From Paenibacillus phyllosphaerae (GTDB lineage: Bacteria > Bacillota > Bacilli > Paenibacillales > Paenibacillaceae), in contig NZ_JACHXK010000002.1 in NCBI RefSeq assembly GCF_014192105.1, positions 73,113-137,112 of the forward strand: a stretch of 64,000 nt of DNA, written 5' to 3'. Position numbers and translations under genes: made by a program. Of the stretch, positions 1 through 64,000 are shown in pieces; position 1 is the stretch's first letter, and every line of letters starts with the position of its first letter. Below the pieces are notes generated by a model. The model was not told where the DNA came from. It was given only the letters and a program-made list of their open reading frames with translations, and did not search any database.

Positions 1-1128
1 GATCGGCAGGAACTGATCGGCGAGGCTGTCAAGCTGTTCGACGGCACGCATCTGGCGAAGACGGAAGCGCCGCATATCTATAAGCGCGGCGGCTGGTATT
101 ACTTGATTACCGCTGAAGGCGGAACGGGAGAGGGCCATGCCGTTACGATCGCGCGGTCGCAGCAGCTGCTCGGTCCGTACGAGGTAGACCCGCGATTCCC
201 GATGATGACGGCGAGCGATACGCCGGATTGGCCGCTGCAATGCGCCGGGCATGGAAGTCTGGTCGAGTCGCCGGAGGGCGAATGGTATATGGCGCATCTC
301 TGTACGCGCCCGGCGGAAGGGGAGTATGCCATACTCGGCCGGGAGACCGCCATTCAGAAGGTGGAGTGGACGGAAGACGGCTGGCTGCAGCTGGCTGGCG
401 GCGGGAAGCTGCCGCTACTGGAAGTTCCGGCTCCTGGAAGGAATGCGCACAATTCTGCAGATGCCGAAGCTTGCGTGTCTCCAGATGCAGACGGATTAAG
501 CTCATCTGCACCAGGGGCAGCCGTTTTCGAGGACCGCTTCGATGGTCCTGAACTTGCCCGTAACTGGAATACGCTGCGTATTCTTCGGGATGAAAGCTGG
601 TGTTCCTTGCAGCAGCGCCCCGGCTTCCTGCGGATGTCGGCGGGCGAGTCCCCGCAGACGCTGTTCGAGCATCATATGATCGCGATCCGGCAGACCGAGC
701 TGGCCTTCCGGGCGGAGACCGCGCTTGATTACCGTCCTGTCTCTTACTTGCAGATGGCGGGTCTGCTGCTGTACTTGAACGATGAGAATTATTTCTATGC
801 CTGCGTCACTCAAGACGAAGACCAAGGCCGCGTCGTCAGACTCATGTATTGTGAGGAGAACACGTTCACGCTGCTGCCGGAGATCATCGCGGTGAACGGT
901 GAAGCGGAGGTGCAGCTCGCCGTAGAGGCTGACGGTACGCGAGCCCGGTTCTTCTGCCGGGCCGGCATCGAGCAGGAAGTATGGCAACCGCTTGGCAAAG
1001 AGATGTCCATCGCGTTCTTGAGCGGCGGATTCACGGGCAACTTCATCGGCATCGGGGCGCATGATATGTACCGCACGGCCGGCAGTTTCGCGGATTTCTC
1101 CTTCTTCCGGTATGAGGGTCGGAATTGA
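1..1128 (+). CDS. Glycoside hydrolase family 43 protein, 3' part (5' end outside window)
   Basis: The reading frame is open from base 1 and ends with TGA at 1126-1128, so the start and the N-terminal part of the beta-propeller lie upstream of the window. The visible N-terminal stretch has the TEAPHIYKRGGWYYL and TAEGGTG motifs of GH43 beta-xylosidase/arabinofuranosidase-type enzymes, including the Glu of the TEAPH motif that acts as general acid in this family. Residues from about 150 onward (FEDRFDGPEL, NWNTLRI) form a C-terminal concanavalin-A-like beta-sandwich as found in GH43 subfamilies 11/12. No signal peptide can be judged because the start is missing. The likely role is hydrolysis of xylan- or arabinan-derived oligosaccharides; the exact substrate cannot be read from the sequence. 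A strong terminator follows at 1213-1244. Confidence 0.85.
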   Translation, partial: DRQELIGEAVKLFDGTHLAKTEAPHIYKRGGWYYLITAEGGTGEGHAVTIARSQQLLGPYEVDPRFPMMTASDTPDWPLQCAGHGSLVESPEGEWYMAHLCTRPAEGEYAILGRETAIQKVEWTEDGWLQLAGGGKLPLLEVPAPGRNAHNSADAEACVSPDADGLSSSAPGAAVFEDRFDGPELARNWNTLRILRDESWCSLQQRPGFLRMSAGESPQTLFEHHMIAIRQTELAFRAETALDYRPVSYLQMAGLLLYLNDENYFYACVTQDEDQGRVVRLMYCEENTFTLLPEIIAVNGEAEVQLAVEADGTRARFFCRAGIEQEVWQPLGKEMSIAFLSGGFTGNFIGIGAHDMYRTAGSFADFSFFRYEGRN

Positions 1129-1212
1129 GGACAGCAGCCAGAGCGATATTCTCGAGCTGGCGCTAATGTTCGTCGTATTTTGAACGGGTAATGTCATCGG
1201 ATTCATACGATT

Positions 1213-1244
1213 GAGGAGCAGGCCGTTCGGCTTGCTCCTCTTTT
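1213..1244 (+). terminator. Rho-independent terminator after the GH43 gene
   Basis: A 12-bp stem (GAGGAGCAGGCC paired with GGCTTGCTCCTC, one G-T pair) has a 4-nt GTTC loop and is followed directly by TTTT. It closes the upstream GH43 transcription unit. Confidence 0.85.
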
Positions 1245-1387
1245 GTTATGCTTATTCGCGGAATGCCTTAATGGACATGATTTCGTTTATGTAGCGGTAC
1301 ACGCCGTTTAATGTCAAAGGATTAGGTATGGTTTGTTGCAGGCGAGGGGACATTACAACCAGAATTTTGAAGAGGGGAAGGATAAGG

Positions 1388-2287
1388 ATGGATTTCAAGC
1401 AAGTAACGGTAGCCGGCAGCGGCGTATTAGGCAGTCAAATTGCGTTCCAAACGGCTTACAAAGGATTCCAGGTGACCGTGTACGATATTAACGATGCAGC
1501 GCTCGACAAAGCAAAGGAAAGAATTCAGGCGCTGAAGCCGCATTATGTGCACGATCTGGGCGCAGCCGAAGCAGATCTGGAAGCAGCTTATAATCGCATT
1601 GCTTTTAACAGCGATTTGGCGCAAGCGGTATCCCAGGCGGATCTCGTCATCGAAGCGATCCCCGAGGTCGTCCCGATCAAGACGGAATTCTACGCGAAGC
1701 TGGGACAGGCGGCACCGGCGCATACGGTGTTCGCTTCGAACTCGTCGACGCTGCTGCCAAGCCAATTCGCGGAAGCGACCGGCCGTCCGGCGAAGTTCCT
1801 GGCGCTGCATTTTGCCAACGAGATCTGGAAGAACAACACGGCTGAAATTATGGGCCATCCGGGAACGGACGAGCAAGTTTTCAATCAGGTCGTCGCCTTC
1901 GCCAAGGCGATCGGCATGGTCGCGCTGCCGCTGCATAAGGAGCAGCCAGGCTATATCCTGAACTCCTTGCTGGTACCTCTGCTCGAAGCGGCCCAACAGC
2001 TGCTGGTGAAGGAAGTCGCCGATCCGGAGACGATCGACAAGACGTGGATGGTCGGCACCGGCGCGCCGCTTGGTCCGTTCGCGATTCTCGACGTCGTCGG
2101 CATCAATACCGCCTATAATATTGGCAACGCCAAAGCGCAGGCGACAGGGAATCCGCTCTATGAAAAAGTGGCCAACCTGCTCAAGACCGAATATATCGAC
2201 AAAGGCAAGCTCGGCCGGGAGACCGGAGAAGGGTTCTACAAGTATCCGAATCCGAGCTTCGCGAGCCCGGATTTCTTGAAGCCTTAA
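1388..2287 (+). CDS. 3-hydroxyacyl-CoA dehydrogenase family protein
   Basis: A 299-residue cytoplasmic NAD-dependent dehydrogenase. The N-terminal Rossmann motif GSGVLGSQIA (about residues 10-19) binds the nucleotide and is followed by a YDIND acidic strand end. The second half (LGPFAILDVVGI, GETGEGFYKY-like ending) is the all-helical 3HCDH dimerisation domain. The catalytic region reads HFANEIWKNNTAEI instead of the common HFFNP type, but His141 and Glu153 keep the spacing of 12 residues of the family's His-Glu dyad. Family members oxidise 3-hydroxyacyl-CoA in beta-oxidation or butyrate metabolism; the altered motif suggests a different chain length or substrate. ATG at 1388 was chosen over an in-frame ATG at 1328 because a purine-rich AGGGGAAGGATAAGG precedes it and the Rossmann fold starts at once. 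The gene is monocistronic. Confidence 0.9.
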   Translation: MDFKQVTVAGSGVLGSQIAFQTAYKGFQVTVYDINDAALDKAKERIQALKPHYVHDLGAAEADLEAAYNRIAFNSDLAQAVSQADLVIEAIPEVVPIKTEFYAKLGQAAPAHTVFASNSSTLLPSQFAEATGRPAKFLALHFANEIWKNNTAEIMGHPGTDEQVFNQVVAFAKAIGMVALPLHKEQPGYILNSLLVPLLEAAQQLLVKEVADPETIDKTWMVGTGAPLGPFAILDVVGINTAYNIGNAKAQATGNPLYEKVANLLKTEYIDKGKLGRETGEGFYKYPNPSFASPDFLKP

Positions 2288-2300
2288 TGAAATATAAGAA

Positions 2301-2341
2301 TGACCATGCCGGTAAACAACCAGCATGGCCATTTTATTTTT
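2301..2341 (+). terminator. Terminator after the hydroxyacyl-CoA dehydrogenase
   Basis: TGACCATGCCGGT pairs with ACCAGCATGGCCA through two G-T wobbles, with a short loop, and is followed by a T-rich ATTTTATTTTTT tract. It starts 13 bases after the stop codon. Confidence 0.85.
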
Positions 2342-2708
2342 TAATCTTTAAGTTAAGCGTGTCCACAAAGTGGACGTCAAGCGAGAGTCAGCACGTTGCT
2401 CCGCATTCACCTTCTAAACTCCAGGTCACCACCAAGAGGCATCAAAGCCGCGAACGAAGCTCGAACATGAGCTTTGTCCCTTTTGAGGATTGCATCAAGC
2501 AATCCTCAAAAGGGACAAAAGCGGGCCCAGCTCGAAAGGACCCATCAACGACGGCCGCGTCACGTATTTAGCCCCTTACGGGTGTCCAGAGGGCGGTTGC
2601 CCTCTTGTTCCCCTCCGATGGAGGGGGAAGGGGCGAGGCGACAGTGACGTTAAAGGGTGGTAGCATCATTGGGGGGTGGATAAAAGCGGTTCGTGAAGGG
2701 CGCAGCCC
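2342..2708. other. Hairpin-dense non-coding interval
   Basis: No reading frame here has a credible start site or protein-like composition. Instead there are five perfect inverted repeats: 2361-2375 (GTCCAC, 3-nt loop), 2473-2519 (20-bp perfect stem with 7-nt loop CATCAAG), 2588-2605 (AGAGGGC, 4-nt loop), 2610-2626 (CCCCTCC, 3-nt loop) and 2696-2710 (AAGGGC, 3-nt loop, reaching the stop of the chemoreceptor gene). The 20-bp hairpin lacks a T-tract on either strand, so it is not an ordinary terminator. The block lies between convergent genes and could be a structured RNA or a decayed or mobile intergenic repeat. Confidence 0.7.
2473..2519. repeat. Perfect 20-bp inverted repeat, 7-nt loop
   Basis: The left arm is 2473-2492 and the right arm 2500-2519, with no mismatch. 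The arms contain TCCCTTTTGAGGATTG and its complement. There is no T-run after either arm. Confidence 0.9.
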
Positions 2709-4673
2709 TTACAACTTAAACCTCCCCATATGTTCATCCAACTCAGACGCAATCTGGCGCAGCTCGCCGGCGCTGCTCGCAATATCCTCCATCGAAGCGG
2801 CCGTCTGCTGCACGGCGCTCGACGTCTCTTGCACGCCGGCCGCGGACTGCTCGGAGACGGCCGCAATGTTCTCGATTGCCGCGTTCATCGTTGCGCCGGT
2901 CGAGGAGATGTGGGCCAGGTGGGAAGAGATGTCCTTCACCTGCTGCGTCATCGAGACGATGGAGCGTTCGATATGCTCGAAGGCTTCGCTGGTCGACTTC
3001 ATCTGCTGCGCGCCGTGTTCGACAACGTGGTAACCATGGCTGAGCGAATCGCGCATGAGCGTCGTTCCGTCCTGCATATCGCTGACGATGCGCGTAATAT
3101 CCGTTACGCTGCTATCAACCTGCCCGGCCAGCTTGCGGACTTCGCCTGCGACGACCGCGAATCCTCGGCCGCTCTCTCCTGCCCTTGCCGCTTCGATCGA
3201 AGCGTTAAGCGCGAGCAAGTTCGTCTGTGCGGCGATGTCGCGGATCGTCTGAATCAATGCGGTAATTTGGCTGGATTTTCGGTCAAGCTCCTGGCTTTGG
3301 CCGACTGCGGCTTGCACCAGGTTCGAGATCTGCGCCATTTGCGACATCGACTGCGCCATCTGCTGCGCGCCGTCTTCAGTGATCTCGAGGATTCGATCCG
3401 AATGGGCAGACAGATCCGCGCCGCCTTGGGCCGCTTCAGCAAGCTTGCCAGTGAAATCGTTCATGAGCGTTGCAAGCTCGGTTGCGCTGCCTGCTTGCGA
3501 TTCGGCGCCGACTGCCAGTTCATGCATCGTACCCGAGGCCGTCAAGCTGGCCTGCTTCACTTGATCGGCCGTATCCCGGAGCGTCAGGCTTTGATCATTC
3601 ACCTGCCGTGACGCTGCCGCAAGGTTGCCGATGATGCCGCGGAGGCTTATTTGCGTCCGAATGACGGACTCCAGCAGCTGCCCCAGCTCATCTTGGCGCT
3701 TGCCCCGTGCGACAGTGGTGCTTAAATCGCCTTCAGCCAGATCGCTCATCGCCCGTCCGGCATTGCGGACGACCGATACGATGCTGCGGCTAATGAAGGT
3801 GGAGACCAGTCCTGCAACCAGCAGCGTGACGGCGGCCAGAATAACCGCGGCTATGACCGTATTCCGATTCGCTACATTCACCATGCGGGTATCCTGATCG
3901 ATCTCGATGGCGCCGATCACTTCTTGCCCGGTCGGGTCGTACATCGGAATATAAGATTTCTCGGCTTCTTGATGAGAGAGGAGGAATTGCTCGCCGCGCA
4001 TAAGGCGTTCCAGCACGGACGGGGCGAGCTGCTGGGTCTCGGTCTGCTGAACGGAGGAATACGCGAGTTTGCCTTCGCCGTCGTATAGCATCAGTTGGAC
4101 GCCCGACAACGTTTCGGACAGCTCTTGCAGGAAATCGCCGTTCACGCCGGTTTGCAGCGTGCCGACCACTTCATTGCCTACGCGCAGCGGGGCGAAGGCC
4201 CGTACTGCCAACCCGCTGCTGCCGAATTCGAAGCCGGCGACCGTCTCGCCGTTCAGCGCGGCTTGAATCGACGGCTTGCCGCTCTTGTCATCGCCGAATT
4301 TCTCAGGATTATGGCCGCGGTAGAAGACCACGCCGTCTTGACCTCCGAATTCGAACACCTCCAGATCATGCTCACGGGACAGCCGTTCATATATAGGGGC
4401 TGCGGCAGCGCTGAGCTTGTCACGATCTCCGCTTTGGTAAGCGCGGATAAGATCGGGATTCTCGCTGTACATGGCCGTTATATCCTGCAGATCGCCGGCA
4501 ACCTGCTTGATCTGGGCTTGTACGGTCTTCGTGACCGAATCGTGGCTGTCGCGGAGCAGGGATGTGAAGCCTTGATTCGTAATGGATAATAGAATGACAA
4601 CCGTTGCGGCTACGGGAACGATCGCGAATAACATAAACAAAACGAGCAGTTTTGCGTGTAAGCTACGCCTCAT
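2709..4673 (-). CDS. Methyl-accepting chemotaxis protein with Cache-type sensor
   Basis: A 654-residue transmembrane chemoreceptor. TM1 lies near residues 9-31 ([18 protein letters not shown]), followed by an extracellular sensor of about 240 residues with Cache-type features ([33 protein letters not shown]), then TM2 near 273-297, a HAMP linker and a long cytoplasmic signalling hairpin. The hairpin tip [17 protein letters not shown] is the CheA/CheW-binding signature. ATG at 4673 is preceded by AGAGGTG at good spacing. It has no chemotaxis neighbours and appears monocistronic. The ligand cannot be inferred. It is one of three receptors in the window; this one and the 55-57 kb one have large extracellular sensors, whereas the 23-25 kb one has a short four-helix-type sensor. 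Confidence 0.95.
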
Positions 4674-4935
4674 GTTGAATGTGCACCTCTGGAGTATTGG
4701 AATGGTTAACGGTTCCAGCCAAAACGCTATGCCATCAAAGACGACGCAGCACTTTACCAGGATTATCGGTACCTAAGCCCTATTTTATTAACGAAAAATT
4801 AACATAGCGTTCGACAAATGTTAAGGGAATGTAAATTATTGCGGTGCAGCGAAGCAGCAGCAGGGGGATTCTGCATGAAGTGGAAACGATTAGGGGAATC
4901 TAGCGTTGTGAATGAGGATCGTGGAGGGAACAGCC

Positions 4936-5646
4936 GTGGAGTTTTTCAAAAGCCAAGAGTCCTTGACCACGCTGCAGTGGATCTTGCGCAGCATTGTCGG
5001 ATTCGTATTCCTGCTCATTGCGGCGAAAATGCTCGGACAGCGTTCAATATCGCAGCTGCGCTTTTTGGACTTTATTATCGCGCTGACGCTCGGCAATATT
5101 ATCGCCCACCCGTTGTCCGATGAGCATCTCGGCTTGAAGGGATCGATGATTACGACCGTCGCGCTCGTCATTCTGTATATATCGGCGATTTGGCTCAGCT
5201 TGAAAGTTCCGATGCTGAAGCAATTTTTCGATCCGCCGGCGCTCACGCTGATCCGCGGCGGCAAGCTCGATTACCGCAATCTCGCAAAGGCGAAGCTGCC
5301 GATCGAGTTCCTGTATGCGGAGCTGCGCAAGTCGAACGTCGAGGACATTACCAAGGTCGCTTTTGCCGCATGGGAGCCGGGCGGGACGCTCTCCGTGTTC
5401 GTGGACACGCCTTATCAGCCGGTGACGCCGTCAGATTTGAAGCTGCCGACGCAGACCTTTAATTTAACGAGGCCGATCGTGACGGACGGACATATCGATC
5501 ATGATATATTGCGTGAGATTGCCCAAGATCGTGCTTGGCTGGAGCGGGAAATTCAGCCTGCTGACTTGCATGACGTCATACTGGCGACCGTCGACGGCAA
5601 GCATACGGTGCAGGTGCATGCGGTTAAGGAGAACAACCGCGATTAG
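4936..5646 (+). CDS. DUF421 membrane protein (YetF/YrbG type)
   Basis: A 236-residue membrane protein. Three hydrophobic segments in the first 90 residues include the family signature KMLGQRSISQLRFLDFIIAL and GNIIAHPL. A cytoplasmic alpha/beta domain follows with the ALTLIRGGKLDYRNL and AKLPIEFLYAELRKSNV motifs. The function of DUF421 proteins is unknown; B. subtilis YetF and its paralogues are membrane proteins, some made in spores. GTG at 4936 was preferred over an in-frame ATG at 4912 because GGAGGG at 4923-4928 is ideally spaced for it and nothing comparable precedes 4912. The gene is monocistronic and ends in a bidirectional terminator shared with the convergent VOC gene. Confidence 0.88.
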   Translation: MEFFKSQESLTTLQWILRSIVGFVFLLIAAKMLGQRSISQLRFLDFIIALTLGNIIAHPLSDEHLGLKGSMITTVALVILYISAIWLSLKVPMLKQFFDPPALTLIRGGKLDYRNLAKAKLPIEFLYAELRKSNVEDITKVAFAAWEPGGTLSVFVDTPYQPVTPSDLKLPTQTFNLTRPIVTDGHIDHDILREIAQDRAWLEREIQPADLHDVILATVDGKHTVQVHAVKENNRD

Positions 5647-5664
5647 TCGCCTTATAAAGAACAA

Positions 5665-5700
5665 AACACTGCTCCTTAGGCTAAGGAAGCAGTGTTTGTG
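5665..5700. terminator. Bidirectional terminator between DUF421 and VOC genes
   Basis: AACACTGCT-CCTTA pairs with TAAGGAAGCAGTGTT (one bulge). T-rich sequence follows on the plus strand (TTTGTG) and on the minus strand (TTTTGTTC), which fits the convergent gene pair. Confidence 0.8.
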
Positions 5701-5703
5701 TTG

Positions 5704-6129
5704 TTAATGCGCGCTCTCCGTATAAACCTGGAACGTAACGCCGAACTTGTCGGTGACGATGCCATAGCCGGGGCTGAAAAAGGTTTCTTGCAGCGGCATC
5801 ACGACTCTGCCGCCTTCTTGCAGGGCCTCATAGAACTGCTGCGCCTGCTCCTTGTCATCGGTCGACAGGCAGATCGTCACCAGCGACCCGCTCTGATACG
5901 GCTGGCCGGGGAAGGTATCCGAGAACATGATATCCGTCTCGCCGACTTTGATCGTGGCGTGGGATACCCGGTCTTTGGCCTCGGCCGGCAGCGGGAATTC
6001 CGGATTCTCCGGCATCTCGCCGAACGTCTGGCAGAAGAGCAGCTTGCCGCCGAGCGCCTTCTCGTAGAAGTCGATCGCTTCCTTAGCGGTGCCGTCCAGC
6101 ATCAGGTAGGGAATACAGCGCAATGTCAT
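5704..6129 (-). CDS. VOC family protein (PhnB-like glyoxalase fold)
   Basis: A 141-residue cytoplasmic protein of the vicinal-oxygen-chelate fold, in the PhnB/3-demethylubiquinone-methyltransferase-like group. Diagnostic elements are CIPYLMLDGTAKEAIDFYEKALGG at the N-terminus (its first half gives the strand and helix of module one), GETDIMFSD in the middle, and FFSPGYGIVTDKFGVTFQV near the end. Proteins of this group are mostly of unknown substrate; some confer resistance or act on small electrophiles. The start ATG at 6129 is preceded by AAAGGAG with about 12 nt spacing. It appears to be transcribed alone; the small gene at 6253-6411 lies upstream on the same strand, 123 bases away. Confidence 0.88.
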   Translation of the reverse strand: MTLRCIPYLMLDGTAKEAIDFYEKALGGKLLFCQTFGEMPENPEFPLPAEAKDRVSHATIKVGETDIMFSDTFPGQPYQSGSLVTICLSTDDKEQAQQFYEALQEGGRVVMPLQETFFSPGYGIVTDKFGVTFQVYTESAH

Positions 6130-6252
6130 AAGTCTTGTTACAGCTCCTTTGAGATTGAAGTTTCACTGCCAGTATAGCCCGGATCGGCATCAGCGAAACG
6201 GTGATCTTCGATCAAATTGAACGACCCGTCTCGAGGCACATGCCGACGGGAG

Positions 6253-6411
6253 TTAGCTGCCGGCGAGTTCCCTTCGCCAGAAGTCCCCGCTTGGGCTAAA
6301 GCCCCACAGCTCTTCTTCCGATGTCGCATAGGTATGCTTAATCTCCAGAATCTCCAGTTTGAGCGGGATCCATGGTTTCTTGCCATCGGTATTGTTGTTG
6401 TCGTTGTTCAT
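6253..6411 (-). CDS. Small protein with lasso-peptide-like leader (52 aa), unassigned
   Basis: A 52-codon frame starts at ATG 6411, preceded by AAGGAG with nine bases of spacing, and stops with TAA at 6253. It lies 39 bases after the LamG gene on the same strand, so the two are probably cotranscribed. Residues 1-9 are Asn/Asp-rich. Residues 11-30 read KKPWIPLKLEILEIKHTYAT, which follows the register of paeninodin-type lasso precursor leaders (KK.W....LE[VI]L[DE][VI]..T[MY]A), ending in a Thr two residues before a possible cleavage site. The remainder (SEEELWGFSPSGDFWRREL plus AGS) is acidic and then aromatic. In a canonical lasso core an Asp or Glu is expected at core position 7-9; cutting after Tyr leaves Glu only at positions 4-6, so the core is not canonical. 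No cyclase, protease or RRE gene is nearby. The coding call rests on the ribosome binding site, operon position and protein-like composition; RiPP identity is inference. Confidence 0.5.
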   Translation of the reverse strand: MNNDNNNTDGKKPWIPLKLEILEIKHTYATSEEELWGFSPSGDFWRRELAGS

Positions 6412-6450
6412 CGCTTCCATCTCCTTGTTCGCTTCGTTTATGAAGGGCTG

Positions 6451-7503
6451 TTAATAGGAGCCTGCTCCAGTGAAGGTTCCTTGCGCGAAATCCATGACGT
6501 TCATCGAAGTCTCCGTATTCCCGGCGCGGTCTGTGCTGTAATATTCCAATTTCAACGCATTCGCGGCATAAATCTCGAACGGCTTCGTATATTCCGTCCA
6601 TGCGCCGCTGTTGATCCGATATTGAAGCGAGCGAATGCCGGATAGATCGTCGGCCCCTTGCAACGATACGGTGAATCCTTTTATGTAAGCGCGTCCCTTA
6701 GGCGTCGTGCCGTTGATCGGGTCAAAATGATACTTGGTTACGGGAGCCGATACATCCCTCACCGCCTGTACTTCCTGATCGGACAGATAGCGGTTGTAGA
6801 TCCGCAGTTCGTCCTGAACGCCTTTGAACAGACCGTCAGAGCTCCAGTTGCTCTTGGCGATAGTAGCATTCGACCTGGTGATCGCGCGCGGAAGGTTCGT
6901 GCCGTCGCTGGCGTTGCCGTAGCCGTCGACCGTCTGCTGCTTGATGCCGTTAATATAGAACTCGGTCTTATAGCTGCCGCCATCCGGCTTCGCCCGAACG
7001 AGAATATGATTGAGCTCCCCGTATTTGATCCCGCTGCGCACTTCTACCTTCTGCGTATAGGTGTTCCGCGTGCTTGAAGGGCTATAGACCTCGAAGCAAA
7101 GAGTAGAGCTGTAGCCGTCCCTGGCGAGCAGAATGTTGTCGCTTCCGGCGCCGTTGCCCAGATCGACGATGCGTGCCCAAGAACCGGAGCCTTGATCGAA
7201 GCTGGCCCATACGCTGATCGTAATGCCGGCCGAGAAATCCTCCGTGAATTTGTCGAGCTTCACATAGCCATCGGTTCCATTCAGTTGCAGGGCTTGGCCC
7301 GAAGCGCCTTTCACATAGGCCAGCTTGCCGTTTGCAGTGCCGTCGTGGCTATTAGCTGAACTGTCCTCGAGATGCCCGTCGAATGTATAGTGGGCGACAA
7401 GTCCTTCGTTCAGATCAATTGCCGGCGCAGCCGACAAGTTAGAGCCCAGGAGCAAGCTCGCCGCTGCGACAGCGGTTGTCAGATTACGTTTTACAGTTGT
7501 CAC
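6451..7503 (-). CDS. Secreted LamG-domain protein
   Basis: A 350-residue exported protein. Residues 1-26 are a signal peptide (positively charged start, hydrophobic AVAAASLLLGSNLSA). Residues about 30-245 are a LamG/concanavalin-A-like domain (GLVAHYTFDGHLEDSSANSHD at the start, GVQDELRIYNRYLSDQEV at the end), a fold that binds carbohydrate or protein in secreted Gram-positive proteins. Residues 250-340 are an Ig-like domain with LSGIRSLQYRINSGAWTEY and YYSTDRAGNTE, typical of surface-exposed repeats. No catalytic domain is visible. The start is GTG at 7503 with GGAGG eight bases upstream. The 52-codon gene described at 6253-6411 follows after 39 bases. Its ligand cannot be predicted. Confidence 0.88.
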   Translation of the reverse strand: MTTVKRNLTTAVAAASLLLGSNLSAAPAIDLNEGLVAHYTFDGHLEDSSANSHDGTANGKLAYVKGASGQALQLNGTDGYVKLDKFTEDFSAGITISVWASFDQGSGSWARIVDLGNGAGSDNILLARDGYSSTLCFEVYSPSSTRNTYTQKVEVRSGIKYGELNHILVRAKPDGGSYKTEFYINGIKQQTVDGYGNASDGTNLPRAITRSNATIAKSNWSSDGLFKGVQDELRIYNRYLSDQEVQAVRDVSAPVTKYHFDPINGTTPKGRAYIKGFTVSLQGADDLSGIRSLQYRINSGAWTEYTKPFEIYAANALKLEYYSTDRAGNTETSMNVMDFAQGTFTGAGSY

Positions 7504-7970
7504 GATAAAGACCTCCGATAGATGGCACGACGAATAAACGCGCGTTTTTAGTCATGCGCAATAAGATAGGATGTTGGAGTGGGAATGCAGCATTGAGGAC
7601 AGACAGTGGTTTGCGTTCACAATCGTAAGGGATTTCGGAATGAGAAGAGAGGTGAAACCGAAGGAAAAGCGTCAGAATGCGGTGATGATGCGGGAAAGTA
7701 CGTCGAGACCTCCTATTCGAGAGCGTGGTCGATATATGGGAGAGGAGAACGATTTTTATTATAGGGATTTAGATACATTTTGTAAACTTAAATTTTGGAA
7801 GTAGGATACGTTTCGTTTTAAATCGCCCCATACTTATTTTGCGCTCCTTATGTTGACTTAATCCTCCAAATTCCGATGGTAATTATAGACTATAGGCGGG
7901 ATTAGCGCTATAGTTAGGTTAATAAGGCTTAGCAGAAATGATAGGCGCATAAGCGGGAAGGAGAGCGCGA
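7504..7970. other. Intergenic interval without a convincing gene
   Basis: This is an AT-rich divergent interval between the LamG gene (minus) and the FGE gene (plus). A 77-codon frame at 7571-7804 (+) exists but has no ribosome binding site before its ATG, is rich in Arg, Glu and Met and matches nothing I recognise, so I do not call it. The interval presumably holds the promoters of both flanking genes, but I could not identify a clear -35/-10 pair. Confidence 0.5.
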
Positions 7971-8939
7971 ATGAATGTAAATACGAGAAGCTGTTGCTCG
8001 GTCAGCCGGAATGAGCAGCCTGCGGATATCGCGCAGGTTGATGAGCGAATCGTCAGCGGGGACAAGGCTATTGCCGACGCTGCGGTCTCCGGCATGGTGT
8101 ATTTGTCTGGCGGGACATTCCTGATGGGAACGGAAGATGAGGAGGGTTTTGCCGCTGATGGAGAAGGCCCGATCCGTCCGGTGACGATAGATCCGTTCTA
8201 TATCGATGCCTATGCGGTGACGAACCGGGAATTCCGCGCCTTTACGGATGCAACGGGCTACAAGACGGAGGCCGAACGGTTTGGCTGGTCTTTTGTGTTC
8301 CACCTCTTCGTATCTCCGGAAACGGCGGAGCATGTGACGCAAGTGCCGCAGCAAACCCCGTGGTGGTGGAAGGTCGATGGGGCGAATTGGGCGCATCCCG
8401 AAGGTCCGGACAGTTCGATTGATGAGCGTCTCGACCATCCGGTGATCCATGTGTCCTGGCATGATGCCATGGCGTATTGCGCTTGGAGCGGCAAGCGGTT
8501 GCTGACCGAAGCGGAATGGGAGTACGCTGCTCGAGGGGGACTCGTCCAGAAGCGGTATCCTTGGGGCGATCTGCTGAAGCAGGACGGCGAGCACCGATGC
8601 AATACGTGGCAAGGCAAGTTCCCGGTCAAGAACAATGCCAGCGACGGCTATGAAGGCACAGCTCCGGTGAACGCCTATGCTCCGAACGGTTTCGGTCTGT
8701 ACAATATGTCCGGCAACGTCTGGGAGTGGTGCTCCGACTGGTTCAGCCCTACTTTTCACGTGAAAGGTCCTCGGGATAATCCAGCAGGACCGCCGAGTGG
8801 ACAGGCAAGGGTTATCCGAGGTGGTTCTTATCTGTGTCATAAGTCCTATTGCAACAGGTATCGCGTCGCCGCGCGTAGTTCCAATACGCCGGACAGCTCG
8901 ACAGGCAATATCGGCTTCCGCTGCGCGAAGTCTGTCTAA
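7971..8939 (+). CDS. Formylglycine-generating enzyme family protein (SUMF1/FGE type)
   Basis: A 322-residue cytoplasmic protein with the complete FGE-sulfatase fold: SGGTFLMGTEDEEGF (about residues 45-60), DAYAVTNREFRAFTDATGY, HPVIHVSWHDAMAYCAWSG, LLTEAEWEYAARGG, GNVWEWCSDWF and the C-terminal RVIRGGSYLCHKSYC. Cys289 and Cys294 match the two copper-binding catalytic cysteines of aerobic FGE, so the protein should be able to oxidise a Cys (CxPxR) of a client sulfatase to formylglycine, unlike the many FGE-fold proteins that lack them. No sulfatase gene lies in the window, so the client must be elsewhere. ATG 7971 has AAGGAG eight bases upstream. A terminator follows, so it is a single-gene unit. 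Confidence 0.92.
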   Translation: MNVNTRSCCSVSRNEQPADIAQVDERIVSGDKAIADAAVSGMVYLSGGTFLMGTEDEEGFAADGEGPIRPVTIDPFYIDAYAVTNREFRAFTDATGYKTEAERFGWSFVFHLFVSPETAEHVTQVPQQTPWWWKVDGANWAHPEGPDSSIDERLDHPVIHVSWHDAMAYCAWSGKRLLTEAEWEYAARGGLVQKRYPWGDLLKQDGEHRCNTWQGKFPVKNNASDGYEGTAPVNAYAPNGFGLYNMSGNVWEWCSDWFSPTFHVKGPRDNPAGPPSGQARVIRGGSYLCHKSYCNRYRVAARSSNTPDSSTGNIGFRCAKSV

Positions 8940-8957
8940 CCAGTTTCATACCTTCTT

Positions 8958-8998
8958 AGTGCCAGATGTTCGGTGGTTGCCGGCAGCTGGCACTTTTA
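8958..8998 (+). terminator. Terminator after the FGE gene
   Basis: AGTGCCAG...TTCGG pairs with GCCGGCAGCTGGCACT and is followed by TTTT. It begins 18 bases after the stop codon. Confidence 0.75.
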
Positions 8999-9143
8999 AA
9001 TTTACGCTAGAAGTTAGCGTATTTACTAAATTTTGCTTGTTTATATGGAACCATTAAAATAGTACAATATACCCATAAGACTCGAAAAATGTCACATTTG
9101 TCATCAAGAGATCTTCTGATTGCGATTAGCGGAGGAATACACG

Positions 9144-9551
9144 ATGAAAGGACAACAGATCACGAGCAGAAGCGCCACGCTGTTGGAGGATAAGGAGTAT
9201 AAGCATCTTGTCTGCCGGCTTCGTCTCCAGGTGGACGAGAGGCTGAGATTCTCGATGCGGCTATGCCGGAACATTGTCATGGAGAGTCTTTGTCTGCCGC
9301 TGCAGTTCACCTATTCCGAAGAAATGAACGATTTAAGCATGGGGATTGTTGAAGTTACGAAAGCTGTTCCTTATGATCAGCCGCTAGAGACGTTCAAGCA
9401 GGAGGTTGAAGCTTCGCTCCGCTCGAACTCGAAGCTGGCTTCCTACGAGATTCTCTTATTCGCAGCCTACAGAAGAGAATACTGGCTGCTGGAGCTTGGA
9501 GGAATGGGAACGATCGTGAACCGGTTTAATCCATTAGAAATGGTGGAATAA
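9144..9551 (+). CDS. Small protein of unknown function (135 aa)
   Basis: A 135-residue cytoplasmic protein I do not recognise. ATG 9144 is preceded by GGAGG at 9131-9135 with eight bases of spacing, which supports this start over longer in-frame options. There is no signal peptide or transmembrane segment. The middle is charged with many Leu and Arg residues, and two cysteines (LVCRLRLQVDERLRF, FSMRLCRNIVMESLCL region) occur in the first third; YRREYWLLELGGMG is the most conserved-looking segment. It lies alone between two terminators. No function is proposed. Confidence 0.7.
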   Translation: MKGQQITSRSATLLEDKEYKHLVCRLRLQVDERLRFSMRLCRNIVMESLCLPLQFTYSEEMNDLSMGIVEVTKAVPYDQPLETFKQEVEASLRSNSKLASYEILLFAAYRREYWLLELGGMGTIVNRFNPLEMVE

Positions 9552-9581
9552 GCCTTGCGCTGATACCGGCAGCGCGCAGAG

Positions 9582-9616
9582 ATGGCGTGACCCCATTGGC
9601 GGTCGCGCCATTGTTG
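9582..9616 (+). terminator. Hairpin terminator after the 135-aa gene
   Basis: ATGGCGTGACC pairs with GGTCGCGCCAT (one G-T pair) around a 9-nt loop and is followed by TTGTTG. The T-tract is weak. Confidence 0.55.
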
Positions 9617-9800
9617 CGTATATAACGTATTTTGATTAAGTTTGTAGCGAATTATTCGCTGATTGAATTCCGCGCGGAGTTTCTGTCGGATGCATATTTT
9701 TCAAACGCCACCTAGCCGGGTATAAAAACGGGGACGAGAAGGGAAGTTAAGAACGTTCAGGAAACGTCTCACCATTCAAACGAAACGAGAGGTGGTTCGT

Positions 9801-10013
9801 ATGGGTAAGATCGCGTTAACGTTAGTCATCATCGGAGCCGTGAACTGGCTGCTTGTCGGCTTGTTCGAGTGGGATCTTGTCTCGGCACTCCTTGGCGGAG
9901 AGGTTCATCGCGAGTCCTCGATGCTTAGCCGAATCGTTTATGCTTTAGTTGGCTTATGCGGGATTTACTGCATCAGATATCTCGTGGCGGACGACAGACG
10001 CGCCAGGGTTTAG
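9801..10013 (+). CDS. DUF378 membrane protein (YuzA-like)
   Basis: A 70-residue integral membrane protein with two hydrophobic helices, the first beginning ALTLVIIGAVNWLLVGLF and the second around IVYALVGLCGIYCI. The GAVNWLLVGLFEWDLV pattern is the DUF378 signature, shared with B. subtilis YuzA; the function of the family is unknown. ATG 9801 lies just after GAGGTGG. A GTG at 9792 is in frame but sits inside the ribosome binding site. A very strong terminator follows. Confidence 0.85.
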   Translation: MGKIALTLVIIGAVNWLLVGLFEWDLVSALLGGEVHRESSMLSRIVYALVGLCGIYCIRYLVADDRRARV

Positions 10014-10044
10014 CGAACGTGTCTGCTTTTTCGATCGTACGCGA

Positions 10045-10083
10045 AAGAACGGCTTTGGACATCCAGAGCCGTTCTTTTTTTTG
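10045..10083. terminator. Strong terminator, probably bidirectional
   Basis: AAGAACGGCTTTGG pairs with CCAGAGCCGTTCTT (one G-T pair) around ACAT and runs into eight T on the plus strand. The minus-strand copy reads into TTTC, serving the convergent ycgQ-like gene. Confidence 0.88.
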
Positions 10084-10097
10084 TTTGTCGAAGCAAG

Positions 10098-11086
10098 CTA
10101 CGATATTCGATACACGTACGGTTCCTCGGGAGTTTCAATCTCTTTCCAATCGGCCACTTTGAGAACCGGAATGGTCTGCTTGAAAGGCTGATAGAATTCG
10201 AGCGCCATCGTACCGGACACCTCGACCCAAGTGTCGTCCGCTAGCGATACGTTATCCGGGAACTGCACCCGCATCCCGAACACGCCGGAATCGGCGACGC
10301 AATGGATGAAGCCGAACCGGAACACGAAGGCGTGGTAGGCTCCGGCTTGTTCGCCTTTATAGACGAAGCCATTGAAGCTGATCGTTCGGCCGACGAACAA
10401 ATTCGGGTTGTTGTAAATCGACTCCAGCGCCTTCAAATAATTATCGTCGTTCAGCTTAACGTCCGCCAGCTGCTGAATATCATTCAAATCTTGCTTGGCG
10501 ACTTCCATATAGCCTTCATCGCTGTAATAAACGCTCATATCCGGTTTTAGGAATTGGTGGAATCCCGGATTATCCGACGATATATCGATCTCGGGGAACG
10601 AGAAGCCCTTCGCTTTGACGAAGCTGGAATCCAACGTCTGAATCGGCAGGAAAATGCCCGTTGCGACCGGGAACAACAGAATCGCATAGGTGAAGGCGCG
10701 AGACATATTCGAACGTCCGCCATGGTTATGATCATGCCCATGTTCGTGATTATGATCATGTTCGTGCTCGTAATGACGCTCATGCGGATCCGCGTTGTGA
10801 GCCTGCGGATGCGCCGCTTCGTCATCGTGCCCGCAGCAGAACTCATCTGCCGATGACCAATTCCGTCGTGACTATGCTCGTCGTTAGAGCTCTCGCTCTC
10901 CTGCTGTTTCTTCCGGTCGAGCGCGTACTGCCGAATGAATTCGAAGATGAAGAGCACCAGCAAGAGGACGATGGCGATAATCGAAAGATAGGCATATTTC
11001 AAATTAATATATTTGTTCAGATTGCCTTCCAGATGAATGAGCGTGAACATTAACGCCAAACCTGCCAAGATGGCCATGCGAATCAT
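10098..11086 (-). pseudogene. YcgQ-like TIGR03943 permease-partner protein, frameshifted in a His-rich region
   Basis: Two overlapping frames together make one protein. The N-terminal part (ATG 11086, RBS GGGAGG) has two membrane segments, FTLIHLEGN and LSIIAIVLLLVLFIFEF, and then a charged stretch. The C-terminal part (to 10098) has another membrane segment (FTYAILLFPVATGIFLPIQ) and a soluble beta-rich domain (FVGRTISFNGFVYKG, FRFGFIHCVADSGVFG) typical of the TIGR03943/YcgQ family. Between them the -1 frame encodes a His-rich run (HYEHEHDHNHEHGHDHNHGG) that joins in frame to the C-terminal part, whereas the N-terminal frame reads through it as nonsense. The shift must lie between about 10800 and a TAG in the second frame at 10872-10874. 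The start overlaps the permease stop by four bases (ATGA), so the pair is translationally coupled. It could be a sequencing error, a true mutation or, less likely, programmed frameshifting. Confidence 0.8.
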
Positions 11087-11994
11087 CCGAATAACCTCCC
11101 GACTGCCAGCGAGGTGCCAAGCGTGCACAGCACGGTAAGCGCAATGAGCGCGATAACGAATTTGGCACGGAAGACGCCGAGCAGCATTAAAGTGTTCTTA
11201 ATGTCGATCATCGGGCCGAAGACAAGAAAAGCGGACAGCGGGCCGACGGAGAACGTGCTACGGAAGGAGGAGGCAATGAAAGCATCCGCTTCCGAACAGA
11301 GCGACATGACGAAGGCAAGGCCGATCATAATGAGCGTCGCGGTCACCGGGCTTCCGCCCAGATGAAGCAGCGTCGAAGTCGGGACGAAGATTTGCAGGCA
11401 GGCCGCAATAAAGGCGCCGAGCACGAGAAATTTGCCTGACGAGAAAAACTCTTCGATCGCGTGCAGCATCACCTCATAGACCCGCATATACCAAGGCTGG
11501 CGCGGTTGCTGCGCAGGCGCGCTCATCATAGCTGCCGCGGCATGAGGGGCATTCGCGGCTTCTTTGAGCGGCAGCTCGCGGAACATATAAGATAGCGCCA
11601 ATGCTACAATCGTAGCGACCACGACCGCCGAGCCCGCGCGAATGAGCGCCATCTCCCACGTGTTGCCGAAGGCGATGAAGGAGGCGTACAACACGATCGG
11701 GTTAATGATCGGTCCGGTCAGCATGAACGAGATCGCGGCTTGCAGCGGAACGCCTTTATGCAGCAAACGCTTCGTGATCGGTACAATGCCGCATTCGCAA
11801 GCCGGGAAGAACAAGCCGATGAAACAGCCGAGCAAGGTAGACAGGAAGCGATTCTTCGGCATGATGCGCGCGATGAACCGATCGGAGACAAAGGCCTGGA
11901 TAAGTCCCGAGATGATGGCGCCGATCAGGATGAATGGGATCGCTTCCATGACCATGCTGATGAAGACGGTGTTCAATTGCAGGAATGTGGTCAT
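11083..11994 (-). CDS. Permease of the YcgR/YraQ (PF03773) family
   Basis: A 303-residue polytopic membrane protein with about eight hydrophobic segments. Family motifs are AFVSDRFIARIMPKNRFLS, the cysteine-containing FFPACECGIVPITKRLL, and SEADAFIASSFRSTF with MIDIKNTLMLLGVF in the second half. The CECG and Asp/Glu-containing membrane motifs resemble those of PF03773 permeases, which include arsenical permeases; in B. subtilis ycgR is paired with ycgQ as here. The substrate is unknown; the His-rich loop of the partner suggests a metal link (inference). ATG 11994 is preferred to GTG 12006 because AGGTGA lies eight bases before it. Confidence 0.88.
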   Translation of the reverse strand: MTTFLQLNTVFISMVMEAIPFILIGAIISGLIQAFVSDRFIARIMPKNRFLSTLLGCFIGLFFPACECGIVPITKRLLHKGVPLQAAISFMLTGPIINPIVLYASFIAFGNTWEMALIRAGSAVVVATIVALALSYMFRELPLKEAANAPHAAAAMMSAPAQQPRQPWYMRVYEVMLHAIEEFFSSGKFLVLGAFIAACLQIFVPTSTLLHLGGSPVTATLIMIGLAFVMSLCSEADAFIASSFRSTFSVGPLSAFLVFGPMIDIKNTLMLLGVFRAKFVIALIALTVLCTLGTSLAVGRLFG

Positions 11995-12249
11995 CTCATC
12001 TTTCACCTGTTAGTTATAGAGTAGAAGATTTTTGTGCTTATGGTTAACTCTTCTATTATCCTCGATCTCCCTCTCAAACTCTAGCAGCAAGGCCATGACA
12101 AATTTATGAACCGGTTAACAGCTGACTGTATCGGCGGCTGATCGGACGGCTCTCGAATCCGGCCGCACGCTTCGCTTTTTTTGGCTTCGATACCCGTGTA
12201 GAATAGATACCAGCGCAAGCAACCTTAATCGAAAGTGAGGCTGTGACGG

Positions 12250-12546
12250 ATGGCGGCTACAGAGAAGGATCTACGAACATGCAGCAATGTACATTCCTAT
12301 TACAAAAGCAGCGACTGTCCGACCTGCCCGGACTGCGAGCAGGCGCGCAAGCCGGAATCCGGATTTCTGGCGAGTCTCTCGGCTCCGGCAAGGCGAGCGC
12401 TAGAGGGGCTGGGAATCTCTTCAATTCAGCAGCTAGCTACGTATATGGAGAAGGAAATTCTCCAGCTGCACGGCATGGGTCCTGCTTCGATGCCGAAGCT
12501 CAGGGCCGCTCTGCAGGAGGAAGGACTGTCGTTCAGAGGTGAGTGA
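12250..12546 (+). CDS. RpoA C-terminal-domain-like small protein with Cys motif
   Basis: A 98-residue cytoplasmic protein. The first third contains a cysteine cluster CPTCPDC (with an earlier Cys) that could bind zinc. Residues about 42-92 (LSAPARRALEGLGISSIQQL, then LHGMGPASMPKLRAAL) match the helix-hairpin-helix of the RNA polymerase alpha C-terminal domain, which binds DNA. It may be a small DNA-binding or transcription-associated factor; no specific role is known. AAAGTGAGG precedes ATG 12250. It stands alone, without an obvious terminator. Confidence 0.8.
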   Translation: MAATEKDLRTCSNVHSYYKSSDCPTCPDCEQARKPESGFLASLSAPARRALEGLGISSIQQLATYMEKEILQLHGMGPASMPKLRAALQEEGLSFRGE

Positions 12547-12718
12547 TTCCGCGGGCGTAGCCTATTAGAAGGAAGCGGGCAGTAATAGTTATGCCTAATT
12601 CAATTTCCTTTTAGTTCCATATTCCTGATTTCCCGGGAAATTGGTTTCCATATAGGCAATTATAGTAGAATATTGTCTGATTAGTAGAGATGCAAGTAGG
12701 AGAGAGGAGGATGCGGCA

Positions 12719-13828
12719 TTGAACGAGAACCAAACAGACAACGAGTATCGTCCTAGATCGATGCGCAAGAACAAAAACCAAAACCAGAACAAGGTGCCGG
12801 TCAAAATGCTGCTGGCCCTGGTGCCGCTGCTGCTGATAATTGCCGCTGGAGCATATAGCTTGTTTTACGGACAGAACAGCGCTGAGCAACGGCTGACGTT
12901 GAGTGGGAATAGCCAAACCGAGGGTAATGCGGCGAATTCCGGCGAGGTTGAGGGATCCGATACTCCGAATGCCGATGGACAGGCAGCGACGGATGGGGAT
13001 ACGCCGGTTGTCTCGAATGATGAGCCGTCGAATGCGCCGACAGAAGGATCGGATCTGACTGAAGACGGGGCTTCCTCTGGTTCCGCCGTCGATTCCGATG
13101 AGGCAGGCGAGCAGGGACAAGCTTCTTCCGGAGCTGGGGCCGGTTCGGCGGCAGAACCGAGCGACGAGCCGAAGCAAGAAACATCGAAGCCGCAAGGGGA
13201 GAAAACGAGCAGCGGATCATCCTCTACAAGCAGCAAGACAACGGTGAAGCTTCCGACGACCTATAAGGTGCAGGAAGGGGATACGTTGTCGACCATATCC
13301 GAGAAGTTCTATCATTCGAAGGAACAAGTTTCTCTGCTGGCAGAGAAGAATAATCTCATCTTCATCAATGATCTGAAAGTTGGCGACACGATTACGATTC
13401 CTGCAGTATCGTCGGGTTCGGGAACCAATAGTCAGCAACAGATCGATTATTCCAAAATTTCGCTGCCGGCTTCTTATCTCGTGCGTTCCGGCGATACGTT
13501 ATACCGGCTGTCGAAGCTCTTCTATAACAGCAGCGATTATGCCCAGTTGATTTCGGATGCGAATAAGCTGGATGCCGAAACGGCGCTCAAAGCGGGTATG
13601 ATCTTGACGATTCCGGCTCGCCCGGCTAGCAATCAAGGCGATAGCGATAAGAGCAGCCAGCAGAAGGTCGTCGAGCATACGGTGAAGGAAGGCGAGACGC
13701 TGTCGAGCATCTCCCGCAAATACTACAAGTCGAGCGGTTATGCGGACAAAATCGCGTCTTACAATCATATCGCCGATGGCGATTCGGTGAAGGTCGGCGA
13801 TGTGCTGCGTATTCCTCCGATAGCTTAA
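12719..13828 (+). CDS. LysM-domain membrane-anchored protein
   Basis: A 369-residue protein. It has a basic cytoplasmic N-terminus of about 30 residues, one membrane segment (VKMLLALVPLLLIIAAGAYSL), then a roughly 125-residue Ser/Gly/Glu/Asp-rich spacer, and three LysM modules starting near residues 180, 252 and 320 (TYKVQEGDTLSTIS, SYLVRSGDTLYRLS, EHTVKEGETLSSIS). LysM modules bind N-acetylglucosamine in peptidoglycan, so the protein probably tethers the membrane to the wall; no catalytic domain is present. The start is TTG at 12719: AGGAGG at 12705-12710 is eight bases away, and the closer ATG at 12711 runs into a stop after three codons. Confidence 0.9.
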   Translation: MNENQTDNEYRPRSMRKNKNQNQNKVPVKMLLALVPLLLIIAAGAYSLFYGQNSAEQRLTLSGNSQTEGNAANSGEVEGSDTPNADGQAATDGDTPVVSNDEPSNAPTEGSDLTEDGASSGSAVDSDEAGEQGQASSGAGAGSAAEPSDEPKQETSKPQGEKTSSGSSSTSSKTTVKLPTTYKVQEGDTLSTISEKFYHSKEQVSLLAEKNNLIFINDLKVGDTITIPAVSSGSGTNSQQQIDYSKISLPASYLVRSGDTLYRLSKLFYNSSDYAQLISDANKLDAETALKAGMILTIPARPASNQGDSDKSSQQKVVEHTVKEGETLSSISRKYYKSSGYADKIASYNHIADGDSVKVGDVLRIPPIA

Positions 13829-13841
13829 TATCACGATAACA

Positions 13842-13870
13842 GAGCTGCTCGATTCAGAGCGGCTCTTCGT
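13842..13870 (+). terminator. Weak hairpin terminator after the LysM gene
   Basis: GAGCTGCTC pairs with GAGCGGCTC around GATTCA and is followed by TTCGTC. The T-tract is poor. Confidence 0.45.
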
Positions 13871-14026
13871 CAATGCGATGAAAGACGGTTTCAGCCGGTT
13901 CACCTTGTTCCGGTTACTAGCTTGGGGAAGTGGAAAAGCAGTCCCTCGAGGTGTTATGATGGGCACATGCGGCGGATTATGCCTGGTGCGTCCCGTCAAA
14001 CATCCGATCTCAAGAGGAAAGAGGGA

Positions 14027-14341
14027 ATGCGTATGCGACAGCGGCTCGAGGAATTCAAAGCACAGCTGATTGAGGAAAATCTTCTGGAAGGGCACGAGGA
14101 TGTGCTTCTGGCGTTCGAACATTTGCTCGACGAGGTCGATGCCCACGAGAAGGAACATATCATTACAAGCGCTAAGCTCGGCATTGCCGGGTATAAGACG
14201 GACCGCAGCGCGGAGGAAACGTTCCGGGAGGACATGTCTTGGCTTAGGCAGGCAGCCTATCGCGTTATCGAGCGGACAGTAGCGGATCTGATCAATAAAG
14301 GGAATAAACATTGGCAGAAGTTTTATGACCAAGTGGAATAA
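14027..14341 (+). CDS. Small cytoplasmic protein of unknown function (104 aa)
   Basis: A 104-residue, charged, mostly helical protein (RLEEFKAQLIEENLLEGHED, LLDEVDAHEKEHIITSAKLG) without signal peptide or membrane segment. I do not recognise the family. ATG 14027 follows AGAGGAAAGAGGG; a second in-frame ATG six bases later is equally possible. Longer in-frame starts near 13922 lack a ribosome binding site. A strong bidirectional terminator separates it from the convergent regulator gene. Confidence 0.75.
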   Translation: MRMRQRLEEFKAQLIEENLLEGHEDVLLAFEHLLDEVDAHEKEHIITSAKLGIAGYKTDRSAEETFREDMSWLRQAAYRVIERTVADLINKGNKHWQKFYDQVE

Positions 14342-14392
14342 TAACAGCATATGGACCGCAGTAATTCGCAATCAAACTGCAGTGTAATACGC

Positions 14393-14433
14393 AAGAAGGC
14401 CGACTCATGGGACATGAGATCGGCCTTCTTGTC
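14393..14433. terminator. Bidirectional terminator
   Basis: AAGAAGGCCGACTCATG pairs with CATGAGATCGGCCTTCTT around a 3-nt loop. T-rich ends on both strands serve the convergent gene pair. Confidence 0.85.
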
Positions 14434-14437
14434 GTGG

Positions 14438-15385
14438 TTACGATTCGAACAAAATATCGCCAGTTCGCGTTAGATCATAGCCGGAGATGGCTCGCAGTTC
14501 ACTTCGGAATGCTTCCGAACGCAGTATGGCAAGCAAAGTCGGGAGCCATGCGCGGGTGGACGCATTCTTCATGATGACAAGATCGTATCTCTCCTGAATT
14601 AAGGGAATGAATTCGACCTGGCCGACGATGGCGGCTGCCTTCTCGATGCCGACGCCGACATCTGCCTCGCCCGAAGCAACCTTCGAAGCTACGCCGAGAT
14701 GGTTCGTCTGTTCGAAGTCATAGCCGGTCAATTGCTCGGACGCAATACCGTGCAGCCGAAGCTGCTCGTCCAATAGGACGCGGGCGCCGCTGCCGCGCTC
14801 CCGGTTGACAAGGCGTAAGCCCGGTTGGGCAAGATCCGACCAGGTGTGGAGCTTGCGGGGGTTCCCCGGCTGCACATAAAGGCCCGCTTGCCTTGCCAAC
14901 AGATGGACGACAAGGTAGGAAGAGCCAATGAACAGTCTCCTAATATAAGGAAGGTTATATTCGCCGCTGTCGCCATCGAGCAGATGCGTACTGACGATAT
15001 CGGATTCGCCGCGGTACATAGAGACAAGGCTGTCCATACTGCCTGCATGCGAGCGAAGAGGGCGGATGCCGGTCAGCTGCTTCTCCAGATGGCGGGATAG
15101 AATATCGAGGCTAATATCCTGCCCCGTAATCACGAGGGAGCCGGAATGAGCCCGGGCGCTTGGCGGCATGACGGGCTGCGCCGCTGCCGGAGACGGTATT
15201 TCGATTTGCGTGAGCCCCTTGGCCCGCTGCTTGTAGCGTTCCAGATCCGAGGCGTCCACGCGCATCTGCTTGCCGACGCGGTAGGAGGGCAGTTCGCCTT
15301 TCTTGATGAGGTCGTAGACGGTTAACTTCGATATTTTGAGCAGCTTGGCGATTTCTTCGGTCGTGTAGGACATATCGCTGGACAT
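14438..15385 (-). CDS. Transcriptional regulator: excisionase-type HTH plus periplasmic-binding-like domain
   Basis: A 315-residue cytoplasmic regulator. Residues about 5-55 form a MerR/excisionase-type winged helix (SYTTEEIAKLLKISKLTVYDLIKK, RVGKQMRVDASDLERY; each shown in part). Residues 85-310 form a type 2 periplasmic-binding fold of the PBP_like_2 group (LVITGQDISLDILSRHLE, RERGSGARVLLDEQL, GEADVGVGIEKAA), related to molybdate-binding regulators and MoeA-linked proteins. The regulator probably senses a small oxyanion or cofactor precursor; no molybdenum genes are in the window, so the target is unknown. ATG 15385 was chosen because AGGAGG abuts the first ATG (15391) and is correctly spaced (six bases) for the second. 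Confidence 0.85.
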   Translation of the reverse strand: MSSDMSYTTEEIAKLLKISKLTVYDLIKKGELPSYRVGKQMRVDASDLERYKQRAKGLTQIEIPSPAAAQPVMPPSARAHSGSLVITGQDISLDILSRHLEKQLTGIRPLRSHAGSMDSLVSMYRGESDIVSTHLLDGDSGEYNLPYIRRLFIGSSYLVVHLLARQAGLYVQPGNPRKLHTWSDLAQPGLRLVNRERGSGARVLLDEQLRLHGIASEQLTGYDFEQTNHLGVASKVASGEADVGVGIEKAAAIVGQVEFIPLIQERYDLVIMKNASTRAWLPTLLAILRSEAFRSELRAISGYDLTRTGDILFES

Positions 15386-15625
15386 CAGCATCCTCCTAGT
15401 GGCAGTTCAATTAGATATTTCGGGTCAGCCGGTGTTACACCACGGCGCCAATTCCCCCATCGTATCATAGCGCTGCTGAATTGAGTAGCGTATCGTTCGA
15501 TTGCGTATGGTTTCGTTATAACTGGCAGGCGGCATACAGTCTGCATGGACGAACGCCGACACCGCCTGTCATGTGCTGCTCATATAGTAAACCACCGAAT
15601 ACGAGCGTAAAGCGTGGTGATCATT

Positions 15626-16339
15626 TTGGGCCGAACGATTAGTAAGCCCGGTGTCTCGATTGTTGTGTGCACCAACCGGCCGCAGTTCTTCGATAATCTG
15701 ATCGCGAACTTTCGGACTCAGCAATACAGTCGCAAAGAGCTCGTCATTATTTTGAACAAGGACAACATGAGCTTGAGCCATTATCGGGAGCGGACAAAGG
15801 ACGATGGCAATATTGCCGTCTATCAAGTGCCGGAACGAATTTCGCTCGGGCAGTGCTTGAATGCGGGAATCCAGCGTACCCAATATCCTCTGATCGCCAA
15901 ATTCGATGACGATGACTACTACTCGCCGTTCTACTTGAACGAGCAGGTGGAGGCGCTTATTCGGACGAAGAGCGATGTGGTCGGCAAGCATGCCTGTCTG
16001 GTCTACCTTGGGGCGAGCCGCCGTCTGATCATCCGTTCGCCGAAGGAGCAGCGCAAGCGCGTCATCTTCGTGCAAGGCGGTACCCTTCTATTCCGCCGGC
16101 ATGTGCTGAGCAAGGTTCGATTCACAGACCGATCCGTAGGCGAAGATACGACCTTCTTGTGGCAATGCCGCAAAAAAGGGTTCCGTGCCTACGCGACCTC
16201 CCCTTATAACTACGTGTACCACCGTAGAGGCGACAAGAGCAGCCATACTTGGCGGGCGAAAGATGCTTTCTACTTAAAGGGGAGCGTACCATTAGCGGTG
16301 ACCGGCGATTATCGGCACTATGCCGATCGGCGATCATAG
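15626..16339 (+). CDS. Glycosyltransferase family 2 protein
   Basis: A 237-residue single-domain GT2 enzyme. It opens with the strand VSIVVCTNRPQFFDNLI, contains the donor/metal motif FDDDDYYS (about residues 92-99), and has GGTLLFRRHVL and a C-terminal SVGEDTTFLWQCRKKGFRA, where the Asp of GEDTTF is the expected catalytic base. The acceptor is unknown; wall-polymer or surface-glycan synthesis are possibilities. There is no membrane segment. TTG at 15626 is preferred to GTG 15614 because GTGGTGATC extends the anti-Shine-Dalgarno match (GGTGATC) directly before it; the longer start would sit inside that site. A terminator follows at once. Confidence 0.85.
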   Translation: MGRTISKPGVSIVVCTNRPQFFDNLIANFRTQQYSRKELVIILNKDNMSLSHYRERTKDDGNIAVYQVPERISLGQCLNAGIQRTQYPLIAKFDDDDYYSPFYLNEQVEALIRTKSDVVGKHACLVYLGASRRLIIRSPKEQRKRVIFVQGGTLLFRRHVLSKVRFTDRSVGEDTTFLWQCRKKGFRAYATSPYNYVYHRRGDKSSHTWRAKDAFYLKGSVPLAVTGDYRHYADRRS

Positions 16340-16349
16340 CAAGTCCGAC

Positions 16350-16382
16350 AAATCCGTGCGTGAGACACGGATTTTTATTTTT
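16350..16382 (+). terminator. Terminator after the GT2 gene
   Basis: AAATCCGTG pairs with CACGGATTT around a 7-nt loop, followed by TTATTTTT. Confidence 0.85.
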
Positions 16383-16452
16383 GCACCTGGCCAGACAGAC
16401 GGTTCGCACAGATGTGGCCGGTACGCTTCCATTGCCGAAGGGGTTCACCGAT

Positions 16453-16515
16453 ATGGCAGGGCTTTTCAACGGCTTCTTCAAGAACTCGCCCGATCTGGCG
16501 AAGAAAGAATCATAG
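16453..16515 (+). CDS. Possible 20-residue peptide gene between two terminators
   Basis: ATG 16453 opens a 20-codon frame (MAGLFNGFFKNSPDLAKKES, stop TAG) preceded by AAGGGG with nine bases of spacing and followed 14 bases later by a perfect hairpin terminator. The first half is hydrophobic/aromatic and the C-terminus is Lys-rich. The two terminators isolate it from both neighbours, so the hairpin at 16530 would otherwise have no gene to serve. It is too short for family assignment, and it could equally be chance in a short leader or small RNA. Confidence 0.3.
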   Translation: MAGLFNGFFKNSPDLAKKES

Positions 16516-16529
16516 ATGGATGGTAAGCG

Positions 16530-16551
16530 GCCCGTGCGAGCGGGCTTTTTT
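16530..16551 (+). terminator. Terminator of an isolated short transcript
   Basis: GCCCG pairs with CGGGC around a 6-nt loop and runs into six T. It lies 148 bases past the GT2 terminator, implying a separate short transcript in between. Confidence 0.75.
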
Positions 16552-16617
16552 CGTATTCTTCATGCTATAATCGGAATAAATGTGTAGCGATCAAGCATGA
16601 AGAAGGGAGCGGGCGCC

Positions 16618-17424
16618 GTGCCGACGGTTACCTTTTATCGCGATGAGGCGATGCCTTTCCTGGAGGGCAAGCGTTGTCTGGCGAACGATTTCGCCTATCA
16701 TAAGCATTTTCACGAGGAATATTCGATTGGCCTCATTGATTCGGGGGCAACGAACGCTTGGTGCGACGGGACGATGCTGCGCGTCGAGGCTGGGAATGTC
16801 ATCAGCTTCCCGCCGCTTATGCTGCATGCCTGCCATCCGGAAGAAGGCGTTGAATGGCAGTACAAAATGCTTTTCGTCAAGCCGGACTGGTTCGAAGGGT
16901 TGGAGCAGCGGACGATCGATCAACTGCATATTCCGTATTTACTCGGGGGATTGAAGAATGAGTCATGCCGCATTCGGTTGAACCGGGTCATGGAGGCGCT
17001 CTCCGGGCATGCGGATCCGCTTGAGACGGAGACGGCATTGGTCGAGCTCATTCAGGCGCTGGTCCTCACGGATGCCGACGATCTGCGGCATGAGCGTCGC
17101 AATCGGCAGGATCGCAAATACGTTACTCTGATGCAAGAGTATATCCATGCTCATTATACCGAGCGCATTACGCTGGAGGAGCTGGAGCGGATCGCCGGCA
17201 TCAGCAAATTCCACCTCATACGCATGTTCAAGCAGTGGAGCCATCTGCCGCCTCATGCTTACCAGAACCTGCTGCGCATCAACCATGCCAAGACGCAATT
17301 GGCCAAACAACGTCCGATCGCGGAGATCGCGGACGAAGCGGGCTTCTATGATCAGAGCCACTTCTCCCGAACGTTCTCGCGCATTGTCGGGACGACGCCT
17401 AACCGTTACGCAGCCACCAACTGA
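16618..17424 (+). CDS. AraC family transcriptional regulator
   Basis: A 268-residue regulator. The N-terminal half is a cupin-type effector domain (HKHFHEEYSIGLIDSG, GNVISFPPLMLHACHPEEG), as in AraC-type regulators that bind sugars or other small metabolites. The C-terminal 100 residues carry the two-helix AraC DNA-binding domain (ITLEELERIAGISKFHLIRM and EIADEAGFYDQSHFSRTFS). GTG 16618 is preferred to ATG 16597 because AAGGGAG precedes it at nine bases, and the shorter protein starts directly with the cupin strand. The proline dehydrogenase gene lies 79 bases downstream in the same direction and may be a target, but no operator was identified. Confidence 0.9.
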   Translation: MPTVTFYRDEAMPFLEGKRCLANDFAYHKHFHEEYSIGLIDSGATNAWCDGTMLRVEAGNVISFPPLMLHACHPEEGVEWQYKMLFVKPDWFEGLEQRTIDQLHIPYLLGGLKNESCRIRLNRVMEALSGHADPLETETALVELIQALVLTDADDLRHERRNRQDRKYVTLMQEYIHAHYTERITLEELERIAGISKFHLIRMFKQWSHLPPHAYQNLLRINHAKTQLAKQRPIAEIADEAGFYDQSHFSRTFSRIVGTTPNRYAATN

Positions 17425-17503
17425 GCATAGAGCAATTTTGTACAATACGTACATTCCCGCGTGCAGGTATGCTAGAGCTACTTGAACGTTAGGAGTGGGT
17501 CTT

Positions 17504-18496
17504 GTGCTGCATGAGGACAAATCAATTGAACCGTTGTTCGCGGAGACGATGAAGTCGATCGCGCGCCGCGCCGATCTGAAGGCATACGTCGAACATAATC
17601 CGCAGCTCTATCAGCTGCTCCGCCGCGCCGCCGCCCGGTATGTGACCGGCGATGATCGCCGGGACGGCCTGGAGGCTGCCGCTAGTCTGACAGCTCAAGG
17701 CTATGACGTCTCGCTCGAATATATCGGGGAGAATACGGCGACGGAAGCGGAATGCGAAGCGGCGGTGCGAGAGCTCTCCGGACTGATTGCGGAATTGGCC
17801 GGGAACAGGAGAAAGGCGCGGGTGTCGTTCGACCTGTCGCATATCGGACTGTCGCTTCATACCGATCTTGCCCTGCGGAATCTGCTGCAATTGGCCGAGC
17901 AGGCTGAGCCTGCGGGGATCGAGCTGTTCATCAGCATGGAGGAATCGGCCAAGACGGACCGGGTCTTGGACGTATATGAGCGGTCGGTCGCGCGCTATCC
18001 GTCGTCGATCGGAATCACGCTGCAGGCGCAACTGCATCGGACAGCCGCGGATCTTGCGCAACGACTGCCGGGGAATTCGCTTGTCCGGATCGTCAAAGGA
18101 GCTTACCAAGAGTCCGAGCAATCCGCGCTGCCTCGTTCGGAGCAGCTCAATAGGCGGTATCTCGAACTGGTCGAGCATGCCATCCTCCAAGGCCACCGCG
18201 TATCGATCGCCACGCACGACCAGCAGATCATCGATACGATCCTTACGCGCGGCTGGCTGTCGGAAGGGGCAGCCGAGTTCGAGATGCTGTATGGCATTCG
18301 AACGGAGCTGAGCCGCAAGCTGAAGGCGGCAGGACATCCGGTTCGCATCTATTTGACCTATGGCTCGGAATGGTATCTGTACATCTGCCATCGAATTGCC
18401 GAGCATCCGCCGAACTTGTACCGCGCGGTGATCGATATGGCAAGCGGGGAGTCGGTCGATCCGGTGAATAGTTATGCGGTATCGCGCGATCGTTAG
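17504..18496 (+). CDS. Proline dehydrogenase family protein
   Basis: A 330-residue cytoplasmic flavoenzyme-type protein. PRODH barrel motifs are present: VSLEYIGENTATEAE, FDLSHIGLS, GITLQAQLHRTAADL, NSLVRIVKGAYQES (FAD/substrate region), VSIATHDQQII, and the C-terminal RIYLTYGSEWYLYICHRIAEH with the Arg residues that hold proline carboxylate in the family. Such enzymes oxidise L-proline to pyrroline-5-carboxylate. No pyrroline-5-carboxylate dehydrogenase is adjacent. GTG 17504 is chosen because AGGAG at 17491-17495 is eight bases upstream; the in-frame GTG at 17495 overlaps that site. It ends in a perfect terminator. Confidence 0.9.
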   Translation: MLHEDKSIEPLFAETMKSIARRADLKAYVEHNPQLYQLLRRAAARYVTGDDRRDGLEAAASLTAQGYDVSLEYIGENTATEAECEAAVRELSGLIAELAGNRRKARVSFDLSHIGLSLHTDLALRNLLQLAEQAEPAGIELFISMEESAKTDRVLDVYERSVARYPSSIGITLQAQLHRTAADLAQRLPGNSLVRIVKGAYQESEQSALPRSEQLNRRYLELVEHAILQGHRVSIATHDQQIIDTILTRGWLSEGAAEFEMLYGIRTELSRKLKAAGHPVRIYLTYGSEWYLYICHRIAEHPPNLYRAVIDMASGESVDPVNSYAVSRDR

Positions 18497-18532
18497 CAGA
18501 TTGCGGGTATCAGGATTTAGGAGAACATAAAC

Positions 18533-18565
18533 AAGCCCAGGGAGCGTCATCTCCCTGGGCTTGTT
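18533..18565. terminator. Bidirectional terminator, perfect 12-bp stem
   Basis: AAGCCCAGGGAG pairs perfectly with CTCCCTGGGCTT around CGTCAT. T-rich ends follow on both strands, between the convergent PRODH and SRPBCC genes. Confidence 0.88.
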
Positions 18566-18592
18566 ATGCATATGCCCTTGCATATGTTTCGA

Positions 18593-19030
18593 TTAACGCC
18601 GGCGTTCGAGCACGTCCTTGATCCGGCGGAGATCCTTCTCGTTCGCCCGCCGCATCATGATCGCCATGAAAGGGGAGACGAAGGCGGAGAAACCGCTCGG
18701 ATTGCCCCTATTGCGCAGCGTCATGCGCGTGCCTTCCTCCGCATCTTCCCACGTATAGGTCGTTTCCATCGGAAAAGGGCCGTCAGCCGTTCGCATCACC
18801 ATCCGTTCGCCGGGCGTATAGTCGGAGATCTCGTACACGTAAGCGAGCTCGCGGCCTAGAAATTTTGCCTTGAAGGCGATCGTGGCGCCAAGCTGTACCG
18901 CATGACCGGATATCCATTCCGCCGAATCGATATTGGCGTACCACTCCGGGGCGTTCTCGGGATTGGCGGCGTAGGCAGCCGTTACATCCCGCGGACAGCG
19001 GATGACGATTTCGGTAAACACATTAACCAT
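18593..19030 (-). CDS. SRPBCC (START-like) family protein
   Basis: A 145-residue cytoplasmic protein of the polyketide-cyclase/START-like fold: FTEIVIRCPRDVTAAYAANP opens the first strand and helix, FLGRELAYVYEISDYTPGERM gives the long central strands, and TTYTWEDAEEGTRMTLRN with the final helix MRRANEKDLRRIKDVLE complete the cavity-lined fold. Such proteins bind hydrophobic small molecules; no specific ligand can be named. ATG 19030 has GGGAGG seven bases upstream, which rules out the in-frame ATG at 19054. Confidence 0.85.
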   Translation of the reverse strand: MVNVFTEIVIRCPRDVTAAYAANPENAPEWYANIDSAEWISGHAVQLGATIAFKAKFLGRELAYVYEISDYTPGERMVMRTADGPFPMETTYTWEDAEEGTRMTLRNRGNPSGFSAFVSPFMAIMMRRANEKDLRRIKDVLERRR

Positions 19031-19114
19031 GGCCAAACCTCCCGTTCCTAGCATTCAAGCCATCGTTAAGGCTACTGTTAGCATGAGCGATCGCTGAATG
19101 CCGTATTCCCCATC

Positions 19115-22100
19115 TTACGATTGTGAACCCAAACCAATCCCCGAGGCGATTTGCTGGACAAGCTTGCTCTCATGCGGCATGCCTATCTTGCGCGCATACT
19201 GCATGGCGCGTTTCCTGTAATGTTGCGCTCGTCGACTATCGCCTTCTTGCAAAGCGACTGCTCCGGCATAAGCGTAGTAACGCGGGTACGCGATCGGGAA
19301 TACTTTGGCAAAACTACGGAGCGCCTTCATGGCCTGCACAAGCTGCGTGCGATGAAGATCGCGATCCCTATCCTTCTGTGCTAGAAGCGTTAGCAGCGCT
19401 TCGACCAATGCGGCATATCCGTCGAACGCGTAATACGTGGTTGGCGACGATTGATCCATCAGCGTAAGGCCGAGCTGCACATAATGCTGCGCTACTTGCG
19501 TTTGGCCTAGCTTGCTATAGGCCAGCGCCAGCAAATTATAGGAACGAATTTCCTCGATCCGTCCGATCCCAATCGGGATGAGCGTCTCTGCTTCCTGGAG
19601 CAGACGAAGGGCTTCGTCGACGTGACCGGTATACAGTGCATTCTCCGCTTGCGCCAGCAGTCCCCAAGATTGCGCCTGCGCGTTGCCGCTGGATTGTCCG
19701 GAGCGGTAAATCGCCAATGCCAGCTCGCTGCTGGCCGCAAAATCGGCGCGATGGTAAGCGACCGACTTCACCATCAAGTAGGAAGAGGCTTCCCAGTAGC
19801 GCCGGTTGCCGATTCGCTCATAGATATCCATCGCTTGCTTGGCATAGTGCATTGCCTGCGGCCACTTTCCGATGCCAATGTAGTACAGCGACAGATCCAT
19901 GTATACCCAAGCTTCGGCGCTCAGCTCCTTGACTTGCCCCATTACGGAGAGCGATTGCTTCATGTAGGCTTTCGCCAGGGGATGGAGCGACATGATGCCT
20001 GCGGTCACGCACATGTTGCCGGAGATCTGCGCGAGCTCGGCTGACGCGCCGGCTCGTTCAGCCAAATTCAACGCATGCAGCGAATGGTAGAGATTCTCTG
20101 AAGGTTTATTAATGAAAAAGGCAATCTCGGCTAATCGCCAATAGCATCGGGCCTGCTCGAGCAGTTCATCGGCGTTGCGCGCGCTGGATTGGAATAACCG
20201 GACCGGCAAGATGCGACGAGCGATCTGGCGAATCGCCGCGGCCGCAAGGTCCCGTTTGAACTGTCCCGGGCTTGCCGCGATCGGACGACCTGCCAGCGCG
20301 AGCGCCTTCCCGAGCTGTTCGGAGGCTTGAGCCATATCTCCGATCCCCATATAAGCTTCGCCCAGCATGCGACGCCATCTTGCCGAGTCCGATGGCGCAG
20401 GCGCGAGCAGCGGGCTGTTGACCAGCTCCGAGAATAGCCGTGCCGCCTCGCGATAAGCACCGGTCCGCTGGGCAGCCATTCCCGCTTTCTCCAGATAATA
20501 AGCCGATTTGCCGGGATGCTCGGCCTTCGACCAATGGTAGGCGAGCAAGGAATAATGCGGGGACAAGTCGTACACGTGGTTCTCGTACCACTCGGCGAGC
20601 GCGAGATGAAGCTGTTTGCGCTGCGAATGGAGCAGCATGTTATAGCTGACTTCTTGCGTAATGACGTGCTTGAACAGATAGGTTAATTCCGCTTCAGCCG
20701 GCTCCCGCAGCGTCAGATTGACCTCGGCAAGAGAGGTGAGCCGGTACTCCAGCTCCAGCTGCTGGGCTTGCGCAGGCATCGTGCCGTCCAGCGCCGCGTA
20801 GGTGAACCAACGCCCGATGACGCTGGCAACCTTCAATACGAGCTGCTCCTCGGCGGGGAGACGGTCGATGCGACTGCGGACGATGCCCTGGATGGTCGTG
20901 GGAAAATGCTCGTTCTGCAACTCCTCCAGCTGGGCAGCTGCGACGCACTCGCCTGCATGGATGGCAATAAGTCCGCGGTCACGCAGCGCATAGGCCAGCT
21001 CCTCGCTGAAGAACGGATGGCCTTCGGACTTCTCCAGAATGAAACGGCCTATCGGCTCGGGCAGCGTACCGACCTGCAGCCGCTCAGCAAGAAGCTCCAG
21101 CGTCTCCGAGGCTGACAGGGCATGCAGCTCGATGACCGCGGCATGCGGAAGCTGGAACAGGGGCAACTCGGTCAAGATAATCGGTTCGCTCTCCGGGCGC
21201 GCAGCGAGCAGAATGAGCACATGCGGGAGCTGCTCTGCCACTTTGTGCAGCAAGGTCAAGGAAGCCGAGTCGATCCAATGGCCGTCGTCAATGACCAGGA
21301 CGGTTGGACGATCCAATAGGATTCCTTGCAGCAGCCGGATCATGAACTGATGGGTATTGTCCGCGCGTACATGTCCGGTCATCGGCGATGTCCATTCATT
21401 ATCCGGCAGCCGGTATGGCAATACCGGAGATAGGAGCGGCAGCCAATGCTGCAGGTCAGGAACGGCTTCGCGGATCTTGCGGGTTATCCAACCAGACTGC
21501 TTGCCCATAGGAGCAGGCTGACGGTCAGACTGGAGCAGGGTGTGGAAGATACTTCTCCAAGGGTAGTAAGGCGTCTGCTGCTCGATGGCATCGGCCGCGC
21601 CTTGCAGGAGGGTGACGCCAAGCTTCTCGGCTTCGAGCTGCACATGTTGGAGGAGATGGGATTTGCCGATCCCGGCTTCTCCGAACAGGCCGATAACGCC
21701 GCCGTGCCCTTGTTGCGCCCGTTCCAGGCGAGACCGCAATTGTTCCGCTTCAGCCTGCCGTCCGATCAATGGCTGGATGGCTGCAGGCTCTTCGATCGTA
21801 CCGCTCGGAATATAGACCGTTACGGCCTCGGGCAGTCCTTTCAGCAAGACACGCTCCCCATCATCAAACAGAATCTCGGCTGAGGCAGCTTTATAGGTAG
21901 CTTCATCGCATAGGACATGCCGGCCGGTCGACAGCTGCATCAGCCTTGCGGCGAGATTCATGGTATCCCCGATCATCGTATATTCGCGCTTCACGTGATT
22001 GCCGATGGACCCATAGAACACGACGCCGGTAGCCAAGCCGATGGCATGGGGAATCGCCTGGTCTTGCAAGCCTGCTTGGATGGCAAGCGCTGCCCGAACG

Positions 22101-23029
22101 GATCGCGCCGCGTCATTCTCATGGGTATAAGCCGGCATGCCGAAGGCGGCGATGACGGAGTTTCCTTTGTCATCGAGACTGATCTTGTGCACGGTTCCGC
22201 CATAGAGCTTCATCTGACGTTGAATGGTTGCGACGGTTGCTTGCAGACGGTCGGGATGAAGCGACTCGGCCGCGTCGCGGAGGTGAATGAACAACACGCT
22301 AATTAAACGCAGTTCGCAGGTCCAATCGACGGCTGCCGTCCGTTGTACGTCGTGCTCATTTCCTTCATAGGGCAAGCTTGCCGGCGCAAGGGACGGTTCT
22401 TGCACCTTTCGCAGAATGAACGCCTCATCGGAGGCTTTCGCCTGATCTGCTGAACAGTGCGCTTGAAGCAGCCGATAGGCTTCCTTCGACATGAGCACTT
22501 GCCCGGCTTCCGCAAAGGGGCTTGTCGCCCGAAGCTGGCTTATCGCCTCGCCGCCGAGTACCAGCTCGTAGCGTTCATCGACGCCGCCGGCCATGCATGC
22601 TTCGATCCGGCCTGCGCTTAAGGTCATGCGCAGGGATAGATGAAGGCCGGGGAGTATCGCTCGCTCGTGCAGAGCTTGCTGCAGGTGAAGCCCGCAGGCA
22701 GCTGCCTTGCGCAAGTTCGGCAGCAGGTTATCTTGTTGCCCATCCGCTTGCCATAAGGCCAACAGCGCATCTCCGGCAAAATTGACGACCTCGCCGCCGG
22801 CTTCGGTGATCGCCGTTATCATGCTGTCAAAGCAGGCGTTGAGAATAATGGAGACTTGCTCGACGCCGCCCGACCCTTGCTCGGTGAGCTTCTTGGTCAG
22901 GGAGGTGAAGCCGGATATATCTACGAAGAGGACAACCCCGTCAACAGCCGGTTGATGCGGATTGTATCGGAGCAAGGTGGCAGGATGTTGTGTCTGTTCG
23001 GGCATAGGTGTGTTCTCGACCTCTATCAT
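19115..23029 (-). CDS. Double class III cyclase / AAA ATPase / TPR signalling protein (soluble adenylyl cyclase-like)
   Basis: A 1304-residue cytoplasmic protein. Residues about 28-190 form a first cyclase homology domain with both metal aspartates (VVLFVDISGFTSL, Asp37; VVNFAGDALLALW, Asp87) but no transition-state Asn/Arg. Residues about 235-410 form a second domain that lacks the first metal Asp (LISVLFIHLRDAAE) but keeps GDTMNLAARL with the Asn and Arg. The two could therefore form one composite active site, as in mammalian soluble adenylyl cyclase. An AAA/STAND ATPase follows (Walker A GEAGIGKSHLL, Walker B-like VLVIDDGHWID), then about 500 residues of TPR-like helical repeats. This is the order of ADCY10. 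The ATG at 23029 has no clear ribosome binding site; an in-frame ATG 24 bases inside is an alternative. Whether it makes cAMP is unproven. Confidence 0.88.
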   Translation of the reverse strand: MIEVENTPMPEQTQHPATLLRYNPHQPAVDGVVLFVDISGFTSLTKKLTEQGSGGVEQVSIILNACFDSMITAITEAGGEVVNFAGDALLALWQADGQQDNLLPNLRKAAACGLHLQQALHERAILPGLHLSLRMTLSAGRIEACMAGGVDERYELVLGGEAISQLRATSPFAEAGQVLMSKEAYRLLQAHCSADQAKASDEAFILRKVQEPSLAPASLPYEGNEHDVQRTAAVDWTCELRLISVLFIHLRDAAESLHPDRLQATVATIQRQMKLYGGTVHKISLDDKGNSVIAAFGMPAYTHENDAARSVRAALAIQAGLQDQAIPHAIGLATGVVFYGSIGNHVKREYTMIGDTMNLAARLMQLSTGRHVLCDEATYKAASAEILFDDGERVLLKGLPEAVTVYIPSGTIEEPAAIQPLIGRQAEAEQLRSRLERAQQGHGGVIGLFGEAGIGKSHLLQHVQLEAEKLGVTLLQGAADAIEQQTPYYPWRSIFHTLLQSDRQPAPMGKQSGWITRKIREAVPDLQHWLPLLSPVLPYRLPDNEWTSPMTGHVRADNTHQFMIRLLQGILLDRPTVLVIDDGHWIDSASLTLLHKVAEQLPHVLILLAARPESEPIILTELPLFQLPHAAVIELHALSASETLELLAERLQVGTLPEPIGRFILEKSEGHPFFSEELAYALRDRGLIAIHAGECVAAAQLEELQNEHFPTTIQGIVRSRIDRLPAEEQLVLKVASVIGRWFTYAALDGTMPAQAQQLELEYRLTSLAEVNLTLREPAEAELTYLFKHVITQEVSYNMLLHSQRKQLHLALAEWYENHVYDLSPHYSLLAYHWSKAEHPGKSAYYLEKAGMAAQRTGAYREAARLFSELVNSPLLAPAPSDSARWRRMLGEAYMGIGDMAQASEQLGKALALAGRPIAASPGQFKRDLAAAAIRQIARRILPVRLFQSSARNADELLEQARCYWRLAEIAFFINKPSENLYHSLHALNLAERAGASAELAQISGNMCVTAGIMSLHPLAKAYMKQSLSVMGQVKELSAEAWVYMDLSLYYIGIGKWPQAMHYAKQAMDIYERIGNRRYWEASSYLMVKSVAYHRADFAASSELALAIYRSGQSSGNAQAQSWGLLAQAENALYTGHVDEALRLLQEAETLIPIGIGRIEEIRSYNLLALAYSKLGQTQVAQHYVQLGLTLMDQSSPTTYYAFDGYAALVEALLTLLAQKDRDRDLHRTQLVQAMKALRSFAKVFPIAYPRYYAYAGAVALQEGDSRRAQHYRKRAMQYARKIGMPHESKLVQQIASGIGLGSQS

Positions 23030-23302
23030 TAGGATGTTAGAAGTCTATTATGACATCGATCGACATTTTTTGGGAGAGTTCACCTACCTGAATTGAAGCG
23101 ACAAGCGTAAGAAAACGGCTGCCTTTACTTTACAGCCATCAGCCACAACGCATTCTGACAGGAGATTCGCGTTCGGATGACGGGTTGCCGTCATTTCCCT
23201 AGGGCAAATGAACCCGGCGCTCAGATACAATGGGCTAGTGATTCTCATAGGCAGCGAATGCGAAGGACAAGATAAATTAGAGGGAAGGGTGTCGTCAAAA
23301 GA

Positions 23303-24988
23303 ATGAAATTCTCGGTAGGTACGAAACTTCAAGGCGGATTTATTGCCGTTGCGGCGTTGGTTGGTGTTATTGGATCGCTTGCCTACGTAAATTTGGGAGA
23401 TGTAGACACCTCTTATTCCGATCTGACGGACAGGCGGAGCGTCATTTTGTCCAATGCGAAAGATCTCCAGATTAACGCCTCACAGGAAATATCAGGACTG
23501 CGCGGCATTCTGCTGGAAGAAGATGATTCGAATGAGGTCCTCGCTACGGCGATGACCGAATTGGACACGGCTATTGCGTCTATGTTGAAGCTGGTCGACG
23601 ACGACAAGCATGTGCAGACACTCAATGAACTTTCTTCCAAAAACAAAAGCTTCAAGGAAGCGGCCGAACAGACGCTGGCCTTGTATGCAACGAATGAAGA
23701 GTCGGCCAAGCAGCATGCCATGAATGTGGCAATTCCCATAGCAAGAGAAATTCGTACAATGGCGGATTCGCTAGCCGAAGATCAATTGACGCTTATGCTT
23801 GACGGCAGCAAAGAAAAAACAGTGTACGTGAACGAATTAAAGAAGACGTTGGCTATATTAAGCCTATCAGCTATTGCGCTCGCGATTATTATCGGGTGGC
23901 TTATTACGCGTAGTATTACCAAACCCGTCATGGCGATTCGGCACGAGTCGCAGAAAATGGCGTCTGGCGATCTGACCGGTGACGCCATCCGGATCCATGC
24001 CCAAGATGAGATTGGCGAACTGACGGTATCGTTCAATCAGATGAAATCTAATCTGAAGACGCTGATCGGCCAAGTCACCGGCAATGCCAATCAGGTCGGC
24101 ATCACTTCGGACGAGCTGGCGGCAAGCGCCGAACAGACTAGCCATGCGACGGAGCAGATCTCCGGTTCCATCCAAGAGATTGCACTCGGGGCCGAGCAGC
24201 AAGTGTCCCGTGCCGCAGAGTCGGCAGAAGCCGTGACGGAAATCACGCGCGGAATGGCGCAAGCAGCCGAGTCGATTATGCACGTGGCGAACCTGACGCA
24301 ATCGACGAATGCCAAAGCAAAGCAAGGCAGCAGTGTGGCGAAGCAAGCGGTAGATCAGATGAATCTCGTTCAGCATTCGGTCAGCCAGACCGCTGATGTC
24401 GTTCATAGCCTTGGCGATAAATCGAATGAGATCGGCGAGATCGTGCAGATCATTACGGAAATATCGAGCCAGACGAATCTGCTCGCGCTGAATGCAGCCA
24501 TCGAAGCTGCCCGCGCAGGTGAGCAGGGCAGAGGATTCGCCGTCGTAGCTGACGAAGTGCGCAAGCTGGCCGAGGAATCGGGACAAGCGGCTTCGCAAAT
24601 CCGCACCTTGATTGAAGCGATTCAGCAGAGCACGAAGCAAGCGGTGCTCTCGATGAATGAAGGCACGTCGGTTGTGAGAAGCGGGATCGATATGGTACGA
24701 ATGACAGGGGACGCTTTCGCCGAGATTGTGCAGGCGGTTGAAGAGGTTGCGGCAGAGTCGCAAGAAGTGTCGGCGATCGTGGAGCAGGTCTCCGCAAGTT
24801 CCAAAGGCGTGGCGACGATGATCAGCTCGGTAACGCGCACCGCCGAAGAATCGGCCGGCAGCACGGAGAATGTGGCTGCTTCGGCGGAAGAGCAGAATGC
24901 TTCCATGCAGGAAATCGCGGCTTCGGCAGAAGACTTAAGCCGACTGGCCCAAGAGCTGCAGGATACGGTACGGGTATTCAAGCTGTAA
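23303..24988 (+). CDS. Methyl-accepting chemotaxis protein with four-helix-bundle sensor
   Basis: A 561-residue chemoreceptor. TM1 lies near residues 10-28 ([19 protein letters not shown]), followed by a helical extracellular sensor of about 150 residues rich in Asp/Glu/Ala/Leu, TM2 near 187-207 ([19 protein letters not shown]), a HAMP domain ([19 protein letters not shown]) and the cytoplasmic hairpin with [17 protein letters not shown]. The sensor type resembles 4HB_MCP domains. ATG 23303 has GGAAGGGTG about a dozen bases upstream. It ends in a good terminator and is monocistronic. Confidence 0.93.
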
Positions 24989-25004
24989 TGAGCTGTAACG
25001 AAAG

Positions 25005-25044
25005 AAGGCAGACTGCAAGCTATAAGCTTGCGGCCTGCCTTTTT
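25005..25044 (+). terminator. Terminator after the second chemoreceptor
   Basis: AAGGCAGACTGCAAGCT pairs with AGCTTGCGGCCTGCCTT and runs into TTTT. Confidence 0.82.
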
Positions 25045-25071
25045 CGGCTATCTATCCGAGTGCGTTCGCGA

Positions 25072-25935
25072 TTACCCTTGATTGCTTACGATGGCGCGGA
25101 CAGCGTCGGCCACTGGGGTGCTTGGACGGCCGAGTACCTTCTCCAGATCGTCGCTGACGAGATTGAGCGCATCTTCGCGGATTGCGGATTGGATGGCGAC
25201 GAGGATGGGCACGACGAAGTCAGGCACACCGGCTTGGCCCATGATGCTGGCGTAAGTCGCATCGTCCACCTGCTGCACCGGAACTTCACGGCCGATTGCA
25301 TCGCTTAGCGCTGCGGCGAATTGCTCTTGCGTCAGCGGTTGGCCGCCGAACTCATAAACCTTGTTCTCGTGGCCTTCGCCGGCGAGAACAATAGCCGCAG
25401 CTTCCGCATAATCGCGGCGGTTAGCCCAGCCGACCTTGCCGGAACCTGCCGATGTGATCCATGGCGCTCCGCCAAGCACGGCGTTAATGGTGCCAAGCTC
25501 GTTCTCCGTATACCAGTTGTTGCGCAGGAAGGCGTAAGGAATGCCTGTCGCGAGAATGGCGTTCTCTGTTGCACGATGCACTTCCGCGAGGAACAGCGTA
25601 CTCTCTTGCGCGTTGGTCGCGCTCGTGTATGCGATGAAACGAACGCCGGCGGCCTTCGCTGCCGCTACCGCAGCGGAATGTTGGCGGATGCGTGTCTCCG
25701 TATCGCCATCAGCGGAGATGATGAGCAGACGATCGATTCCCGCGAATGCAGCGGCAAGAGATTCCGGCTGATCGAAATCGCCGAAGCGAACGTCAACGCC
25801 TTGGGCACGAAGCGATTCCGCTTTCTCCGGATTGCGCACGCTCACAGCCAGATTCGCTGCAGGTACTGTTTTGAGCAAAGTTTCAACGACGATGGAGCCA
25901 AGTTGTCCAGTTGCGCCTGTTACGAGTAGTTTCAT
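25072..25935 (-). CDS. NmrA-type NAD(P)H-dependent reductase (QorB/YtfG-like)
   Basis: A 287-residue atypical short-chain dehydrogenase. The N-terminal GATGQLGSIVV motif binds NADP(H), VRNPEKAESLRAQGV specifies the adenosine site, and FIAYTSATN plus PYAFLRNNWYTEN mark the QOR2/NmrA subgroup, which reduces quinones or related electrophiles. The expected catalytic Tyr of classical SDRs is not present, as usual for this subgroup. ATG 25935 has GGAGGG nine bases upstream. It is driven by an exceptionally good promoter with an operator-like dyad over the -10 (see 25977-26012), suggesting induction by electrophiles through an HxlR- or TetR-type repressor; no such regulator is in the window. Confidence 0.88.
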   Translation of the reverse strand: MKLLVTGATGQLGSIVVETLLKTVPAANLAVSVRNPEKAESLRAQGVDVRFGDFDQPESLAAAFAGIDRLLIISADGDTETRIRQHSAAVAAAKAAGVRFIAYTSATNAQESTLFLAEVHRATENAILATGIPYAFLRNNWYTENELGTINAVLGGAPWITSAGSGKVGWANRRDYAEAAAIVLAGEGHENKVYEFGGQPLTQEQFAAALSDAIGREVPVQQVDDATYASIMGQAGVPDFVVPILVAIQSAIREDALNLVSDDLEKVLGRPSTPVADAVRAIVSNQG

Positions 25936-25976
25936 AAGGGAATCCCTCCGGTTAGTGGATGTACGTTTCTCATTCC

Positions 25977-26012
25977 TGTAACAAGTATAGTTACAAGTTG
26001 GCGGGGTGTCAA
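25977..26012 (-). promoter_or_regulatory. Sigma-A promoter of the NmrA-type gene with dyad operator over the -10
   Basis: On the minus strand TTGACA (26012-26007), 17 bases, then TATACT (25989-25984) is close to consensus. The -10 is the centre of a perfect dyad TGTAAC-7-GTTACA (25977-25995). The geometry is that of a repressor site blocking the -10. Confidence 0.8.
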
Positions 26013-26043
26013 TCGTCTATAAGCGATGCCGGTAAAAGTATTC

Positions 26044-26059
26044 ATGATACCGTTTACAT
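26044..26059. promoter_or_regulatory. Possible CcpA cre site
   Basis: ATGATACCGTTTACAT differs from the cre consensus WTGNNARCGNWWWCAW at one position. It lies between the NmrA-type gene and the amylopullulanase gene and could act on either. Confidence 0.45.
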
Positions 26060-26093
26060 TTCCAGAGTCGCATGGTAACATGAATGTACGACA

Positions 26094-26115
26094 GTTGCGC
26101 AAACGTTTGAACAAC
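26094..26115. promoter_or_regulatory. LacI-family operator O1 (MalR-like)
   Basis: The 22-bp dyad GTTG-2-CAAACGTTTG-2-CAAC has the CAAACGTTTG core of maltodextrin-type LacI regulators in Firmicutes. It is the upstream member of a pair before the amylopullulanase gene. Confidence 0.7.
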
Positions 26116-26222
26116 ATGGGCGTACGATTCACTGGGATCAGAAGGACACTTCTCGAGAATGGCGAAATAGACACAATTAAGTCGTCTGTTTCCCTCGAAA
26201 GCCGTCTATTTATTGCGCTTAT

Positions 26223-26242
26223 TTGTGCAAACGTTTGTGCAA
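26223..26242. promoter_or_regulatory. LacI-family operator O2 (MalR-like)
   Basis: TTG-2-CAAACGTTTG-2-CAA repeats the core and outer arms of the site at 26094. The centres are 128 bp apart, a distance that would allow looping. It lies 41 bases before the amylopullulanase start codon. Confidence 0.7.
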
Positions 26243-26282
26243 CTGTAAGAAGCTATCGAATTATGGGGAGGAAAGCTAGCAC

Positions 26283-29200
26283 ATGGGGAAAGGGTATCGA
26301 AATCAGCTTCAACGTAAACTGTCATTTGTAACCGCTATCATTTTATTGCTCCAGCTGTTGTCCGGCATTGGGGCTGTGTATGCGGAGGATGCTGGAAACG
26401 TGACAACCGCGGAACAAGCGGACGGCGGGACAGGCGTGCAGACTGAGGAGGGAATCGGCGACGAACCCGCTGCAGACGGGATTCCAGCCGAAGAAGGCAC
26501 CGTGGATGAAGGAACTTCTGATGAAGGAACTTCTGATGAAGGAATCGCAGGAGCGGAAAGTGCGGAGGATGGTAATGCAGCTGAAGAAGGTTCGGCTGAA
26601 GATGACGCACCGGAACTCATCGCCGATGCATTGGTCGAACAGCCCGGAGGCCTCACCCAGTGGGTCGTAGCCGGCAGCTTCCAAGGCTGGAATCAGAATT
26701 CGCAGGAGACGCGGTTGAAACATCTGGTCGGAGGCTTCTACCAATACTCCACGGTGCTTCCGAAAGGTCAACACGAGTTTAAGATCGTGAAATCGGACTG
26801 GAGCGGGTTCTCGAACAACGGGGGCAACTTCAGCTTGAATCTGGAGGAAGCGAAGGTCGTCAATTTCTACGTGAATGAAACGACCGGCGCAGCGCGCATC
26901 AACGTGAAGGGCGTGGAAGGTCTTCCTTATTATGAACCTACGTTAACGGCGGCCAAATGGCCGAGACTGGTCGGCGATATACAGACCGTCTTCGGCGAGT
27001 CGGCATGGGCGCCGGATCAAGCGAAACAGCTGTTCGTCGACTACAATTTCGACGGTACCGTATTCAAGCTGCAGCGGACGCTTCCTGTCGGCAAGTACGA
27101 GGCAAAGGTTGCGCTCGGCCCGAACTGGGATGAGAGCTACGGCAATGCTCAGGGCGGCAATCTGCCGGTCAATATTCTTGACCCGTCCGATGTGACGTTT
27201 ACCTTCGCCAACACGGGCACAAAGCAGCTCGCTCACGATTACGTCGCGAAGAACGCTTCCTACGACGGGCTGATCGATAACAGCAAGATCGGCTTCGATA
27301 GCCGTTCGGTTACGTACAAGAAACCTTTCGGCGCGATTAAGCAGGGCGAGCAGGATCTGACGCTTCGCATCGCGGTGCTGAAGGGGGATGTGCAGACCGC
27401 GAAGGTCGAGCTGACGAATCCGGCAGGACTGGCGAGTTCCTTCACGATGAGGAAGGTAACAACGGTTGGCAGCCAGGATTACTACGAGGCCGTGCTGCCG
27501 AAGAGCGCTATGGGCCAGATCGGCATTTGGGGCTACAAATTCATTCTGATCGATGGCGCGACCAAGGTGGAATACGGCGATGACAGCGTGCGCGGCGGCG
27601 CGGGCAAAGTGTCGGCTGACGGCGCGGTTCCGTACGACCTGACGGTCTACGACCCGAATTACACGACGCCGGATTGGATGAAGAATGCGGTCGTCTATCA
27701 GATCTTCCCGGACCGCTTCTTCGACGGGAACGAGGCGAATAACCGCGCCAAGACGGTCGACGGCTACCGCGGGGCGCTTGACGAAGATACGGCCACGAGC
27801 GCGGGCGGGCAACAGCTGCAATATTTTGACGGCGGCGTAAGCAATGATCCTACGCCGGAGCAAGTATGGGGCGAGTGGTCGGATACGCCTGAGAATCCGG
27901 ATCGCTCGACGCCGGAGAACAAGCCGTACTATCCGAATGCGAAGACGGACGGCGCGTGGACGAACGAATTCTACGGCGGCGATATCGAAGGGATCCAGCA
28001 GAAGCTGACTTATTTGAAATCGCTTGGCGTGAACACGCTTTATTTGAACCCGGTATCGTGGGCGGCATCGAACCACAAGTACGATGCTACCGATTATGAG
28101 CACCTCGATCCGATGTTCGGCGAGCCGGTCTACAATACGCCGGGCGATCCGGATTCGGGCTTGAACTATGAAGAGACGCGCGCGAAGTCGGACCGCATCT
28201 ATCAGCTGTTCGCCAAGGAAGCGCGCACGCTTGGCATGCATCTCATTAACGACGGCGTGTTCAACCATGTCGGCGACGACTCGATTTATTTTGACCGCTA
28301 CGGCAAGTATCCGGAGATCGGCGCTTACGAGTATTGGGCGCAAGTCTACGATACGATGAGCGAGCAGAACGTGACGCAGCAAGCGGCGGAGACAGCCGTT
28401 CGCGCCGAGTTCGCGGCACAGATCAATCCGCTTACCGGCAAGAACTATGCGTATCCGGATGATTACATGTACACGACGTGGTTCACGATCGGCCAGGACA
28501 AAGTAACCGAGGACGACGGCACTTCCCATTACCGCTATGACGCATGGTGGGGCTATGACTCGCTGCCGGTTATGGATGCCAAAGAGCCGCAAGACGGCGA
28601 TACGGAGGCCATCGAAGGCTTGCACGAGTGGAACAACGTTCATTACCGCGATACGGTTATCGGCCACGATCTGACTGGCCTGTCCGATGCGGAGGCGAGC
28701 GCGGCGATGCAAGCGACGAACTCGCAGCGCTGGATGTGGATGGGTTCGAGCGGCTGGCGTCTGGACGTTGCGCCGGATGTATCGAACGGCACGTGGAGCA
28801 AATTCCGCGAGGCGGTCAAATCGGTAACGGGCCGCACCGATGCGAACGGCAATCCGATCGAAGAGCCGATCATTCTCGGCGAAGAGTGGGGCGTAGCGAC
28901 GAAGTATCTGCTGGGCGACCAGTTCGACTCCGTCATGAACTACCGTTTCCGGGGCGCGATTCAGAGCTTCTTGATCTCGGGCAACGCGCAAACGATGGAT
29001 GAGACGCTGGAGTCGATTCGCGAAGACTATCCGGAGGAAGCATGGCAGGCGATGCTCAATCTGGTCGATTCCCATGATACGATTCGTTCGATTACGAAGT
29101 ACGACAATCCGAATTATGAAGAAGAGCATCTGGTCATCGCGCCGGAAGCGACGGATAAAGCGCTCAAGTTGCAGCAGCTGACGGCGATTATGCAGCTGAC

Positions 29201-32200
29201 GTATCCAGGCGCGCCAACGATCTATTATGGCGACGAAGTAGGCGTTACCGGAACGAAGGATCCGGACTCGCGCCGCACCTTCCCGTGGGAGCGGGTAACG
29301 GAAGGCGAGAATGGCGAGTTCAGCGCCGTCGGTCGGTACAGCGATCTGTTCAGCACGTACCAGAAGGCAGCGCAGCTGCGTAACGAGAACGAAGTGCTGC
29401 GTACGGGCGAGATTCAGACGGCGTATGCGCAGGGCGATGCCATCGTCTATGCACGCAAGAGCGATACGACCGGCGCGCTTATCGCGATCAATCGCGGCAG
29501 CGAGCCGCTTACGGTCGAAGCGAATGTAGCAGGCTTCCTGCCGGATGGGCTGGAGTTGACCGATCTGCTGCCGATGAGCGGCGGTACGGGCGCAACCGTA
29601 TCCGGAGGCAAGGTTAAGCTGACGATTCCCGCACTGAGCGGCATGATTCTGCTGTCTGGCGCTGAGCTATCCGAAGTAGCGCCGATCGAGGGACTTAAGG
29701 CAGTCGGCGGCAATAAGAAGGTTGATCTCAGCTGGGATGCGGCTGAAGGCGCCGAAGGCTACGGCGTCTATCGTGCAGCTATCGAGGGCGGTGCCGTCGA
29801 GCTGATCGGTACAGTAACGGAGCCAAGCTACACGGATACGAACGTCACGAACGGCACCAAATATTATTACTCGGTAACCGCTGCAGTAGGCGCGAGCCAA
29901 AGCGCGCTGAGCGATATGGCGGCAGCAACGCCGTCGTTCCCGGTAGCGTCCGTTGCCATCACGCAGCAATCGACGCCGGTAACGCTTGGAGTCGGCAACG
30001 TCACTTCGGAGATTCAAGTCTCCATTGACGTGCCTGGGCTGACGGACGATCCGGCGCTGGCAGGCAAAGAGGCGACCGGAATTGCCGTGAAGTTGATGTA
30101 CTATAAGGAAGGCACTTCGAAAGAAGCGGCTCTGGAAACGAAGCTTAGATATCGCGCGGACGGACAGAATGGCGACAAAATTTATTGGGCGCAATTCGAA
30201 CCGACGGGAAGCGGCGCTTATTCCTATTTTGCCCTCGTGTCGACCGATAACGAAGAGACTTACACGGAATCTGCCCAGAGCTATGTCGATGTCTATGCGA
30301 ATCCGGATGATACGACGCCTCCGCAGGCGGTGACGCTGTCGCCGATCGATGTGGAATCGAACATGGTACAGCTCAAATGGGCGCTGCCGGAAGATAAGAC
30401 GGGGATCACGGGCATCGAGATCTACCGGAAGGAAGGCGCAGGCCAATTCCTTCTGATCGGAACCGCGGCAAGCAACGCTGTAACCTACATTGACTATACG
30501 GTCAGCAACGATACGGCCTATGAGTACAAGGTCGTCACCTATGACAATGCCTATAACCGGGCGGAGTCCGGCATTCAGGCCGTAACGCCGAAGCTCGTCA
30601 TGGTCGACGTTACCCTGCGTCTGCATCTTCCGGCTTATACGCCGACGACGGACAATATTTATTTGGCCGGCAGCTTGAACGGCTGGAGCGCGAACGGCAA
30701 TCTGTTGACGGTGCCGAGCGGAGCGACCGACCGCAGCGTGGTCGAGTACAGCTTCAAGATGATGGCTGGCAAGTCGATCGAATACAAGTACACGCGCGGC
30801 AATTGGTCAACGGAAGCATTCACCAGCCATGAACGCAAAGCAAACGATGATACCGATATGGGCAACTGGGCGTACAGCTCCACCAACACGAATATGCAGC
30901 TGACGATCAAGAATCAGGGCGGCAACAAAATGCTCGTCGACGATTACGTGCTGCGTTGGGTCGATATGCCGATGATGATCTCGCTTCCGCGGACATCCTA
31001 TGGCGACAACATCGCCTATACGACAGAAGACAGCACAATGGATCTTAAGGCGGTCGTGCCGTTCGGCGTATCGTTCACGATTAACGGGCAGCCGATCCCA
31101 TCGGAAGCGATGGACGCAAGAGGCAATGTGCTGCTAAGCGGTATTCCGCTGAGCGTAGGCGTCAACACATTCGAGGTTCACATCGAGCCGACGCAAGAGA
31201 CGCTTAATCTGCCATGGTATGAAGACAAAGGCCGCGCTAGCCAGGCCACGAAGACCGTTACGATCGAAGTGACGCGGACAGGGGAGACCGATCCGGATGA
31301 CGGCGATGGCGACAACGGCAATGGAAATGGAAATGGAAATGGAAATGGTTCGAATAGCGGAGGCACGACGACGCCTGCTCAGCCTGCCGGGGTGCAGCAA
31401 GCGACCATGGATCAGCTGAAGCCGAATGCGCAAGGCATCGCTGTCGTGGCGCTCGGCCAAGGCATCAGCGAATTGCAGCTTCCCGTGCAAGCAGGTAACG
31501 GGCAAGGTGCGGCAGACCTTGAAGTCAAAGCCGGTGCCGTAACGGTCGCTATACCGCAAGAAGTGTTGCAGGCGTTAGCGAACCTGCTTCCGGCTGAACT
31601 TCGTGAGGGCGGGCATCTGTCCTTGTCGGTGAAGAAGCTGGATCAAGCGGCATCCGATGCGGCGATCCAAGCCGTACAACCGCAAGGCGGCAGTACGTTA
31701 TCGCTGGCTGGGGAAATCTATGAGTTCGAACTTTCTGCCGTAACCAAAGACGGCAAGACTTCCAAGCTGTCCGCATTCGGCGGCACGCCAATCATGCTGA
31801 GCTTTACGCTGGATGGCAACGCGAATGCCGAGCTGGCAGGCGTCTACTACCTGGCGGCTGACGGCGAATTGGAATATGTGGGCGGAACGGTCAAGAATGG
31901 CGTCCTTACCGCGCAAGTGAGCCACTTCAGCCGCTATGCACCGTTGGAATATAAGGCGGTCTACAACGATCTGAAGGCAGGACATTGGGCGCTTGAAGCG
32001 GTAACCGCACTGAGCGCGAAACATATTGTCGAGGGCGTAGGAGGCGGCGCGTTCGCGCCTAGCGCACAGGTAACGCGTGCGGAATTCGCGGCGATGCTCG
32101 TCCGCGCATTCGGTCTCACGGCCGAAGCTGAGGCGCCATTCGCGGATGTAGCCAAAGGTGCCTGGTATGCGGAAGCGGTAGCCGCTGCATATGAACACGG

Positions 32201-32501
32201 CATCGTAACCGGCCAGACAGCAGGCAAGTTTGCGCCGGCAGCGGTCATCTCCCGCGAAGAGATGGCGGTCATGATCGTCCGGGCCTACGAAACTTTGACG
32301 GGCAAGGAGACAGCTGCTCGTATCGCGCTTCAGGTTCGCGACGCTGCGTCCGTCAGTAAGTGGGCAACGGAATCCGTCGCTGCTGCGGTAGAGCTCGGCC
32401 TGATGCAAGGTCAGAGCACGGGCTTCAATCCTAAGGCAACCGCTACCCGCGCCGAGAGCGCGCAAGTGATCTATAAGCTGTTAACCAAGTTTGAGCAATA
32501 G
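26283..32501 (+). CDS. SLH-anchored amylopullulanase (GH13, multi-modular)
   Basis: A 2072-residue secreted enzyme for starch and pullulan. Approximate order: signal peptide 1-35; acidic low-complexity 40-110; two X25-type modules (about 118-215 and 217-315, the first with GSFQGWNQNS); an N-terminal CBM34-like domain (328-450); GH13 barrel (460-1055); beta C-domain; FN3 (1137-1220); an unassigned domain; second FN3 (1347-1438); a CBM20-like domain (1440-1560, YLAGSLNGWS); a Gly/Asn linker; an unassigned domain; three SLH repeats (1895-2072). GH13 catalytic residues are Asp828 (GWRLDVAPD), Glu867 (ILGEEWG) and Asp932 (DSHDT). This order matches the type II amylopullulanases of thermophilic clostridia. 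SLH repeats should bind pyruvylated wall polymer. GGGGAGG lies 11 bases before ATG 26283. Two LacI-type operators precede it. Confidence 0.93.
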   Translation: MGKGYRNQLQRKLSFVTAIILLLQLLSGIGAVYAEDAGNVTTAEQADGGTGVQTEEGIGDEPAADGIPAEEGTVDEGTSDEGTSDEGIAGAESAEDGNAAEEGSAEDDAPELIADALVEQPGGLTQWVVAGSFQGWNQNSQETRLKHLVGGFYQYSTVLPKGQHEFKIVKSDWSGFSNNGGNFSLNLEEAKVVNFYVNETTGAARINVKGVEGLPYYEPTLTAAKWPRLVGDIQTVFGESAWAPDQAKQLFVDYNFDGTVFKLQRTLPVGKYEAKVALGPNWDESYGNAQGGNLPVNILDPSDVTFTFANTGTKQLAHDYVAKNASYDGLIDNSKIGFDSRSVTYKKPFGAIKQGEQDLTLRIAVLKGDVQTAKVELTNPAGLASSFTMRKVTTVGSQDYYEAVLPKSAMGQIGIWGYKFILIDGATKVEYGDDSVRGGAGKVSADGAVPYDLTVYDPNYTTPDWMKNAVVYQIFPDRFFDGNEANNRAKTVDGYRGALDEDTATSAGGQQLQYFDGGVSNDPTPEQVWGEWSDTPENPDRSTPENKPYYPNAKTDGAWTNEFYGGDIEGIQQKLTYLKSLGVNTLYLNPVSWAASNHKYDATDYEHLDPMFGEPVYNTPGDPDSGLNYEETRAKSDRIYQLFAKEARTLGMHLINDGVFNHVGDDSIYFDRYGKYPEIGAYEYWAQVYDTMSEQNVTQQAAETAVRAEFAAQINPLTGKNYAYPDDYMYTTWFTIGQDKVTEDDGTSHYRYDAWWGYDSLPVMDAKEPQDGDTEAIEGLHEWNNVHYRDTVIGHDLTGLSDAEASAAMQATNSQRWMWMGSSGWRLDVAPDVSNGTWSKFREAVKSVTGRTDANGNPIEEPIILGEEWGVATKYLLGDQFDSVMNYRFRGAIQSFLISGNAQTMDETLESIREDYPEEAWQAMLNLVDSHDTIRSITKYDNPNYEEEHLVIAPEATDKALKLQQLTAIMQLTYPGAPTIYYGDEVGVTGTKDPDSRRTFPWERVTEGENGEFSAVGRYSDLFSTYQKAAQLRNENEVLRTGEIQTAYAQGDAIVYARKSDTTGALIAINRGSEPLTVEANVAGFLPDGLELTDLLPMSGGTGATVSGGKVKLTIPALSGMILLSGAELSEVAPIEGLKAVGGNKKVDLSWDAAEGAEGYGVYRAAIEGGAVELIGTVTEPSYTDTNVTNGTKYYYSVTAAVGASQSALSDMAAATPSFPVASVAITQQSTPVTLGVGNVTSEIQVSIDVPGLTDDPALAGKEATGIAVKLMYYKEGTSKEAALETKLRYRADGQNGDKIYWAQFEPTGSGAYSYFALVSTDNEETYTESAQSYVDVYANPDDTTPPQAVTLSPIDVESNMVQLKWALPEDKTGITGIEIYRKEGAGQFLLIGTAASNAVTYIDYTVSNDTAYEYKVVTYDNAYNRAESGIQAVTPKLVMVDVTLRLHLPAYTPTTDNIYLAGSLNGWSANGNLLTVPSGATDRSVVEYSFKMMAGKSIEYKYTRGNWSTEAFTSHERKANDDTDMGNWAYSSTNTNMQLTIKNQGGNKMLVDDYVLRWVDMPMMISLPRTSYGDNIAYTTEDSTMDLKAVVPFGVSFTINGQPIPSEAMDARGNVLLSGIPLSVGVNTFEVHIEPTQETLNLPWYEDKGRASQATKTVTIEVTRTGETDPDDGDGDNGNGNGNGNGNGSNSGGTTTPAQPAGVQQATMDQLKPNAQGIAVVALGQGISELQLPVQAGNGQGAADLEVKAGAVTVAIPQEVLQALANLLPAELREGGHLSLSVKKLDQAASDAAIQAVQPQGGSTLSLAGEIYEFELSAVTKDGKTSKLSAFGGTPIMLSFTLDGNANAELAGVYYLAADGELEYVGGTVKNGVLTAQVSHFSRYAPLEYKAVYNDLKAGHWALEAVTALSAKHIVEGVGGGAFAPSAQVTRAEFAAMLVRAFGLTAEAEAPFADVAKGAWYAEAVAAAYEHGIVTGQTAGKFAPAAVISREEMAVMIVRAYETLTGKETAARIALQVRDAASVSKWATESVAAAVELGLMQGQSTGFNPKATATRAESAQVIYKLLTKFEQ
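26507..26545 (+). repeat. 15-bp tandem repeat in the acidic linker
   Basis: GAAGGAACTTCTGAT is repeated in tandem, coding a repeated EGTSD unit in the acidic stretch after the signal peptide of the amylopullulanase. Confidence 0.7.
31321..31348 (+). repeat. Hexanucleotide repeat in the Gly/Asn linker
   Basis: About four copies of GGAAAT encode a Gly-Asn repeat between the CBM20-like region and the C-terminal surface modules. It is prone to slippage, always in steps of two codons. Confidence 0.8.
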
Positions 32502-32520
32502 GATATAGCAAGATCGAACT

Positions 32521-32560
32521 ACCCCTGGTCATTTTCTCTGGCTAGGGGTCGTTCATTTTT
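32521..32560 (+). terminator. Terminator after the amylopullulanase gene
   Basis: ACCCCTGGTC pairs with GGCTAGGGGT (G-T pair allowed), followed by a T-rich TTCATTTTT. Confidence 0.7.
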
Positions 32561-32660
32561 CCTGCAACTTTGACGATATAAAAAGAGGGGTTCTACTCAG
32601 GAAGCAGAATTAGGATGATGCACATTCTGCTAGCGATTTAGAAAGACGAGGGGAAACGTT

Positions 32661-34289
32661 ATGAAAAAGAGAGCGGCGGCAGCAGCCGTCCTGGCTTCGC
32701 TGATCACATCTTCGATTGCCTTGAGCGGCGGGGATGCGTACGCGCAAGACGAGAATCAAGTGTACAAGAACGAGAACGGCGAGATCCACACGATTGTCGG
32801 CGATCTTCAGAAGCTGGCAGGTGCGACGCCCCAGGAGCGCGCATTCCGGGCGCTTGAGCAGGTGAAAGGCGACTACGGCATTCGCGATGTGTCCGAATTC
32901 GTCCCGGGCGAAGTTGTCCGGAACGGGGTTGTCACCTCTTCTTCGCCGAAATCCGCAAAGAGCTTCAGCGCGCAATCTCTCGGCGATGTGCACACCAAAT
33001 TCGACCGTAAATTGGACGGCATTCCCGTCTATGGAGAGCAGCTGATCATGCATGAAAAAAACGGCCAGTTCACGGGCGTAACGGGTAAATACAAGGCGCT
33101 TAAGGAGACTGCTTCGGCTCCGGTAATCGGGCTCACAGAAGCGATTGAACGGGCCATCTCCTTCACGGGGTTCAGCGGTCAATTATCGGTCCCGGCAGCG
33201 GGAGAGCTGGTATACCTTCCGGTAGAAGACCAAGCCGTTCTAGCCTATAAAGTAACGGTCTGTTACTTGGACAGCGACTCGCCGGGCGATTGGATCCTAT
33301 TCGTGAATGCGGTAGAGGGTGAAGTCATCCGAAGCCTCAACAAACTTGCCGGCGTGAAAAGCACGGCCGCAACCACCGCAGGGACCGGCTCGGGGGCTTC
33401 CGGGGCAGCCAAGCTGCACACGGTCAAGAAGGGCGCCGATTTCTACCTGGAGGACCGTTCCAAGGCGATGTATCTCAAGGGCGGCACCATCACTACGTAC
33501 ACCTTCAACTATGGGTCGATTTCCCAAACCTATGTAACGGACAAGGATAACGTATGGACGGACGAGGCGGCGGTAGACGCACACGTGAACGTCGGCAAAG
33601 TATACGATTATCTGCTTAAGGTGCTCGGGCGCGATTCCTACGATGGTCAAGGAACATCGATTGTATCTGGCGTCCATTATTCGAACGGCTACAATAATGC
33701 ATTCTGGAGCGGCGCAATGCAGCAGATGGTCTATGGTGACGGAGACGGCGCAGAGATGTCCAGCCTGTCGTCGGGACTTGACGTTACGGCGCATGAGCTC
33801 TTCCACGCGGTGACCGAATACACGTCCGGACTGGAATATTACGGTCAATCCGGCGCGCTCAACGAGTCGTGGTCCGATGCATTCGGTGCGGCTGTCGACG
33901 GAGACGACTGGATGATCGGCGAAGATATCTGGACGCCTGGCGTTCCGGGCGACGCGCTTCGCTATATGGATGATCCGACAAAAGGGGACCCTCTATATGC
34001 GCAGCCGGGTCATATGGATGACTATGTGGACACGTATGAAGATAACGGCGGCGTTCATATCAATTCGGGCATCCCGAACAAGGCGTTCTACAAGTTTGCG
34101 ACCAGCATCGGCTCTCGCGATGAGGCGATCAAGATATGGTATCTTGCAGCAACGGCTTACATGACGCCGACAACGGATTTTTCCGGCGCAAGAGAGGCGA
34201 CGCTGCTAGCTTGCAAAGAACTGTACGACAAGAGCTCGTCGACTTACAAAGCATTGGAAGCAGCATGGACGAGCGTAGGCGTGAAATAG
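32661..34289 (+). CDS. Thermolysin-like neutral metalloprotease (M4)
   Basis: A 542-residue preproenzyme: signal peptide 1-28 (ends DAYA), FTP/PepSY propeptide to about residue 235 (FDRKLDGIPVYGEQLIMHEK), then the M4 catalytic domain. Zinc ligands are His378 and His382 in HELFH with catalytic Glu379, and Glu402 in GALNESWSDAFG, exactly 24 residues after His378 as in thermolysin; His466 (GGVHINSGIPN) matches the transition-state histidine. It is a secreted broad-specificity protease. ATG 32661 follows GAGGGGAAACGTT. The SLH protein begins 12 bases after its stop, so the pair form an operon; the protease may process wall proteins or prepare nutrients. Confidence 0.95.
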   Translation: MKKRAAAAAVLASLITSSIALSGGDAYAQDENQVYKNENGEIHTIVGDLQKLAGATPQERAFRALEQVKGDYGIRDVSEFVPGEVVRNGVVTSSSPKSAKSFSAQSLGDVHTKFDRKLDGIPVYGEQLIMHEKNGQFTGVTGKYKALKETASAPVIGLTEAIERAISFTGFSGQLSVPAAGELVYLPVEDQAVLAYKVTVCYLDSDSPGDWILFVNAVEGEVIRSLNKLAGVKSTAATTAGTGSGASGAAKLHTVKKGADFYLEDRSKAMYLKGGTITTYTFNYGSISQTYVTDKDNVWTDEAAVDAHVNVGKVYDYLLKVLGRDSYDGQGTSIVSGVHYSNGYNNAFWSGAMQQMVYGDGDGAEMSSLSSGLDVTAHELFHAVTEYTSGLEYYGQSGALNESWSDAFGAAVDGDDWMIGEDIWTPGVPGDALRYMDDPTKGDPLYAQPGHMDDYVDTYEDNGGVHINSGIPNKAFYKFATSIGSRDEAIKIWYLAATAYMTPTTDFSGAREATLLACKELYDKSSSTYKALEAAWTSVGVK

Positions 34290-34301
34290 GGGGAGAAGAA
34301 G

Positions 34302-37241
34302 TTGAAAAAATGGAACAAGGCTGTCGCGCTATCAGCCATCATCACGACAATAACCGGCCCAATAGCGTTAGCAGCCGGACCATTGCCTGCCGCCTACGCG
34401 ATTGAAGCGGGCTTCAAAGATCAGACGCTTGCGGCCGACTGGGCGCAGGATGCATTATTGCAGCTCAAGCAATCGGGGATTATGGAAGGCGATGACCAAG
34501 GGAATTTTCGTCCGGCGGACCGTCTTACGCGCGCGGAATTCGCCTCTGTTCTCGCGAAGCTGTTAGGGCTGCCTATCGTTGAAGGGGAAGTCTCTGCCTT
34601 CACGGATGTGCCGAAGAGCAGTTGGGCGCAAAAATATATCGCCCAGGTCAGTAAGCTTGGGCTGATGAACGGCAACGGTTCCAGCTTCCGGCCGCAAGAT
34701 CCGATCAGCCGCGAAGAGGTGGCGGTGACGCTCGTGCGCGTGCTCGGCGTCGATGCCGAAGGCTACGGGAACAAGCTCGCCGTAACGGATGCGGACGATA
34801 TAAGCAATTGGGCCAAGGATGCGGTGCAGTATCTCTTAGAAGCCGGGATCATGCAAGGCAATGGCACGGGTTTCGAGCCAAAACGCAGCGCAGCGCGCCA
34901 GGAAATTGCCGTTATCATCGCCAAGGCAATGCCATCGATCAATGTGATGGTCAACCAATCCATCAGCGAAGTGCGTGACGGCGGCATCGTCATCGGAGGT
35001 GCTGTTTATACGGTAGCGGAATCGCTGAAGGGCTTGTTCCTTGCCGCGAACGACGATGTATTGCGAGGTGCGGTTATCCGCTTTGAGAATACGGGCCGGA
35101 CGATCACGAAGGTGACTCGTTTGGAGATTACCGCAAGCGGCAAAGCAGCGGCAGGCGGTGCATCCGAATTCAGCGGCAATTTGAGTCTGCAAGGCAACGG
35201 CGTTCAGATTGACGGCGATTTGGTGGTCGGCGGCGATTATATTTCGATTCATAACTTATCGGTAACAGGCAATTTCGAGCTTGCGAACAGCTTCGAGCAT
35301 GATTTCTATGCGGAAGGTCTTCAAGTGGGCGGTATGACCGGCATTCATGGCGGAGACAGCAACACGGTCGTCTTCCAGGACGGCAAGCTGAACAAGGTGG
35401 ACGTGAACAAGGCCGACGTCCATGTCGAGTTCAAAGGAAACGCTGCGGTCGCGGAGCTGAACATCCAATCGAACGCGTCGGTTACGGCGGACGGCGGAGT
35501 ATCGCTGCCCAAGGTTTCCATTGCGGGAGAAGGTTTGAAAGTCGAGCTGAACGCGAACGTAGAACAACTCGATCTTGTCAGCACAGTCGGTCAAACGATA
35601 GCCGGAAGCTTGAATGCGAACTTGGTTAACCTCTCGGGTACGGGAGCCATTACTTTCTCTGGAACAGGAACCATTACGAAGCTTGCGGTAACGGGCAGCG
35701 GGACGACATTGACGCTCTCGCCAGAGATGACAATCGGCTCGTTGGCTTTGCCGGATAACGTGCAGCCGGGAGCGGTAATAACGAACTATGCTGACGTACA
35801 GCGGAACATCGGTTCCATTGGCGGCGGAACGCCGGTGATCGTCGGCGGCGGATCGTCCGTAGGCGGATCATCCGGTGGCGGTACCGTAGATTCGAACCAT
35901 GCCCCGGAAGCCAAGTCACTGAATGAACAGGTGCATATCGACCAGATCGAAGGGGTCGCATACGCCGCGGATGAGCTGGCTACCGACGCCGACGGAGATA
36001 CCGTAACACTGGTGCCGGACTCGGCCAAAGTAAGCGATGCCTCTCATGCCGAAGCGTGGATTGATGCCGGCAAACTGTGGATTAAGCCGCTAAAGGCCGG
36101 CGCGACGACCGTTACCGTGCAGGTGACCGACGGCGCCAAGAGAACGACAGTTTCGATTCCGGTGGACATTACGGATGACCCGAATTACTATTCGGTCACC
36201 GGCATTGGCGTCTATGGCGCACTATTAACGGAATATTCGGCAGGAACGGAAGCCGTCTTCAATCTTGCATATAAGGAAGGTACGCGGATCGTTGCGGCGC
36301 CGGAGGATGGCGATATCATCGTCAAGCTAGGTGAAGAGCTTTTGGTTCTAGATATGGACTATTCCATGGCAGATGGCCAACTTGTGGTCAGCATGGGTGT
36401 GCTGGATAAGCTACCGGTAGGGGTGACCTCGTTGTCAATTCGTATCGGCAATTACATCGGCACTGCCGAAGTAACCGTCTATGAGATGGATCCAATCCTC
36501 AAGATGGCAGTCGCTAGTCTGAATGCGGCTGCAGAAGAAGATGCTCGTGAAATTCTTGTCTCGGATGAACTGGGACTTCAGCTCACGCCTTTCAACTCGC
36601 TCCCGGCCAGCCAGCAGGAGTCGGCGATTAAGCTGCTGCTGGATTACAGAGCAACTGGGTATGTCAACAAAGCCGCAATTCAGGATAGCCTGGATCAGAT
36701 TGTGTACGGACTCCAGATGGGAGGCACGGTCGAGGAAGCGGTGGCGGCTGTCAATAACGCTGCGTCCGTGCAGGAGATGCTGGATGCGATCAGTACGCCG
36801 CTTCTTCATCTGGATAACGAGGATTATTCGTCGTTGGAAGACTATGAGCTTGACATTGTAGCGCAATATCTAATCGATCATAAGAACGGCGGTTACGCTA
36901 ATCGCGATGGCATACAAACGGCATTCAACGAAATCGTAAATCAAGTGATCGATGACTGGTATACCGTTTACTATGATTTGATGGCGCTAGAGATCGGATT
37001 TGCCGATGGGGACTCGGTGAACGGCGTAACTCAAGATCTGATCCTGCCTTCTGAAGGACCGCTGTATGGTTCCAGGATCGAATGGGCGTCCAGCCATCCG
37101 GATATTATTGCAGCGGACGGCAAAGTCGTTCGTCCGAACGAAGATACGTTGGTCACGCTGACGGTAACCGTTCTTTATGGGTATGAACACATTTCAGCGG
37201 GCGTCGAATTGCTCGTGAAGGCGGCCGGTGACAAGAATTAG
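34302..37241 (+). CDS. SLH-domain surface protein with cadherin-like and Ig-like domains
   Basis: A 979-residue secreted protein. A signal peptide (ends near residue 34) is followed by three N-terminal SLH repeats (about 35-210: GNFRPADRLTRAEFASVL, SFRPQDPISREEVAV, GFEPKRSAARQEIAV). Residues 225-500 are a beta-solenoid-like region of short Gly/Asn/Val repeats (LSLQGNGVQIDGDLVVGG, VTGNFELANSF). A Gly/Ser linker and a cadherin-like domain (HAPEAKSLNEQ, DADGDTVTLVPDS) follow, then an X2/Ig-like domain, two similar helical segments (YRATGYVNKAAIQDSL and HKNGGYANRDGIQTAF) and a final atrophied bacterial Ig-like domain. No enzyme domain is seen; it is likely a structural or binding layer protein. 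The start is TTG 34302 with GGGGGAG upstream, 12 bases after the protease gene. Confidence 0.88.
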   Translation: MKKWNKAVALSAIITTITGPIALAAGPLPAAYAIEAGFKDQTLAADWAQDALLQLKQSGIMEGDDQGNFRPADRLTRAEFASVLAKLLGLPIVEGEVSAFTDVPKSSWAQKYIAQVSKLGLMNGNGSSFRPQDPISREEVAVTLVRVLGVDAEGYGNKLAVTDADDISNWAKDAVQYLLEAGIMQGNGTGFEPKRSAARQEIAVIIAKAMPSINVMVNQSISEVRDGGIVIGGAVYTVAESLKGLFLAANDDVLRGAVIRFENTGRTITKVTRLEITASGKAAAGGASEFSGNLSLQGNGVQIDGDLVVGGDYISIHNLSVTGNFELANSFEHDFYAEGLQVGGMTGIHGGDSNTVVFQDGKLNKVDVNKADVHVEFKGNAAVAELNIQSNASVTADGGVSLPKVSIAGEGLKVELNANVEQLDLVSTVGQTIAGSLNANLVNLSGTGAITFSGTGTITKLAVTGSGTTLTLSPEMTIGSLALPDNVQPGAVITNYADVQRNIGSIGGGTPVIVGGGSSVGGSSGGGTVDSNHAPEAKSLNEQVHIDQIEGVAYAADELATDADGDTVTLVPDSAKVSDASHAEAWIDAGKLWIKPLKAGATTVTVQVTDGAKRTTVSIPVDITDDPNYYSVTGIGVYGALLTEYSAGTEAVFNLAYKEGTRIVAAPEDGDIIVKLGEELLVLDMDYSMADGQLVVSMGVLDKLPVGVTSLSIRIGNYIGTAEVTVYEMDPILKMAVASLNAAAEEDAREILVSDELGLQLTPFNSLPASQQESAIKLLLDYRATGYVNKAAIQDSLDQIVYGLQMGGTVEEAVAAVNNAASVQEMLDAISTPLLHLDNEDYSSLEDYELDIVAQYLIDHKNGGYANRDGIQTAFNEIVNQVIDDWYTVYYDLMALEIGFADGDSVNGVTQDLILPSEGPLYGSRIEWASSHPDIIAADGKVVRPNEDTLVTLTVTVLYGYEHISAGVELLVKAAGDKN

Positions 37242-37280
37242 TTGTAATCGAGTTCAGCATTAGTGAACGTATTAGGCAAA

Positions 37281-37323
37281 AAAGTAAAGGGGCGGCCAGC
37301 GGGCTGCTCCTTTACTTTTTTTT
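37281..37323. terminator. Strong bidirectional terminator
   Basis: AAAGTAAAGGGGCGGCC pairs with GGCTGCTCCTTTACTTT (two G-T pairs), with nine T on the plus strand and TTTTTTG on the minus strand. It separates the convergent SLH protein and GH43-dockerin genes. Confidence 0.9.
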
Positions 37324-37341
37324 CCTGCCTATGAGCGTATC

Positions 37342-40300
37342 TTAGTTCATCAAAATGTTCCGTGCCGCCAGCGTCAGGTCGAGGAGGTCGATGACGTTGT
37401 CCTCGTTCAAGTCAGCGCTTGCCAGCCAACCCGGACTCGACGATGTCTCGCCATAGTGGGCGGCGATGATGCCAAGGTCGCCGATCGTGAAGCGTTCGTC
37501 CTCGTTCACGTCGCCTGGAACAGCCACGTTGACCGAGCTGCGGAAGACGCGGATAGCTTCTTGCAGCGCAGTAGTCGCTTGATCGATTTGCGTCTGCGTC
37601 GCATTCGTATCGGCCGCAATGGCGCTCGCCTCGTCGATCGCCGCTTGGAGCGCTTCACGCACGGCTTTCTTGTATTGGCCGGCCTTCGTGCCTTCGACGG
37701 CATTGTCGTGAAGCGTTTGCGCTTCGGCAATCAAGCTCTCAAGCGTTTGCTTCACGACCGCAGCGATGCGAACGTCATGTCTTGCGCCTGTGATCGATTG
37801 CTCCTGGCCGGTGCTTCCCGCGACGGTGACGCCGTTCACGGTAACGCTTGCGGCCGTGGATCCGGAAGCCGCCAATGCCTTGAACGTCAGCTTCACGAGC
37901 CCTCCGTTATCATCCGGCACCATACCGTGTTCAGGGTCGGTTGCGGCAAGCAGAATCCGCACGTTGCCCGGCGTATCCGTCTGCCCGGCGATTGCCGCCG
38001 TCTCGGTGGCAGGCTCTGCCTTCACCAACTCAAGCAGGGAAGGGTCATAGTTGATCGTGAAGTCCTGTGCATAGATACCGGCTTGATCGCCGCCCGCCTG
38101 ACTGAGTCCATAGGTCAGATCGAACGTTTGGCCGGCAGCGGCCTCATTCGTGCCGCTCAGCTTGGCGGACGTCTTCTCGTCGACGATCATGATCCAGCTG
38201 ATCTGCGGATCCGGAGAACCGGCCACGCGGCGTATCGTCACGTCGATGAGGCCGCCCGTCACATCGATATGTTCATAACCGAGCGAATCATAGGCATCGG
38301 TGAACACGTAGCCGCTCTTTTTGACCGCGCCATTAATGAGGATATTCGCTTTGCGGCTGCCATTGGTCGAGGAATACCATGGATCGTACAAGCCGACATA
38401 GACCGTGTAGCGGCCATTCGGCACGTCGAATTTGTACGTCAGGTCATCCCCGTTATTGGCCTTCAGATAGCGAAGCGCCGTGAACATGTTGCCGCCGGAG
38501 GTGCCCGCCGGGCTCGTTCCTGTTCCGACATAGCCCCATGTCTGGCCATTGGCAGGGTCGTAAGCCTGGTCAATGACCGACTTGTTCGCGAGCGAATGCT
38601 GCAAGTACGAATTCCACAGCTTGTAATCCTCCGTCTCCGCGCCGCCGGCATGGACGAGGTACAGGGCATTGTCCGGCAGCACCGTAAGCGAAGTCCGGAC
38701 CTCCTTATTGCTCAGCTCCGGCAGACGGCCGACGACGATGACCGTTCCCGGCTGGGCAAAATCCGCTGCGTCCAGCGTCCACTCAATCGCGGTATTCCGC
38801 GCCTGACCGTTCGTATCCGTAACGTTCACGACAGAAGGAAGCTGCGGCAGCTGGCCGACGGACACTTTCTGCGGGAGGGAGGAGTTGACCGTCACTCGGC
38901 CCATCCGGTCCAAATCCGCGAGGCTCCACTCGTCATACCATCTCAGCGCGATCTCGTCCTGCTGGCCGAATTCGATCGGCAGCCAGATATAGCGGGAGTT
39001 CTTCAGGTCGCCCTCGTTCCAGCGGTCGCCCATGTAGATGAACTTGCCTTTCGCCGGATCGACCGGGATGACGTTCGTGCTCTGGGAATCAAAGGTTGTC
39101 GACGCTTTGTTGCCGATCGACGGATCGCGCATCGTCTTCCATTCGCCGAAGATGGAATCGGCTACCGTATACTGCGCCCGGTTCGGCGCCCAGCCCGTCG
39201 CTCCGGACGTGATGAGATAATATTTGCCGTCATACTTGAACATCGCCGGCGCTTCGCGCTGCGCGCCGGGGAAGACGCGGACGTAGTCGACGCCGTACTC
39301 GGCCTTGTAGGTCGTATCGCGCGTAGCCAGACCATCCTTATGCCAGCCGACGACGTCGGTGTACGAATCGTTCAGCTTCGAGATATAGATCGTCATGTTC
39401 TCTTCGCTGGAGTAGATGAGGTAGGCGGTGCCGTCATCATCCTTGAACAGGTTCATGTCCCGCGCCATGCCCGGCTGGTTCGGCTGTCCGTCATAGGTCG
39501 CGCCTGGCGGCACCCGGTCCATCCGGTTGCTGACGCCGTAGACGAACGGACCGGTCGGCGAATCGCTTAGCGCATAGCCGGCTTCCGCCTTCGCATAGTT
39601 AGCCGTGGACGTCTCGGACGGACCGTCCGTATGCAGCCACATGACGTATTTGCCCGTCTTGTCGTTATAGATGACTTTCGGACGCTCCATGATGCGCTGC
39701 GTGCCGATATCGTTGAAAATATCCGCCTTATCGGTCCGGTCGCCATACAGGGAGGAGATGAGCGGATCGGACGTGAACTGATCCATCGATTCGATGGCCG
39801 TCAGCGCCAGCCCTTCATCCTTCCAGTTGTACAAGTCCTTGGACGAATACACGCGTACGCCGCGGGCAGGCAGGTAGCCATTGGTCTTGTCTTCCCCGTA
39901 CCAGTAATAGGTCCGGGTCGGCTCATCGTAGAGGATGCCGCCCCCATGGGCTTGGATCGGCGCGCCGTTCGTATCCGTCCAGACGGTCCCCGGCGTGAAT
40001 GAGTCATACGTCGTCAATGGAGCGAGCGCGTCTTCTGCGGCAGACAGCTCCTGCATAACCGTCTTCATCTCCTCTTGCACGGTTGCCACGTCGACACCGT
40101 CTTCGGTGACGCGTTTTACCAACGCTTCGGCTTTGGCAATGGCGGTCCTGAGCTGGCCGACGGTATAGTTGGAGTAAGCGGGATCGTTAGCCTTCAGCTC
40201 TGCCGCGTCGATCCGGGCCTGCAGATCCGAGATCGGGATGACGACGTGCTTGCGGACGATAATGTAGCTGACGAGCGGATCGTTAAAATTCGTGAGCGCT

Positions 40301-40890
40301 GCGGTCGCAGGACCTTGAATGTCGACGTTCAGATCGCCGTCGGTCACTTCCTTGGCGGTGTAAGTGACTTCCTTCAGCGCGCCGTAGCTGCCGATTTCGT
40401 AATCGCCGCCGGAGACGTTGGTCCCTTCGACGAAGATATTGACGCTTCGTCCGCTCCACGGATTCTGGAAGCCAAGCGTAATGTCGTAGCGGTCCGTGGG
40501 CAGTTCGAACTTATACTGCAGCGCTTTGGTGCGAACTTGTGTCCCGTTATAGTAGCGAAGCGAGCCGTTCTTGGCTGCGGCATTCGAGACGCTCGTGCCT
40601 GTCGTGGTCGTCGTGTAGCCCCACTTCTTGCCGGTTACCGGGTCTGCCCCGTAAGGCTGCTCGGTCTTGCTGGCATAGAGGCCGAACTTGTCTCCGGCCT
40701 CGACGGTTGCGGGGGTAGAGTCACCGGCATTGACGAAATAGACGATATAGTCGTTGTTTTTTAACTCCTCATCAGTGAAACCGGTTTCACTAACGGCATC
40801 GGCATAGACGGCCGGCGTGAGAGCCGCGAAGGAGCCTGTCAGCAAGGATGAGGCCAGAAGCGTCGTAGTCAGCTTGTTTCGAATCAACAC
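37342..40890 (-). CDS. Secreted GH43 enzyme with cohesin-like and dockerin domains
   Basis: A 1182-residue secreted enzyme. Approximate order: signal peptide 1-31; a malectin-like carbohydrate-binding domain (45-205, YIVYFVNAGD); FIVAR-like helices (215-290); GH43 five-bladed propeller (300-650) with AHGGGILYDE, TRTYYWYGEDK, GMARDMNLFKDDDG and REAPAMFKYDGKYYL motifs, closest to the GH43_24 exo-beta-1,3-galactanase type; an Ig-like domain; a second malectin-like module (740-895, LYLVHAGGAETEDYKLW); a cohesin-like domain (905-1035, AQDFTINYDPSLLELVKAE); a second FIVAR-like helical pair; and a C-terminal type I dockerin (1122-1182, PGDVNEDERFTIGDLGII with a second loop ADLNEDNVIDLLDL). GTG 40890 or TTG 40887 starts after AGGGAGG. 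The probable substrate is a galactan side chain. Confidence 0.9.
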   Translation of the reverse strand: MLIRNKLTTTLLASSLLTGSFAALTPAVYADAVSETGFTDEELKNNDYIVYFVNAGDSTPATVEAGDKFGLYASKTEQPYGADPVTGKKWGYTTTTTGTSVSNAAAKNGSLRYYNGTQVRTKALQYKFELPTDRYDITLGFQNPWSGRSVNIFVEGTNVSGGDYEIGSYGALKEVTYTAKEVTDGDLNVDIQGPATAALTNFNDPLVSYIIVRKHVVIPISDLQARIDAAELKANDPAYSNYTVGQLRTAIAKAEALVKRVTEDGVDVATVQEEMKTVMQELSAAEDALAPLTTYDSFTPGTVWTDTNGAPIQAHGGGILYDEPTRTYYWYGEDKTNGYLPARGVRVYSSKDLYNWKDEGLALTAIESMDQFTSDPLISSLYGDRTDKADIFNDIGTQRIMERPKVIYNDKTGKYVMWLHTDGPSETSTANYAKAEAGYALSDSPTGPFVYGVSNRMDRVPPGATYDGQPNQPGMARDMNLFKDDDGTAYLIYSSEENMTIYISKLNDSYTDVVGWHKDGLATRDTTYKAEYGVDYVRVFPGAQREAPAMFKYDGKYYLITSGATGWAPNRAQYTVADSIFGEWKTMRDPSIGNKASTTFDSQSTNVIPVDPAKGKFIYMGDRWNEGDLKNSRYIWLPIEFGQQDEIALRWYDEWSLADLDRMGRVTVNSSLPQKVSVGQLPQLPSVVNVTDTNGQARNTAIEWTLDAADFAQPGTVIVVGRLPELSNKEVRTSLTVLPDNALYLVHAGGAETEDYKLWNSYLQHSLANKSVIDQAYDPANGQTWGYVGTGTSPAGTSGGNMFTALRYLKANNGDDLTYKFDVPNGRYTVYVGLYDPWYSSTNGSRKANILINGAVKKSGYVFTDAYDSLGYEHIDVTGGLIDVTIRRVAGSPDPQISWIMIVDEKTSAKLSGTNEAAAGQTFDLTYGLSQAGGDQAGIYAQDFTINYDPSLLELVKAEPATETAAIAGQTDTPGNVRILLAATDPEHGMVPDDNGGLVKLTFKALAASGSTAASVTVNGVTVAGSTGQEQSITGARHDVRIAAVVKQTLESLIAEAQTLHDNAVEGTKAGQYKKAVREALQAAIDEASAIAADTNATQTQIDQATTALQEAIRVFRSSVNVAVPGDVNEDERFTIGDLGIIAAHYGETSSSPGWLASADLNEDNVIDLLDLTLAARNILMN

Positions 40891-41275
40891 ATTCCCTCCC
40901 TAATGAACGGCATGATTGTGATCCAATTTGTATCATCGTGTACATGGTTAAGGAACAACGATGCATTCTGCGCGACAGTAGATGCGATATTGGCGTAAAT
41001 CGTGAAGGCTTGGGCTCAACAATCGCCCCCTCTCAAGATTGAATCCGCTTACATCGGTGTGCAGTTCGAATTATAAATAAAAAGCAGTCGGTTGAAAATA
41101 GAAAATTTTGTTCGGATCATAAAGATAAATGGCTTTGTTGATCCCATGCTTCTTGGAATTGCGAATATTCGCCCCGAAATCGTCATGAGGAAATAACACT
41201 TGCTCTATACATCTGTAAGTGCTTACACTAAAATAGGATTATATCAACCTTTTTCGATTGGGAGGTCTAATATCG
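40891..41275. other. Divergent AT-rich promoter interval between two GH43 genes
   Basis: No coding frame is supported. The interval must hold the promoters of the secreted GH43 (minus) and intracellular GH43 (plus) genes. Apart from the cre-like palindrome at 41214 I found no complete -35/-10 pair that I would defend. Confidence 0.6.
41214..41227 (+). promoter_or_regulatory. cre/LacI-type operator before the intracellular GH43 gene
   Basis: TGTAAGTGCTTACA is a palindrome except for its centre and equals the common LacI/CcpA half-site pair TGTAAG..CTTACA. It lies 48 bases before the start codon at 41276. Confidence 0.55.
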
Positions 41276-42274
41276 ATGTCCGTTTATAATGCAGCCTCAG
41301 ATGTCGCGAATCCTGGCAAAGGACTGCGGCTTTGTGATATCCCTGTGCATGATCCTTTCGTTGTAGCGGATGCGCAGAGCGGCTTCTATTACTTATATAC
41401 GAGCGGAGGCCCTCAGTTCAATGGCATGGAAAGCTGGGGCGTCATTGCGTACAAGAGCCGGGACTTAAGCGAGTGGGAAGGACCGTATGTCGTGTTCAAG
41501 ATTCCGGAAGGCATTTGGGCTTTCCCGCAGCATGGTGTATGGGCGCCGGAGGTACATGCCTACAACGGCCGCTACTATCTGTTCGCAACGCTGCATAACC
41601 ACAACCGGTCGCTGCCGGAGGCGAATGCGATTCCGCTGAAGAAACACTGGAGAGGCACGACGATCGCGGTCAGCGATTCCCTGGAAGGGCCGTTCGAGCT
41701 GCTGCGCACCGATGCGCCCGTCACGCCGTCTTCGCTGATGACGCTGGACGGCACGCTCCATGTCGACGAAGCGGGCAAGCCATGGATGGTCTATTGCCAC
41801 GAATGGATCCAGGTGGTAGACGGAACGGTGGAGGCAGTCCCGTTATCGGACGACCTGTCCGAGACGATCGGGGAGCCGGTTCACTTGTTCCGGGCATCGG
41901 AAGCCGCCTGGGACAGCGCCGAACGCACGGATGGTTTCGACGGGGCCGTTTACATCAGCGATGGCTGCCAGTTATACCGCACGAAAGGCGACCGCCTCGT
42001 TATGCTGTGGTCGAGTTATGAGAAGGGCAAATACGTGCAGACGATCGCGCGCTCCGTCAGCGGCAAGCTCGAAGGGCCTTGGGAGCAGTTGGCCCCGCTT
42101 GTCAAAGAAGACAGCGGCCACGGGATGATGTTCCGTACGTTCGAAGGCGACTGGATGCTCATCTTGCATCGACCGTTCAAGATGCCGGATTCCCGCTGCA
42201 AAATTTACGAGATGGAAGAGACGGCGGACAGCTTCGAGGTTATAAGACCGCGTGAAGATTTGCACGGCGCATAG
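41276..42274 (+). CDS. Glycoside hydrolase family 43 protein, cytoplasmic
   Basis: A 332-residue single-domain GH43 propeller without a signal peptide. The catalytic base Asp is in IPVHDPFVVADAQSG, the pKa-modulating Asp in MTLDGTLHVDEAG, and the acid Glu most likely in HGVWAPEVHAYNGRYYLFA. GHGMMFRTFEGDWML gives the last blade. Cytoplasmic GH43 enzymes split arabino- or xylo-oligosaccharides after import. ATG 41276 follows GGAGG at 41261-41265; the in-frame TTG at 41258 precedes that site. A cre-like palindrome and a downstream terminator make it a single regulated unit. Confidence 0.9.
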   Translation: MSVYNAASDVANPGKGLRLCDIPVHDPFVVADAQSGFYYLYTSGGPQFNGMESWGVIAYKSRDLSEWEGPYVVFKIPEGIWAFPQHGVWAPEVHAYNGRYYLFATLHNHNRSLPEANAIPLKKHWRGTTIAVSDSLEGPFELLRTDAPVTPSSLMTLDGTLHVDEAGKPWMVYCHEWIQVVDGTVEAVPLSDDLSETIGEPVHLFRASEAAWDSAERTDGFDGAVYISDGCQLYRTKGDRLVMLWSSYEKGKYVQTIARSVSGKLEGPWEQLAPLVKEDSGHGMMFRTFEGDWMLILHRPFKMPDSRCKIYEMEETADSFEVIRPREDLHGA

Positions 42275-42310
42275 CCTGCGGGTGTACAAGATGTGTGCCA
42301 GATCAAGGAC

Positions 42311-42351
42311 AACGACCGTTTAGCGTCTATCGCTAGCGGTCGTTTCTTTTT
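42311..42351 (+). terminator. Terminator after the intracellular GH43 gene
   Basis: AACGACCG...AGCG pairs with CGCT..CGGTCGTT with a small bulge, followed by TTTCTTTTT. Confidence 0.8.
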
Positions 42352-42443
42352 GACCCGTACATAAAAGTGTTGCGGGCGGAGGAAAATAAAGGGACGTATG
42401 TTAGAGCTGAACACCAATGTCGTTCATAGGAAGAGGTTCATCC

Positions 42444-42992
42444 ATGTTGAATAAAGCGATCATGTGGGCATTCTGGCTTGTCCCGTTCGCCTCTCTGTTC
42501 TTCTTCAACTCGGTAACGCTGCGCCGCTATATGCCGGTCGCTTGGTTCGCGACGGTGCTCAATACGATCGTGTATCAGATGGCCTGGGCATATGGCTGGT
42601 GGAAATATAAAGAGACGCTGCTATCTTGGGACAAGGTCGCCCAAGTGCACACGGTATATGGCGCTTTCTTCGTCGGAACGCTGTGGATCTTCCGGTTGAC
42701 CTTCCGCAAGTTCTGGCTGTATGCCGCGGTTAATCTAGGCGTGGATTTTGTTTATGCTTTCGGACTGAGGGCCTTGTGGAAGAGCCTTGGCATCACAAGC
42801 GGCGGGAAATTGCCGCCGATCGGCAGCGTGGCCATCATGACGGTGATGGCGCTCATGCTGTATGCGTATCAAATGTGGCAGGAAGGCGCTTTTACAGCTA
42901 AACGGTCGGAGCAAGGAGGCGGAACGGGGAAGGTTCGCGTGACTTGGATAAGCCGGTCCTTCGGCCGTCAGGTGAGGCAAGGGGCAAAGTGA
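42444..42992 (+). CDS. Membrane protein of unknown function (CBO0543-like)
   Basis: A 182-residue integral membrane protein with about five hydrophobic segments (MWAFWLVPFASLFFF, MPVAWFATVLNTIVYQMAW, VYGAFFVGTLWIFRL, FWLYAAVNLGVDFVYAFGL, VAIMTVMALMLYAYQMW) and a basic cytoplasmic tail. The pattern is like that of the CBO0543 family of small Firmicute membrane proteins, whose function is unknown; the assignment is tentative. ATG 42444 follows AAGAGG with eight bases of spacing. The next gene starts 124 bases later on the same strand. Confidence 0.75.
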   Translation: MLNKAIMWAFWLVPFASLFFFNSVTLRRYMPVAWFATVLNTIVYQMAWAYGWWKYKETLLSWDKVAQVHTVYGAFFVGTLWIFRLTFRKFWLYAAVNLGVDFVYAFGLRALWKSLGITSGGKLPPIGSVAIMTVMALMLYAYQMWQEGAFTAKRSEQGGGTGKVRVTWISRSFGRQVRQGAK

Positions 42993-43116
42993 GGGGTATA
43001 TGATCATCCCGCGAACGGAACATGGGTTGCCTGAACATGGCAGCCTTTTTTGCGTTAGCAGTGAACAAAATCCACGTCTTAGGCGTCTAACCCTTGAAAT
43101 GGAAGGGGGAAGATCC

Positions 43117-44799
43117 ATGAATCGAATATCCGAATCTTTATGGAATCGTAAAAAATGGCTGGCAGTGACGCTCGCCGCTGGGATGCTGACGAGCAGCACG
43201 CCCACCTTGGCGACCGCTGCTTCAGGATCGGCTGCCAGTGAGCAGCTCATTCCGCTGCGAACCGCTGCGGAGCAGATCGGCGCGATCGTGCAATATGACG
43301 TTGCAGCGCGTACGGCTATCGTGCGATGGGCGGGCCACGAGCTCCGTTATACGCTTGGCAAGAGCGAAATGGTTGCGGACGGGAGAGAAATCCCATTAGC
43401 TTCGGCACTGGCTGCGAACGCCGAAGGCCGGATCGTCGTCCCGCTGCGCAGCTTCAACGAATCGCTCGGGATTACGACGGAGTGGAATATGAATGGTGGC
43501 TTGTTGCCGGACATCGAATCTTATGAAGCGCGAGGCGCCGCTTGGATCGAACTGCTCGAACGCGGCAATTGGCCCGCGGCGAGGGAGTCCTTCTCAGGCT
43601 TGCTGGCCGCGTCGCTGCCGCAGCAGCTGCTGGCTGCCTATTGGGCGCAGATAGCCTCGCAATACGGCAATTTAGTAGAGCTGAAGCAGACAACCGTTGA
43701 ACGCAATCTCGTGCATACGACAGCCCAATTGGTCTATCTGACCGACCGCGGCGCCATGTTCACGATCGAGCTTCGTTATGATCAGCAAGGGGATCTGAAC
43801 GACTTGTTTATCCCGCCGGTTGCAGAGACGTCGTATGAACCGCCAGCGTATGATCGGAAGGCGTCGTACACGGAAGAGCCGGTCGTAGTGGGTCAAGGGC
43901 AATTCGCTCTGCCGGGGAAGCTGACCGTTCCGGCGAACGGGAAGATCGCGGCCGTGGCCGTGCTCGTCCATGGCTCGGGACCCAATGATGCGGATGAGTC
44001 GATTGGCGGCGCCAAGATGTTCCGCGACTTGGCAGTCGGACTTGCAAGTAACGGCATCGCTACGCTTCGGTACGCCAAGCGTACCCGGGAGCATTCATTC
44101 CAATCGGTGACGCCTGATTTTACGGTGAATGAAGAAGTGATCGATGACGCTATCCTGGCAGGCGAACTGGTCCGTCAGGATAAACGTTTCCAAGGGCTGC
44201 CGATGGTGCTGGTCGGGCATAGCCAGGGCGGCATGCTCGTTCCGCGCATCCTTAACCAAGATACGCAGCGGCAATTCGATGCCGGCGTCATCATGGCCGG
44301 GCCTTCGAATCCGCTGGAGGACCTTATGCTGATGCAATACGAGGCCGCCGTGGAGCGGGCGCGGCAGCAAGGTGCGCCATTAGAGTTGATTGCGCAGCTG
44401 GAACAACAGGTTCAAGCTTGGGAGCAGACGGTTGCGATCATTAAGGATGAGCAATACACGGCCGAGAATTACCCTGCAACATTACCGCTTGCGAATGCGG
44501 CTTGGTGGCTGGATATGCGCAATTTCTATGGCGGGGAGATTGCCAAGAATCAGAATATTCCGCTGTTCATCGTGCAGGGAGACAATGATGTTCAGGTGCC
44601 GGCGTCGAGCCTGGACGGCTGGAGGGGAGCTTTGGCAGCCCGCACCAACGTGGAATACAAGCTATATCCGAAGCTGAACCATCTGTTCATTCCGTATGAC
44701 CAACCTTCCACGGGAGCGGAATACATGCAACCGGGGAACGTTCCGCTCGAGGTTGTGACGGACTTGGCGGCATGGATGGGACGGCAATCGGCAAGGTAG
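43117..44799 (+). CDS. Secreted alpha/beta hydrolase with copper-amine-oxidase-N-like stalk
   Basis: A 560-residue exported protein. Residues 1-35 are a signal peptide (ends ATAASG). Residues 40-135 match the copper amine oxidase N-terminal-like stalk domain common in Paenibacillus exported proteins (IPLRTAAEQIGAIVQYD, GRIVVPLRSFNESLGI). Residues 145-245 look like a DUF3887-type domain. The hydrolase spans 265-560 with oxyanion-region VLVHGSGPNDADES, nucleophile Ser369 in GHSQGG, Asp491 in GDNDVQVP and His522 in KLNHLF, a complete triad. It is likely an esterase or peptidase of the S9-like alpha/beta group acting outside the cell. ATG 43117 is preceded by GGAAGGGGGAAG; the in-frame 43000 start has no signal sequence. 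Confidence 0.88.
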   Translation: MNRISESLWNRKKWLAVTLAAGMLTSSTPTLATAASGSAASEQLIPLRTAAEQIGAIVQYDVAARTAIVRWAGHELRYTLGKSEMVADGREIPLASALAANAEGRIVVPLRSFNESLGITTEWNMNGGLLPDIESYEARGAAWIELLERGNWPAARESFSGLLAASLPQQLLAAYWAQIASQYGNLVELKQTTVERNLVHTTAQLVYLTDRGAMFTIELRYDQQGDLNDLFIPPVAETSYEPPAYDRKASYTEEPVVVGQGQFALPGKLTVPANGKIAAVAVLVHGSGPNDADESIGGAKMFRDLAVGLASNGIATLRYAKRTREHSFQSVTPDFTVNEEVIDDAILAGELVRQDKRFQGLPMVLVGHSQGGMLVPRILNQDTQRQFDAGVIMAGPSNPLEDLMLMQYEAAVERARQQGAPLELIAQLEQQVQAWEQTVAIIKDEQYTAENYPATLPLANAAWWLDMRNFYGGEIAKNQNIPLFIVQGDNDVQVPASSLDGWRGALAARTNVEYKLYPKLNHLFIPYDQPSTGAEYMQPGNVPLEVVTDLAAWMGRQSAR

Positions 44800-44925
44800 C
44801 GCCGGGACATCTGCCGGGCATCTCGTCATGCAAAGGCTAGCCCGACGCAGGAATCCTTCCTCGCATGGAGAATATAGGGAACGAAGTAGCATGACATCTC
44901 CTCTTGGAAAGGGTTGGGATAGGAT

Positions 44926-45897
44926 ATGACGATCAAAACAGCCATCATCGGAACAGGGTGGTTCAGCAACGTGCATGCCGATCTGCTCTCTCGCATGGAT
45001 GGCGTCTCCGTCGAAGCGTTCGTCGGCACTAGTCTTGACAAGGCAGAGCGTTCCGCCTCCGCTTATGCGTCGGCCCGGGCGTACGCGGACGTGGAGCAGA
45101 TGCTGGATGCCGTTAAGCCGGATGCCGTTTATATTTGCGTGCCGCCATTCGCGCATGGGGACATCGAGCGTCAGTTGATTGAACGCCGTATCCCGTTCTT
45201 GGTGGAGAAGCCGCTCAGCACGAACCTGGAAGTGCCGCAGCAAATCGTGCAAGGCGTGAAAGACGCGGGGCTGATTACGTCAGTCGGCTACCATTTCCGC
45301 TATACGGATGCGGCTTTGAAAGCGGCCGAAGTGTTGGAGGGCCGCAAGATCGGCATGGCGCTAGGCTACTGGATGGGCGATATGCCGCAAGTGTACTGGT
45401 GGCGCAAGCAAGAGGGATCCGGCGGTCAGTTCATTGAGCAAACGACGCATATGGCGGATCTGCTGCGCAGGCTGCTCGGCGAAGTTGACGAGGTGTATGC
45501 GGCATTTGCCCAACGGGCGATGCACGATATCCATGAAGGCGTTACGGTTCATGATGTCGGCACGGTCACGATGAAGCTGAAGAGCGGCGCGGTCGCGACG
45601 ATCTCCAACACCTGCCTGTTACCGGAAGGCGGTCAAGTCGGATTGACGATCTATACGGAGCAAGGGACGGTTGAAGTGAAACCGGATAAACTAGTCGTGG
45701 CGGACAAAGGGATCGTGACCGAATACCGCAATCGCGCGAACCCGTACCAGCGCGAGAACGAGGCGTTCATTCACGCTGTGCGCACCGGGGACACGAGTGG
45801 GATTTCCTCCAATTACGAGGATGCTTACAAGACGATGGAACTGACGTATGCTGCGCTGCGCTCGGCAGAGACCGGTATGCCGGTTAAGCTGGGATAG
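44926..45897 (+). CDS. Gfo/Idh/MocA family oxidoreductase
   Basis: A 323-residue cytoplasmic NAD(P)-dependent oxidoreductase. The Rossmann motif IIGTGWFSNVHADLLS opens the protein, followed by AVYICVPPFAHGDI and the family signature VEKPLSTNLE, whose Lys is catalytic in this family; the His in IEQTTHMADLLRRLLG lies where the second catalytic residue is expected. Members oxidise sugars, inositols or related compounds. The neighbourhood of glycoside hydrolases fits sugar catabolism (inference). ATG 44926 has only a moderate GGGATAGGAT ribosome binding site. A good terminator follows. Confidence 0.9.
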   Translation: MTIKTAIIGTGWFSNVHADLLSRMDGVSVEAFVGTSLDKAERSASAYASARAYADVEQMLDAVKPDAVYICVPPFAHGDIERQLIERRIPFLVEKPLSTNLEVPQQIVQGVKDAGLITSVGYHFRYTDAALKAAEVLEGRKIGMALGYWMGDMPQVYWWRKQEGSGGQFIEQTTHMADLLRRLLGEVDEVYAAFAQRAMHDIHEGVTVHDVGTVTMKLKSGAVATISNTCLLPEGGQVGLTIYTEQGTVEVKPDKLVVADKGIVTEYRNRANPYQRENEAFIHAVRTGDTSGISSNYEDAYKTMELTYAALRSAETGMPVKLG

Positions 45898-45927
45898 CGA
45901 AAAGTCGGATCAAGTCGATGAGAATGA

Positions 45928-45964
45928 CGGATGGTTTGCCCTAGGCGAATCGTCCGTTTTTTTG
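45928..45964 (+). terminator. Terminator after the oxidoreductase gene
   Basis: ACGGATGGTTTGC pairs with GCGAATCGTCCGT with three wobbles around CCTAG, followed by seven T. Confidence 0.8.
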
Positions 45965-46228
45965 TTGTAAGGAAATCGTAAGAATGGTTGTAAGCTCCTT
46001 TCGTTTGAGATGAAAGAAACCGAAGTCGCATTTGCGCAGGTATTGCATGTATGGGTCTATAGAGGGTTGAAGGCCGATTATATGACAAGTTTCTTTATGG
46101 AAAAGTGAAATGACTAGAACTATAGCGCTAATAAATGAGAAAAATAAGAAATTAATGTTATTTTCCGAGGTGCAAATGCGAGATTTATGTGATGTTTTGT
46201 CGTGTGAATAAATATATTTGATAAATTA

Positions 46229-46257
46229 TTGTTAAGTAATATTACACGTGATACGAT
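46229..46257 (+). promoter_or_regulatory. Possible sigma-A promoter of the SLH subtilase gene
   Basis: TTGTTA, 17 bases, TACGAT in an AT-rich region about 110 bases before the start codon. The match is moderate. Confidence 0.35.
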
Positions 46258-46367
46258 CTCCTCAGATAACTTGCTAGATTTACTCTTGCAAGCTAGATTG
46301 CCAGGCATAGTATTTTACATAATATTCCTGCAGCGATTGCCGGGCTCACCAACCAGTGAAAGGGTGC

Positions 46368-49300
46368 ATGAGTCTGAGATCCACGCCATTCCTTACAAAA
46401 ATGGTATCGATACCGCTAGCTGTCGCATTAACCGCCAGCATAGCCGTGCCGATCCCGACATCGGCTGCGACAGCGTCCAGCCTCACCGCGAAAGGCCTCT
46501 TAGAACTGCTTTCCTCGCAATCGCCAGGTTACGTCTCGCCAACCATTAACACCAAATCCGGCAAGCCGGTGCGCGTCATCTTGACGCTTAAGCAGGAGCC
46601 GGCAGCCGTATCGAAGTATGCCAGCAGGCTGGGCATTGCCTCCATGTCGGAAGCGGCCTCCAAGCGCGCTGTCGCATCGGAGCAGAATACGCTGATCAGC
46701 AAGGCGGAATCCACGGGAATCGATATGAAGGTCAATTATCGCTTCGATACCGTGCTCAACGGCATGGAAGTCACCGTGCCGGCTGATCAAATACCGAAGC
46801 TCGCCGCGCTGCCCGGCGTCGATTCCGTCTACGAAAATTTGACTTATTATAACTTGCCCGATCAAGAACCGCCTGCTGAAGGTTCGGAGGATCCTTACAT
46901 CGATTATGAACCGCTCCAGCAGTTGGGCGTCGAAGCGGCGTGGGAAGCCGGTCTTACCGGCAAAGGACTCAAGGTCGGCGTTATCGACACGGGCGTGGAT
47001 TACGCGCATCCGGATCTAAAGGACGCTTACGTCGGCGGTTATAACGCGCATACCCATTCGGATGACCCGTACGAAGAAATTCCGAATGCGGAGACCGGCA
47101 ATGCCGGAACTTCGCACGGCACGCATGTCTCGGGTACGATCGTCGGACAAGCGAAGAACAGCGCATCCGACGTGCTGCAGCAGGGCATCGCTCCGGATGC
47201 GGAGCTGTATGCGTATAAGGTGCTGGCCTACAATGAGGAGACCGGACGGTCTTCCGGTTCTTCCGCGCAGGTCATCGACGGCATCGAACACGCGGTTGAG
47301 GACGGAATGGATGTGATCAACCTATCGTTAGGCGCCGACGGCGACAAGAGTCCGAACTCGCCGGATGCGATTGCGATCAACAATGCCGTGCTAGCTGGAG
47401 TTGTCGCGGTCGTGGCGAGCGGCAATGCCGCAGATACCGGACCTTATTATTACTCGATGGGCTCGCCGTCGACTTCGCAGCTGGCCATCGCCGTCGGTGC
47501 GGCAACGAGCTTGTCCAAGCGGTTCGAGGCAACGCTCACGACGGAGATCACGGAAGTGAAGCAGGCTGAACCGCCTGCCGAGGATGATGCTGCTGCAGTT
47601 GAAGTCGCGCCGGCAGTTAAAGCGGTTTCCGAAGCAGGAGAAGCGCCAGTAGCTGAGGCGGCGTCCGAAGCGGAGCAAGTGCCTGCAGCGGACGAATTAG
47701 CTGCCGCGGCAACAACTCCGGCCGAAGAAGCGCCGCCAAGTTCTGGCAGGGGAGCGGGGACCGTTGTTCCGGTTCCAGTGGCAAGCCCAATCAGTCTGAT
47801 GGCTTGGAAAACAGGCCAAGAGGATTTTACCGGCCTGCTGGGAACGGACAAGCTTAGCGGCGTATACGTAGGGATTGGCGATACGGCCGATTATGAGGGC
47901 AAGGATGTCAAGGGGAAGGTTGCATTCATCTCCCGCGGCAGCTTGACCTTCGTGGACAAAATCGCGATTGCGAAGGCTCATGGCGCGATCGCTGCGGTCA
48001 TCTTCAACGGCGTGAACAGCGGTACGGACGCCGATCTTAGCGAATCGATCCCGGGCCGCGACGACATCATCGGGCCGAATGGTTTCCTCGGCGACAGCTT
48101 GGAGTATATTCCGACCTTCGATATGGCAGGCGCGCAAGGGCGGGCTATAGCAAGACAGCTGGTTGCCGCTCCTGGAGCCGAGCTTAATTTTCAATTCGGC
48201 GGCGATTACGAAATGACGCAGGTAGCAGGCGACACCATGGCCAGCTTCAGCTCGCGCGGTCCGGACTCCGATGAGAATTTGAGCATCAAGCCGGATGTTG
48301 TCGCGCCTGGCGTCAATATTTTGTCGACCCTGCCTGCATACGGCAAGGATAATCCGGACATCTCTTATGCGGAAGCTTATGGCCGCAGCAGCGGAACGAG
48401 TATGGCGACTCCGCATATAGCCGGTCTTGCGCTGCTGCTTCAGCAACAGCATCCGGACTGGACGCCGTTCGATATTCGCGCAGCGCTTGCCAATACCTCG
48501 GACCCAATCTCGGATGAAGTAGGGACGCTGTATGATGTGTATTCGCAGGGCGCCGGCCGCGCGAATATCGCAAGCGCGATCAAGACTCCTGCGCTGCTGC
48601 AGACGGTGGAGAACATTACGATTCTCGATACGAACCTGAGGGAACGCGAGGTCGTTAATTATGGTTCGTCTGCAAGCTTCGGCTTGATGGAGGCCGGAAG
48701 CGGCGAGAAGTCGATCAAGCTTCAGCTGAAGAACTTCTCGGATAACGATCTGACGTACCAAGCCGCGGTCGTTATGCATGACACCGTAACGTCGGATCCG
48801 TATGAACCGGTCGAGACTCCCGATATCGACAATATTGACGTGAGCCTCAAAGGAACGTCGAGCGGGAAAATCAAAGTCGACGACGCGGATGACGGCAAGC
48901 CGGCCGTAGAGGAGTTCGAGCTGGTTCTACAGCCGCAAGAAGATGCCGGGAATGGCGTCTATGAGGGCGAGGTCGTGCTCACGAGCGCAGGATTGCCGGA
49001 TCTGCATCTCCCGTTCGTCGTCCATGTCGGGACGGAGCGTCCGACCAATGGGTTCGGCGTACAGGATGTGTCCGCAGCGCCGGCCGTGTATACGCCTGAC
49101 GGCGATGGCAAGAACGATACGACCGATATCGGCTATACGCTGACCGATCCGAACGTCGTATATACGGAACTGAATGCCTATGGGCTTGACGATGAGTATG
49201 TTGGCACGCTCGCGGTGAGGATGGAAGAGGACGAGAACGGCTATTTGAAGTTCTTGCCAACCGGCGCTCAATCATTCGAAGATGTGGGCAGCGCTTATCG

Positions 49301-51062
49301 CAAGCATGTAGGCGAGAGCGTAACGCAATTCGAGAAGGATGAGAATGGGCAGGATATCATCTACCATCTGACGCAGGGAACGTATCGCGTTGAGATTTTT
49401 GCGATCGCGCTGGATGATGAGGGGCTGCCGTACACGTATTCCGGATTAAGCCAGATTCGCGTTGAAGACGCCGCCCAGTATGAGGTCACCGAAGCGGTCA
49501 CGAATTTCGAACCGCAGAAAGTGAATACGACATCGGTAGGCAAAACAGTGCTTACTTTGCCTGCGTCTGATACCGTGACCTACTCCGTTACCGGCAGCAG
49601 CAATGCGGAATACATCGCCGATAATGTACTGAAGAAGCTCCCGAAATCCGGATCAGACGACGTTACGGTAGAACTGACGGTCAAAGCGGTGAATAAAGCG
49701 AATCCGTCCTATTCAGCGACAACGACCGTTCCGGTCACCTTACAAGCGAAGCCGTCGAATTCAGGCGGCGGATACACGCCAATCACGCCGACACCGCCAA
49801 CGCCGTCTACGCCGACGCCGTCTACGCCGACGCCTGAAGCAGACGATGCCTCGGCGCTTGCGTTAGTCGCGCAAGGTCAGCTGCAGAAGACGCTTGCCGC
49901 AGACGTGACGACCCAAGAGGGCGTTGCGGAAGCGACGGTGACAGATGCGGCGTGGAGCGAAGCGTTGGCTGCGGGTGGCACATCCCCTGTCGCGGTCATC
50001 GTTACCGCTGCTGCCGATCAAGGCCAAACGGTTCGCTTCACGCTGACGGCCGATCAGGTCGCGCAGTTCGTTAAGGCGCCGGCCGGCAGCACGATCGTGG
50101 TAACCGCAGGCGGCTCGTCGCTTGCGATCCCGGTGGAGCTAGTGCAAGGGCTGCCGGCTGGAACAGGCTTGACGGCAACGATCGCACCGAAAGCGGATCA
50201 GACGGCGGCTTTCGCGAGTGAAGCGGAAGGAACTACGATTATTGGCGAGCCGGTAGCCTTCGAGGTACAGGCGATCCAAGCTGACGGGGCGAAGCCGATT
50301 GCCGTACCGGCAGGACTCTTCGTGAAGCGTGCGTTCACGCTGCCCGGCACGATTCAGCCGAATTCGGCCGGCGTTCTCTATGAAGAGGGCGGCGCTGTCC
50401 AGCCTATCGCTTCGGTGTTCTTGCCGCAGAATAATGGAACGACAATCGTAACGGTAAGCCGCGCAGGGTTCTCGACTTACGCTGCCGTAACGCGCCTGGT
50501 CGCGTTCACCGATATTGCCGGCAGCTGGGCGGAGCCGCAGATCAAGGCGCTCGCGACGAAGCTGCTCATCAACGGGACGACCGAGACTACATTCTCGCCG
50601 AAACAAGCGTTAACTCGCGCGGAATTCGCTTCGCTGTTGACTCGCGCGCTTGGCCTGACGGCCACGGGTTCGGCTTCGTTCAGCGATGTATCGGCCAGCG
50701 ACTGGTTCGCTAAGGACGCAGCCGCGGCCTATGAAGCCGGTCTCATTACCGGCATGCCGGACGGTACATTCCAGCCGGAAGCGCTTCTTACGCGCGATCA
50801 GCTAAGCGTTATTCTGGCCCGTGCGCTGAAACTGCTAGGCATTACCGCAGATACCGGCACGCCGTCGCGCCATGCTTACGGTGACGAAGGGCAATTCCCG
50901 GGTTATGCCAAGGAAAGCATCGAGGCGGTGACGGCCGCCGGCATCCTCCAGGGCGAATCGATTGACGGCAAATCCTACTTCAACGGCAATAGAGCGGCGA
51001 CTCGCGATGTCGCGGCAACCGTGCTCTACAAGCTGCTGCAAAAAGCCAAACTGACGGATTAA
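46368..51062 (+). CDS. SLH-anchored subtilisin-like serine protease (S8, Vpr-type)
   Basis: A 1564-residue secreted protease. Signal peptide about 1-34; I9-type propeptide (60-165, VRVILTLKQEP); S8 domain with Asp207 (VIDTGVDYAHPDL), His250 (SHGTHVSGT) and Ser678 (GTSMATPH); a PA domain inserted before the Ser (about 490-610, KGKVAFISRGSLTFVDKI); FN3-like domains; a Pro/Thr linker (PTPPTPSTPTPSTPTP); an unassigned domain; three C-terminal SLH repeats from about residue 1378. Between His and PA lies an unusual 70-residue Ala/Glu/Pro-rich insert. ATG 46368 follows AAAGGG closely; GTG 46356 is an alternative without a ribosome binding site. It should act on the cell surface. Confidence 0.93.
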   Translation: MSLRSTPFLTKMVSIPLAVALTASIAVPIPTSAATASSLTAKGLLELLSSQSPGYVSPTINTKSGKPVRVILTLKQEPAAVSKYASRLGIASMSEAASKRAVASEQNTLISKAESTGIDMKVNYRFDTVLNGMEVTVPADQIPKLAALPGVDSVYENLTYYNLPDQEPPAEGSEDPYIDYEPLQQLGVEAAWEAGLTGKGLKVGVIDTGVDYAHPDLKDAYVGGYNAHTHSDDPYEEIPNAETGNAGTSHGTHVSGTIVGQAKNSASDVLQQGIAPDAELYAYKVLAYNEETGRSSGSSAQVIDGIEHAVEDGMDVINLSLGADGDKSPNSPDAIAINNAVLAGVVAVVASGNAADTGPYYYSMGSPSTSQLAIAVGAATSLSKRFEATLTTEITEVKQAEPPAEDDAAAVEVAPAVKAVSEAGEAPVAEAASEAEQVPAADELAAAATTPAEEAPPSSGRGAGTVVPVPVASPISLMAWKTGQEDFTGLLGTDKLSGVYVGIGDTADYEGKDVKGKVAFISRGSLTFVDKIAIAKAHGAIAAVIFNGVNSGTDADLSESIPGRDDIIGPNGFLGDSLEYIPTFDMAGAQGRAIARQLVAAPGAELNFQFGGDYEMTQVAGDTMASFSSRGPDSDENLSIKPDVVAPGVNILSTLPAYGKDNPDISYAEAYGRSSGTSMATPHIAGLALLLQQQHPDWTPFDIRAALANTSDPISDEVGTLYDVYSQGAGRANIASAIKTPALLQTVENITILDTNLREREVVNYGSSASFGLMEAGSGEKSIKLQLKNFSDNDLTYQAAVVMHDTVTSDPYEPVETPDIDNIDVSLKGTSSGKIKVDDADDGKPAVEEFELVLQPQEDAGNGVYEGEVVLTSAGLPDLHLPFVVHVGTERPTNGFGVQDVSAAPAVYTPDGDGKNDTTDIGYTLTDPNVVYTELNAYGLDDEYVGTLAVRMEEDENGYLKFLPTGAQSFEDVGSAYRKHVGESVTQFEKDENGQDIIYHLTQGTYRVEIFAIALDDEGLPYTYSGLSQIRVEDAAQYEVTEAVTNFEPQKVNTTSVGKTVLTLPASDTVTYSVTGSSNAEYIADNVLKKLPKSGSDDVTVELTVKAVNKANPSYSATTTVPVTLQAKPSNSGGGYTPITPTPPTPSTPTPSTPTPEADDASALALVAQGQLQKTLAADVTTQEGVAEATVTDAAWSEALAAGGTSPVAVIVTAAADQGQTVRFTLTADQVAQFVKAPAGSTIVVTAGGSSLAIPVELVQGLPAGTGLTATIAPKADQTAAFASEAEGTTIIGEPVAFEVQAIQADGAKPIAVPAGLFVKRAFTLPGTIQPNSAGVLYEEGGAVQPIASVFLPQNNGTTIVTVSRAGFSTYAAVTRLVAFTDIAGSWAEPQIKALATKLLINGTTETTFSPKQALTRAEFASLLTRALGLTATGSASFSDVSASDWFAKDAAAAYEAGLITGMPDGTFQPEALLTRDQLSVILARALKLLGITADTGTPSRHAYGDEGQFPGYAKESIEAVTAAGILQGESIDGKSYFNGNRAATRDVAATVLYKLLQKAKLTD

Positions 51063-51114
51063 CCGTCTGAACGGCGGGAGAGAGTAACGATTGAGTAATA
51101 AAGGTATGAACGAC

Positions 51115-51143
51115 AGCCCTGCCGGTATCCGGCAGGGCTTATT
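51115..51143 (+). terminator. Hairpin terminator after the SLH subtilase
   Basis: AGCCCTGCCGG pairs perfectly with CCGGCAGGGCT around TAT. The T-tract is short (TATT). Confidence 0.6.
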
Positions 51144-51261
51144 GGCGCTCGGCAAGGAAATGGTCTTCAACTTTCGAGTGAAGGCAGAAAGGCTATCAAT
51201 ATTTTCCACTCCAACTGTTCAATTTTCTCAGTGTGGCGGGAAATCGAAGTTGCCTACAATG

Positions 51262-51277
51262 ATGATAACGCTTGCAA
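51262..51277. promoter_or_regulatory. cre site upstream of the beta/alpha-amylase
   Basis: ATGATAACGCTTGCAA matches WTGNNARCGNWWWCAW at all but one position. It lies about 75 bases before the amylase start codon, where CcpA would repress transcription on glucose. Confidence 0.65.
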
Positions 51278-51352
51278 GAGAGGGGGAACCATACACATCA
51301 CGGGAAGACAGCAGATGGCACCGATTTTCAACAAACAAGGAGGCAGATATTG

Positions 51353-54300
51353 ATGTCAGGTTTAACGAGGCGCGTAAGGCAGACCGTCGCGCTGCTGCTT
51401 AGTTTTGCGCTCATGCTCTCGGTGGCGTATAACGTCCAGGTGAAGGATACGGAGGCCGCGGTGGCCAGCGATTTCAAGGCGGCCGTCATGGGGCCGCTCG
51501 CGCAGGTGACCGATTGGAACGCCTTCAAGGCGCAGCTGCAGACGCTGAAGAACAACAATGTCTATGCGATCACGCAGGATGTATGGTGGGGGCTGGTCGA
51601 AGCGGCCGGCGACAATCAATTCGATTGGAGCTACTACAAGCAGTATGCCAGCGTCGTGAAGGAGGTCGGACTCAAGTGGATCCCGATCATCTCCACGCAC
51701 AAATGCGGCGACAACGTAGGCGACGCCTGCTACATCGAGATTCCTTCCTGGCTCTGGAACAAAGGAACGGCCGATGAGATGAAGCTGAAGAGCGAGACCG
51801 GCTACGTGAACAGCGAGGCCGTATCGCCGCTCTGGAGCGGGGTGGGGACGCAGTATTCGGAACTGTACAGCGCGTTTGCCGCTGCTTTCGCCGAGTACAA
51901 ATCGATTATTCCGAAAATCTATCTCAGCGCGGGCCCTTCCGGCGAGCTCCGCTTCCCATCGTACTATGCGCCGGCCGGCTGGAGCTACCCGTCCCGCGGG
52001 AAATTCCAAGTCTATTCCGAGCATGCGAAACAGGCATTCCGCACGGCGATGAAGACCAAGTACGGCTCGCTCAGCGGCATTAACGCCGCCTGGGGCAGCA
52101 GCCTGACGAGCGAGAGCCAGATCAGCCCGCCGACGGACGGCGACGGTTTCTACACGGGCGGCGGCTATGCGTCGACGTACGGCAAAGATTTTCTCTCCTG
52201 GTACCAAAGCGTGCTGGAGAACCATCTGAGCGTAATCGGCCAGGCTGCGCATAACAGCTTCGACTCCGTATTCAATGTGCCGATCGGCGCAAAGGTCTCA
52301 GGCGTGCACTGGCAGATGACGAACCCGACGATGCCGCACAGCGCGGAGCACGCTGCCGGCTACTACGACTACAACCGGCTGATCCAGACGTTCAAGGACA
52401 CGAACCTGGATCTCACCTTCACTTGCCTGGAGATGTACGATTCCGGCAGCGCGCCGAACTACAATATGCCGTCCTCGCTGGTCGATCAGATCTCGGCTAT
52501 CGCCAATAGCAAGGGCGTGCGCCTGAACGGCGAGAATGCGCTGCCTGTCAGCGGCAGCGGCGGCTTCAGCAAGATCGAACAGAAGCTAACGCAGTACGGG
52601 TACACCGGTTTTACGCTGCTGCGCATCAATAATGTCGTGAACAGCGACGGTTCCGCAACCGGCGAGATGGCGAACTTCAAGAACTATGTGACCAAGTATT
52701 CGACGGCCGACAGCGGATCCGGAGGCGGAGGAACGAGCAATTCCGTCACGGTGTACTACAAGAAAGGCTTCGCGACGCCATACATGCACTACCGTCCTTT
52801 AGGCGGTTCGTGGACGACGGCTCCGGGCGTTGCCATGCCGAATTCCGATGTGAGCGGCTATGCTTCGCTTACCGTCAATATCGGATCGGCGACGCAGCTG
52901 GAAGTGGCGTTTAATAACGGCAGCGGCACGTGGGACAGCAACAACACGAGCAACTATGTCTTCGGCACGGGCATATCGACGTACACGCCGGGGACGAATG
53001 GTGCGGCAGGCACGATTACTGCCGGCAAGCCGGCCGTCGATACGGGAGGCGGCACAGGTACAGGGAGCAGTGCCGTTATTTACTACCAAAAAGGTTTCTC
53101 CACGCCTTATGCGCATTACCGCGTAGCTGGAGGAAGCTGGACGACGGTACCGGGTTTGCCGATGGCCGATTCGGATGTAAGCGGCTATGCATCCATTACG
53201 ATCCAGCTCGGAAGCGCGGCGCAAGTGGAAGTGGCATTCAATAACGGCAGCGGCACATGGGACAGCAATAATGCGAGCAATTATTTCTTCGGCGCGGGAA
53301 CATCGACGTACACGCCGGGAACGAACGGCGCAGCGGGCTCGATTACGGCAGGTAAGCCTTCTGGCAGCACGGGAACCGGCACCGATAACAGCGGTGGCGG
53401 CGTTACTCCGGTCGATCTCGGAGACTGGTCGTCGAAAAGCATCTATTTCATCATGACCGACCGGTTCGTCAACGGGGATACCAGCAACGACAACTACGGC
53501 GGCTTTAACAGCAACAAGTCGGATATGTCGAAGTGGCACGGCGGGGACTTTCAGGGCATTATCAATAACTTGGACTATATTAAAAACATGGGCTTCAACG
53601 CGATCTGGATCACGCCTGTACAGATGCAGCGCAGCGAGAATGCCTACCACGGCTATCATACGTACGACTTCTACGCGATCGACGGCCATCTCGGCACGAT
53701 GGCCACATTCCAGGAACTTGTGAATACGGCGCACAACAAAGGGATCGCCGTTATGCTCGACGTCGTCCTGAACCACACGGGCGACTTCAACAACAGCGGT
53801 TATGCGAAGGCGCCGTTCAACAATGCCGATTGGTACCATCATAATGGCGACATTACGAGCGCGGATTACAATACGAATAATCAATGGAGGATCGAGAATG
53901 GCGATGTGGCCGGCCTCGATGACCTGAACCAAGAGAATACGGCCGTCATGACCGAGCTGAAGAACTGGATTGCATGGCTCAAGAACGAATCCGGAGTCGA
54001 TGGCCTGCGCGTCGATACGGCGAAACATGTGCCGAAGTGGGCGCTCAAAGAATTCGATACGGCCGCGAATACGTTTACGATTGGCGAGGTATACAGCGGA
54101 GATGCAACCTATGTGGGCGATTACAGCAACTATTTGGATGCCGTGCTCGACTTCCCGATGTATTACACGATGAAAGACGTCTTCGCCAGCGACGGTTCGA
54201 TGACGATGATCCACGATCGTTACGCGCAAGACAGCAAGTACCGCGACACGAAGTACAACGGTTTGTTCCTCGACAACCATGACCTGAAGCGCTTCTTGAA

Positions 54301-54784
54301 CGTAGCGAGCGGCAATCCGAGCAATCGCAGCGACAAATGGCCGCAGCTGAAGGCGGCGCTCGGGTTCATGTTCACCTCGCGCGGCATTCCGATCCTGTAC
54401 CAAGGAACCGAACTTGGCTATGCCGGCGGCGATGATCCGTCCAACCGCGAGGACATCGTGCCTAACGCGAACCATGAGCTGTACAAATATATTGCGAAGC
54501 TGAACGGCATCCGCAATAGTCACCCGGCGCTGCAGAACGGCACCCAAAAGGAAAAATGGTCGGATGCCAGCTTCTACAGCTTCCAGCGCTCGAAGGAAGG
54601 CGATGAAGTCGTGGTCATGATCAACAACTCCTGGAGCAGCCAGACGCGTTCGGTCGGCAATTTGGAGAATGTGCCGAACGGCACTCAACTGAAGAACCAA
54701 ATGAGCTCGGACACGGCAACGGTGAGCAACGGGTCGATTACGGTCACGCTTGGACCGAAGGAAGTGAAGGTGTTTACGAAGTAA
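51353..54784 (+). CDS. Fused beta-amylase (GH14) and alpha-amylase (GH13) precursor with two CBM25
   Basis: A 1143-residue secreted bifunctional amylase of the type described from Paenibacillus polymyxa, where one precursor is processed into beta- and alpha-amylases. Signal peptide about 1-37; GH14 barrel 40-455 with catalytic Glu198 (GPSGELRFPSY) and Glu394 (LNGENALP); two near-identical CBM25 starch-binding modules (about 464-560 and 573-668, VAFNNGSGTWDSNN in both) separated by Gly/Ser/Thr linkers; GH13 barrel from about 693 with Asp888 (GLRVDTAKH), Glu912 (TIGEVYSG) and Asp977 (LDNHDLKR); a final beta domain. All five catalytic acids are intact. ATG 51353 has AAGGAGG eight bases upstream. 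The preceding cre site suggests catabolite repression. It has no SLH repeats, so it should be released. Confidence 0.95.
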   Translation: MSGLTRRVRQTVALLLSFALMLSVAYNVQVKDTEAAVASDFKAAVMGPLAQVTDWNAFKAQLQTLKNNNVYAITQDVWWGLVEAAGDNQFDWSYYKQYASVVKEVGLKWIPIISTHKCGDNVGDACYIEIPSWLWNKGTADEMKLKSETGYVNSEAVSPLWSGVGTQYSELYSAFAAAFAEYKSIIPKIYLSAGPSGELRFPSYYAPAGWSYPSRGKFQVYSEHAKQAFRTAMKTKYGSLSGINAAWGSSLTSESQISPPTDGDGFYTGGGYASTYGKDFLSWYQSVLENHLSVIGQAAHNSFDSVFNVPIGAKVSGVHWQMTNPTMPHSAEHAAGYYDYNRLIQTFKDTNLDLTFTCLEMYDSGSAPNYNMPSSLVDQISAIANSKGVRLNGENALPVSGSGGFSKIEQKLTQYGYTGFTLLRINNVVNSDGSATGEMANFKNYVTKYSTADSGSGGGGTSNSVTVYYKKGFATPYMHYRPLGGSWTTAPGVAMPNSDVSGYASLTVNIGSATQLEVAFNNGSGTWDSNNTSNYVFGTGISTYTPGTNGAAGTITAGKPAVDTGGGTGTGSSAVIYYQKGFSTPYAHYRVAGGSWTTVPGLPMADSDVSGYASITIQLGSAAQVEVAFNNGSGTWDSNNASNYFFGAGTSTYTPGTNGAAGSITAGKPSGSTGTGTDNSGGGVTPVDLGDWSSKSIYFIMTDRFVNGDTSNDNYGGFNSNKSDMSKWHGGDFQGIINNLDYIKNMGFNAIWITPVQMQRSENAYHGYHTYDFYAIDGHLGTMATFQELVNTAHNKGIAVMLDVVLNHTGDFNNSGYAKAPFNNADWYHHNGDITSADYNTNNQWRIENGDVAGLDDLNQENTAVMTELKNWIAWLKNESGVDGLRVDTAKHVPKWALKEFDTAANTFTIGEVYSGDATYVGDYSNYLDAVLDFPMYYTMKDVFASDGSMTMIHDRYAQDSKYRDTKYNGLFLDNHDLKRFLNVASGNPSNRSDKWPQLKAALGFMFTSRGIPILYQGTELGYAGGDDPSNREDIVPNANHELYKYIAKLNGIRNSHPALQNGTQKEKWSDASFYSFQRSKEGDEVVVMINNSWSSQTRSVGNLENVPNGTQLKNQMSSDTATVSNGSITVTLGPKEVKVFTK

Positions 54785-54796
54785 GTCGTTAGAAGG

Positions 54797-54839
54797 AAGG
54801 GCCATTCTACATCAGCGATGATGTTGGAATGGCCCTTTT
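54797..54839 (+). terminator. Terminator after the beta/alpha-amylase gene
   Basis: AAGGGCCATTC-ACATCA pairs with TGATGTTGGAATGGCCCTT and is followed by TTTG. Confidence 0.85.
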
Positions 54840-54915
54840 GCGTTATGCGTTATGCGTGATGATCCAGAGATTAGTTGGCGATAGTTCACAATGATTCGAC
54901 TTGGGAAAATTAAAA

Positions 54916-54931
54916 ATGTAAGCGATACCAC
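54916..54931. promoter_or_regulatory. Possible cre site before the third chemoreceptor
   Basis: ATGTAAGCGATACCAC matches the cre consensus at 14 of 16 positions. It lies in the AT-rich leader of the chemoreceptor gene. Confidence 0.35.
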
Positions 54932-55054
54932 TTCCCATTTACAAGATTTTAATATATATTAACAAAATAATATATATATTACTTTAGTCGCATTATTCGT
55001 GCTTAATCTTCTAATTTCGATCTTTATCTACAACTTATCATCCGGGGGTATTTT

Positions 55055-57103
55055 ATGTTTATGTTAATTAGAAGGTTGATTGAAAGGCTGAAAGGCCGCG
55101 CGGTTTCCGCTTCGGGATCGAAACGGGCGACGCTAGCGAATCATTCTCGCAAGCTATCGCTTCGGACCAAGCTGATCGCCACGTTTATTGTTATTTTGCT
55201 CGGACCGTCGATTGCCATCAGCCTATTGTCCTACCGCACGGCCAAGGACGAGGTTGCCGATCAGATGACGGGCGGGGCGCAGCAGAATGTGCAGCTGCTG
55301 AACTCCGTCATTACGCAATATACCTCGGCCGAGGTCGCGAATGTCGACTACTTGGCCTCGCTCATCACGGAAGAAACGTATACGGGACCGGATCAGACGC
55401 TGCAGCGCAAAATATTCGAGCCTTTCTACCGCTCGCATCCGATTCTGTCCAGCATCGAGTTCGGCAATGAAGACGGCTACTACCGGAATGTGCAAGGTAC
55501 GCCTTGGGCGCTCGAGGAGGACCTTCGCACCCAGTCCTGGTACGTGGAAGCGAAGGATGCCACGCAAGCCATTGTGTCTCCGCCGTATGTCTCCGCGATT
55601 ACGGGCGAGTTCGTCATCGGGATCGCCAAGGCCGTCGCGGACGGGAACGGCGTTATCCGCACCGAAGTGAAAATTAGCGATCTGATCAGCCTCGCGGATT
55701 CGTTGCACATCGGGAAGTCGGGATATGCCCTCATTGTCGACACTGAGCAGCGGATCGTGTTCGATCCTTCCCGACAGGCAGGGGAGCTTGCGGAAGGGGA
55801 ATGGGTACGGCAGATGTTCGAACAGGAATCGGGCCAACTCGATTACAGCACGGACGGTGACGAACAGGTGCTTGCCTTCGCGACGAATCCGATTACCGGC
55901 TGGAAGATAAGCGGGACGATGTTCCGGTCGGAGATAGCGGAGGAAGCACGGCCGATTCTGAACCAGACGATGCTCGTGGTGGCTATAGCGCTCGTGATTG
56001 CGGCTGCGCTAATCTTCTTTATTTTACGCGGCATGTTCCGGTCGTTGCGGGTGATGATCAAGACGGCGGATACGATTGCGGGCGGGGAGTTGGCAGCGCG
56101 GATACCGATGTCCGGCGGCGATGAGCTGGGACTGCTAAGCGCTAGCTTCAACCGGATGGCCGATAACATCCATTACACGATCAGCAGCATGAACGAGGCT
56201 TCCATCTCCTTGGCGTCCTCTTCGCAAGAACTGAGCGCGAGCGCTGAGCAGGCGGCCAAGGCGACCGAGCATATCGCAGCCTCCGCGACAGGCATCTACG
56301 AAGGTGCGGACCAGCAGGAGAAGCTGCTGGGCGGCAGCCGCAGCGAGATTGAGGCAATAGCCGGACGCATGGGGCGCATCGGGGACTTCGTCGCCCAGCT
56401 GGAAGCGCTGACCGCCGAGGCGGAGGCGACATCCCGGACGGGCAGCGGCAACGTGCACGACGTCGTGGAGCAGATGGGCATCATCCATGATAATGCCCGG
56501 CAGCAATCCGGCATCATGGGCCAGCTGTTCAAGCAATCCGGCGAGATTGAACAAATCGTTAAAGTGATTCAGGAGATTGCCGCGCAGACCAATCTGCTTG
56601 CCTTGAATGCCAGCATCGAAGCTGCGCGCGCAGGAGAGCACGGGCGGGGATTCGCCGTTGTAGCTGCCGAGATCCGCAAGCTTGCCGAGCAGACGTCACG
56701 GTCGACGGGATCGATCAAGCAGATCATTGGCCAAATCCAATCGAGTACTTCCCACGCCGTATCCTCGGTAGACCGTACGATGGGCGAGATCGATAAAGGA
56801 ATAGCGGTCGTCCGGCAGACGGACCGCCATTTCAGCGAAATTCTGCAGGCGATCGAGCCGCTCGCCGCGATGAGCGTAACGCTGCGGGATTATACCTCGG
56901 AGATTGCCGCGCAGACGGAGCGGATGCAGGCTTCGATCAGCAGCGTCATCCATATCGCCTCCGAGAATGCAAGCGGAACCGAGCTCGTCGCCGCTTCGGT
57001 GGAGGAGCAGCTGGCTTCGATGGAACAAATATCCGCTTCCGCTGCTTATCTATCCAAGACGAGCGAAGAGCTCGCGAAGCTCGTCGAGACCTTCAAGCTG
57101 TAA
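55055..57103 (+). CDS. Methyl-accepting chemotaxis protein with dCache sensor
   Basis: A 682-residue chemoreceptor. A basic N-terminus precedes TM1 (about 36-60, [19 protein letters not shown]); residues 62-300 form a double-Cache extracellular sensor ([50 protein letters not shown]); TM2 (about 307-330), HAMP and a signalling hairpin with [17 protein letters not shown] follow. dCache sensors often bind amino acids or small organics; the pocket cannot be decoded here. The location directly after the amylase gene and a cre-like site hint at a nutrient role (inference). ATG 55055 follows CCGGGGGTA. Its stop lies three bases from the end of the convergent protease gene. Confidence 0.93.
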
Positions 57104-57106
57104 GGC

Positions 57107-58042
57107 TTAAGGCGCAATCAGATTCAAGCTGCCGTTGCCCTGGGCGCTGGCAGGGGCCCCGATGCTCTCGGTGCAGGAGACTAACAATTGGAACAGCTGC
57201 GGTTCGGTTAGCGCCGTTCCCGTCGTTGTCTCGAAGAGCTGGATCAGCAGAGCGGCGGCAGCGGATACGTGCGGCACAGCCATGCTGGTACCGGACATGT
57301 AAGCATATTGTCCGCGCGGATAGGTTGAGAGAATGCCGACGCCAGGTGCGATCAGATCCACCTGGCTATTCGTGTTGGAGAAGGCAGCTACCGTACCGCT
57401 GCTCATATCATAGGCTCCGACTTCCACAACCTCGGGATAAGCCCCGGGGTATTCAATCTCCGGTGTAAAGGCGTTGCCGTCTCCGCTGTTGCCGGAAGCG
57501 CATACGACAAGCACGCCGCAGTTGACGACGGCATTGACGATCGCGGCTTGCAGGTTAGGGTCGTTGCCGGGCCCGCCGAGGGACAGGGAGATGATGCGCA
57601 CGCGCTCGCCGTGTGGGCCGCGCCAGCCGACAGCGCTGTTGATGGCGTTGACCAGATGGGCGGATTCGCCCTCGCCGCTGGCATTCAGCACTTTAATGAC
57701 CAGCAGTTTCGCCTGCGGGGCAGCGCCTGCAACGCCGCTTCCATTCAATAACGCCGCGATGGTGCCGCACACATGCGTGCCGTGGCCGTGCAGATCCGTC
57801 AGATCGTTCGGCCCACCCTCAAGCGTATAGTTCCAACCGGCGATGATCTGCCCGGCCAAGTCGGGATGGAGGACATCGCAGCCCGTATCCAGCACAGCGA
57901 TCACCTCGCCGCTGCCCTGATAGCCTTCGGTCCATATTTCCGGCGCATGGATATGGAAGACGCCCGGCGGGATTTCGCTGTAGGCAGCGGCATAGGTGTC
58001 GTATAGAGCGGTTAATTCATACGGAACCAATCGCATTCTCAT
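57107..58042 (-). CDS. Intracellular subtilisin-like protease (ISP)
   Basis: A 311-residue S8 protease without signal peptide. The N-terminus RLVPYEL matches the LIPY-type motif of Bacillus intracellular subtilisins, which folds back to block the active site until it is removed. The triad is Asp52 (AVLDTGCDVLHPDL), His87 (HGHGTHVCG) and Ser253 (GTSMAVPH), with the oxyanion Asn185 in ASGNSGDG. These enzymes turn over cytoplasmic protein in stationary phase. ATG 58042 has AAAGGAGG ten bases upstream. There is no room for a terminator between it and the convergent chemoreceptor, so their transcripts must overlap. Confidence 0.93.
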   Translation of the reverse strand: MRMRLVPYELTALYDTYAAAYSEIPPGVFHIHAPEIWTEGYQGSGEVIAVLDTGCDVLHPDLAGQIIAGWNYTLEGGPNDLTDLHGHGTHVCGTIAALLNGSGVAGAAPQAKLLVIKVLNASGEGESAHLVNAINSAVGWRGPHGERVRIISLSLGGPGNDPNLQAAIVNAVVNCGVLVVCASGNSGDGNAFTPEIEYPGAYPEVVEVGAYDMSSGTVAAFSNTNSQVDLIAPGVGILSTYPRGQYAYMSGTSMAVPHVSAAAALLIQLFETTTGTALTEPQLFQLLVSCTESIGAPASAQGNGSLNLIAP

Positions 58043-58170
58043 TCACCGCATTCCTCCTTTAGTATTCTAACTCTGTTTCACTCTATGAAAATCGATGATG
58101 AAACTATTGGACAATCGCAAAAGTCGGGCTCCCGCGGCAAGGAAAGAGTAGACACAGCCATCCATACTAG

Positions 58171-58217
58171 AATAGCTCGCCTGACGCTCCGTGGATCGGA
58201 GCATCAGGCGAGCTATT
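58171..58217 (-). terminator. Long hairpin 3' of the sortase gene
   Basis: Two 21-base arms (58171-58191 and 58197-58217) pair with a single mismatch around a 5-nt loop, starting nine bases after the sortase stop. The T-tract is poor, so it may also stabilise the 3' end. Confidence 0.6.
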
Positions 58218-58225
58218 CGGCGTTC

Positions 58226-58927
58226 TTATAAAGCCGCGGCCTTCGAGTCGTCTGGAACGAGCTTGCCTTTCACGATAAGGCGGTGCGTCGGATTTTTCAT
58301 CGGATGGCAGGTAATGAGCGTAATTTCGCTGTCCTTCCCGTTACTTTCGAGGATGTCTACCTGCGTAGGACGAACGACTTGTTTGGACGTGACGATATAC
58401 GTGTAAGTTTTACTATCCGTTATGCTCACCTGGATCGTATCCCCGATCTCCACTTCGTCGAGCCGGTTGAAGTTCTTGCCATAGGTCCGGTTGCGGTGGC
58501 CGGCAATCGCATAATTGCCGATCTCGCCTGGCTTGCCGGTATGCTTCATGCTTGCGACCGACAGCTTCAGGTGAGCGGGCGTTGCGTCGGTCAGAATCGG
58601 CAGCTTGAGCTCGATTTTATCGATCGTCAGCACCCCTTCAACAGGTTCGCCGTTCATCGGCTTGGCCAGCGTGCCGGCCGCAGGCGGTTCATCTTGTGCA
58701 TCGGGGGAGGCATTCGAATCGGCGACAGGCGTCGGCGTTGTTGTATTTGTCGTAGCAGGAGGTGACTCAATAGGCTCTGAAGGCGCGTCCAACAGCTGGA
58801 GGTTCTGCTCCCATGCAGCCAGAATTTGCTCCTGTTTGTAGCTTTCATAGCGGTCGTTAATCGTCGGATAGAGGAAGATGGCCAGACCTGCCAATATACA
58901 TAGGAAGGGCAACATACGTTTCCACAT
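58226..58927 (-). CDS. Sortase (class D-like transpeptidase)
   Basis: A 233-residue membrane-anchored sortase. One N-terminal transmembrane segment (about 5-22, FLCILAGLAIFLYP) is followed by a Pro/Thr-rich stalk to about residue 95 and the sortase beta-barrel. Catalytic residues are His144 (IAGHRNRTYGKNFNRLD), Cys207 (LITCHPMKN) and Arg216 (HRLIVKG). The TLITCHP and AGHR motifs fit class D/E rather than class A. Sortases cleave a C-terminal LPxTG-like signal and join the protein to peptidoglycan. The divergent neighbour at 59098 carries such a signal (LPKTG), so it is the obvious client. ATG 58927 is used; an in-frame TTG at 58987 has no better ribosome binding site. Confidence 0.9.
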   Translation of the reverse strand: MWKRMLPFLCILAGLAIFLYPTINDRYESYKQEQILAAWEQNLQLLDAPSEPIESPPATTNTTTPTPVADSNASPDAQDEPPAAGTLAKPMNGEPVEGVLTIDKIELKLPILTDATPAHLKLSVASMKHTGKPGEIGNYAIAGHRNRTYGKNFNRLDEVEIGDTIQVSITDSKTYTYIVTSKQVVRPTQVDILESNGKDSEITLITCHPMKNPTHRLIVKGKLVPDDSKAAAL

Positions 58928-59097
58928 AAGGCGTTTTTCCCTGCTTTCTTCATGAATTATGGATAGATTTGGTTGTCGGACTGGCAAAAATACGATAAAC
59001 TCAAAGGTGAGACTCTCTAAAGCTTACCGGATTGATAGAGGAATGGGAAGGGAATACCGACCAGGATAAGCCACATCTATAGAAGGGGTGCTACATT

Positions 59098-62000
59098 TTG
59101 TCGCAAAAGAATACGTACTTGAAGATGTTTAATTTGGTTATGGCGCTCATGATTACGCTGCAGCTTGCAAGCGGAGTAGCCCAGCTGAACGTGGCGAGCG
59201 CTGCCGCAATCGGCGACAATATCATCACTGGGGTGAAGCTCACCGGACCGGATGATAAGCCGATCGAAGACGGCGGTATCTATGAACAAGGATCTGAAGT
59301 GACCATCGACTATACATGGGCGCTTCCGAACGGCCACGGCTATGCCGCAGGAGACACCTTTACCTTCAGCATACCGGACCAATTTCTTCTTTTTAACGAT
59401 ATAACCGGGGATCTGAAACTTAGCGGCGACGAATCGGTCGGGACGTTCTCCGTTACCAAGGCGGACCATAAGGTTGTCCTGACGTTCAACGATTACATAA
59501 CCTCCCACGATAACGTGCAGGGCACGATTCATCTGGCGACGGAATTCGATACCAAAGTCATTACAGGCAGCACGACGCAAACGATCGTCTTTCCTGTTGA
59601 CGGCGGCAATGCTACCTATACGCTGAACTTCAAGCCCACAGTGCCTTCGACGATTGCGAAGAGCGGTACGCCTGAAGGTTTCAATGCGGAGAAGATTAAC
59701 TGGACCATCGATGTGAACAAGAAGCTGGAGCAAGTGGAGAACGCGGTTGTGACCGACGCCATTCCGGCGGGGCTCTCGCTCGACGCTTCGAGCATTGCGG
59801 TCTATCGCCTAGACGTCAATCTCGACGGCTCCGTGACGGAGGGCGCATTAGTCGATGCCAATGAATACACGACTACGCTCGCTGCCGATATTCTGACGCT
59901 CAATTTCCTGAATAACCTTACGTCTGCTTACCGGATCAAATATGTAACCGACATTACAGACGTGACCAAGAATTCGTTCAAGAACGCTGCCAAGTTCGTG
60001 GGCAAGGGCGGTAAGCCGTCCGCAGAAGCGTCCGCGACGGTGGCGGTCAATTACGGCAAAATGCTCGAGAAGCCGAAGCCGGCTTACGACGCAGCCAGCC
60101 AGACGGTCAGCTGGAAGGTCAAATTCAATTACCGGGAGCAGCGGATCACTGCGGCCGAAGCGCTGCTGACGGACAGATGGAACAATTCGCAGGAGCTGGT
60201 CGCGGCTTCCTTCAAGGTTTATCCGGTTACACTGGACGCTGCCGGCACCGAGACTAAAGGGGCTGCGCTTGACGCAGCGCAATATACGCTGACGGACGCC
60301 TCCGATGCGGATCGCAACGGATTCGTACTGAAGTTCAATAATGATGTCGATTCGGCCTACGTCATTGAATATGATACCCGAGCGACGGAGCGGGTAGATG
60401 CCGATGAGAAGGTGACCAATACCGTAACTTGGCTGACGGAGACGGCATCGGCTTTTGCCGATATTCGCCAATTGATCCTGCAGAAGGCGATCGCTAGCGT
60501 AGACTATGCGAGCCAGATTGTGACATGGACGGTCACGGTGAATGCCGACAGCCACGCCATGGACAATGTCGTTCTTACCGATACGTTCGCCAAGGGCGGA
60601 CTTAAGCTTGATCCAAGCTCGCTCACGGTAGATCCGGCAGTGCCTTACGAGCTGGACGCAACGGTAACGGATACGCAAGGATTCAAGCTGACGTTCAAGG
60701 ACCCCCTCACAGGTCCTGTAACGATCCGCTACGCGACCTCGTACGATAACGAGTGGCTTACCGAGGATTGGTTGTCGACCGACGCGAAATTCCCGAACCA
60801 TGCCCAGGTAGACTGGACGGTTGGCGCGGATGCGCACAAGGTTGAAGTGACGCGTACATTCGATCCGAATGCGCAGACGAAGAACAACGGATACAAGTCC
60901 GGCTCCTACAATGCGACCACGAAGCAGCTGTCATGGACAGTGGGGGTGAACTATAACCGCGATACGCTGGCGCAGGCAGTCATTCAAGATACGCTGCTAA
61001 GCGGGCAGACTTTGGTACCAGGCTCCGTTAAAGTATACGAGATGGTCATTCCGGCTGGCGGTTCGCCAAGCAAGGGAGCTGAAGTGGATAGCGCCAGCTA
61101 CACGGTTACGGATGCAGCCGGCGAACTGCGGGTTGCTTTCTCGGCACCGATCGATGAAGCGTATATCTTAGAATTCAGCACCGAGCTTAAGGATGTGCTT
61201 ATTGACGCTTCCGTCACCAACACGGCTGTTCTGTGGGATGGCGCCGAGCAGGCGTCCAAGTCGCTGACGGCGACGGTAACGATCCCGCATGGCGGGGAGT
61301 ATGTCACGAAGTCAGGCGCGCAGGATGGCGATAAGGTGAAGTGGTCGATCGCGATTAACCGTGGACAATCGACCGTCCATGATGCGGTCATTACCGATAC
61401 GGCAAGCGCGAATCAGCGTCTGATCGCAAGTTCCTTCCATGTCTATGCGACGACGGTTGCCAATAATGGCGATGTAACCAAGGCCGCCGAGCTGGTGAAG
61501 GACACGGATTATTCGGTTGCCATAACGACGAATGCTGATGGCACGCAGACTTTCGTAGTCACGTTCCTATCGAATGGTAAAGTCATTAAGAGCGCCTATG
61601 TGTTGGAATATCAGTCGCTTATCGTGGCCGAGAACGGAGAGGCTATCTCGAACGACGTGCAGTTCAGCGGCAACAATAAAGTGGAAGTGACGAAGGATAC
61701 GAGCGAAGAGGTCATCGTCGGCGTCTCCGGCGGCTCGGGTACGGGAAGCGGCGTGCGCAGCACATTGAACGTCACGAAGACGGACGAGAAGGATGCAACA
61801 GAAGTGCTGAGCGGGGCGACCTTCGAGCTGTATCGCGTGTTCGGCGCAGACCGCATTCTGATCAATACGATTACGACTGGCGCGGACGGCAAGGCGGTCT
61901 TCACGAAGCTGCTGGCCGGCGACTACGTACTGATCGAGACCGTTGCCCCGGAAGGCTACAAGCTAGATAAGACGGAGCATCCGGTGGCGGTGGGGGCTTC

Positions 62001-62493
62001 TGCGACCGTGACTCTCGGCATTACGAATGAGAAGAAATCAACAGGATCGAACTATCCTTATCCGACCGATCCGACGGATCCGGAGCCGACAGACCCTACT
62101 GATCCGACTACTCCAATAGAGCCGACAGACCCAACAGAGCCAACGGAGCCAACCGATCCGGTGACAGAGCCCGGGGAGCCGTCGGACCCAACGGAGCCGA
62201 CTGATCCTGTAGGTCCGACGAACCCAGAGCCGACAAATCCTACTCCAACGACACCTCAACCAGGAACGGATGGATCGGTCGATCAGGGCGGCGGCAATGA
62301 AGGGAACACGGGCAGCGAAGATGGAAGCGGCAACGGAACCGAAACGGGCGGATCGATCGATGAAGGATTCGGCGGAACGCTGCCGAAGACCGGCGACGGA
62401 AGCCACCTTCCGGTTCAACTGACGGGCTTGGCCTTTATCGTACTTGGATTTTTACTATTCAGATCTCGTTTCTACCGTAGCATCAACAAATAA
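59098..62493 (+). CDS. LPXTG-anchored repeat adhesin (collagen-binding/SpaA-type domains)
   Basis: A 1131-residue surface protein. Signal peptide about 1-37; an adhesin-type N-terminal domain (VTIDYTWALPNGHGYAAGDTF in part); four to five Cna/collagen-binding-like beta-sandwich repeats recognised by recurring W[TKS]..[VI][NA]..N, an aspartate-containing TD, and a YxIEY strand; a CnaB/SpaA domain (LNVTKTDEKDATEVLSGATF, with ETVAPEGYKL) that should carry a Lys-Asn/Asp isopeptide bond; a Pro/Thr/Asp/Glu linker (TDPTDPEPTDPT and repeats); LPKTG at 1095-1099; a hydrophobic segment and a basic tail. Cleavage after Thr by the adjacent sortase would anchor it to the wall. The start is TTG 59098 with AAGGGGTG upstream. 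Confidence 0.92.
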   Translation: MSQKNTYLKMFNLVMALMITLQLASGVAQLNVASAAAIGDNIITGVKLTGPDDKPIEDGGIYEQGSEVTIDYTWALPNGHGYAAGDTFTFSIPDQFLLFNDITGDLKLSGDESVGTFSVTKADHKVVLTFNDYITSHDNVQGTIHLATEFDTKVITGSTTQTIVFPVDGGNATYTLNFKPTVPSTIAKSGTPEGFNAEKINWTIDVNKKLEQVENAVVTDAIPAGLSLDASSIAVYRLDVNLDGSVTEGALVDANEYTTTLAADILTLNFLNNLTSAYRIKYVTDITDVTKNSFKNAAKFVGKGGKPSAEASATVAVNYGKMLEKPKPAYDAASQTVSWKVKFNYREQRITAAEALLTDRWNNSQELVAASFKVYPVTLDAAGTETKGAALDAAQYTLTDASDADRNGFVLKFNNDVDSAYVIEYDTRATERVDADEKVTNTVTWLTETASAFADIRQLILQKAIASVDYASQIVTWTVTVNADSHAMDNVVLTDTFAKGGLKLDPSSLTVDPAVPYELDATVTDTQGFKLTFKDPLTGPVTIRYATSYDNEWLTEDWLSTDAKFPNHAQVDWTVGADAHKVEVTRTFDPNAQTKNNGYKSGSYNATTKQLSWTVGVNYNRDTLAQAVIQDTLLSGQTLVPGSVKVYEMVIPAGGSPSKGAEVDSASYTVTDAAGELRVAFSAPIDEAYILEFSTELKDVLIDASVTNTAVLWDGAEQASKSLTATVTIPHGGEYVTKSGAQDGDKVKWSIAINRGQSTVHDAVITDTASANQRLIASSFHVYATTVANNGDVTKAAELVKDTDYSVAITTNADGTQTFVVTFLSNGKVIKSAYVLEYQSLIVAENGEAISNDVQFSGNNKVEVTKDTSEEVIVGVSGGSGTGSGVRSTLNVTKTDEKDATEVLSGATFELYRVFGADRILINTITTGADGKAVFTKLLAGDYVLIETVAPEGYKLDKTEHPVAVGASATVTLGITNEKKSTGSNYPYPTDPTDPEPTDPTDPTTPIEPTDPTEPTEPTDPVTEPGEPSDPTEPTDPVGPTNPEPTNPTPTTPQPGTDGSVDQGGGNEGNTGSEDGSGNGTETGGSIDEGFGGTLPKTGDGSHLPVQLTGLAFIVLGFLLFRSRFYRSINK
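62063..62260 (+). repeat. Pro/Thr/Asp/Glu linker repeats
   Basis: Imperfect repeats of codons for TDPTEP-type units form the wall-spanning spacer before the LPKTG signal of the adhesin. Confidence 0.8.
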
Positions 62494-62501
62494 ATCGTAT
62501 G

Positions 62502-62536
62502 GAATGAGTCAACGGAGACGTTGGCTCATTCTTTTT
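62502..62536 (+). terminator. Terminator after the LPXTG adhesin
   Basis: GAATGAGTCAACG pairs with CGTTGGCTCATTC (one wobble) around GAGA, followed by TTTTTG. Confidence 0.88.
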
Positions 62537-62560
62537 GTCGATGCTAGACAAGGTATATTG

Positions 62561-62774
62561 CCCAGGAAATGGCGACCGAGGAAGAGGAAGTCGTACATGA
62601 CGGCGATACGCGCGCTTCGATCGGCGACCTTGCGATTGCTGCAACCGCTTATGGCTGACTTCGGCGGATCCGCAATGGAATCAATACAAGCAAGCCGATA
62701 TGAACGACGACGGCGTCATCGATATTATCGATTTGACTGTCATCGCCAAGCGTATCCTGGACACTGAAGTTTAA
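62561..62774 (+). pseudogene. Orphan type I dockerin fragment, frameshifted
   Basis: One frame encodes a degenerate first dockerin half, VVHDGDTRASIGDLAIAATAYG, then meets TGA at about 62654. Shifting by one base at that point restores the second half: TSADPQWNQYKQADMNDDG continuing into VIDIIDLTVIAKRILDTEV and a TAA at 62772-62774. The second calcium loop (D-M-N-D-D-G, then IDLTVIAKR) is intact, the first has lost its leading Asp. No start codon, ribosome binding site or enzyme domain is attached, and the LPXTG gene with its own terminator ends just upstream. It is the likely 3' remnant of a gene that once ended in a dockerin, followed by its own terminator at 62792. Confidence 0.75.
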
Positions 62775-62791
62775 GCGTAAACCTGTGATAA

Positions 62792-62833
62792 GGGCAGCTC
62801 CTAAGCGAGATTCGCGAAGGGAGCTGCCCGTTT
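62792..62833 (+). terminator. Terminator downstream of the dockerin remnant
   Basis: GGGCAGCTCC pairs perfectly with GGAGCTGCCC, followed by GTTTGTC. It marks the old 3' end of the dockerin-encoding gene. Confidence 0.7.
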
Positions 62834-62981
62834 GTCTATTTTGCGCCAATCCGCTGAATGTTGGTTGAAAACTCGCTGAACCCTGGCTGAATGTTGCCGA
62901 TTTGCTCTACATCGTTTATTCGATCTCGCCGAACATAGTGGGGAAGCAGCCATTCATGCGGTTACGAAAGGGGAAAGCAAC

Positions 62982-64000
62982 TTGGAGCAAATAAAGCAAA
63001 GGCAATTGCGGAACATCCTGCTCGCATTTGTCATTCTGATGTGGGGAACGATCGGTACGAATCCGGTCCTGGCCGCTACGTCGTCAGAGGATCTGTCGAA
63101 GCTGGTGTTGTCTTCGAACGAGCTTACGCTAGCGATTGGAGATTCGGCCGCGATTAGCGCTTACGGTATCTACGAGGATGGCACGAGTGAAGACTTGACA
63201 TATTATGCGGATTGGAAAAGCGAAGACGGGTCGATCGCCTCGGTCTACAACGGGACGATAACGGCTAAGGCGGAGGGAAAGGCCACGCTTATCGCCAGCT
63301 ACGGCAGCTACGCCCAGACGATCCAGGTCGAAGTGACGAAGAAAGTGAAGGCGCTGACGAAGGACAAGCAGACGCTGGAGCTGCGCAAGGGGACGACGGC
63401 TTCGATCGGGCTGACGGCGACCTACACGGATAACACGACGGAGTCCGTGGCGGCCAAAGCGGATTGGAGTTCAACGGATGAATCTATTGCAACGGTGCTC
63501 AATGGCACAGTGACCGGGGTGGCGGCCGGAACGGTAACGATTACCGGCACCTACGGCGGCAAGACGGTGACCGTCACCGCGAATGTCGAGGTAGCCAAAC
63601 GTCTTGATGCGAGCCAGACTTCGGTCTCGCTGCTGCAGAATGAATCGCAGACGATAACCCTTACGGCCACTTATGCCGATGGCACCACCAAAGAAGTAAC
63701 GTCGGATGCGGTATGGTCTTCCAGCAATGAGGCCGTAGCGGACGTGCTCAGCGGCACCATCAAGGGCTATAGTGCCGGAACGGCGACGATCACAGCTCAA
63801 TACGGCACCAAGACGGTGACGATTGCCGTTGATGTGGACAAGACGCAGAAGCTGACCGTCGATGAGCAGAATGTGTTCCTGCGCGTGGACAAGACGCAGC
63901 AGTTGACCGTAACGGCGGTCTATCCGTCCGGAACGGCAGCGGATGTAACGGAAAGCGCCGTATGGAGCTCCAGCAATGAAGCGGTCGCGTATGTGAGCAA
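62982..64000 (+). CDS. BIG2-repeat (bacterial Ig-like group 2) surface protein, 5' part, runs off the window
   Basis: An open frame begins at TTG 62982 (AAAGGGG eight bases upstream) and has no stop before base 64000, so at least 339 residues are encoded. Residues 1-32 are a signal peptide (NILLAFVILMWGTIGTNPVLAA). The rest is a tandem of about four Ig-like group 2 modules of about 80-85 residues, each with W.S.D/N..[IV]A.V..G.[IV].[GA] and a following G.A.[IV]..[TS]YG strand (DWSSTDESIATVLNGTVTGV, VWSSSNEAVADVLSGTIKGY). Such arrays are surface spacers or adhesins; the C-terminal part that would tell which is outside the window. Confidence 0.9.
   Translation, partial: MEQIKQRQLRNILLAFVILMWGTIGTNPVLAATSSEDLSKLVLSSNELTLAIGDSAAISAYGIYEDGTSEDLTYYADWKSEDGSIASVYNGTITAKAEGKATLIASYGSYAQTIQVEVTKKVKALTKDKQTLELRKGTTASIGLTATYTDNTTESVAAKADWSSTDESIATVLNGTVTGVAAGTVTITGTYGGKTVTVTANVEVAKRLDASQTSVSLLQNESQTITLTATYADGTTKEVTSDAVWSSSNEAVADVLSGTIKGYSAGTATITAQYGTKTVTIAVDVDKTQKLTVDEQNVFLRVDKTQQLTVTAVYPSGTAADVTESAVWSSSNEAVAYVS

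Follow-up and report, generated by a model that had tools for sequence, protein, structure and literature searches.

Organization of the locus

The window, that is, the whole 64,000-nucleotide stretch of Paenibacillus phyllosphaerae DNA that was analysed, carries on its minus strand a short precursor-like gene and, beside it, the gene of a probably secreted multidomain protein, with the following features.

6253..6411, minus strand: precursor-like gene of the hairpin-core family; 52 codons, ATG at 6409-6411, stop at 6253-6255
6421..6426, minus strand: AAGGAG ribosome-binding site, 9 nt upstream of the ATG at 6411
6328..6381, minus strand: lasso-type leader, peptide residues 11-28, KKPWIPLKLEILEIKHTY; from NF033524 (14 bits over residues 11-29) and alignment
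6370..6372, minus strand: Trp14, RRE-binding Trp (role as given in the available part of PMC13381572); present in 65/65 family members
6331..6333, minus strand: Thr27, leader Thr at -2 relative to the core; at +13 from Trp in 65/65
6256..6327, minus strand: core ATSEEELWGFSPSGDFWRRELAGS, without an acid at positions 7-9
6265..6306, minus strand: predicted beta-hairpin, strands WGFSPS and FWRREL, residues 36-49; AlphaFold2, block mean pLDDT 89 and 79
6256..6258, minus strand: C-terminal Ser (Ser52), 65/65; position of the phosphorylation site of the paeninodin precursor (available part of PMC9266682)
6451..7503, minus strand: partner protein of 350 aa, with a signal-like N-terminus (by eye), LamG, an OmpL47-type domain and a conserved tail
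6766..7281, minus strand: LamG domain of the partner (PF13385)
6505..6687, minus strand: OmpL47-type domain of the partner (NF047446, 64.7 bits)
6454..6501, minus strand: C-terminal tail of the partner, NVMDFAQGTFTGAGSY, of the type that predicts a peptide gene

The initial annotation had placed an unmarked gene with a good ribosome-binding site here, behind the gene of a LamG protein, and this placement is correct: the gene is real, its coordinates are right, its strand is minus, its AAGGAG site precedes the ATG by 9 nt, and the stop codon of the LamG protein gene (6451-7503, minus strand) lies upstream of it across a gap of 39 bases. The whole peptide is MNNDNNNTDGKKPWIPLKLEILEIKHTYATSEEELWGFSPSGDFWRRELAGS. 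The leader pattern that had been read from it is in register (K11 K12 x W14, L19-E-I-L-E-I and T27-Y-A), with Thr27 in the penultimate leader position, and the core is as it had been described, in that Leu-Trp-Gly stands at positions 7-9 and Glu at positions 4-6. Since the Asp or Glu that would act as ring acceptor was examined and is absent, the peptide is not a lasso peptide. In the suggested comparison with the paeninodin-family precursor model NF033524, the model matches the peptide over residues 11-29, but at 14 bits (E 0.03), far under the curated cut-off of 27 bits. The RRE motif, W-I-P-L-K-L, has its Pro one place early in comparison with WxxP, and Leu at +3.

No Pfam family matched the window peptide at E ≤ 1, and a PDB sequence search returned chance-level matches only (best E 0.38). 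One protein search for relatives gave only the peptide itself, and another gave only the three members found in this genome. Divergent from the LamG gene, on the plus strand at 7971-8939 of the window, lies an FGE-like sulfatase-modifying-factor gene (PF03781, 297 bits), which was judged to be unrelated because no FGE-like match was shown near the peptide in 20 mapped loci.

Paralogues and lasso gene sets in the same genome

A genome-wide search with NF033524 (7.9 Mb, 54 contigs) gave seven matches. Two are precursors adjoining lasso cyclases on contig C1, and three are orphans, located on contig C23 (36 bits), on contig C5 (23 bits) and in the window (14 bits). Two further weak matches on C5 (15.8 and 12.3 bits) were rejected as chance, one being a 26-codon stretch and the other part of the frame of an ABC-transporter ATPase. 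The three orphans share a common leader and the C-terminal motif W-x-F...GD-(x)-W-x-R...S, with 15 invariant columns. Each of them follows a protein with an N-terminal part of its own (LamG, carboxypeptidase-regulatory repeats or Hcp-like), and the last domain of all three of these proteins is of the OmpL47 type (NF047446, 61-67 bits). The paralogue on C23 (L022:6496-6681) exceeds the NF033524 cut-off with its 36 bits, yet has no ring acid at positions 7-9.

The proposal that the gene could be an orphan RiPP precursor with its enzymes encoded elsewhere fits what the genome contains: contig C1 carries a paeninodin-type set in one place, in the order C, A, an HprK-like kinase, B1 (NF033536, 122 bits), an ABC transporter and B2 (PF13471), and in the leader of the window peptide the Trp for the RRE and the Thr for the protease are both kept. 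With the genome's own C, K, B1, B2 and D as queries, no match was obtained anywhere in the 64-kb window. A second lasso set (L021, G000:C1:912000-926000) consists of A, C and a transporter; its 14-kb stretch contains no match to B1, B2 or the kinase, and the set presumably shares B1 and B2 in trans. The precursor of this second set adjoins the cyclase and carries W-Q-Q-L, which makes it the only one of 41 lasso-type loci without the Pro of WxxP; the W-I-P-L of the window peptide resembles it. A third lasso-like locus of the genome (L024, G000:C9:212000-226000) shows a PqqD match, an Asn-synthase match and then a small Cys-containing ORF.

A peptide family with a non-lasso core

Searches with the family's own alignments, counted as one locus per place, gathered at least 65 loci, a set from which weaker members may be missing: 54 of them are in 51 genomes of one taxonomic family and 11 in the other families of the order. 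Family members were separated from lasso precursors by the extent of the match, which spans the core in the former and lies mainly in the leader in the latter; 17 stretches chosen for a core-reaching or highest-scoring match comprised 14 family members and three lasso-type loci. The leader-only matches of the same searches served as a comparison set of 41 lasso-type loci, which correspond to 37 distinct places (L030/L114, L032/L115, L035/L116 and L111/L189 are each one place counted twice), and at least one lasso gene was found in the stretch of 38 of the 41. The lasso-type precursor of L047 (G002:C82) has its ring Asp as usual, but its 3-kb stretch contains no lasso gene match; it may be a genuine lasso precursor that lies away from a cluster. 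In a sample of 338 genomes taken from the class, nothing outside taxonomic family f1 matched at E ≤ 1e-8; weaker members in the order miss this threshold too (for example G422, 1.3e-8), which makes restriction of the family to the order likely rather than proven.

The leader Trp, a Thr exactly 13 residues after it and the C-terminal Ser are each present in all 65 family loci, and the Thr at +13 is likewise present in all 41 lasso-type loci. Pro at +3 from the Trp occurs in 64 of the 65, the window gene being the exception, and a hydrophobic residue at +5 occurs in every locus. NF033524 matches 17 of 18 aligned members at E ≤ 0.01, and the window member is the one that fails. The ring acid separates the two sets: an acid at core positions 7-9 is found in 16/65 family loci (absent from 49) against 40/41 lasso-type loci (absent from one), counts to which a Fisher test was applied and in which the family loci are not independent, since 31 of the 65 come from one genus. 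The core contains a conserved segment of the W-x-[FY] type, in which W is replaced by C in four members. By eye, 10 members have W...W in the core, four have C...C, and mixed pairs never occur. In L178, L181, L184 and L186 both paired core Trp residues are Cys, an observation that suggests a disulfide-closed hairpin.

These features bear on the earlier idea of a different crosslink. A RiPP whose ring or crosslink is of another kind (for example Trp-based, or an isopeptide via another acid) and is made by an enzyme not yet recognised would suit a conserved Trp-rich core and the 16 loci that do have an acid at positions 7-9. However, no recurrent enzyme gene was seen by eye in 20 neighbourhood maps, and the change from Trp pairs to Cys pairs fits hairpin packing or a disulfide, so that such a product is quite unlikely; the simplest assumption is a linear product or, for the Cys/Cys members, one closed by a disulfide.

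In the genus that supplies 31 loci, dN/dS over 28 of them was 0.073 for the core, 0.22 for the leader and 0.116 from the Trp onward. No close relative of the exact window gene was found, and the estimate therefore comes from this one genus and not from orthologues of the gene; conservation of the frame, which the initial annotation had named as a check, is seen in the 65 family loci and in the value of 0.116 for one genus. As one of 65 family loci, with 28 homologous frames of one genus at a dN/dS of 0.116, the window frame is beyond chance. A decayed or inactive lasso precursor, which had also been considered, would account for the paeninodin-like leader, the loss of the ring acid and the NF033524 score under the cut-off. 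Nevertheless, the core is kept across species in 65 loci and is more constrained than the leader in the genus tested, where purifying selection acts, and the gene has a near-constant partner; decay is accordingly a most improbable explanation.

Pairing with OmpL47-ended proteins

The gene of an OmpL47-ended protein adjoins 64 of the 65 peptide genes on the same strand, up- or downstream, compared with none of the 41 lasso-type loci (37 places). The two genes lie within 141 bases of each other or overlap in 62 of the 64; at L078 (452 bases) and L091 (952 bases) the partner frame is broken up. The frame is also short or broken up in L179 and L182 and is cut by the contig end in L095, and L101 is a peptide locus without a partner. 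The LamG gene had been taken for a mere neighbour of the peptide gene, a description that falls short, as the OmpL47 module at its product's C-terminus accompanies the family almost without exception. The N-terminal parts vary by locus and include Hcp-like, LamG, carboxypeptidase-regulatory, SLH, PKD/F5-F8 and nuclease-like types. Pairs of Hcp-like genes, one plain and one OmpL47-ended, occur in these Gram-positive genomes (Hcp-like by PF05638 in the L023 pair and by similarity alone in the others); the peptide gene lies between or beside the two in L023, L029, L031, L086, L090, L092, L093, L096, L097, L099 and L100.

The association was also approached from the side of the protein, by searching a collection of species genomes with six partner sequences reduced to their OmpL47 module and tail, which gave 79 loci. 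A peptide was found within 4 kb in 21 of the 22 loci that match through the tail (MDFxxGxFxGxGSY type) and in none of the 57 others. The 21 positive loci are places already among the 65, so that the search tests the direction from protein to peptide, showing how seldom such a tail is found with no peptide gene, and adds no new cases. The reading of the partner as a chance neighbour is countered by this result and was rejected. All 22 tailed loci belong to Paenibacillus and Cohnella. The tailed locus without a peptide is in P. lycopersici (L149/L200), where a second pair of Hcp and Hcp-OmpL47 plus tail has a gap at the place where the peptide is expected, and may represent a natural loss of the peptide gene. 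In the genome of the window, the three partners are the best matches to OmpL47 plus tail, at 121-154 bits against 52 for the next, although these partners had themselves gone into the model; G008 and G020 have matches from outside the model set, each with a peptide.

By eye, the tail departs from the usual form in 9 of the 64 partners (variants in L022, L023, L088, L094, L095, L097, L175 and L176; a changed tail in L067). Most untailed OmpL47 domains run on past A-G-N-x-E into an alternating strand and D-K-T-A-P-like residues, a continuation that tailed domains do not have (both by eye). Distances between domains correlated with those between cores at a Mantel r of 0.26 and with those between leaders at 0.11 (300 permutations), values that include the effect of shared ancestry. 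A PDB sequence search with the OmpL47 module found no relative at E ≤ 1.

The peptide is thus a member of a conserved class that combines a lasso-type leader with a non-lasso hairpin core and is genetically tied to an OmpL47-ended protein; that the family exists and pairs with such proteins is virtually certain.

Relation to the lasso enzymes

A B1 match at E ≤ 9e-33 is present in 51/51 carrier genomes of one taxonomic family, against 248/394 genomes above the cut-off overall. Elsewhere in the order it is present in 10 of 11 carriers, as against 7 of 24 other genomes, the latter taken by handle number and not matched by genus, with no core-spanning match among the matches listed; the carrier without a B1 match, G423, is 81% complete. 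Stratification of the co-occurrence by genus gave 3e-5, with genus g9 left out, totals made by eye and relatedness within genera ignored. In one genome, G206, the peptide and its partner stand at the end of a lasso gene cluster, the order on one strand being C (cut by the end of the stretch), A, K, B1, B2, an ORF, D, the SLH/OmpL47 protein and the peptide. In 63 of the 65 peptide loci, no lasso gene match was found in the stretch (3 to 14 kb; 64 kb for the window). The exceptions are L102, which has a transporter-like match only, and L094, which has a whole lasso set.

According to the available parts of the respective sources, paeninodin-type RREs owe their specificity to the Trp of WxxP (PMC13381572), the C-terminal Ser is phosphorylated by the kinase while the precursor is still unthreaded (PMC9266682), and a conserved Thr in the penultimate leader position is described as critical for the recognition step when the leader is removed (PMC10368454). 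In the family, the sites used by B1, B2 and the kinase are kept and that used by the cyclase is mostly lost, and this is the main argument from which we infer maturation in trans to a linear peptide. It is probable, if by no means assured, that the peptide is a client of B1 and B2.

The mechanism we propose is that the window gene encodes an orphan precursor that would borrow the paeninodin-type lasso machinery in trans without a lasso being made. Its leader would be handed by B1, a discrete RRE protein, to B2 for cleavage after Thr-x, and its C-terminal Ser would probably be phosphorylated by the HprK-like kinase. The cyclase would go unused, since the ring acceptor is gone, and the product would be a linear beta-hairpin peptide of 18-30 residues. 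Export may occur via the lasso ABC transporter, and at the cell surface the peptide may bind the C-terminal OmpL47-type beta-sandwich module and tail of the neighbouring, probably secreted protein. We assign a probability of roughly 0.55 to this reading of a linear hairpin peptide that is made by lasso enzymes in trans and acts with an OmpL47-ended partner, for which the processing, phosphorylation, export, linearity and binding are deduced from genomic evidence.

The 63 stretches that have no adjoining lasso gene match could also be expected if the peptide were no RiPP at all and stayed unprocessed in the cytosol, where its leader-like half would bind B1 as a decoy, regulator or chaperone and the surface protein would merely be encoded with it. 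This arrangement would leave unexplained the Thr for leader removal at -2 and the kinase site at the C-terminal Ser, each present in 65/65 loci; moreover, the core is the more constrained half and the partner looks extracellular. A cytosolic role is for these reasons unlikely.

Predicted hairpin and possible docking

The core was folded as a beta-hairpin in two AlphaFold2 models. Foldseek placed PKD domains near the top, none of them with E ≤ 0.001, and the VIA-align Z stayed below 8 throughout. For model 1, 40 of the 50 matches listed span the model residues up to 156-167, so that the hairpin completes a PKD/FN3-like domain (judged by eye, with the same protein recurring in many rows), whereas for model 2 the hairpin is used in this way in 0 of the 50 matches listed. 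Donor-strand docking, which model 1 shows and model 2 does not, was thus not reproduced.

In the donor-strand complementation of Ig-like pilus subunits, a peptide strand completes an incomplete Ig-like beta-sandwich. The mechanism suggested by one of the two models would be analogous, but the proteins differ, the organisms are Gram-positive and the strand would be delivered with a lasso-type leader. One may speculate that the lasso enzymes of Paenibacillus and Cohnella mature dispersed beta-hairpin plugs, each of which would complete or seal the truncated Ig-like OmpL47 domain of one surface protein in a donor-strand-like manner, as a leader-controlled and possibly phosphorylated assembly step or switch, with the N-terminal parts (LamG, Hcp-like, carboxypeptidase-regulatory, SLH, PKD) as exchangeable cargo. 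This extended picture is rather improbable.

Comparison with known peptide systems

The family resembles paeninodin-type precursors (NF033524) in the K-x-W-x-x-P-x-[LMVI] leader, the Thr at +13 from the Trp and the C-terminal Ser, and in occurring in the same genomes with the same B1 protein. It differs from them in that the ring acid is absent from 49/65 loci, the hairpin core is rich in W, F and Y, a cyclase usually does not adjoin the gene, and an OmpL47-ended partner does. The partner, for its part, shares its last domain with the OmpL47-type beta-barrel domain proteins (NF047446) and differs from the usual ones in that a short Gly-rich tail, which tracks the peptide, replaces the last strand and the D-K-T-A-P-like linker.

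With the linear polyphosphorylated peptides (LPPs), described in 2026, the family has in common a lasso-like RRE motif on a non-lasso core, a product that is probably linear and an expected role as kinase substrate. As far as the available part of PMC13381572 goes, LPPs are linear and phosphorylated, have the same type of RRE motif and co-occur with paeninodins, and the peptide might on this basis be a client of the LPP pathway and be cut by a SpI-like peptidase. The LPP leader, however, is of the YxxP type (YxxPxVLxHQxIxFETxxS), in contrast to the Trp of 65/65 family members and their paeninodin pattern, and the family further differs from LPPs in that no cluster of its own was seen adjoining the gene, its C-terminus is conserved rather than highly variable, and it has a surface-protein partner. 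Assignment to the LPP pathway is consequently very unlikely.

Among the papers listed by literature searches, none on a lasso-leader peptide with an OmpL47 protein was seen, and a search for OmpL47 together with Paenibacillus gave no paper. According to the Discussion of PMC13381572, what paeninodins do biologically is not known. A second, non-lasso class of substrates with a dedicated partner would, if true, give the paeninodin machinery a concrete role, namely the maturation of cell-surface peptides. The present observations suggest that lasso-peptide enzymes have another job at the cell surface and that a lasso leader can serve a non-lasso core encoded away from any cluster. This class of peptides would be overlooked if only clusters were searched, and at least one family member, that on contig C23, scores above the NF033524 cut-off and would be annotated as a paeninodin lasso peptide.
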